This document shows positions 1 through 40,000 of a stretch of 40,000 nucleotides of DNA, piece by piece; positions within the stretch are counted from its first letter, which is position 1, and each line of letters opens with the position of its first letter. This DNA is from Ectocarpus siliculosus (lineage: Eukaryota; Sar; Phaeophyceae; Ectocarpales; Ectocarpaceae): contig FN649729.1 in assembly GCA_000310025.1 (NCBI GenBank), positions 5,308,947-5,348,946 of the forward strand, in the 5' to 3' direction. Below the pieces are notes generated by a model that saw nothing but the letters and a program-made list of their open reading frames with translations, did not search any database and was not told where the DNA came from. The translations under genes were made by a program, and so were the position numbers.

Positions 1-650
1 TGAGGTATTTGGCGAGTCGCATGAAGGGTGAGCTGCATCCTGCAAAGGGTGTTCGGCATCTTGTGCTTACTTCCTTGCGTACGGATGACAGCTACGTATG
101 ACTTAATTTATTTTCTGGTATTTCACTTCCAGAGACAGTTGTAAGCACTGTGTAACTGCCTCGAGGAAGCTTGACCATTTTAACACAACGAGGTGCGATC
201 ATCCCCCGTTGCGCGGAGTGAGGTTTCTCGACCCCGCACAACATGATCTACTCGACCACCATTATGGTTACCGCCAAAAAAAAAAACCGAGGTAAAAAAA
301 AAAAACGGTAACCTGGTTGCCGAGTTCACGAAGTGACTTGGCTTGTTTTACAACGTCGTTGCCAAGCGACGAAAACCCAATCCCGATGGCAAACACCGAG
401 TGGGGGGCTTGTTTTACAACGTCGTTGCCAAGCGACGAAAACCCAAACCCCGATGGCAAACACCGGGGGAGAGAGAGGGGGGGGGGAGAAACAGAGAGGC
501 ATGTGTTCCTTGCTGCACTTCCGCTTCTGAGGGCTTCAATAGTGCCCAATGTTTTCAATGGCAACGTCTTAGTCTATGGTTATTTATCTCGCTTGCATGT
601 TGTCGTGAAACGTCAACCTTGCTGCAACTTCTTTGACGTTAAATTACCAG
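1..650. other. Non-coding sequence upstream of the first recognised exon
   Basis: No convincing exon lies here apart from a possible exon end at the left edge: a strong donor (gtgagc) begins at about position 27, after a short open stretch, and could belong to the gene that continues at 651. The rest holds two A-runs near 280-305, a 66-bp tandem repeat and a purine-rich tract near 465-500. Confidence 0.4.
341..465. repeat. Two-copy tandem repeat, 66-bp period
   Basis: The segment starting gcttgttttacaacgtcgtt at 341 is repeated from 407. About 57 bp of each copy match, apart from a 1-bp insertion and a substitution next to the cccgatggc part. The repeat keeps reading frames open by chance and so creates spurious ORFs on both strands. 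Confidence 0.85.
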
Positions 651-3316
651 AAGCGAGTGAAGGAAGTGGTTCCCAAGCCGTCCAAGCCGACGAAGGAGGA
701 GCTAGCCGAAGATGCCTCCAAGAGTCGGGAGACGCACAGACAGGGGCACGGCCACCACCAAAAGAGGGCCAGGAAGGTGGCACAGCCGACGGGACCGGAG
801 GAGAGAGCGGATGGGTCTCTCGATGGAGAACCGGTACGATGTAGAATGTAGAGAGGGCCTTCACCACCGCCTTCCACACGGGATATGAGATTGCTTGTCT
901 TTTTTGGTTTGGTTGGATGTCACGGAATGAGATGACTTTGCCTTTTTGGTTTGATGCGTGGGGTTTGGGCTTGGCTTGTTGCGTTTGTCGTCGTCTCCTT
1001 GGTAGTTGTGGTGCTTTTTTTTTTTTTTTGTTCTCAGGCTCAGCCTTGTGATTATGATGGAGAGGGTTCTGGTGTTGGATGTCGTTGTTGTTGTTGGCAA
1101 TCCTAACGACGTCTACTCAGTACGTTCGTACATGTAACATCATGCCGGTCCAACTGACGGCGGACGCCTTCCGTGACCATGCGTTAGGTTCATACTACTA
1201 CCCAGCGAACGGTACAGGGGGGAACCCTTTCCGCTGGTTTCTCGTGCACCGCATGCTATCTCACACCTCTCATGTTACATCTTACGCATTAGCTTGAATA
1301 CCTCCCATTGCGAACGACGAAGACGAGGGCTTGACGCGATTCTTGGCAACTCGCCTCGCCTCCACCCACACACGTCGAACGCAAGATCAGCTCTCATTGG
1401 GCGGCGGCCGTTGCGTGTTGTCGCTTATTGGCTCTCCTCCCCTCCCCGCGCTGTTGTCGCACCGCAATTTGGGAACAATCTTCTCTTCTCTGAGTGTCTG
1501 TTGCTTTCTCCGTCTGCTCTGTGATGCTGCCGGTATATCCCTGTTGTACGTACAATGTGCCCTCAGAAGCCGAAGACGAAACACCATCACAAGGCCTTTC
1601 ACCACAAGGAAGACGTCCCTCAAGCGGTAAGCTACAGTTTGCTGTCGTGGCATCCTAGCCTGCCTTCGGGGAATGGGACATTCGGGATACCGCTGTCCGT
1701 GACACTTTATTCTGTCTGCTGTGTGTTTGCTGTTTTTTCTTGTTGCTTTGTTTTATCTTTTTTTGAGCTACCTCGCACCGCTCAGGGTGCCAACGTGAAA
1801 AAATATGTATGTAAATTGGGCACCGCTCAGGGTGCCAACGTGCAAAAATATGTATGTAAATTGGAAAAAAGCGGTTGTGTGGTGCTTTTATGAAGCATTT
1901 TATTCTTGTGGAGGCTCCGTACACTGTAGGCCATGTCAAGCCGCACCAGTGCCCATTCCGTTGCTGCTGCCGGAACCCTGTCCCAAGAGAATATGGTGTA
2001 TCATGCATTTACATGGTATGCCATGCCGTTCCCGTTTCTTTCACTGCCGGACAAGTTCCGTGGTCATGACCCCGGATTGATTCGTTCTCTAACTGGCTGG
2101 CAGCAGCCTGTGTTCTTTTTTTAGCGTGGCACCTATTTATCAAGTATTCGCTGTCCCCGCTGCCCCCCCTTTTCTTTTTCGTTGCAGGATCGACACCACG
2201 TGCACCCCGGGTTCCACCACAGGCCGGGAGACAAGAAGGTACAGACAAGGAAGCGAGCACGATAACACCTCTTTCTGTTTTTTGATGGTGTCTTCATGGC
2301 AGAGCCAACACGCTCTATTCCCAAACAGACCCGCAACCGTTCGTACGTATACTCACATTTGTTTTCCTTTGTTGTTACCGCAATATTGCAATACCCTTAC
2401 TTAAAAAAAAAATGATGGCCGGAGGAGTATTTCGCCGTTACACATGCCCGCGGCAAAGCTGCCCTGTATGTGGGCCGTGTGGCTTGTATTGTATTGCACA
2501 CACCACGAGTACGAGAGGGGCAGTTAATTACCCACGGAATTCGTACTTTGTCGCAAACGGGTAACCTCGAGGCGTCCATCGACCTCGGACTCATGTTTTT
2601 TGGAAATTTTCTGGCTCTCCCTTTCTTCCTTTCTCTCTCTCTCTCCCTCTCTCTGTGTGTTGCGAACGACCTCACATTTGGGAGGGTAGGGGTGTAGCCT
2701 GAGACAAATCCAAACCCACACCCACGTCTCTTTTGCTGTGTGTTCGCGGGAATATGGGGGAGGTGCAGTACCGACATGACATGACATGACATGACATAAT
2801 GACGTATGCATACAAGGCGGTGGCGTTTGGTGTGACGTGGATGTCACATGGAGCACGACTGGAGATCGAGATACCCTACCCCTACACCTAACCCTAAACC
2901 TGATGTCGATGCGGGTGTCAGATCGAGCACGGCTGGAGACATCAGCACCGGCAGTGGCATCACCGCGAGGAGCTCAAGAAGCTGGGGACCCCCTTCAGCC
3001 TGGGACGCGCCGTCGCCAGGAAGCGCAAGGAGGCCATCGACAGCTACGTCAGCAGGTGGGTTTGTTGTTTGTTGTATCGTGTTGCTGTCTGTCTCTTGTC
3101 TGTGTTTTTTTTCGTCCAGGGCGCGTCCATGACACATCCGTTTGCTTGTCGTGACTTACGTTTTTCTTGTGTGTGAAGTTGAAGTTGCTGAGGAGGATGG
3201 CGTTGCCGTGTTGTTGCTACAGTAGTTGCAGTTGTGTTCAGTGATGTATGGATAACGGACAAGTTGTGTTCTGGAGCTCTTTGCAGTGCTGGTGCTGGTG
3301 CTGCTGGTGCTGGTGC

Positions 3317-3349
<33 letters not shown>

Positions 3350-3792
3350 TGCTCATTGTTGTTGCTATGTTTTGCTGTGTTCGGCGGTGCATGAATGATT
3401 GACAAGGTGTGTTGTTCTTGAGCTCTTTACACTGGAACTGTTGTTGTTGACGATGAGCTGCTTCTTCTGCTTCTTCTGCTGCTTCTGGTGCTTCTGGTGC
3501 TGCTGCTGCCGTGCTGACAGGCGGGTTTCCACTCTGGACTTTACCGACTCGAAGAAGTGGAGAGCAGGGGGGCTTTGGCTAATCATCGTCGGTTGCATCT
3601 CTATCGCGTTCTGCATCGTCATCGGAAACTTCCAGCCCAGGTGGGTGCATCTCTTGTGGTACACGTGGTACCATGGTATATACCGCACCAAATGGTACCG
3701 TGATACTCACTCAGCGCTTGCCGTACACATTGATATGGTCCAGCGAAAGATTGGCATTGACGTTTTATCCGTACGCGTGATTGCCCAGCTGA
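651..3792 (+). CDS. Basic His-rich protein with one C-terminal hydrophobic segment (5' incomplete)
   Basis: I do not recognise the family. Five exons join in frame: 651-833, 1567-1626, 2188-2238, 2922-3055 and 3521-3640. Junctions are phase 0 except the last, which is phase 2, and all have NAG acceptors and GT donors. The visible product is about 183 residues. It begins with a Lys/Glu-rich stretch (KRVKEVVPKPSKPTKEELAE), continues through a His-rich basic part with HHH, HH and WRHQHRQWHH clusters, then a charged helix. It ends with a hydrophobic segment of about 20 residues (GGLWLIIVGCISIAFCIVIG) followed by NFQPR. If the strong donor at 3641 joins the acceptor at 3788, the next bases give Ser and then TGA at 3790-3792. 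Reading through instead stops at 3818. The start codon was not found. A basic body with a hydrophobic end would suit a tail-anchored membrane protein, which is inference. Confidence 0.6.
2773..2797. repeat. GACAT microsatellite, five copies
   Basis: Five perfect copies of gacat lie in the intron before the fourth exon of the first gene. Confidence 0.9.
2841..2941 (+). repeat. Duplicated exon start and splice acceptor
   Basis: About 26 bp spanning the acceptor and first codons of the exon at 2922 have a near copy about 75 bp upstream. The upstream copy reads cac where the true acceptor reads cag, so its AG is missing. A run of cctaaccctaaacc lies between the copies. Confidence 0.6.
3236..3520 (+). 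repeat. Duplicated intron segment with CTG/GGTGCT-type repeats
   Basis: Two diverged copies, from about 3236 and about 3379, share the order ggacaag-tgtgtt, then gagctcttt, then a run of ctg/ggt/ctt triplets. The second run ends in the acceptor of the hydrophobic-segment exon at 3521, so the triplet repeat forms its pyrimidine-containing upstream tract. Confidence 0.6.
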
Positions 3793-5380
3793 CCTATCTC
3801 TGCCTTAAGGGCTGTTGACGATGACGGTGAGAGCGTCAACGAGAGTGAATCGTCGCTGATTTCCTTCAACACGAGACTTGCTTTGGAGTGGCTTACGCCG
3901 CCACATCTCCACAGCCGACACATGTTGGCTTGTACGCACAGAGAATGAATTCCCTTCCCCGTAGCTGCACCTACTGCGATAGCCCAAGGCGGGGTTGGTT
4001 GTGATGCAATTCACTCAGTGAATCAGTGAAACGAGCGGTCGGAACGATTTTTAGTTAGTAGTGTTTGCGTGGCGTGATATGGTTCGTATGTAGTCCAATG
4101 CACTCTTCCGGTGCATGTTAGTGAAATACCTGTGTCATATATTGTAGTATTTTGGTAGCATTCTGGTATTCATTCGACATAAATGTCTGTTCGCCCCAAC
4201 CCCAGCAAGAATTATTGTTACGCCTGCTGCCCTGGTTTAGTAATCTGGACGCAGCCACTGGCCTGAGTGCCGTACGATGTGCGCGAATGTGTTTTCATCT
4301 GCCGCACCCCTCGACGTGGTCAGAGCACAAGTGTACGTACCGTATTAACAGATGGGTTGCTCATTCATTGCTCTCTATTGGTACGATATATGCATATGTA
4401 CCTCGAGCCAAGCACTCAGGAACGCTTAGGCCTTGGAACAGCACTTGCAGTCTATTGGGTGTATTGTTTTCCCAACTCGTTGACCTAAGGATTCGATTTT
4501 TGTTTTCCTACCCTCCAAGGTGCGATCGACCGTTGACACGACACATATGAACTTCTTCGCGCACAATAATAACAAATTTTTCGTTGTTGTGTAGTTGCTG
4601 TCTGGGAACACATATTCGGGTGACAGCGCCGTCCAATCGGTGCACACTGGAAGTGAATCAAGAGACTCGATACACGCCCCTCTAGACGACAAGGCTAGGC
4701 TCCTCCCTACTTCCCCATTGGCTTGGGGCCGTTCGGAAGAGGGACGATCAAAAACAACACATCGTTGCAATCATTTTCTAGTTTTCCGCGAGGAGATTCG
4801 AGTCTACGAAGCAAGAAAAGCAAGTCTCCTTGTGTGAGCCCGGCTACACACATATGATATCCCTCCGTCGGCAGCAAGGTGGCTCGCAAGACAGCCATCA
4901 CGAACCGAAACACTCCATGTATGCACACGAATGTACAGCAGTGAAGGCGGGAGCTGCGGAGACGGTGTGATGGTGCAACAACAGCAATACACAAATATTT
5001 GGCGCCCGCTCCCCATCCATCTGCATCAATGTGATCCGCGTTCAGGCATGACAATCGAAGACCTCGCATGATCTAGACTTCGATGACAGTGACGGCAAAT
5101 GGTGTTTTTGGTACGCATTCAACAATACGCAAAATCTTGGCCCCACGATGCCCATCCGTTGGCTGCGATGGGATCCGCTGTCGCAACTTTTCTGCACCTT
5201 TTGTGAGCCCACACAAGGCTTACGGGGGCCGAGCTAAAGATCTCAGATGAAAATCACAACGTTAACGTTGGGTGGTGGCCCTTGGTCGGAGTTAGGACCT
5301 TTTTCGCGTTTCCCTTTTTGTTCGCTTTTTCTTCGGTTTATGGCTGTGCGTCTGCGCGTTCGCGGGTGCCTGCACGGCGT

Positions 5381-5393
5381 GACCCCCCTCCCT

Positions 5394-5426
<33 letters not shown>

Positions 5427-5455
5427 CCCCCCCTCTCTCTCCCTCGCTCTCTCTG
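5381..5455. repeat. CT-rich microsatellite
   Basis: Runs of ccct and ct dinucleotides on the + strand. They keep a long - strand frame open (Arg-Glu repeats), which is low-complexity and not a gene. Confidence 0.9.
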
Positions 5456-5577
5456 CCTGTCTGTGTCTGTTTTTGTCTTTGTCGCTCCCCTCTCTCTCTC
5501 TGCATTTCTTTTGTGTGCCTGCGTCGCTGTCTCTCCCTCGGTCACGATCTGGGCGGTCGTGTGGTCGTGCGGCGCAG

Positions 5578-5623
5578 GCCACTGAAGAAAATGTCGTGAT
5601 CTACAAGATCTACGAGGTCCACG
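5578..5623 (+). other. Weak exon candidate
   Basis: After a gcgcag acceptor, the frame reads ATEENVVIYKIYEVH up to a possible donor (gtactg) at 5624. A Lys/Glu-rich open stretch from about 5690 to 5820 could follow in phase 1. The codon pattern looks coding, but no partner exon or family is identifiable, and the implied intron of about 65 bp is very short for this window. Confidence 0.2.
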
Positions 5624-5840
5624 GTACTGCTGCATGGCATACGTTATGCACAACTCGGCTCCCACGGTGGCATCTCTGAGAACCAGCAGAAAGGCAGGGA
5701 GCGGGGGGCGGGCACGGTCAGAAGAGATTCGACAAGGAGGAAAATAAGGGATTCGAGAAGGAGAAAAAGAAAGAAAAATCGCTGGCACAGAGACAGAAGA
5801 GGCCTGGCTGGCCGTCAAGACACATGACATCCTGCCTTCA

Positions 5841-5878
5841 CTTCCATCACTTCCATCACTTCCATCACTTCCATCACT
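5841..5878. repeat. Tandem repeat of cttccatca, four copies
   Basis: Four exact 9-bp units with a partial fifth. On the opposite strand they read as a Ser-Asp-Gly repeat. Confidence 0.9.
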
Positions 5879-6080
5879 CACTTCTGTTTTCTTTCCTTTC
5901 TGGCGTCGCCCCTCTAGAAAAGGTGGTATTGTAGTGTTTGTTGGTGTGGTTGTATGTGAGGGTCTTACGCCCCTCCACTGCCGTGCCGTGCTGTAACGCT
6001 CTAGCTCCGCCGGCGGCGAGTCGTCGATCTCGACTCTTTGAAGGGGTCGGGGAGGTTGCTCGTGAGACCTAGATGCCCTT

Positions 6081-6131
6081 CGACTGTGGGATATTATCTC
6101 GAATGGGTACAATAGTCTGTTAGTCTTTCTT
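6081..6131. repeat. Partial copy of the 57-bp dispersed repeat
   Basis: It shares cgactgtggg, tatctcgaatgggta and tagtctttct, in the same order, with the copies at 17251-17307 and 18068-18124, with small insertions between these blocks. Confidence 0.55.
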
Positions 6132-6670
6132 TGATTTTATGCATGTTTGCTGAAGCTGGGGCCTGTGGAACACAGCGGGAGTTCGAAAGATGAACCCCTC
6201 GTCGTGGGTGACAAGTGAAAGCCAGCACCATAACGGGAGGATTGGAGACATACTGGCGTGGTTTCGGGGTGTAGGGGATAGGAAGTGGACTCTTGATGAG
6301 TGGTTGGGTGTGGCCGAGCCTGGAGGCGTTACGACGGTTTCTTCATGTTTGATGATGATATGCTCTTCCTCCTCCGTCGCTGTGGCTGGCCGACCTCTCA
6401 CTTTTCGTCACCCCTCCCTGTCTTCTGCCTTCCTTTCCTTCCCGCGAGAAGAGCGTGGTGCTTCAAGGAGGACGCGTTTTGATCGGGTGCCGAGCAATCT
6501 ATAGTAGTTACCGTAGGTTGCATGTACGTGAGGTACCACACCTCCTGCACCGATGTTCAACGGCCGACTACTTGCATCAATGCTACTATATTAGCAGTGA
6601 TCGCGCCCAAAATTTCGACGTTGGAGCCGCCTCGTCGACAACTTTTCGAAAACGTCTCACTTGATTTGTA

Positions 6671-6714
6671 CATCTGGTCGTGGAGGAATCGACATCTGGT
6701 CGTGGAGGAATCGA
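6671..6714. repeat. Perfect 22-bp tandem duplication
   Basis: The unit catctggtcgtggaggaatcga occurs at 6671-6692 and again at 6693-6714. It forms the right end of a diverged repeat that recurs near 22780-22860. Confidence 0.85.
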
Positions 6715-7834
6715 TCTAGGAGGTGTAGCCGGCACAGACCTGCACGTGACCCACGTGCAGTGCTGGTGTTGATGTGGGAGGTAGGGGAAGAGGATATGCA
6801 TCTCAGCAAGATAAGTGTCAGAGATTCATTCAGTAAAAAAAGAGTGGCAGTTAGACGGTCTACAGTCCACCAAGTATTGTAGGTGTATTAGGTTTTTACT
6901 CTGCGTGGGGAGTACGGGTAAAGAAAGGTCGTTCAGGGAAGAAAGGAGGTATTCTTAGTCTAATGCTTGCGGTGGAAGCGGCGGCGACTACATGTAGATC
7001 ACCACCCTTTCTATTTTCGGCATGCGTGCGCCCAGCTGTTGTACTTGTAGGCTATCTTCTGGTTTGGCTTTTGCAGCATGTGTGTGTGAGAAAGCGCGTC
7101 GTGCATACGTGCGAATGTTACTGTTTTCTCTTGTATTGGCTTTTTTAATGCATGCTGTATCATGTATGTGTGTGGTTTCTCTGTTGGTAGTACTGTGTTA
7201 ATTTGTCCGTGCTTCAAGAGTGCGGGTGCTCAATTCTTCAGAAGTTCCACCAGCTGTGCGATGGATGAAAGTATTCCCTTTTGGAATTTACTCGGAGGAT
7301 TGAACGCAACAAACGTGTGCACCACACGCCGAGCATATCTTCTGGGTCGCCCAGGCTGAGGACCTTCAAATGGAACACCCCGGGCGTGTCTCCTCTCTTC
7401 CAGGGAGTCTACCATTAGCTAGCGTCCCGCGTCGACCAGTCAGCATTCAAACGTTGTAACGGAAAATGACTGGGGATTCGAAATCTGCCGGAGCGGTGAT
7501 ACGAAAGAAATGCAGACAGATGCCACAGTTGTTTTTACCGCTTGCGTCAATTTGTTGTGTGTGTAAGCAACTCCTCCGGGGACACTTTGAACGTGGCGGG
7601 TTGGGTGAAGGTCGGAAACGTAGGTACATTACATCGGCACCTGGGGGGTGGGCGTGGATAGCCGTGGGAAAACTACAGCCATGGCTGTTGCATGGTGTAC
7701 AGCAACAACGCGTGCATTCGCCGAAGGCAATGTATGTGTGTGTGCAAGGACGACGCGACTAGGTGCCACCGGCAGATTGAACAAGCACAGCAAACACCAA
7801 AGAGCGAAAACTTGATGATATAATATGATACCGT

Positions 7835-7917
7835 TCGTACGGTGCTCACTTGCGATTGAAAACGACATGAGATTATATCTTTCGTGCGGTACTCACTTGC
7901 GAATGAAAACGACATGA
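7835..7917. repeat. Two-copy tandem repeat, 48-bp period
   Basis: About 35 bp at 7835 (cgtacggtgctcacttgcga onward to gacatga) recurs at 7883 with three differences. On the - strand each copy reads as the start of a short ORF (MSFS...), which I do not consider a gene. Confidence 0.8.
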
Positions 7918-8636
7918 TGCACGCTACTGCCCTCCCCCCCTTTACGCGTGCAAACGGAATGTAACACAGGACAAAAACATTCAAATAACGTGGAAAAACC
8001 ACAGGAGCAGCGGTTACTGCTGTGCGTACAATACACACATACTGAAACAAGCAAGAGAATCGGCCGACTCGAAAACAATCTCATCTAGTGCCAAACCGAC
8101 ATCATGAACACAACAACAACTGGTCTGGGTACGTATGTATGCATGACAACAATCACCGGTTCTTTATCTTCCCCCACCCCCATGCTCTTTTCCCGAAGGA
8201 CCGAGCAAGACACTCAATCAACACGTTGTGTCTCTCTTGACACCAAAACAAATGCTGCCTGCCGCATGTAGCTGCCGCTAACCAGTGAAAAAATGAGTGA
8301 AGGACATTTCTACTGTAGGTGGACACGCGCCAGCCCGGCGCTCGAACATCGAAAAAAGATTCCGACAAGGAAAAGCGAGATCCAAAACATTCCTCCGCTT
8401 CGACATATCGATAACTCGCGGCAACACTCCCCATCTGTCGAACGTTCCCTGCGCCCCTGAGATATTACAAGCAAAGCCCACATGCAGGCCATAGACTGCC
8501 ACATTTTGTTTTACGCGTACCTTGACCGCGCACCTTGCCGAAAATAGTGACCTATACAAGAAAAAGCAACAGTGCCACGTCAACCCGCAGCCGGGATTGT
8601 TTCCATCCAAGTTGCCCCACTTCTCGCACGCTGCCA

Positions 8637-11600
8637 TCACGGCAGAAAGGACGCAGGCAAAACCTCGTCAAGATTTGGACGTGCCAGATTTCTGCAGGCT
8701 GAGGAGAAAACGCTATCTCGACTAATCAAGGTCTAAGAGGGCGGGGCGGAATCCCGCAAAAGACATGGCCAAAACCAAGTAAGGCAAAGAAGAACTACTT
8801 GGGAAACAATCACGAGCGGAAGGGGGAACACTGATGGCAGTGAGGCCCTCACCGCATATACCCCACACTGCCCCGAGCACGAAAATGACCGCGAAATAAA
8901 TCAAACCAACCCAACCAACAAGTCCAGCGAGGAAGCCGTTACTGATTATGGTCCGCCACATTCACAAAACAATACAAGCAAGTGTAAAACAACACAATAC
9001 TTACTTGCCACAAATCCCGGCGTTGAAATACACAAGTACACCATCTGCTCGACAGACCGAGATAGATAGGGGGCGAGCAATTCGCGCCCAGCTGAAACCG
9101 GAGACTTATTGTAGCGACTAACGAGTGAGTGCTCCGGCGGCCAGGGTTCGCGCCTCAGGACGGGCGTTTCTCTCTCTGTTACGTTGGGGACACGACGCGA
9201 GGCAAGGCGAGGGGACGGAAATATATCAAGAAAATTCATTGCGTACTACTGTAAGCACATGTTTTTCTGCGCTTCGATGAAAACCTGTTGCGAGTTGCCA
9301 AGTGTCCGAATCGAATCGTGTGACCATGGCCTTGGTGAGGATAAGCCGGCCCTCAATGTGCAACTCTCTCCCCCAGGCCAAGGAGCTATCATGAATATCA
9401 TTGATCTAATACCTTCAGGCGGCCACAAGCTATGTAGCTCTACGCCGAAGACTTGGTGAAACGGTCAAAACTGACGACGTCGCTCAAACACACAACCGCC
9501 TCAATCACCCGGATACATAGCGCGCGCTCGGTCGACGGTAATGAACTCGTCAAAGAACGCACCCTATGCACAGCAGCGAGAATGAACCCTACGCACAGAC
9601 AGACGCTGTCACGCACGTACGTACCGGCCTACATGAGGATGCAGGGGCCTTCCTCTACCCCTTCGTCGGAGCACTTGACCCCCGTGAGCAAGATCTTCTC
9701 CTGGCAGCAGGCCGGCACGCCCACGCACTGATCCGCGCTCTCGATCCGGCACGAGGAGCAGTGCTCCATGCAGCAGACGGTGCCGTCGTCTGACTCGAGG
9801 CCGGGGATGTCGCCAGTGCAAGTGCTCACGGGCCCAGGGGGGCGTGTGGGCATAGGCGTTGTGGGCGCGGGGACCGGGGTCGGGGGTGGCGCAACTGTTC
9901 GGCGAGCGGAAGGGGCGGCGGAAACAAAAATGAAGGCGTCGTGGTTCAGAAAGACGAGCAGGGCAGATCATTAACTGCTGTAGAGAAAAGTTGGGGGTGC
10001 GGCACCTGTTCATTTTTTTGCCGGGAAGCAAGTTCTATGGATGACGACGGCAGCAGCTACGCCGAACGGCAAGAAAGACTACGCAAAATGTGTGTTTGGG
10101 TTTTAAAAGAAGAAGGTGTTTCGTATTGGTCCGGTGTAATGTCCTCGAAGAATCAACTTGGTAGGGTCGGGCCATGATCAAACAAAGGACAAACACTAAA
10201 CTTCAGAAAGATGAAGAAACATATTGATGCGACGGCAGGCAGCAGTTGTCGTAGCAGCGCCAGCCAGCCTTACCAACGTTGAACACGCAAGGCGCCGCGT
10301 TCGTGTACTCGCAGAGGTCTTCCCTGGACTGGATCGTGTGCTCGCAGCAGCCCCCCTCCCCGACGCATCTGTCTCCACCACACTCACCGCACCTGATTAC
10401 ATCACATCACAGAAGAGAGAGGGCGCAAACACGCAACTTAACTCCCTTCACAGACGTGAAGGCAAGGCACCAAACGCCTACGCTACAACAACTACTAGTA
10501 TGCTTCCCCCCAGAGACGCCTTGACAAGCTGTCAAGAGCGTCTCAACCGACAACATAAACACCCAAAACGAATGAATCGCAGCAGCAATTATATATTACT
10601 GTAGTGGTGAAATACAACATTCTCGCTTCCGCGGAGGCTAAACCTCCTTTGTCAAAGGCGGTTGCAACCCCCCAAGAATCTCACCTCTTGTCAACTGAGG
10701 ACGACATCTCCCCACAACACCAACCGTTGACTCAGTATGTATCACAACGTGCTCCCAAAGCCACTTGCAAGTGTTTTTCACAGCAGGTCGTCCCAACAAC
10801 ACTCATTCGTGACAGAGTGCGCGACGTCAGCATGATCTCGACGGCGCAAAACAGACGCCTGGGGCCGGCAAAAACATAAAAGTAAGCCCTCACTCACACA
10901 TGAGGTCCTAGATCATGGCCAGAAGTATTTTGCGTTTCATCCGCACTGAGAATTGCGTTTTTCCATTTGTCAGCCGGTTAGCGCAGTCGACGCAAAAAAA
11001 AAAATAATTACACCCACCAACGCAAAATAGTATGGGTACATGTAGGCGTTAGTGTTCTTACGAGAAAGGGCAGCAGACGTCCCCGCTCGCGGCCTCGACG
11101 CCGACGATGCCGCCGGTGCACGTCGGCACTGCGTTTTTTCACGTACAAGTCAGAGAGCAGGGCAACAGGAAGGAAGGGGACGTCGCCGTGGGTGTGTTGG
11201 GAAAAAGGAAAAAGGACTTCCGCTACATACTGGTGCAATATAAGCCCGTATGCGTACTAGTCACGACATGAGACAGTAGGTTTTGGTCTACACAACCGCC
11301 AACACATGTGTTCTTCGTACGCTGTCGCCATCACGGAAGAGCCAAGAACAAGCGGTGTTCTCTCGTCGCCGGGCCAAATCCAAACAAAACGATTCTGTCC
11401 CTTTCGACTATTAATACTGTCGTCGTATCTATAACGGTTAGTAATTCTTCGATTGGATGCATATCTCATAAAACATTATCTGAAAAGAAAGGGTGCATCG
11501 TGTAGACTAACACCCTTGTGTGAACCTGCCTTGGCTTTTTCAGAATTTCGCATCGGAGGTCTGTCTGTAGAGCACAGTATCGCACAACAACGAATGCTGC

Positions 11601-14600
11601 AAGAACACCGTGGCCCGGCCATCACCCAAAACCGCCGAGGGTGGATGGATGAAAAGCGACTCACGGATTTGGTAGAGGTCGAAGGCTTGGGCCCCGCCGC
11701 AGGTCTCATCCGGGGACCCCGGGCAAGCGGTGCTGCACGTTGCTGCGGTCTGCTCGTCGTACGTGTCGAGGAACGTTTCGACGAACGTTTCCTCGTCGCC
11801 GCACGAGCAGACGTTGCCCTCGACGAGCCCGAAGTACAGCGAGGACTCCGAGGCGCACAGCTCGTAGCACGCCTGTCAGGCGTTTTGCCGGATAACGTGA
11901 GGGGGGGAGGGGGGCGTTCTCAGGACGTGACGACAACGAACAGGATGGTGGTCTTCTCAAGTGAGTAGGTTGCAAGAGAAACAAGACGATGGTGTCCCAT
12001 GAGTTGCAAGATTCGGAAGAAGCGACGTCGACTACCGGGGGGCGGGCGTACTCCAGTTTCGCACGCCGTAGCGGTCAGACGGTTGACCGTGCGTCCTCGA
12101 GAGTGTGGAACACTGTTCCCACAGGTCCTATCACCGAAGGCCAATCGTTCCTTCCTACTTTGACAGAGGTGGCTCAAGAACGTTTTCCCTGCCCTAACTA
12201 CCCTGTCGAAAAGTTTTTCCGCCTTCTCAGCCCCTTCCTATGCCGCAGTACAGCTACCTTCTTCTGTGGGGGGACGGGTTGTTCGACGTTCGTCTCGAGT
12301 TCCTCCATTCCAAAAAACGCTTTGTGTTGTGTCGCAAGGGATTACGCAACAGACAAGACAAGACAAGATAGGGGATCGGATGGTGCCGACGGCACGTGAT
12401 TCAAACAACAGCGGCACGTCATTCAAACAACAACAAGAGAGTCCGCGCGTGCACCACGTGCTGCTGCCTGCTGCGGGCGGGGCGATGGGCGACGGTGGCC
12501 GTCTTACCTCCGCGGTGAGGTCGGACACCGTCGACGAAACCGTGAAGGGGTCTTCGTAGTCGCCGATCTTGCCGCAGCCGAGAGCGATGTACACCGGGGT
12601 GGATGCTTCCTGAACCAGGGGAGAGCCTGATGATCGATGATCGAACACAACGCCAGTCGGCGCCAGTAAAAGAAGACAAATATAGATACTATGATAATAC
12701 GGTATGCGTGTGAAAAAATAGGCTCAGATTGTCGTCGCGAAACACAACAAAAATTGGCTTAGTTGGAATGGTATAGCCTTGGTACTGAATGAATTCAGCC
12801 TTGACCAGAACATGTTTGGCTCTCTTCTGCAGCCTTATTTTCACGTGGGGCGGAATCTCTTGGCGGCCTTTCCGTACATACGGTAGCAGAGATGGCAAAG
12901 CTATGTAACAGATCGGCGACTCGAGACCAAAAGAGCATCGAAGGGCCATGTCCTGCCGTCCACAGTAATCAGCCTTCCTCACGAGGAGTGCGGTAAGGTA
13001 TACTTGTAAATGTTGCCAGGGAAAAGGACACGGGATTCTTAACTACACGGATGCACGTACGTATATCTGAGTCTTGTATGGTACCCAACGCTCGAGATTT
13101 CCATCGCACTACACATTGGACCCCGATATTCGTACCGCACTACCAAAGGAACCCTGGCTGCGCAAGTCACGTACACTCACCAGTTTCATCCTCAGCTAGA
13201 CCAACAAGATCAACGGATGGACGCCGCCCGCCGCCAAAGGTCCGGTCCGCACGTCGAAAGGCCGCAAGATAACACGGGTTGGCACCGGCGGCCCGGAAAA
13301 GACCGGGAGGGGTGGGGGAAGGGACATTTAAGCATTAAGGGTCTTCGAAGGGGAAAGCGAACAAGGCGCGTCACGTCGCTAGCGCAACCAACGTATGCCA
13401 GAAACGTCAACCCCGCCACGCAAGCTCTGCTGGTGAGCGCACGTGTCTAGCGACAGAGGGCGGCGTGTATCGGCGGGGCCGCAGAATTGCGGGAGAAAAT
13501 TATTCCGAACATCTGCAGGTGGTCAAACTTCACACGGAGCGGATCGGAAAGCTCTACATACGTCATAGACATACAGCAGTACAACAGCCTACCCATTATA
13601 TCTGGAGCCCGGGAAGGGAACGCCATATGGCGTTTGACAGTGGTTTGGTGAAGTAAAGTTTTGACGAAATACCCCTGCAGGTTGGGCTTGGATGAAATGA
13701 TGCCTCCGGCCAGGGGTACAGCAGTACACATACCTCGACGACTACGAACATCTCTGTCCATGCGTCAGAACTGCACGCCGAAAGAAAGTGTCAAGACTGG
13801 CGCCAGAATAGTCGGGATGAGCGCACACCACCCCTGGGACTTTTTCCCCCGAGGCTCTGTGGCGACTCGTGGAAAGGGCGCCCCCCCCTCCCCCTCCCCC
13901 GCGCCGCCCCCTTCCCCTACCTCTGAGAACGCCCCTTGGCACAGGTGCTCTCGTTCAACGGAAATGCTTCCAACACTTCAAGGGGAGTTGGTTTATCGTT
14001 ACCCAAGGATCGCACGGGTTCGTGTCCTGATCGGATGGTGGGGCCGACGCCCCCAGCTCCGTCCGAGAAAACGGCACCGCGAAAAGAAACCTATCTGTGG
14101 ACACCGCGTCCAAACAGCAGAGGAAAGATCAACAACAGCATGTGCCACGAACCAGCATGGCCGCCGCGGCCTACCACGGCCAAGTACTCACAGTCGTAAG
14201 CAACGCAAGGAGCGGCCCCAGAGTCGGAGCACTTGACGCCTTCTTTAGTGATGTCGCTGACGCAGCAGTCGCCGTCAGCGAGACCTGCTGCCAGCGCTGC
14301 TTCGGTGCAGTCCCGGCCCCCGCACAGGACGCACTCGGACGGGCAGCAGACGTCGCCGTCACCGGACGAGATGCCCTCGACGCCGTCGGTGTTGGAGCAA
14401 GTGTCGCCGGCAGATTCTTGGCTGGCATCTTCACGCGAAGAAACGTAAAGCATCCGAGAGGAACAAGGAGGGCGCAGACAACAAACAAGAGAAAAAAAAC
14501 ATCAACGCGGTGTCCTATTGTGGGGGCGTTCCGACATGCTTTGGCCCCACGCCCGTTTCGTTTTTGGGGGGGGCGGGGTTGACAAGGATGATTGCTGCGG

Positions 14601-16710
14601 TTTGCCAGAATCGAAACACACCCGTCGACGGTCACCAACCACCACCACCACACCACAAAAACTGAGGCTTGCTCACCGTCAATAATGCAAGGCGCCATCT
14701 GGTTCTCGGAGCACGAGGCACCGGAGACAATGATGTCGCCGAAGCAGCAGTCGCCATCGTCGAGCCCGGCGTTCACTGCCGCCTCGGTGCACGCTTCCCC
14801 TCCGCAGAACCCACATGCAGTCGGGCAGCAGACGTCGCCGTTGGCGGACTCAATTCCTTCGATGCCGTTGCTGCAAGTCTGGGTCGTGGCTTTTTGCAAC
14901 AAGAAGCGGGGGGGTTGGGTCGTTGTCAGGGGTATGAGATGCTGCATGTCTGGGACTTGTATTGGTCGGCTTATAGAGGCGTACAGCTGCTATTTAGGAG
15001 ACCAGAGGGGGGGTACCGCGAGAGTGGTCGATGACGCCTGTGCATCCGACAGACAACGTGTTCGGGGCCGTACGTACTGCTGCTGGAGTACGCCCCCAGA
15101 TTCACCACCCGGTACCCCCTGCTTTTCCATACCATGCACACAGCATGTCTACACCTATGATTTGCGTAATCAAAACAAGGCGTCTTGCTTTGTGCCCGTT
15201 CGTCTCTTCTGCGTCGACAAGCCCGGCCTAGGTTGATGCAGCATGCTGTACTGTAAGGCACACACGAGAGGGGAGTCTACATGTAAGGCCTCCAACAAGC
15301 CCTAGGGCCACCGACTGCTGCATCCGGCTCTCACCGGATTGGAGACTCCGGCCACGTGCGTCGCCCACGCTCGTCTTCCTCAAAAAGGGCTGCCATTGAG
15401 AATAACGTGTTCCGAGTCCATGCACGTTAGTGAACGCGCCGCACGGGGGATCTCTGTTAACAGATAGTATGCTATGATCCTTGTATGCATATTTGTATAT
15501 TCTTCCGGACCATTCGCGGCCTCAAGCCTCGCCGTCATCAATTCCATACCAGACGATAAGGCGGTACCGCCGTGTAATACAAAACACTGAGGACGAAGCG
15601 ACCGGCAATATGCTGTAAATCGAGTGTAGATTGGAGAACAGTTGCCTGTAGTACCTGATGTTGAGGCGCCTCTCACACACGCCACAAAGAGCGGGGTAAC
15701 CGAAGATATTTATTTACGGTATTCTATGTTCTATTTTACTGCTGTACCCCCGTCGTGATTCCTCTGTTAGGGTTAGGGCGGGTGAAATCCAGGTACGATA
15801 GAATAGGGTACAGTAGTCACTGCTGTGGTGAGTGATGGTACAGTATACAAGAAGGGTGAAAGGCATTCGATGCACCAAAACCTACATGTATGTACGTCAC
15901 GGTTCATACCGCGACGGGACATCGGGATGAAAAACAAAGGCAAACCACGGTTCGCACGTTCGCACGTTCGCACAACCGCATCATCGGGAGAAGCGGGAAA
16001 AATATTGTCGGCCCCAACTATTATATAATACATGTCGACAAGCATCCCACCGGAGAGACAAATTGACCAAAGGGAGCTCGTACGTTTTTGCAGCATGCAA
16101 CCTCCGTGTAGATTGCCAAACCTACACCACAATATTACACGTGCACGCCCAAAACTATGGACCATGATGGCCAAGCGTTATAAAGTGTGCGTGAAGTGTG
16201 AATTGAGTCTACGCTGAAGCCCGCTTCAAAAACCGTTCGAAATCCCTTGTACAATTCTGAGAGAAAAAAATTCTGCAGTCGCTTGACGCACGCCAGCCAG
16301 CCGCAACGTAGAAGTTAGTTCTCTAGACTGAAGGTCCAACACACTACAGTATCAACGCCGACCCCAAGCAGCCCTGTGCTTGTTGCAGCTAGTACGGAGC
16401 GTCGTTGTGAGCGAAAACGCGGCTTGCTCAACCAAATGCATAGATGAGTTCTATTAGGCAGTGGGATGACACAGCAGCACAACACAGCACCAAGATCACG
16501 GATTTTGGGGAAAAGTACCGTTACAAAAAGGCGCACGATGGATGTCTCCAGTCGCCAACCCAAGCAGTAAGATGTGCGTTCAAAATACGGTAACATTCAT
16601 CCATCACGAAGGCCCAACACCCTTACCTTGTGCTGGCTGAGCCCACCCTCGCTTGCTAATGCGTTAGCAAGCAGCGAGGCCAACCCCAGCAGTATCACGT
16701 CAGTCCTCAT
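8637..16710 (-). CDS. Secreted type I membrane protein with WSC domain and four ten-cysteine modules
   Basis: Ten exons, in gene order: 16710-16627, 14878-14677, 14428-14192, 12626-12508, 11872-11665, 11128-11062, 10392-10274, 9894-9633, 8941-8853, 8698-8637. They sum to 1449 nt, and every junction keeps the frame. The product is 482 residues. Residues 1-19 are a signal peptide (start ATG at 16710, cleavage expected after NALA). Cys modules lie at 29-95, about 104-174, 285-345 and about 370-433. A WSC domain at about 186-283 has eight cysteines (192, 216, 220, 236, 238, 260, 264, 272) and the signature YFGLVEGNVCSCG. A Pro/Thr linker spans 346-368, a transmembrane helix 434-462, and a short tail follows. 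WSC domains are known from yeast cell-wall stress sensors and algal wall enzymes. A wall-binding, sensing or adhesion role is inference. Less certain points are the AAG acceptor of exon 3, the long first intron (1.75 kb) and the last exon. Confidence 0.8.
10963..10993 (+). repeat. Short dispersed repeat with tRNA-like A box (copy 1)
   Basis: The core cagccggttagcgc-gtcga-gc is shared with 21370-21399. It resembles the D-arm/A-box part of a tRNA (GGTTAGCGC), but no B box or cloverleaf follows. It lies in an intron of the WSC gene, just before an A-run. Confidence 0.4.
14879..16626 (-). other. Long first intron of the WSC gene
   Basis: No exon is recognised in this 1.75 kb. It contains ttagggttaggg near 15765, a cgttcgca microrepeat near 15950-15975 and several tactgctg/cagcagta palindrome-like motifs. 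A missed symmetric phase-0 exon cannot be excluded. Confidence 0.4.
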
Positions 16711-17250
16711 GTTGCTGCTCGCCGTGACACCTTACGTTGTTGGTTTGATGAGACACACACGCGGGCAAACAAAGATCTTCACATCTGATTTGGTTGAATG
16801 ATTTGGTTGGCAAAACGGTCATGGTCGCATCGACAGCAGGGCCGGCGGTCTACACAAGCAAGCGGTGAGTATTGTGGTGCGACCACGGTACGGGGGTCAA
16901 GGCCTTGGCCCACTACTGCTGCAGTCGGCAGGGACATTACACATAAGATTCACGCGGAGAAAGATGAACGACTCGAGAACAACTTGTTTTATAATAATTT
17001 GCCGGTGGCTTTGAACCAAGAGACAAAAAGAACCAGTAGCGCCGGCCAGCAAGTAACTTTCTCGATCCAGGGTACACCGTGCTGCTCGCCCGCCGCACGG
17101 CGCCGAGCCTGGCTAGCCTCATGACACAGCTACGTTCAAACAAGTCACCGCGACTGGGGGTGCCTGATTGAGACGAATTAAAGGTAAACCAGGAATACTC
17201 ACTCGCGTCATCTTGCAACGGATAGGACATATCACATAATCAATGACTGC

Positions 17251-17307
17251 TGTGGGTATATCTCGAATGGGTAGTCTTTCTGTGTGTGTTTTTATTATTC
17301 CTTAATC
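17251..17307 (+). repeat. 57-bp direct repeat, left copy
   Basis: It starts tgtgggtatatctcgaatgg and ends ttattattccttaatc. It is identical except for one base to 18068-18124, 817 bp downstream. Confidence 0.9.
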
Positions 17308-18067
17308 CTCTTGACAAGGGCCACAGGAGCCGACAACAGCAGCGCACCATCATCACCGTCATCATCATGTCGTAAGCATACATACGCACCTCTTTTTGGA
17401 TCCCGACAAACCTAGACGGCGGCCCCTTCGTTTCGTCTGAATATCCCAGCGGCTTCAGCAGTATTCACTAGGCTGTCGACAGCGCGGCTGGTGTGAATGG
17501 GAAGTGTGTTGTGTGGGCGTGAGTCTGTGTCGAGCAAAAAATTAATAAAACGGAACTATCCTGAAGAGCCGCCGATCTTCTGTCATCAAACCAACCAACC
17601 GCAAAAAAAAGATCGACAAAAAAACAATTCTTTCATGTATAACCATCCTCACGTTACCGACGTATGCATACCTCTCGAGGGACACGAAAAGGTGACCATG
17701 CCTGACCTCCCCACTCTCCCGATCACCGTAACGGGGTGCGTTGACTTTGCAACTGAAGTAGATCCCCTCACACGTGGGGAGGGGAGGACAGGCAGTAAGC
17801 ATGCCCATGTCGCCAGAGTCCGAATTTTTATGTTCTTGTTTTTCGTGCAGATCTCCGTTTTTGATTTTTCGTGTTCCCAGATGCGCGCGAGAACCGAGAC
17901 CCTGCGGCCCGCGGGCCCGCACGGCCCTCGCTGTGCGCCGGTACTGCACACTGGACACGCACTCATGTAGACACACTTTGTTGCTCCGTCGATATAGCAT
18001 CAATAAGTCCAGTACCCAGCCGGTTTCCCTCCACTCACTGAAAAGACTCCACCACATCCCGTTCGAC

Positions 18068-18124
18068 TGTGGGTATATCTCGAATGGGTAGTCTCTCTGT
18101 GTGTGTTTTTATTATTCCTTAATC
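18068..18124 (+). repeat. 57-bp direct repeat, right copy
   Basis: The second copy of the repeat at 17251-17307, with one mismatch. The flanking gttcgac also matches the third, degenerate copy near 6081. Confidence 0.9.
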
Positions 18125-20271
18125 AATAGGGGGGATGCGTGTGTTTCCTTTTGACCGGAGCCTTCCTTCTGGATCCGCACCTGATGTGCGTACTAACGCA
18201 TCTCTGCAATCATGGTACGCTATCTACGGAGCTGCTGAGAGAGGTACAGCACAACAAGCAGAAAATTCTTGGATGCTCACAGTTGTGTCCTGGACACATG
18301 AGGAACCGAGGGGGTCTTTTTTTGGTTTGTACTGCTGTATGCGGCGTATCTCATGAATCCTGTGATTCCGCCGTACATACTACTGCTGTAGACACCGACA
18401 CTTGGAGATACTTTCGACCACCCGACAAACCGGGGCCGGGTGATGACACAGTCTTCAATCCGGGCAAGAGCTCGCAACACTCCCGTGCTTGCGTACATCT
18501 ATACCTACCTGTGCTCAACCTTTGGGTGGTGCTGCCGCCATCGTCGTTACAAAGTTACATGAACAAGAAAGAGGCTACAGCAGTGTGTCGCCAACTACTG
18601 GACATGGTACTTACAGCAGTACACAAGTCTACTGCATCTCAATCCTTCCCACACACCTCCAATGAGCAGTTAACCTAAAGTAGTAGTACCTATAACAACA
18701 ATTTAGGGCTGCTGCTGTATCTCCATCACCACATACATACATCAGTCACATTCGGCCGCCGACCCCATTCGGTGAAGGGGGGGCAATCCTTGCCCCGTGT
18801 ACGGTACAGGTCGAATGTAGTACATATACCACGCCGACGGAGACAACAGCTGCTGCAGTCTACATAACCTCACCACTGACAAACAAACAAGAACCCATGG
18901 GCCAAAGCGAGTCAACATTTTATATGTATGTACATCCTGCTGGCACGGAACCTCTCCTACTGCTGCTGTAGACTAGTCCATCATCCAGAAATAGACTACG
19001 CCGTTAACGAAGACAGATGTTCCTATTCTACCAAATTCTACCTTTCTTTGTTGAGCTCCATCAGGAGGGACAGATCATTATTCTCCTGCTGCTGTTGTCT
19101 TTGTGGATCCTCCCGCCCCCACGAGATTCCTGCTCAGCTTGGTAACCAAATACGTATTTTTTCGGCCTGATAAGACACCCCCTAATACCGATATATATTC
19201 TCTATCGGGAGTCCTCCGTCTACACGTAGTTGTCGGTTTACCAACACGGCGGCTCTGCCCTGGGAACAGCGGTCGCCGTGGAGTCGTATGCTGTGTTTTG
19301 AACCCGTTGGGCCCGCCATCCCGAGTGTCTGAGGCTGATGATCCAGGAACCGGTTGCCACGGGAAAACAATAAGGCTACAGCGTACGCGCTGATCAACAA
19401 CACTTCAAACACAAAAAAAAATGGTTGAATCCTCCCCACCAACGAAGCGCTGGAAACGCCAACACTGCGCGCCCGGACAACTCCAACTCCAACGTGTCCA
19501 CTACAGAGAACATGATTTTTTGAACAAGCGCACTCGAGATAGCCAACACATGAGAGCCCATCCTGTCCGATCGTCGCTTCGAGGGCATGCATACATCGTT
19601 GTGTGCGAGGCTCCACACAAACACCGACTACAAGGACGATAACCAATCGACAAACGGTCGGTGGTGACCCTCTGGTGCCTTCAACTTCAACCGGGTGCGA
19701 AGAAGGACGACACAGAGTACTCCATCTCGACCGTAGCGACCGATTATTCAACGGACCTCATCATGTTAAAATTACCGTCGGTGACTCGTGACTGCCCCAA
19801 CAAGGTAGAATAATAGCCGGGAGGCTCCGCGACCGTAACGGTCGTCACGACGGCATCGAAGCGACAACAAGCGGTCACTTGAGTATGACTCCTACGTCGC
19901 CGAGACGAAGGACCAATCACGTGCTGCCACAATCCAGCACTCTCAACCAACGATACGACGTACAGCAAGGTTGAACTACAAGAAGAGGTTAAGCGTACCG
20001 GAAAGGACAGAGAAGGTGTCTTTTGTTTCAACCCACGCAACTTCGATCGATGCCGGTTTCGCCAAAGGTTGCGCCTACACCAACCGGCGCTCGGTCGGTT
20101 CACGCGCCGCAGTTCACGCCGTATTTCGCTTGGTGCGTTCTTTCGTGTCGTAGACAACGGTTCATCGGGGATCGCGGCAACACAAGACATTTTTTGCGGC
20201 GTGGAAAACCAAACTAACGTCGGGTAACGAAAAACAAACTGTTCTTTTGCGCTGGTTGCATCGGAGGAAAA

Positions 20272-20825
20272 ATGACCTTCGAGACCCTTCGTGTACAACA
20301 TCCAAACTTGAACCTACCTGACGGAGAACGTGATCGAAAGAAACAAGAAGACCAGTTGGATTTACCACCGACGGCATGGCTTACCGTACCGCACCCACCA
20401 AACACCGAAACCGACTTTCGTGGAAAAACCGCACCGGAATACGGAAAACTATCGAAACCCGTCTGTTCACCATGCCGGATCTGGGAAACCACGCCACGCC
20501 ACCCCGGCAACAACATCAACGAGGACACGTCGGGCGAACGGACTCACTCGGGTTCACCGCCTTTAACTTTCTGGAGGAAGCCTCTGCACGCACGGTCTCT
20601 CAAGACGAGGCGGGATCCACACTACCGATAGCGCATACATGTATTCGTGCACGTGCGGGACATACATGCGAAACCAGGACTGACACCGGTAGAGCCTCGC
20701 GCAAGATGGCAAAAGAATACCACGTTGATTATCAGCAACGCCTGCAGAAACCGAAACCATGTTATGACCGCAATCGTCGGAGGAAGCCAGCCGCAGCCAA
20801 CAATTCGGCCACGAACCGCGCGTGA
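20272..20825 (+). other. Possible decayed retroelement coding sequence
   Basis: The frame 20376-20825 stays open for 149 codons. It contains AYRTAP near its start and a later basic stretch (YQQRLQK, YDRNRRRKP), loosely like the C-terminal part of Ty3/gypsy integrases. No catalytic motif, LTR or primer binding site was found, and neighbouring frames carry similar fragments. The likeness is weak and may be chance. Confidence 0.15.
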
Positions 20826-21020
20826 GCAACACTTAACAACAGCCACGTCGAGCAAGGAAAACGCCTATTTTTCGGTATGCATACGCCTCGTACCCTTGCC
20901 TTGCAGAGAGCTACGGTACGCCACGCCTACGAAGAGCCTGTCATTTAGGCCGCCCATACATAGTAGTAGCTAAAACACATGACACAATTTTGTTTGCACC
21001 ATACTGGTATGTACACAATA

Positions 21021-21047
21021 CAGTGGGGGCCCCTCTATAGTGCGGGT
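21021..21047 (+). repeat. Left terminal inverted repeat
   Basis: It reads CAGTGGGGGCCCCTCTATAG and then tgcgggt. It matches the complement of 22668-22694 at 26 of 27 positions. Confidence 0.9.
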
Positions 21048-21369
21048 TATATAGTGCGGATGCCCGCTATAGTGCGGGTGAAATCGCTTGGCACAAATTG
21101 GGTCGTCTATAGTGCGGGTGCCGCACTATTCGGGGCACCCCTCTATAGTGCGGCTTTGACCCCTCTCAAGACCCTATATAGTGCGGATTTGACGTCACGC
21201 CACGTCACCACCCGCCTAGATGCGGTCAAACCTAGATAGCCAACCCACACATTTTCCCGACACACACACACAGTCGTATTGGCGTTCGCATTTAGCGCAT
21301 TGCGCATTTTTCGAATTTGGGCCCCATTCCAGGGACCTTGATTTTTACCCGTTGGCACTGACGTCTTTT

Positions 21370-21399
21370 CATTGGTCAGCCGGTTAGCGCGGTCGATGC
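21370..21399 (+). repeat. Short dispersed repeat with tRNA-like A box (copy 2)
   Basis: It contains ggtcagccggttagcgcggt inside the transposon, about 100 bp before its ORF, and matches 10963-10993. Its place just upstream of the ORF could make it part of the element's promoter region. Confidence 0.4.
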
Positions 21400-21497
21400 T
21401 AATAATAAACACACACACACACACATACCCCTACCGGCTACGCATAGCAGCAACAGCATACCCCTACTGGCCACAGGAACAGCAGCAGAGGCACAGG

Positions 21498-21827
21498 ATG
21501 CCGTGTGCAGCAGGCGAACTCTGCCAACTTAGCAACCTCACACCCAAAGCCCCCGACGGCCACCAATGTCGAGGAGGATGTGGCGGCAGACTGCATGGTA
21601 TATGCGGCGAGGTGGAGGAGGACGGCGAGAATGAAATGAACCGCCTCTGTCCGGCGTGCTTCTCCTCCAAACTTTTCAAACACTTCGCCCCCCTGGAAAG
21701 CTACGCGGCAGGGTGCAGCTTGAACGAGGCCAGCTACTTGCTCAAGAGGGCACGGATGTTGATGATCGAAGCGCATGCATCGAAGCCGTCGCGCCAGGCC
21801 GATGTTAGGGAGTTTTTTGACGCGTAG
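21498..21827 (+). CDS. Small Cys-rich, zinc-finger-like protein inside the transposon
   Basis: The ORF runs from ATG at 21498 to TAG at 21825-21827 and encodes 109 residues. The first third has closely spaced Cys and His: CRGGCGGRLHGICGE followed by RLCPAC, which would suit a small zinc-binding fold (C-x3-C-x4-H-x2-C ... C-x2-C). A helical part follows (NEASYLLKRARMLMIEAHA), and the protein ends in REFFDA. It begins inside the element, after a CA microsatellite, and reads towards the right end. It may be the DNA-binding N-terminus of a transposase whose catalytic part was deleted, or an accessory protein. I do not recognise a named family. The sequence after the stop (21830-22240) is rich in G and T like the sense strand of introns in this window, so a further exon might have existed there. 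Confidence 0.6.
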   Translation: MPCAAGELCQLSNLTPKAPDGHQCRGGCGGRLHGICGEVEEDGENEMNRLCPACFSSKLFKHFAPLESYAAGCSLNEASYLLKRARMLMIEAHASKPSRQADVREFFDA

Positions 21828-22667
21828 ATCAATCAGCCGTTTTGCCCCACGCAGCTCCTGCTGTAATTTGCTGGTAGTGGATCTGCCGGGTGTTTGAATG
21901 AGTCAACTGTCTGCGAGTTTCACTTTGCCGTTTTTTCTTCAAAACCGCCCCCCCCAAACGTAGATGGCGTTGTGTTGTGTGGGTTTTTCTTGGAAAACTT
22001 GAGGTAGAACGTGCGGGAAGCACAATGTAGGATTTTTTTGGGTCCTTGTTTCTATTATATTTTTCTTGGAGTGTCCCCCCTCTCTTTTTTTCTCCGTGGG
22101 TGTGTCTGGGTCGTGTTGAAAAGGTGTTCGTTTCGTTTGTGAACGGACGTGTTTCGTATTTGGCAAGTTCAGGTTTCATTTTGTAGGCCTAACCTTGTTT
22201 TTTTAATGTGCAAGCGGAACTATCAATCAATGCAGAATGGAACAAGGAACAACAACATGGGCTGTGCGCAGCCTTCCTTTTTGGTACAGAGCGTACATTG
22301 CGTAACATCTCTGTATAGTACAGGATGTGGTTGTATATTGTTTGCCGCTGCTGTGCAGTCCATCCCGATGTATGTGCAACTTTTGCTGTTCTCTACTCAC
22401 CTGCGAAAGGATGCAGGCTTCTATCCATAGAGATACTGCAATTTTTCCCCACCTCACTTGTTACATGCACTACCGTGCCACCTGCATACAGTATCCCTCG
22501 CTTTTGGCTACGTCCTATGCTAAAACCTTGTGATTTCGTGGATAGTGCGCCTACCCGCACTATTGAGGGTTCTGAAACCCTGAATAGTGCGCCTTCCCGC
22601 ACTATTCAGGCCCGAAAGCATATAATGCGGGTGCCCTCTATAGTGCGGGTTTTTTCGCGTGTCACAT

Positions 22668-22694
22668 ACCCGCACTATAGAGGGACCCCCACTG
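22668..22694 (-). repeat. Right terminal inverted repeat
   Basis: It reads acccgcactatagagggacc then cccactg on the + strand. It is the inverted partner of 21021-21047 and is followed by TA. Confidence 0.9.
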
Positions 22695-22696
22695 TA

Positions 22697-25600
22697 TATC
22701 ACATACCCCGGACACAATTGCAAAGCTCGATTGCTCTATTATATATAATACAAAAGAAAAGAGTGGTGGTGCCGAAAAACGTTGCGTTGGAACCGTCTCG
22801 TCGAGAGAGGTATCACTTGATTTATTCATCCTCTTCTCGTCGTGGAGTACTCGAGCTTCGAAAATCGGTCCAGCGGGTGTTACATCCCATATCTCCTACG
22901 GCAAATGTTCGCTTACTACGCACCCCGCACGAAATATCGTCTGTTAGAGTGTGTCACCTACAGTACTAGACTACAATACAGTACACGGCCTCCACCCCTG
23001 GCGGCGACGGACAAGGAGGTGAAGTGGGTGGGTGATCACGTCGTTGAAGAGCAAGGGGTGCGATCGATCTCAAACAACCATCGTCGCGGAAAAAAACTAA
23101 GGCTGGAACGACGTGATGCCGTGCGACTTGGTGCCCATCAATCACCGGCGTTCGACCACACCTATGCTACTTCGTTTCAAACACACAAACAAGTAAGCCT
23201 GGTGATCTGGTGGTATGCAGTAGTCTGCTCAACGTAACGAACGGCTATTCATTCGTCAGAGGGTTCAGAACACCAACACCAGATGACAACTACAGAGAAG
23301 TTTCTGCGCTGCTGCCACGTGGCGAGCAGACGACGAACGCTCGCGAAGTACCTCACCATCCATCTCGTGAACACTCTTTCCCGCTGGTTCAAGACGGCTG
23401 CCTCTATTTATCTGGCTCTTCTTGCTTTGTTTCTTGGCTGACCTTGGTGGTCGCTAGTCGCTATATGGTGCTGTAGCTACACAAGCAACGGCGCGTTCGT
23501 CCGATTAAGGGTGAAGGGCGACGCCTATACCGCCGTACATCGCAAAAAAATTCCCGGGAAAAAGAGCGCCACTGACCCCAAGACGGACATGCTGCCCACG
23601 GTGGACAACCAACGTTGAACGCGGCCTGTTCGGCCTCGTGCAATCGTGCGCCCTGTGATATGGCACCATGGACCGGCGCGCCCTGTGATAATCGCGACAT
23701 CGCCCCCACGAAATCGGACATGCAAGTAAGTCTATGAAATCAAAAACGAATATTTTACATTACCCATTATATAATGGACAAACGGTTCACCGGCAGTGAG
23801 GCCACCATGGTCAGCGGGCCAAGAGGGGCACCACGAACGCTTCGATATAGCCGACTTGCGCGAAGAAATCAATCATCCTCGCAGTAGGTATGGCAGCTAA
23901 CCGCAACACATACGACGGGACGCTAAAGCGTGGAAAAATTTGGATGGTGGCAAGATGGTAGGATGGTACAGTAGACAGACTGCAATCTATCCCCGGTGGA
24001 TGCCAAGTCCTCCTGGAGGATAATAACTCTCTAAAATAACGGGCTGCTGCCAGACCACAGGAACCCGGTGATTGGTCGGCACCGAGTAGCTGAAAACGAC
24101 GGGCACGACCTCGCTGGGCAGCACATGAATAGCCAACCCACGAGGCCGCGCAGAAACCTGCACAGGCCAACATGACCCTAGCCAAGCATTTATTCAATAA
24201 TTAATAATATCCGATACGTTCGTTGGCGTATGCATGCATATTGATCTCCACACTTCCTATCCCCGTCAAATGAGGACACATCAATACGTCGACGCAGTGG
24301 CACTACTGCTGTGATGCTCCTTTCGTAGCCACAATATCGACAAGAACCACAAGGTGACATCAGGCGAACGTATGCTATGAATGTACTGTAGTACCAGTTT
24401 CTTACGAGGTGGATTGTTCGCTTTGTTCTGGTAGCAAACAAAGAGAGACGACGGATTCTGTTTTTCTCCATCGACCTTTGGAAGAATCGGAGATGGTACT
24501 TACACCTCTCCGACCTGGGCTCCCACAACTCCGTCCCACTGAACGAACTGAACTGTGATAGCACAGGTCGGCGTCCTGAATCTCGCAGGCAAACGTTCGA
24601 ACAGAGAACCAAGCAGAAATATGTAGTGTAGGCGCGTTGTCCTAAACTTGGTGTGCGTTGACTCGTGTAAGTAAGTGTGGGGTAGGGATTTTGGTGAGGG
24701 GCTTGGTCATTATCCAGTCAGTGTATAAGGTACACCTGCATCGATTGTAAAAAGATTGAGCTGTCGGGCGCAGGTTATCCTGATCCAATCCGCGGTTCTG
24801 TTGTCCCGAGATGTTTGTCCAGATGAGATGAAGAAGCTGCCTGAGCTATACACATACATATGATGATGTACGAATGCTCAATCGCCGAGGTTGAGCTATT
24901 GGCGGTTAGACAGCTCCTAAATGGTATGTATGTCACGCGTTGGTTGGACTGCGGTACATACCACTCACTCCATCCAGCACATTAAGCTCGGAGCAGCAGT
25001 CATTGCCATCGTTATGGCAAGGACATAGCTACACGAAACTGCTGGTATCTAACTGCTTGATGGGGACAAAAAGACGACACAAACGCGTTGGCGCAGACAA
25101 GCACGACGACAAGAGCTCACTCGACCAAAAAGAACAAAAAAAGACAAAAAGACAATCAATCGGCGCTGCTCTGCTCTGTTTCGTCAACCAACTGCATCGC
25201 AAACAAGCCCCAGGGCCGCCGGTTCGAGGGGCTCTAAAGTTCATTCCCAAACACGGGCATAAACCGGAGGAAGCGTTTTCAACCACAACGAAACGCCTTC
25301 CATCCGTCTACACCTACTACAAAAAACCGCATGCAATTCCAGGACCCATGGTCGGTCAGGAATAGCAACCGCTGGTGGTCCGATTGTCAAAAACATCTTG
25401 ACTCTCTGGTGTATCTGTGGATATGCAAAGGGCTAAAAACTTCGTTGTTTAAAACAAGGTGCTTTCCAGGCTATCATAGCGCACACGTGTGCAAATAGGC
25501 GGTGCCCCCCTGCCCAAGATGAAACACAAACCGCCCACGTGCATCCAAGTAAATATTAAAAATTACGGTAAATCCAAGCCATCCACGGAAAATACAATCA

Positions 25601-26672
25601 ACAAAAACCAGAGAAACCACGTCACTTCAGACAAACAAGATCTCTCTATACACACCCCTTCCACACATCACCGCTACATGTAGCCTTACAAAAAGACGAT
25701 GCACATCACAAATAGATGAGCTACACTACTACAGAATGAGAACGACAGTGCGGCCAGGTACCTTCATCCAAGCCGCACACAACCTACAGGGACCGAACAC
25801 ATGATGGTATAACGCTGCACCAAAGAGCATCATCGACACATTTCTATGGTTGCCATATTTTTTTCGCACCAGGGGAACTACTTGACCAAGTATAAACAAA
25901 GCAGTCCACCGGCCGACAACGTTTACGCTCATCACCGACGACAACAACGAAAAAAAAACTGAAAACTACAGAAAATAAGGCTAGACAAAAGGCCCGAAGA
26001 CAACCATGGCATTCTCAACAAGAGTCAAAGGGGTGTCCATACGATCAGCACTCTCGGCCCTTGCCCACAGCAAATCAAGAGGTGATATGATATCTATCCC
26101 TCCGTGTCGCGTAGCGTAGCGTAATGTTTTAAGACTTAATCGACACCGCGAAGCCCGATACGACATCTATGTCTTGTGACATTTCTTGCAGAAAACTAGA
26201 GTGTCGAAAGACCCCGGCAAGACCGTTGAGGAGAGCTGTCGAATTATTTTCTCACAACGAACTTCCGCATTCATCAAACGTGCCCATGACCGAGCCACCC
26301 CTTGGTCATCTCTTGTTAAAAATGTTGTTGCCACACGTAACAAATTCAATGACACATGGATCGTCCAAACGCACGAAAACACCGCCGTGTAGACTCTACA
26401 CTTGCAGGGCCGCCATTTCTCCGGCGAAATAGACCCGTGGCCCCAGCAGAGCTGCCGCACCCCCCGATGGAGTTGAGCCATCTGCCTGGACCCCATTTCT
26501 GTACGCCTTCAAGACCGCAGACCGCTGCTTTCGAAAGCAAAGACTCACGGGACCACTAAAAAGCACACAGACAAGTGAGGTACGCGTTGCAAGCCCCAGG
26601 GAGGCTCTCGTCACTTGCCCCAAAACACGAAAACCTCCTGCCCAAAAAGAGAGAAGCCAAACACGTCCCCCG
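22697..26672. other. Non-coding region right of the transposon
   Basis: No gene is recognised. At 22770-22860 lies a diverged copy of the repeat at 6600-6714, sharing cgttgga-ccg-ctcgtcga, cacttgattt and cgtcgtggag. Near 23640-23690 a gcgccctgtgata unit occurs twice. About 25040-25950 is A/C-rich on the + strand, which fits a long 3' untranslated region of the - strand gene ending at 26673 (inference). A weak + strand exon candidate sits at 26192. Confidence 0.45.
26192..26392 (+). other. Weak terminal-exon or transposon-fragment candidate
   Basis: After a ttcttgcag acceptor an open frame of 66 codons runs to TAG at 26390-26392. It starts KTRVSKDPGKTVEESC and ends FNDTWIVQTHENTAV. The composition is protein-like (Lys/Arg/Asn mix, no low-complexity), but no upstream exon or family is recognised. 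It lies in the probable 3' flank of the - strand gene, on the opposite strand. Confidence 0.25.
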
Positions 26673-29600
26673 TCATAAGCCGAAAAAGTCCGTTAGAGTG
26701 TCTTCGACGCAAGCCTGCCGGATCTGTTCGAAGGGCTTCGGTTGAGCGTTGGACCGAGCCGCCGCCCCCCCCGCACTCTCCCTATCTCTCCCCGCCGCCG
26801 CAATTCCTGTACCCTCCCCCCCCCGCCCGCCCGCCACCCGGTTGCCCGCATACGCCCCCCGCGGCGAAAAGGAAGCCCCCGAAGAAGACTGAGTGCGGCG
26901 ACCCATGTCCCCTACCCTTGAAACCATTCCCATTCCCATCCCCATTCCCCCGTTGCTATGGCCTCCGCCGCCGCCGCCGCTGCTGTAGTCGCCGCTGGCG
27001 CTGCCGTAATGGCCGCTCGATGAGGCATGCCTCTTGGACCGTTCCTCAGACCGTTCCTGGTTCCGGAAAGCCTCTCTCTCCTCCCTCTTGACCTGTTCGA
27101 CTGTCTCCTTCCGCTTTGTCAGGGCTTGCGCCATCTCCTCGTCCATATCGTGGCTCTGTTGACGGGAGAAAAATAAATAAAAAAACACGGCGATTCTTGA
27201 GGTTACATGACACCGCAACCGCTGGGGGTTTCCAATGGAGGTTGGAGGTTGGCCTCGCGACAAGAACAGGCAAGCCGTGCAGCGGTAAGGTCGGCAAAAA
27301 AAAAGTAACAATGGAAATCTCTGCCGTGTGGCCTGGCCGTCGTACTGAGTGACTACATCCGTGACTGACCCCAGCTGATGCATATGGAAAATAAAATTTG
27401 TAGGATGACAAGCACACGCCTGTAACAGGAGCTGTTTAGCTGCTTAGCGAGACCGATGCCTATTGAAAGGAACTCTCACACAGACACACACGGCTCAGCT
27501 CGGCCGATGCCAACAACAAGAAGCTCCTCTCACACACAAGGGATGTGCGGCGTCTGATGGGAACACACGCGCTTCCTCTCACGACTGGTAACTCACAATC
27601 TGCTGAAGCTCCTTGATCTTGTTGTCGCGGATGCGGCAGTCCTCGTTGATATCCTGCGCCTTGAGTAGAAAGGCTTTTATTTTCTCCTCGTGGGCCTGTT
27701 GCATTCTTCGAACGCCTCGCTCCACCTCAAGGTGCGCTACTGCCCGCATCTTGGAGACGGAGCATCGGGGGGGGGGGGGGCATACGGAGCAACCACACAT
27801 ATATATATTAGATGAAACCAAGGTGTAGGTGTTTTTCACCGCCCGGGTTTGGTTTCACGAGTTACAGCTCTCAAGCGGATTGACTACCTACCAACCGACA
27901 CTTGGGGGTCCAAGTGTGTCCGCGAATCCCGGGCCCCCCGGACCATTCCATTTCGCTTTTTTGCTCGATAGACTGGGCCGTTTTTTCGCTGTGACTAGAA
28001 TAGAGTATACGATAGATGGCGAACAGACAACCACACCCTTCCTGTGAAAGGGGCTCGTGTTTCCAAAAGCTACACACAGAGACAATACATTGTCTCCTAA
28101 GGCACAACGCCAGGACCAATCAAAAGTTAGGACGTACCACACTCATCATGCCCACAGACCATTGATCGACTGGGTCCCGTGTTTCGGAGGGAGGCGTGAA
28201 CAATCGCAAACAACACAAAACGAAACTAGTGCGGGACCCAATCTTGCGACATGCTGGTAGGAGTACAGGCGGCGGCACCAAATATAATCGGCCTACACTG
28301 CTGTACGTTTAGTGGATGAAAAAATTGAGTGGGTTCCGAGAGCATTTTTGTGCTAAAACATCAAGCAGGTAGCGACAATATGAGTGGTATCGTCGTGAGC
28401 CTTTCTCGAAAAACGGAACGCGTGGCGGGGATCACTGTTGTACTGCTACAGTACTGCTATAGCAGGGGGGGGCGAGGGCGAGCAGTACACTGTAGGACCG
28501 CACCGTATGCACATGGTTAACGACTGTCGACATAGACTACTGCTGCAGTCGGTTAAACGATCGGTTGATATAGTGAATCTTGAAACGGTTGAACACGTCC
28601 AAGTACAACTGTACAACAGTCGAAAAAGAGATCCTTAACATAATGGGCATGGCAAGGCACAACGGGCCCCGAGCATGCCATGCAACTGCTGTCGGTCAGA
28701 TAACAAAATCAAGTTGTATAGGAATACCTGGAGGAACACGTCGAGCGGTAGAACAATAAAAAAAAGAACAAACAAGAATGACAACGACACGGTCCATCCC
28801 CAGTACTTTAGGATAGACAGACGTGCACATCGCACCTCAAGCTTGGCCTGTGTATCGTGTGCGAGGTGTTGATCCATGTGTTTTTCGTTCTCTAGCTGAA
28901 GCACGAGCGCCTCCAAGCCGCTCAGGTCCTCCTCTTCCTCCTCCTCCTCCTGATGTCTTCCGTCCATCATGCCCACGCCCCCCTTGCCACCGTAGGTGTG
29001 GTGACCCCCGTTGTTGCTGCTGTGTACGCCATTGCTACCAGCCTGTTCGCAGCACAAGTGCAGAGACAGGTGAAAAAAAAACGCAAGCAGTGGGGCGCTG
29101 AGATTGGGTCCTTCCTCTGTCCAAAGTTTGTCGACTCAGAGGCCGGTATTGTACCGTCTCGGCGTCCTCATCTCGCAAACAATCTTGGCCATGCCTGGCC
29201 ATCGACGCGACCACAGCACGTCGATCGCCAACAACACGCACGGCGGCGAAAGCTCTAGCAGCACCGGCTCTTGACGGCCCCAAAGACAATGGCTTCGTCC
29301 ACCGCTCTCTACGCCACAACACGTGTGCATACAGCGCGGCCGCACGCATCAGCGTGGGTCGGCTGAGGTTATGCCCGCCCGCTCCCGAATTGAGACATTT
29401 CGGTTCTTTCCGTGGAGAAGGGAGTACGTATCCTTTGCGATAGCGCCGAAAACTATAAAATTGTTCGACCCAGTCCATTCGTTCGTCTGGCTTACTGGGG
29501 CTGAAAAGTGTCTCCGTTGTAGTTGGCCCGCACCAAACTCGACAAGCTCGATATACTCCGATTGCTGCGCGGCACGTCTCTTGGGAAGGGCTAAATAGGT

Positions 29601-31355
29601 AAATACTGTAGCGGGATTCCGTCCCGGAGCGATGGTCTCGCAGCTCTCTCTAGATACATAGATACCGCTGTAACAGCAGCAGTGCTGCAACTGAGTGAGT
29701 AGGGGACCGTGTGCGTTCCGATTCCTGGGCCCGCCCGCGGTGACTGCTGCTGTCGATTGTAGATAGCGTGGCTGGCAATGATGATGGCGGCAAGCCGTGG
29801 CCAACGCAACGAACGACAAAAACACCGGGGAAGGAAAAAAAAAAAAAATGGTTCCTCTCCACGGACCAATTGAGCTCATACCCATAAGGCGACGGACTAT
29901 CATTTTCTGCGACAGCTTGGTGATTAGTAGGTGTTGTGTAAGCCACAGTGTAACGGATGATGCCGGCACCTCCCCAGTCTGTCCACTTCTCCGTACATGT
30001 AACCCAATCCATCCGGACTATCACATCAGCAAGTGTTGCATGATGATTCCTGGAGCGACAAATGCATGTTTAGCTCTCACGGGTCATTTTGTTCCGCCGT
30101 CCTCAAAGCGTGAATAGTAGCAACCCAAAAAATCACATGGCAAGACCTCTGTCAGTCCGTGTGGCACCGTGTTTCCCGTCGCATCTACCACCCAATGTCT
30201 TCAATGTCTTCAATACAGACGTTGGTGAATGTGTTCTCGTATGTAGAATATGCGAGGGCATCCATCGTGGCGGCCAGCCGACAGCCCCCGACACCATTTC
30301 TATTTTAGTTTTTTCTGGAGGAGGTTTCTCTTTCTCCTTGCCATGGCTACAAAATTACCCAAGCTGATTCCCCCGAATGGCTGTGTAGACTCCTGTGGTA
30401 TGATATATATCGTATACTTCGTGCACTGACTGCCATCGCCGAGGTTATGCAAAAGAAATAACACAGACCTTTCATATGTTGGACGGGTGGCCCCGAGGTC
30501 TTTAGGACAGGAAGCTGCACCATTAATATATAGACTTTCTGAAGAGGAGCAAGCATCTATTCATAGACTAGCCCTAAAGCTGACTACAGCTGTAAGTAGG
30601 GTAAATATGCAATGTGTAATGTGGTACAAATAATGTAGAGTATTCATAGTCTACACCTGGCCCGTGCCGCGTCGTATCCCGACCTCTCATATGCTGCAAC
30701 CATTCAATTAACGGGTGCCCTTGTTTGTTATTCCGCCTTCAACCGTGGTATGGTCCGTACATCAGCTCTGCTGTATCCACAGATCCACAGCAGATACATA
30801 CCGCTGCTGCTTGGACGGCAAGTACGTAGTACAGGAGAAGGCATCAACCATGGTAACGCAATATCAACCATTATGCATTCGTTTCCTGGCATTTTCAAGG
30901 CTACTCGGCTGGGTTGTATAACGCATCTACTGCTTTGCTGCTGCTGCTGAAAGCACATGCCCAGAATCAATTCAAGCGTTGTTCCGAGACGCAATTTTTG
31001 GCGATGATAGCAACAATCGAGGGCACGTTGTAATAGCCATGTAATTGAGATTCTGTTTCGGCAAGGGTGTCGGCGAAGGAGCAGCTGCGACTCTACCGCT
31101 TGTCCTGCTGTAGTGTTGTGACATTCGTATTCTGTGTTCCAAAAAAAATATCCAGACGGGAAATCCCGCCGGAACATAACCGCCCGACGGAGATGGCGCG
31201 GGCCCATGTCTGTAATCAACGTGAAGGGTTAATCCCCACTCCTTGCCAATAAAAGAAAACAGGCACATAATGACACAGAGGGGCCCGTCAAAACTCACGT
31301 GATTGTAGCCATCGCCCCCGCCATACCCGCCGTAGCCGCCACCGGGCATGGCCAT
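26673..31355 (-). CDS. Gly-rich, acidic and coiled-coil protein of unknown function
   Basis: Four exons in gene order: 31355-31299, 29042-28836, 27749-27597 and 27155-26673. They join in phase 0 throughout and give 299 residues. The start MAMPGGGYGGYGGGDGYNH directly precedes a strong donor (gtgagt). Exon 2 (residues 20-88) is Gly/His/Asn-rich, then has a run of seven Glu, then a charged helix (LEALVLQLENEKHMDQHL). Exon 3 (89-139) and the start of exon 4 (to about 175) form a long charged helix, likely coiled coil, rich in Lys, Glu, Gln and Arg. The rest of exon 4 is Ser/Gly-rich with a GMGMGMGM stretch and ends in FEQIRQACVEDTLTDFFGL before TGA at 26675-26673. No catalytic motif or membrane segment is seen. 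The weakest borders are the donor gtgcga after exon 2 and the AAG acceptor of exon 3. An assembly or scaffold role is only a guess from the coiled coil. Confidence 0.7.
29043..31298 (-). other. Long first intron of the coiled-coil gene
   Basis: This 2.26 kb stretch contains no exon I can support. A 206-codon - strand frame at 29349-29969 crosses a T-run and low-complexity parts and is judged fortuitous. It also holds caatgtcttcaatgtcttcaa near 30194 and several tactgctg-type motifs. Confidence 0.4.
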
Positions 31356-32364
31356 GGGAAAAGAAGACCACAACGGCAGCAAGCTCAACCAAACCAAACC
31401 TGCAAGTTCAAGGACCGAATGAATGAATGGCATTGCAAACGACCACGTACGACGGGTACACGTCTCATCTACTGGTGTACGATCTTATTTTTTCGTTTGG
31501 TGCATGTGGGTTGGATTTCTCAACACCAAGTCGCGTGCGCTGCGACGTGCGTGGCGAGAGACGCACTCCGAGAGATATAACCCGTGCGGTACATTCTGTT
31601 TGGTGGTCGAATGTTGTTGGCGCAGTGGCACAGGAGGTCACAGCACGCGGTTAGCTAGCAGGGCACAGGGTGTGATGCCAGAGCAGCAGAGAGAGCACAA
31701 GCCACGTCTACAAAGGCTACGTGTTACAGCACAGCATTAGTTTTCTTGCAACGAGGTCGGACGTGGCATTGGCGATGCGTGTGGCATCACGCGCACGGCG
31801 CTCGAGCGCGCACCGCTGGAGGGCACCCCGCGATCCCCTGCCTTCGCCGACAGCGTGGGAGTCTTGGATGATTGTCTTGACGAACAACCAAGGGCAAAAA
31901 ACCAGCAGGAGGACCTACACAACAAAGTAATAAAGCTGGTACGTTTTTCCCGATTTTTCAATCCAGCAAGTTTTTCGGGAAAACAAGGATCACAATCCAG
32001 GTCAGCAATCCGCTCGGATCGGGAGCGCAGCAGCGGTGCGCGTGAGTCAGGAAGCCGGGTTCCGAACACTCACCACGATATAGCTATGGAGGGCCCTTGG
32101 TAACGTAGACGCGTGTGATGAGGGGTTCAACGTGGGTGCGATGCTGGCTCCCTGTCGAAGAGGTGCGGGTGCGGGAGTGTCTGCGGGGAGAGCGCGGGCT
32201 GGCTACTGATGGGGAGGCCTTTAATCGGGAATACAGTTCGCGTCTCCCCCCGTGAAAGAAGAAGACTCACAGACTCACAGCACCAGCATACACACTACCT
32301 CTGTCAGAGCGCGCCGTACCAACACAACATACCACCGTCTCCCTCTCTGTCCACACTAGTGAAC
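31356..32364. promoter_or_regulatory. Divergent intergenic region, candidate shared promoter
   Basis: About 1.0 kb separates the start codons of the - strand coiled-coil gene and the + strand SFSWAP homologue. The promoters and 5' untranslated regions of both must lie here unless upstream non-coding exons exist. I see no assured TATA box or named operator. The stretch includes a CG-rich part near 31770-31860 and several short frames that look fortuitous. Confidence 0.45.
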
Positions 32365-35300
32365 ATGGGAGTGCGGAAGGAAGGGAGTGGGAAGTCTCGC
32401 TCCACCGAAAGTTATCACGGGGTGAGTTCATGGATGAGACAAAACAAGGTGTCTTTCTGTGCATTCTCATCTGGTGAAGGAAAGCCAGCCCACGTGAGGC
32501 TGAGTTTATTCTCGAAGTGATTGCATTGTACAGTGTAGTGTTTCCTTTCAAAGCAGAGAAGAGGAGCGGGAGGCACATACACGGCGAGCCCTTTAGTCGT
32601 TGGTCGCGGGTGATGTTGCTTGTTGCTTGTTGCTTGTTGCAGAAAACTATGTTAGTGTGTGTAGTTCTGAACCATGGTCCGGGTTCGATTGCCCCTCACG
32701 CACTACCTCTGGAGGCTGCTTGGAAGGTACACTTGTAATGTACACTGTGATGACACTGCTGTCTGTACATACTTCCACAACAAAATGTTGTGCTGAGATG
32801 TGTTGTTCAAGTAGGCTCCCGCTCTTCTTGTCTTGTATCCTTAGACTACCCGTAAAAAAAACTACGAAGTATTAAATTATATGGCAGTATTTTCAAGAAT
32901 GGTCTGTCTTACATAGACTCTTTTCTATATGATACAGAGATGGATTCGTTGGGTCGTACGTACTGACAATATAATAGTAATACATGATGTACCTGATTGT
33001 CCCACGGGTAAGTATGTATGTTGTACATTGTTTCAAAAATGACGTGCCTTGTGCCTTTTGTCTTTTGTCTTTTCTCTCCAACCCAAGCACGGCGGCGGTG
33101 GCGGTGTATCGCCGCCCCCGTCATCACAGAAGGCGGCGCCGGGCGGCGCGGCAGCGGGTGCGGACAGAGACTCTGACGAGGACAGCGATCCCGAGCTGCA
33201 GCAGCTGTACGTCCAGTCCTACGCGTGCCAAGTCTTCCGCGATGACCCCGCGGCCACCGCTGTCCAAGATGGGGCTCACCTGCGACCTCTCACGGTCCCA
33301 CAGGTGCGCGGTCTTGACCAATCAACGGCCTTGACCAATCAACGGTCTTGATAAATCAACGCCACCACGCCCGACTTGGCGGTTACCGTAGCGATTATCT
33401 CTAGGTGACCCGTGGTGCTCTCTCTATTGGTGTCAACGGAACCATTCCGATCCCTGCATGTTCTTCATCAGAATGTTGCCACCTGGGTAATTTCGTAATT
33501 TCCTTTCTGCTGAGTTTGCTGTGTGAAGACTCGTATGCCGACTGGGGCCCTTGTAGTATGTAGAGATAGAAAGAGCGTGAGATGCGGTGCTTCTTGTTAT
33601 CAGCATGTTGAGATCTTCTTCTACCAATCCTTACCTCGTATTCTACATGTTGCCCGGCTGGGGCCTTTACCCGGCGCGTGAGGCGCGGTGCTTCTTATCA
33701 GCATCTTGAGATGCTCTTGCATGAATCCCATTGACGCCTGCATCTCTTGGGTCTTGAAGGTCGAGAGATCTAAATTATCTTCCCTAGGGTCTATTTCGGG
33801 CGTTAGATTCACGCGAACGATTGAACCGTGCTTCCACCAGAGGACGTGGAGGTTTGTGCTCTCTGTGGTGACCAAAGAGTATTATTTGCTTATGTTCTAG
33901 AAGTATTTTCCTAGCGCCGGGGGATTACCAAAAATTGCGATACGATGTCTAACGCTAACACCGGCGTCACCAAGATGGTGACCATCTCTCCGTGCACCTG
34001 CCCATGTAGCTGTCCGGTTTTGGCAAGCGGTTCCCCAAGAGGCAGCCGTACTACGCATGACGACACATGTTAGGTGTGCACGCTCGACTCTGTGCTCAAC
34101 ACGAGAGCCACACACCCCCTGTGCACACATGTACATTCTAAATGTTTACCTTGTTGCTCTGCCGAGGCGGTAGGTTTACGCAATGATGATAGTATTCCGA
34201 CCTTATTCCCGGAATTGTGTACATGTTCGTTGTCCTTACGCAGGATCCCGAGGGGGAACCTCTGATGCTCGACCGTTTCGACGCACGGTGGATGCTGGAC
34301 CTGTCTGACTTCAGCAAGGGTACAGGGTCCGCCCTTCCCGTAAAGCTGGAGGCCGAGGTGCGCCAACCGTGTGATTTTTTTGTCTTTTTTTGCCGTATGC
34401 ATATGCGTGCCTTTTTTGTCTCTATTTTTTTTTCGTGATCAAATTGGTGTAATGTAAATGTATCCATCCGTCTACGTACGCCTTGAGGTATGGGGCGCGT
34501 GTGCAGCCTTGTAGCGTGAGAGGAGGCAGCCCGGCGGCTTCGCCGCCTTTCTGTTGACCGGGACTCGGATCGTGTTTTGGCGATATCAACACCCCACGTT
34601 GCTTGCGACTGCTGTGATGGCGATGATTGCGGGACAGTCCGAGTCTTCCCTTCCTCCACCTGAGCCTGGTCTCCGCCCCGAGTCTCTACTATTGATTATT
34701 GGCGTTGTGATACGGGTAAATACCGCGGTCTACGGTACGGTGTTTGCCTGATACGAACGGTTATTTTGTGGTACGGTACGGTGTTTGCGAAGCACGGGCA
34801 GCTGTGTTGTCAGCTTTCTCTACCCTAGTTTAAGTGTGACTACAGGATGGTTTCGTACAAACTCTAAATAGCCTCACACGGTTGTTGGGTTTCATTGTGC
34901 CACGCTAAGTTTGGTATACAATAGACCCCCCCCCCCCGCCGGATTGGCCCTTATCTCCCTTGACGCGCCCTCTTGTTTTCGGCGTTTTGTGTGCAACCTC
35001 CCCAACATTGCAGGAGCGTAAGGCGGATGGGCTGCGGTACGAGGGCCTTCCCAGCGGGGATCATTCTTTGGTGGTGGAGGGGCTTGGGCAGTTTGCTCCC
35101 ACGGGGAGTTATGCACACGGCGGTAGTCGTGGGGGCCTCGGGGACGAGGAAGAGGAGGAGGTGACACACCCCGCAACGCAACTTCCGCTTTAAGCGTAGA
35201 GCTTTCAGATGTGCACGTATGCCTACTGCTACAGCACAGCCTGTTGCTGTTGTTGTGGCTGCTCTAGGCAGTTCTTCGCGCTGTAGTGCAAGTGTTGTTT

Positions 35301-38300
35301 TGTTGTTCCTGGTCGCGCTCTTTTGCTTGTTGTGAAGCAAACGGTGCCCAGACGACCGCACACACGAAGCGAATACCGGGACGCCACCCTATCATCTGAC
35401 AGACATGTCTCACCAATCACCACACCACCCCCTAAGCCCATCCCACACGCCCCCACACTTTCGTTGTTCCACATGCTCCATGTCCGTTGTGTTCTTGACC
35501 GGCCTCACCTTGGCCTCGCTATCCGATTTGTCGATACTGTCAGGAGCCCGAGGTTTACGGTTACTACGGAAGAACCGCCAGCCCCCCACCGACATCGGCG
35601 AACGCCGGGCGAGGTGCCTGGGCAACGGCCCAACCCCCTCCGCCTTCCGCGGACGCTGACCCGCCGCCAGCGCCAGCAGCAGTAGCAGTGGGTGATGGTA
35701 CCGGGGGTGGAGGGAGCGAGCCCACGAAGGGTGCGGGGGGGGACCAGTTTGAGGAGTTTGTCGCGGACTTTGGCATCCCGGAGGAGCTGGTGGCGCCGGC
35801 AACGTTTCGGCAGCACATGATGATGGTCGGGACTGCGAGGACGGCCGTTCGTTCTCCTCAGGTGCAGTATGCAGATAGCACGGCGTTATTCTGCTGTGCG
35901 CGGAGAGAGACTGCTTCTTGTGGGGCGTGTTTTTCTTTTGTTTGAGTGCATGGCTGGGTGTCCGGCGTCATTGCTGTGGTTGCGTCACGGCGGTAATGGT
36001 TTTGTTGCCAAACCAGGACAAGACAAGTTCACAGTCGTGTTTATCCTCACCAAAAGAGTCAAGGTTATTATCAATGACTAAAGTCCCGACGTTTGGTTGA
36101 TATTGCTTCGGTCCGCTTGCCCACTGGTGGTGTTCTTGTTGTCGTTGTCGTGTTGGTTGACCTCTTAGCTTGGCGTGATATTTAAATGCTGTGCTGGAAA
36201 CCCATGCCCGTTCCCAAGTCATCATGCATGGCAAAATAATTTTTTTTGGTTCCGGCTGCTATCACCGATTTCTCAGTCCATAATGTAGACTTTCTTTCAA
36301 CAGGCTCAACCATGGCCGATATGTGTCCAGCAGGTGATTTCCTCAAACCTCACTGACTACTGGAATGACTTAGACCTCCCATCCCCTTTAGACGGAGTAC
36401 TATTTTCTCCAACGGCAGAGTCTTCTTTATTGTTTTGCATAACACCATCATATACCCTGAACTCCTCAACCTTCTTGTCCCGCGATTCGGACGCTCACCA
36501 GCTGGAAGTACTCCTTCGGCTCAAGCAGCAGGCCAACGAGGCCTTTTCCTTTCTGTCGGACGAAGACCCTGTACACCCCTACTACCTCTTCCTCAAGTCT
36601 TGGGGGGAGAGCGCCCTTGCCGCGGAGTACGCCCGGCAGCAGCGGCTGCAGGCAGAGCGCGCCGAGGCCCGGCAGAGGCAGGACCAGCAGAGGAAAGAGC
36701 GAGAGGCAGCGGCTGCCAAAGGTCCGTGGCTGTTTTGATTGGTCGGTGTTGGCACCTAATAGTCCGGTCGGATCGACCCACCCGGGCGTGTCCCGCCCGT
36801 TCGGTGCTCGACGGAGTTGTGTTGGTGTTCCAGGGGGGCGTGGTGTGGTTGTGTTTTCCGGTATTTCAACCCGAAGGTCGGCGCGTGAAGCGCGATTTGT
36901 TGTTGGCCGACCGGATGCGTAGCCGATAATTCAAGAACGTCGGTATGACGGGGAGGGGTGTTTGCCACGAACATCGGAATATTTTCTGCGCTGCTTGTGA
37001 TTGATTAATCACGGCTCCTTGACTGCAGTACCTAGGTGTCTTTTGTTGCTTCCACAGCCAGCTGGTCTCGAGAGGCCTCTGTCGATAGTGTTTCCAGACA
37101 AGCCTTGCTTCAGGTGTGTGTGTGTGTATGTGTCGGTCGTGCTGCGCTGTACGTACGGTGTATGCCGTGCAGTATGGACCCCCCCCCCCCTCCCGCTGCT
37201 CCCTGTCTCCCCCCCGCCATCTGCCATCTGCGTGTGTGTTTTTTGCGCCTGAGCAACGATGAAGGATGGAGAGCAAGCCAGGGAAACGGAATGGCTGAGA
37301 CAAACACTACCCTTCGGGAGGCGTCTGGAAAATCTCGTGTGCTCTGTCTGGAGGAGCACTAGCCAACCTCGCCGTCTGCTGAGAAAAAGATGAGGACTCT
37401 CCGATAGCTCTGGAGGCGAGAGGATGCTCTCCCCCCAAAAGAGCAGATGGTTGAAACCGCCGGGGCTACTTCTGCTGCGGGGGCGGATGGCATCGCACGG
37501 ACCGGTTCGGGAACCGTTCCTGGTTTGTGCAACACGTGGCCAGAACGGGGGTTCTCCGTTCAGAAGAGGCTACTCTTTTGACGGGAGGCGAATGGACGGC
37601 GGCCATCGATCGCGGCCGTTTTTTTCTCTCTCGCTCTCTCTCTTGTGTGTGGCGCACGCGACACACACGGGGCATGAAGCTCCCACGAACCGTCCATCTC
37701 TTCCACCCTCATGACTGCAAAGTAGCCTTGAATTGTTTGTCGATGCCAAGGGAGAAGGGAGAGTTCCGGAGACTGTTTTTTGTCGCGTTTGGGATTTTAT
37801 GCTCTCTCGTCAGGGTTGGGGTTGAGCTTGTGGACATCCCTCCCTACGCCGCGGAAAGATGGTTCCGAATGTTGTGGCCTCCGTTGAAAGACCTGAAATT
37901 TCTCGCGGGGTTGAGCTTGGGCGCAGGTAAGGCTCGGGAGAGTTTGGAGGAACGCAAACGTTGGCAGTCAGTTGAACACGCGACGTTGACTGACTGCTGC
38001 GATCACAATCAGGTGGGTGTTACAGCGGCATTGAATGTTTTTCGGGAATGCCAGACCTGGCGGAGACAGATGAGTTTTGCGCGCTGACCCCATCTCACCG
38101 GCAACTGCGGCTCTTCCTCCAACGGCTCTCCGTGATGCGCGGGCGACGGTCGTTGAATGTTCCGCCATTTCAGCTCCACGCGCTGACTTGACCTGACCGT
38201 TGCGAGCCGTTGGCTCTCATGGTTGTTTATTGGTGTGTCTGGATGGAGGAATGGAGCCACGTCGGTGAGCCGTGCTGCTGCACCTTTTCCCGCTTGCACA

Positions 38301-39931
38301 CCGACTTGGCCGTGTTCTCATCGACGACGCTGACGACCCCCCGCCCCCTGCCCACGTCCGCTCGCATTCGTCGCCACCCCCCCCTCCTCTCGTCTGCCGA
38401 AACCCTCGTCTTGCACGGCACTTGTTCCCGTTGTCGCCACGACGGCAATCACGGTCGGTCACCGGTCCTACCGCTGCAGCTGCCAAGGAAGCGCCGCCGC
38501 CGCCTCCTCCTCCTCCTTCCCCTCCGCCGCCACCACCGCCGGACGCCGAAAATTCGGACGAAGTGGGCGCTCCGAATCTGCTGGGCGGCGCTTATGAATC
38601 CTCCGAAGACGAGGAGGATAACGCCTCCACCGCCGCAGCCGTCCCGCCGGCCACCGCCGCTCCCACAGGGACAACGTTGCCGCTGGCTGCGGGAGTGAGC
38701 TTGGGGGAGGCGGGGGGTTCGGTGGGGGAAGGCGTGTTGTTGTCCCCGGCGGTGCCAGGGGAAGAGAAGCGACAGGTGGTGGAGAAGATGGTCGGCTACG
38801 TCGCCAAGAACGGCCAGGCGTTCGAGGACCGTGTCAGGAAGAGGTGAGGGCTATCGGTGGATTCGGCTGCGGGGCGAGAGGCGTTACGTTAACCTTGTTG
38901 AGTGAAGTTTCGCGTTTGTTCGACCAAGGCGTGAGTGTTGTCTCGTTATATTTGCTAGCATGCGGAACGCGTGGTCCGATGCCGTCGAGTTGTTGCGATA
39001 CCTTCCCGACGAGCGATTGAGAATCCGCTTCTTTTTACTCCAGCGGCAAGAGCGAAGTGTGAGTGGGTGATGACCTCGAACACCGCATGACGTTTTTGCC
39101 AGCTGAGTGAGTGCTGCGAGTACTTGTACCTCGTTTTGGCTCTCGCGAAGTGAGCGCGCTACAATACAGGATTCACATCACGGAAGACTCCAGTCCCTGT
39201 GGGGAGACGTAGGTCGCACTCCCTAGTAGTGAACAAAGAGTAGAAGACCGGTCATGCGCCTCGTAGTGTTGAAACCGCATTCCCTTGACCTTTTTTTCTT
39301 CAGCAGCAGACTCCGACGCCTTCGTCTGACCCTCCCCCCGCCCTCCCACGCCGCCGCGCTCTGTTGTTACGAGCCAGGGAAGTATCGAACCCTACGTTCG
39401 ACTTCCTCAACCCGGCGAACAAATTCCACGCCTACTACAAGAGGCAGCTAGCGCTGGCGAAGGGTGAGCCTGTTTCGCCCGCCCCTGGGCAAGGCAACAC
39501 GGGTGGTGCGCCGGCAACCGGAGGATCGAGCAACTCCGACGTTCGGCGTGCAGCCGCCGCTGTGCCCGGCTCAAGCGCAAGCCAACGCCCTTCCTCAAGT
39601 TACACAGCTTCGAGCACAGCTGCTTCCGTGGGCGGTGCGTCTTGCGGCATCGCGGTCGGTGGAGGTACGGAAGGAGAATCCGCCAAGCCCGGTGCACCGG
39701 CTGACCAGGAGAACGGCTCCGCTGCTTCTGTCTCCTTGACCGCCGGGAAGAAACGACGGCGACCGCAAGACGAAAGCGAAAGTGGGGGGTCGAACGGCAA
39801 CAGCGCGGATGGGGACGACGCTACGTCAACCGCGGCGGGGCCGGTCGACACTTCCAGCGCCGAGGGGAACCTCCGGGAGAAGCTAGGGGACAAGCTCGGG
39901 ATAGCGCTGTCCACGGTCAACGATAGACGGG
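32365..39931 (+). CDS. SFSWAP: SFSWAP / suppressor-of-white-apricot splicing regulator homologue (3' incomplete)
   Basis: Exons 32365-32421, 33088-33303, 34244-34357, 35014-35160, 35544-35861, 36502-36721, 38480-38843 and 39378 onward join in frame. Exon 1 gives MGVRKEGSGKSRSTESYHG. Exons 2-4 form the DRY_EERY domain: LYVQSYACQVFRDD, then LMLDRFDARWMLD, then ERKADGLRYEGL. SURP1 joins exons 5 and 6 (HMMMVGTARTAVRSPQ with LEVLLRLKQQ...FSFLSDEDPVHPYYLF). SURP2 joins the last two exons (EEKRQVVEKMVGYVAKNGQAF with NPTFDFLNPANKFHAYY), after Pro-run and acidic linkers. This DRY_EERY-SURP-SURP order is that of SFSWAP, a nuclear regulator of pre-mRNA splicing. A possible exon at 37058-37113 (phase 1 to 0) does not fit the phase of the SURP2 exon, while exons 36502-36721 and 38480 fit directly. 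The last exon may end at the donor at 39464 or the one at 39932. It has no stop before the window edge, and the C-terminal part lies outside. Confidence 0.85.
33530..33740 (-). repeat. Diverged duplication with protein-like - strand frames, inside an SFSWAP intron
   Basis: Two copies share ctggggcc-tt, gcgtgag-gcggtgcttctt and atcagcat-ttgagat-ctt. On the - strand both translate alike (EDLNMLITRSTASHA and EHLKMLIRSTAPHAP, each followed by KGPSR), so the matches track a reading frame. They are probably remnants of a mobile-element gene inserted antisense in the intron. Confidence 0.45.
36304..36333 (+). other. Candidate 30-nt cassette exon within SURP1
   Basis: A good acceptor (tttctttcaacag) and donor (cag|gtgatt) bound ten codons, AQPWPICVQQ, symmetric in phase 0. 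Including it would insert ten residues exactly where SURP1 helices meet (after SPQ, before LEV). The family alignment fits better without it, so it may be alternative or false. Confidence 0.35.
37058..37113 (+). other. Candidate alternative exon of the SFSWAP homologue
   Basis: After ttgcttccacag the bases read in frame from exon 36502-36721 (phase 1) as ASWSREASVDSVSRQALLQ to CAG|gtgtgt. It exits in phase 0, whereas the SURP2 exon needs phase 1. A further open stretch at about 37812-37927 (DIPPYAAERWF... ending GCA G|gtaagg) exits in phase 1 and could bridge them through a gag acceptor at 37811-ish. Both remain unproven. Confidence 0.3.
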
Positions 39932-40000
39932 GTAAGGCAGACGATGGTAGGCAGGTGGTGGAGGGAGACGAGAAGGGCGAAGGTGATCCGACCCCTGGCT

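Follow-up and report, generated by a model that had tools for sequence, protein, structure and literature searches.

A gene on the minus strand of the window (the whole stretch of 40,000 nucleotides of Ectocarpus siliculosus DNA analysed here) is predicted to encode a cysteine-rich protein of 426 residues. Judging from its sequence, the product is probably a secreted, non-catalytic and multivalent protein that binds the cell wall, with alginate as its probable ligand, and that carries no membrane anchor. This reading is favoured because copies of its repeated cysteine (Cys) module adjoin genes of alginate-modifying enzymes in the alga and sit on sugar-degrading enzymes in bacteria. The gene runs from 16710 to 9629 in eight exons with consistent phases, GT/AG splice sites and no internal stops, and the predicted eight-exon model is well supported. 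Its domain order was computed as signal peptide, two Cys modules, a WSC domain, a third Cys module, a Pro/Thr linker and a fourth Cys module, which is followed by the stop. Measured as far as the final coding base ahead of the disputed splice junction, exons 1 to 8 are 84, 202, 237, 98, 208, 67, 119 and 262 nt long.

16627 to 16710, minus strand: exon 1, start codon and signal peptide (MRTDVILLGLASLLANALA...); donor GTAAGG; phase 0
14677 to 14878, minus strand: exon 2, Cys module 1 with 10 Cys
14192 to 14428, minus strand: exon 3, Cys module 2 with 10 Cys
12508 to 12605, minus strand: exon 4, WSC part 1; acceptor set at GAAG/CATCC for phase
11665 to 11872, minus strand: exon 5, WSC part 2; 8 Cys over the whole WSC; PF01822, 40.8 bits
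11062 to 11128, minus strand: exon 6, Cys module 3, part 1
10274 to 10392, minus strand: exon 7, Cys module 3, part 2
9629 to 9894, minus strand: exon 8, Pro/Thr linker and Cys module 4 (9632-9823); TAG at 9629-9631

All 48 cysteines of the protein are accounted for by ten in each of the four modules and eight in the WSC domain, with no remainder. The WSC domain (PF01822, residues 184-267) scored above its cut-off of 27.8 bits and was the sole Pfam match in the protein. Among six candidate first exons running from an ATG to a donor within 4.6 kb upstream, exon 1 is the most hydrophobic, the signal-peptide call being one of hydropathy only, and an in-frame stop lies eight codons ahead of its ATG. 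The Pro/Thr linker, of about 25 residues, is located between two Cys modules. The initial annotation had described ten exons joined in frame into one gene of 482 residues. Eight of these exons are indeed joined by phases, splice sites and the cysteine tally, and the signal peptide, the WSC domain among repeated Cys modules and the Pro/Thr linker ahead of the fourth module were all recovered. The last two exons, which would supply a membrane helix and a cytosolic tail, were not supported, and adding them by hand gives about 475 residues.

8853 to 8941, minus strand: unsupported exon, hydrophobic stretch (putative helix); donor -3.68, GC3 0.55, self-match only
8637 to 8698 (limits by hand), minus strand: unsupported exon, putative tail, reachable only via the unsupported helix exon

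The frame of exon 8 closes with ...GPCILM-TAG, and a continuation would need the donor CAT/GTAGGC, which overlaps the stop codon itself. This donor scores -3.68 against 4.37 to 11.49 for the seven donors of the gene, and 844 of the 2732 GT sites on the minus strand of the window score at least as high; the donor profile is partly circular and biased, with 38 of its 45 donors chosen by a consensus pattern unable to match GTAGG and taken from module exons at other loci, many of them near-identical. The GC3 of the helix exon (29 codons) also lies below the range of 0.71-0.95 in the eight other exons, and the helix and tail have no relatives in the genome at E <= 10 other than themselves. A stop within one residue of the module was read at three of 48 module ends in the genome (the window, L019 and L023), and where a module of this family is C-terminal, the stop follows it. 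Past the signal peptide, no hydrophobic stretch occurs in the 426-residue protein, where the highest 19-residue mean beyond residue 30 is 1.02. These observations speak against the possibility that exon 8 is spliced to the helix exon and tail, also as a second splice product, and that the WSC/Cys head reports wall stress from a membrane sensor. The stretch at 8941-8853 is hydrophobic and open, its phase can be joined, its own downstream donor scores 10.04 and the tail acceptor looks good by eye, but the extension would add two further cysteines (by hand) to an otherwise fully paired set. We consider such a sensor improbable. Judged by its predicted sequence, the product would most likely terminate behind the fourth Cys module and be secreted, and a wall-binding protein would be the more likely of the two. 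Among the eight exons, the lowest GC3 belongs to the 28-codon signal-peptide exon and is close to the value of the helix exon.

The Cys module spans about 60 residues with ten cysteines. It gave no useful match in Pfam, NCBIfam, PHROGs, PADLOC or PDB sequences, which agrees with the initial annotation, where no formal family name could be given for it, and the best Pfam result was at chance level (E 0.66, in one of 21 copies). Likewise, nothing on the module was found among the titles and abstract openings surveyed in the literature. The module is not a product of chance, and all ten cysteines are invariant across 18 copies (three from the window and 15 bacterial). Searching the genome with the whole protein listed 96 matches, its own exons and WSC pieces included, while a single typical module returned at least 141 matches (E up to 0.001), some of them partial. 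Some of these matches are located on contigs that resemble duplicates. Structure prediction for the module reached a mean pLDDT of 58.8 and 50.2, and because the predicted fold is this poor no binding site can be assigned in it.

Mannuronan C5-epimerase genes number 27 on average in brown algae and 11 in Schizocladia and are absent from the other stramenopile genomes screened, according to the accessible portion of PMC11468063. In the present genome, 21 such loci were found, in keeping with a brown alga. Modules were observed upstream, on the same strand and within 9 kb, at no fewer than seven of them against 0.039 expected under uniform placement with clustering ignored; these seven loci are not independent, since those on C21 and C56 resemble copies of each other, and the comparison used 156 module positions in which some modules entered twice and one by its midpoint. 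Among the matches listed, no module lies downstream of the 21 loci or on the other strand, and 14 of the loci have no upstream module. An earlier count from the whole-protein matches, which omitted 11 of the 96 rows (WSC, signal-peptide and mixed pieces), had placed modules near two of the 21 loci, and the rise from two to seven came about because a more typical module served as the query. For at least nine of the 63 groups of modules, that of the window included, a WSC match on the same strand lies no more than 4 kb away, where 0.16 WSC rows were expected; among the matches listed none lies on the other strand and 54 groups have none nearby. Module and epimerase exons could be read consecutively at L188 and L024 only, where one transcript is assumed.

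Bacterial relatives were defined as proteins carrying the module at E <= 1e-4 (n=20). As in the window protein, the same ten-cysteine module stands at or near the stop, being C-terminal in all 20 with 0-9 residues before the stop codon, and these modules are 33-49% identical to window module 1. They differ from the window protein in combining an enzyme-type domain with a single module in place of four. The partner domain is GH16 in L146 and PL14 in L153, L183 and L186, all over the Pfam cut-offs, whereas L099 is a beta-helix-like protein with only weak similarity to a family of hyaluronate lyases. Blastp grouped the other 14 of 19 proteins with L099 (ten), L146 (one) and L153 (three), and L081 had no partner-domain match. 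GH16 or PL14 therefore forms the partner in eight of the 20 proteins (four by Pfam, four by blastp) and 11 more are beta-helix-like, the polysaccharide link in these 11 being one weak match. A pattern scan of bacterial genomes returned at least 119 loci, at least 15 of which have the module at a domain E <= 1e-4. L137 (E 0.0019, module not C-terminal) was dropped as a relative, as were L092, L059, L128 and L166, whose matches are weaker than a domain E of 1e-4.

The module looks rare and scattered in bacteria, as it was found in three of 195 Myxococcota genomes (all three known beforehand; up to 33 candidates were scored in each) and in six of 144 genomes from the family of Microbulbifer (one known beforehand). 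No relatives were found in plasmids or phages, or in IMG/VR by pattern or by one bacterial module query. As is characteristic of carbohydrate-binding modules, it is a discrete module joined to carbohydrate-active enzymes (GH16 and PL14, with joint transcripts assumed for the algal cases). We tentatively raise the possibility that it is an undescribed carbohydrate-binding family for uronic polymers of the alginate type, with gene transfer between bacteria and brown algae and some 100 or more algal copies. If this is true, the window protein would belong to a group of multivalent alginate-binding proteins that lack an enzyme domain and shape the wall. The presence of the module on enzymes of different substrates leaves the ligand unfixed.

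The closest counterpart of the window gene is the epimerase gene at L188 (C26:6808001-6817000), which reads Cys-WSC-Cys-Pro/Thr-C5-epimerase if one transcript is assumed. The order of Cys module, WSC, Cys module and Pro/Thr linker is common to both, and the WSC intron was seen by eye at a matching place in phase 0; the introns in the split Cys module, in contrast, are 5 nt apart and differ in phase. L188 continues into a C5-epimerase with the motif FDPHDD whereas the window gene ends in a Cys module and has an additional module ahead of the WSC. No counterpart of the catalytic beta-helix of mannuronan C5-epimerases, with its DPHD motif, turned up, contig C4 being free of epimerase matches at E <= 1e-5. 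The predicted make-up is that of the accessory half of L188, with an extra module at the front and the last module replacing the enzyme. A decayed modular epimerase that has lost its catalytic exons would also match L188 up to the linker, but none of the eight exons is interrupted or out of phase, and a further module and stop occupy the place of the enzyme, on a contig devoid of epimerase matches at that threshold. This origin seems very unlikely to us.

Two other readings concern the module itself. The Cys modules might bind proteins or one another instead of sugar in a secreted structural or cell-adhesion protein, and a long tandem array of about 27 Cys-module exons at C4:5398-5437 kb is reminiscent of structural matrix proteins. 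The bacterial module, however, is single and carried on enzymes, with GH16 and PL14 as clear polysaccharide families among them, and the algal module lies upstream of alginate epimerases, so that we regard this as rather unlikely. Sorting tags usually mark many proteins. The C-terminal position in all 20 bacterial proteins would suit a secretion or sorting tag, but only one match per genome was found in the 15 bacterial genomes searched (the best 150 candidates being scored in five of them), 45 of 48 algal module ends lack an immediate stop, and algal modules stand upstream of enzymes; a tag is hardly to be expected here. For a short secreted protein, a structural or signalling role would be just as possible.

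In the wall-binding reading, the protein would enter the secretory pathway, its 48 cysteines would pair inside the five domains and it would be released to the wall, where its WSC domain and its four Cys modules may bind polysaccharide side by side. The ligand would most likely be alginate or some other acidic polymer, and we infer that the protein could act as a non-catalytic multivalent lectin or cross-linker of the wall. The earlier proposal of a surface receptor or adhesin for wall polysaccharide is thereby retained in its likely role at wall polysaccharide and left unsupported in its sensor or receptor logic, which is now corrected and would have misdirected experiments. In our view, the targeting of alginate-modifying enzymes in brown algae and the tying of their walls are poorly known. 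The recurrence of the Cys module beside C5-epimerases and WSC domains and on bacterial polysaccharide-acting enzymes makes it a candidate targeting part, and for annotators it represents a large family that has no Pfam or NCBIfam profile.

WSC domains are present on proteins of brown-algal walls (PMC8307928) and on PR-1 (PMC12879055), where they are extracellular, as that of the window protein would be, and the accessible portions of these two papers make no mention of the Cys module. In yeast Wsc sensors, the Cys-rich WSC head is presumed to contact the glucan layer and a secretory signal is present, as far as the available text of PMC6685044 describes them. The window protein shares this head and signal; unlike the sensors so described, it has four added Cys modules, and neither a membrane helix nor a cytosolic tail finds support in it. 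In place of the long Ser/Thr-rich stalk of Wsc-type sensors it carries its short Pro/Thr-rich linker.

The initial annotation had joined ten minus-strand exons (16710-8637) into one membrane protein with WSC and Cys modules. When the gene was rebuilt from the window sequence, eight of these exons were found to join in phase into 426 residues followed by a stop, and exon 1 showed the highest hydrophobicity among six candidate first exons in the 4.6 kb upstream. A Pfam scan returned WSC as the sole family (residues 184-267, 40.8 bits), and all 48 cysteines are accounted for by ten in each of the four Cys modules and eight in the WSC domain. The eight-exon part of the model is real as far as can be shown from sequence rather than transcripts.

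The membrane helix fared differently. The frame of exon 8 closes with GPCILM and a TAG stop (9629-9631), and the putative helix stretch (8941-8853) can only be reached through a splice at CAT/GTAGGC. On a 45-donor profile this site scores -3.68 against 4.37 to 11.49 for the seven internal donors of the gene, each scored with its own site left out; 844 of the 2732 GT sites on the window minus strand score at least as high. The profile is in part circular: 38 of the 45 donors behind it had been chosen by a consensus pattern that GTAGG cannot satisfy. The GC3 of the helix exon, which has only 29 codons, is 0.55 as compared with 0.71 to 0.95 in the eight exons, and a genome search with the helix and tail returned only the query itself. 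In favour of the helix, its exon leads into a well-scoring donor (10.04) and could be joined in phase. The balance of this sequence evidence is against a membrane helix. The protein has a WSC domain in common with Wsc sensors, whereas the helix, the tail and the long stalk were looked for and not found, and identity as such a sensor is not supported.

A likeness was observed with the algal locus L188, where a Cys module, WSC, a second Cys module and a Pro/Thr linker precede a C5-epimerase. The window protein has the same set with an extra module in front, while a final Cys module replaces the enzyme, so that the protein is no epimerase. Both genes have the WSC intron after TAE/TTE in one position and phase, whereas the introns within the split Cys module lie 5 nt apart and differ in phase.

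The interest of the window protein lies chiefly in the unnamed Cys module. Its four copies follow the pattern C-x(14 to 16)-CC-x3-C-x2-C-x(4 to 7)-C-x(5 to 13)-CC-x10-C-x(7 to 9)-C, with ten cysteines invariant across 18 copies (three from the window and 15 bacterial). Searches of Pfam, NCBIfam, PHROGs, PADLOC and PDB sequences gave nothing above chance level, and no fold is named since the AlphaFold2 models were poor. One typical module has at least 141 matches in the algal genome at E <= 0.001, some of them partial.

The module looks rare in bacteria, occurring in 3 of 195 Myxococcota genomes and, within the Microbulbifer family, in 6 of 144; each of the 15 bacterial genomes searched gave one match, with only the best candidates scored in five. 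Twenty bacterial proteins were compared, 15 from a pattern scan and five from relatives of Microbulbifer; L137 was left out as a weaker match (E 0.0019) and its module is not C-terminal. With individual tests on the members named here and the remaining classes assigned by blastp with the module removed, 11 of the 20 are beta-helix-like and mutually similar (L099), six are PL14 (L153, L183 and L186) and two are GH16 (L146). L099 matches a hyaluronate lyase family with E 5.7e-8, though its 31.4 bits lie far under the family cut-off (1100). Searches for a partner domain in L081 gave no family match. In the Microbulbifer family, L153 and L183-L187 are PL14-type lyases with the module as their final residues.

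The wider family indicates where proteins of this type end: all 20 bacterial proteins carry the module C-terminally, 0 to 9 residues from the stop. Among 48 traceable algal module ends in the genome pieces read, a stop lies at most one residue past the module in three, including the fourth module of the window; outside the window, 38 of 44 ends are followed within 45 nt by a consensus-like donor. At L023 (C368:531001-541000, minus strand) the last of four modules stands directly at the stop after a long Glu-Ser-Ala-Asp repeat; beta-helix-like frames (by eye) precede the four, and the one frame tested had no Pfam match.

A C5-epimerase query gave 37 matches at 21 loci in the algal genome, which fits a brown-algal source: PMC11468063 gives a mean of 27 mannuronan C5-epimerase genes per brown alga and 11 in Schizocladia, and describes them as absent from the other stramenopile genomes that it screened. 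The same paper names a DPHD motif, which is present in the exons read at L188 and at L024. The latter is arranged as follows.

C26:6762001-6772000, 3361-9463, plus strand: L024, consecutive two Cys modules, Pro/Thr exon (by eye) and mannuronan C5-epimerase with FDPHDD

When joined, the L024 exons gave an AlgG match (E 2.9e-8) that falls far short of the full-length cut-off. Cys modules lie within 9 kb upstream on the same strand at seven of the 21 loci, two of which look like mutual copies, and none lie downstream or on the opposite strand; uniform placement predicts 0.039. Of 63 Cys-module groups, 9, counting that of the window, have a same-strand WSC match no more than 4 kb away among the matches listed, and none has one on the opposite strand (about 0.16 rows expected).

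Both Cys-rich domain types were found in the company of polysaccharide enzymes, and a figure legend in PMC8307928 places WSC-domain proteins among brown-algal wall proteins. The window protein may act like a string of carbohydrate-binding modules, with the Cys module a candidate one. Its signal peptide would export it, a membrane anchor being unsupported, and the simplest mechanism is that the five domains in a row would bind wall polymer. Such multivalent binding could cross-link or coat the alginate-rich wall; alternatively, the protein might compete with enzymes bearing the same modules.

Further Cys-module groups, with no WSC or epimerase match nearby among the matches listed, were observed at C9:38925-46662, C4:3131586-3141274, C207, C229 and C204. 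About 27 Cys-module exons stand in tandem at C4:5398478-5437000 (L015-L018, minus strand), on the strand of the window gene and some 73-112 kb away from it. Many are about 1 kb apart, and by eye many have a phase-1 donor at their end. A WSC domain flanked by Thr/Pro linkers comes after the array, and the whole is possibly one giant matrix protein.
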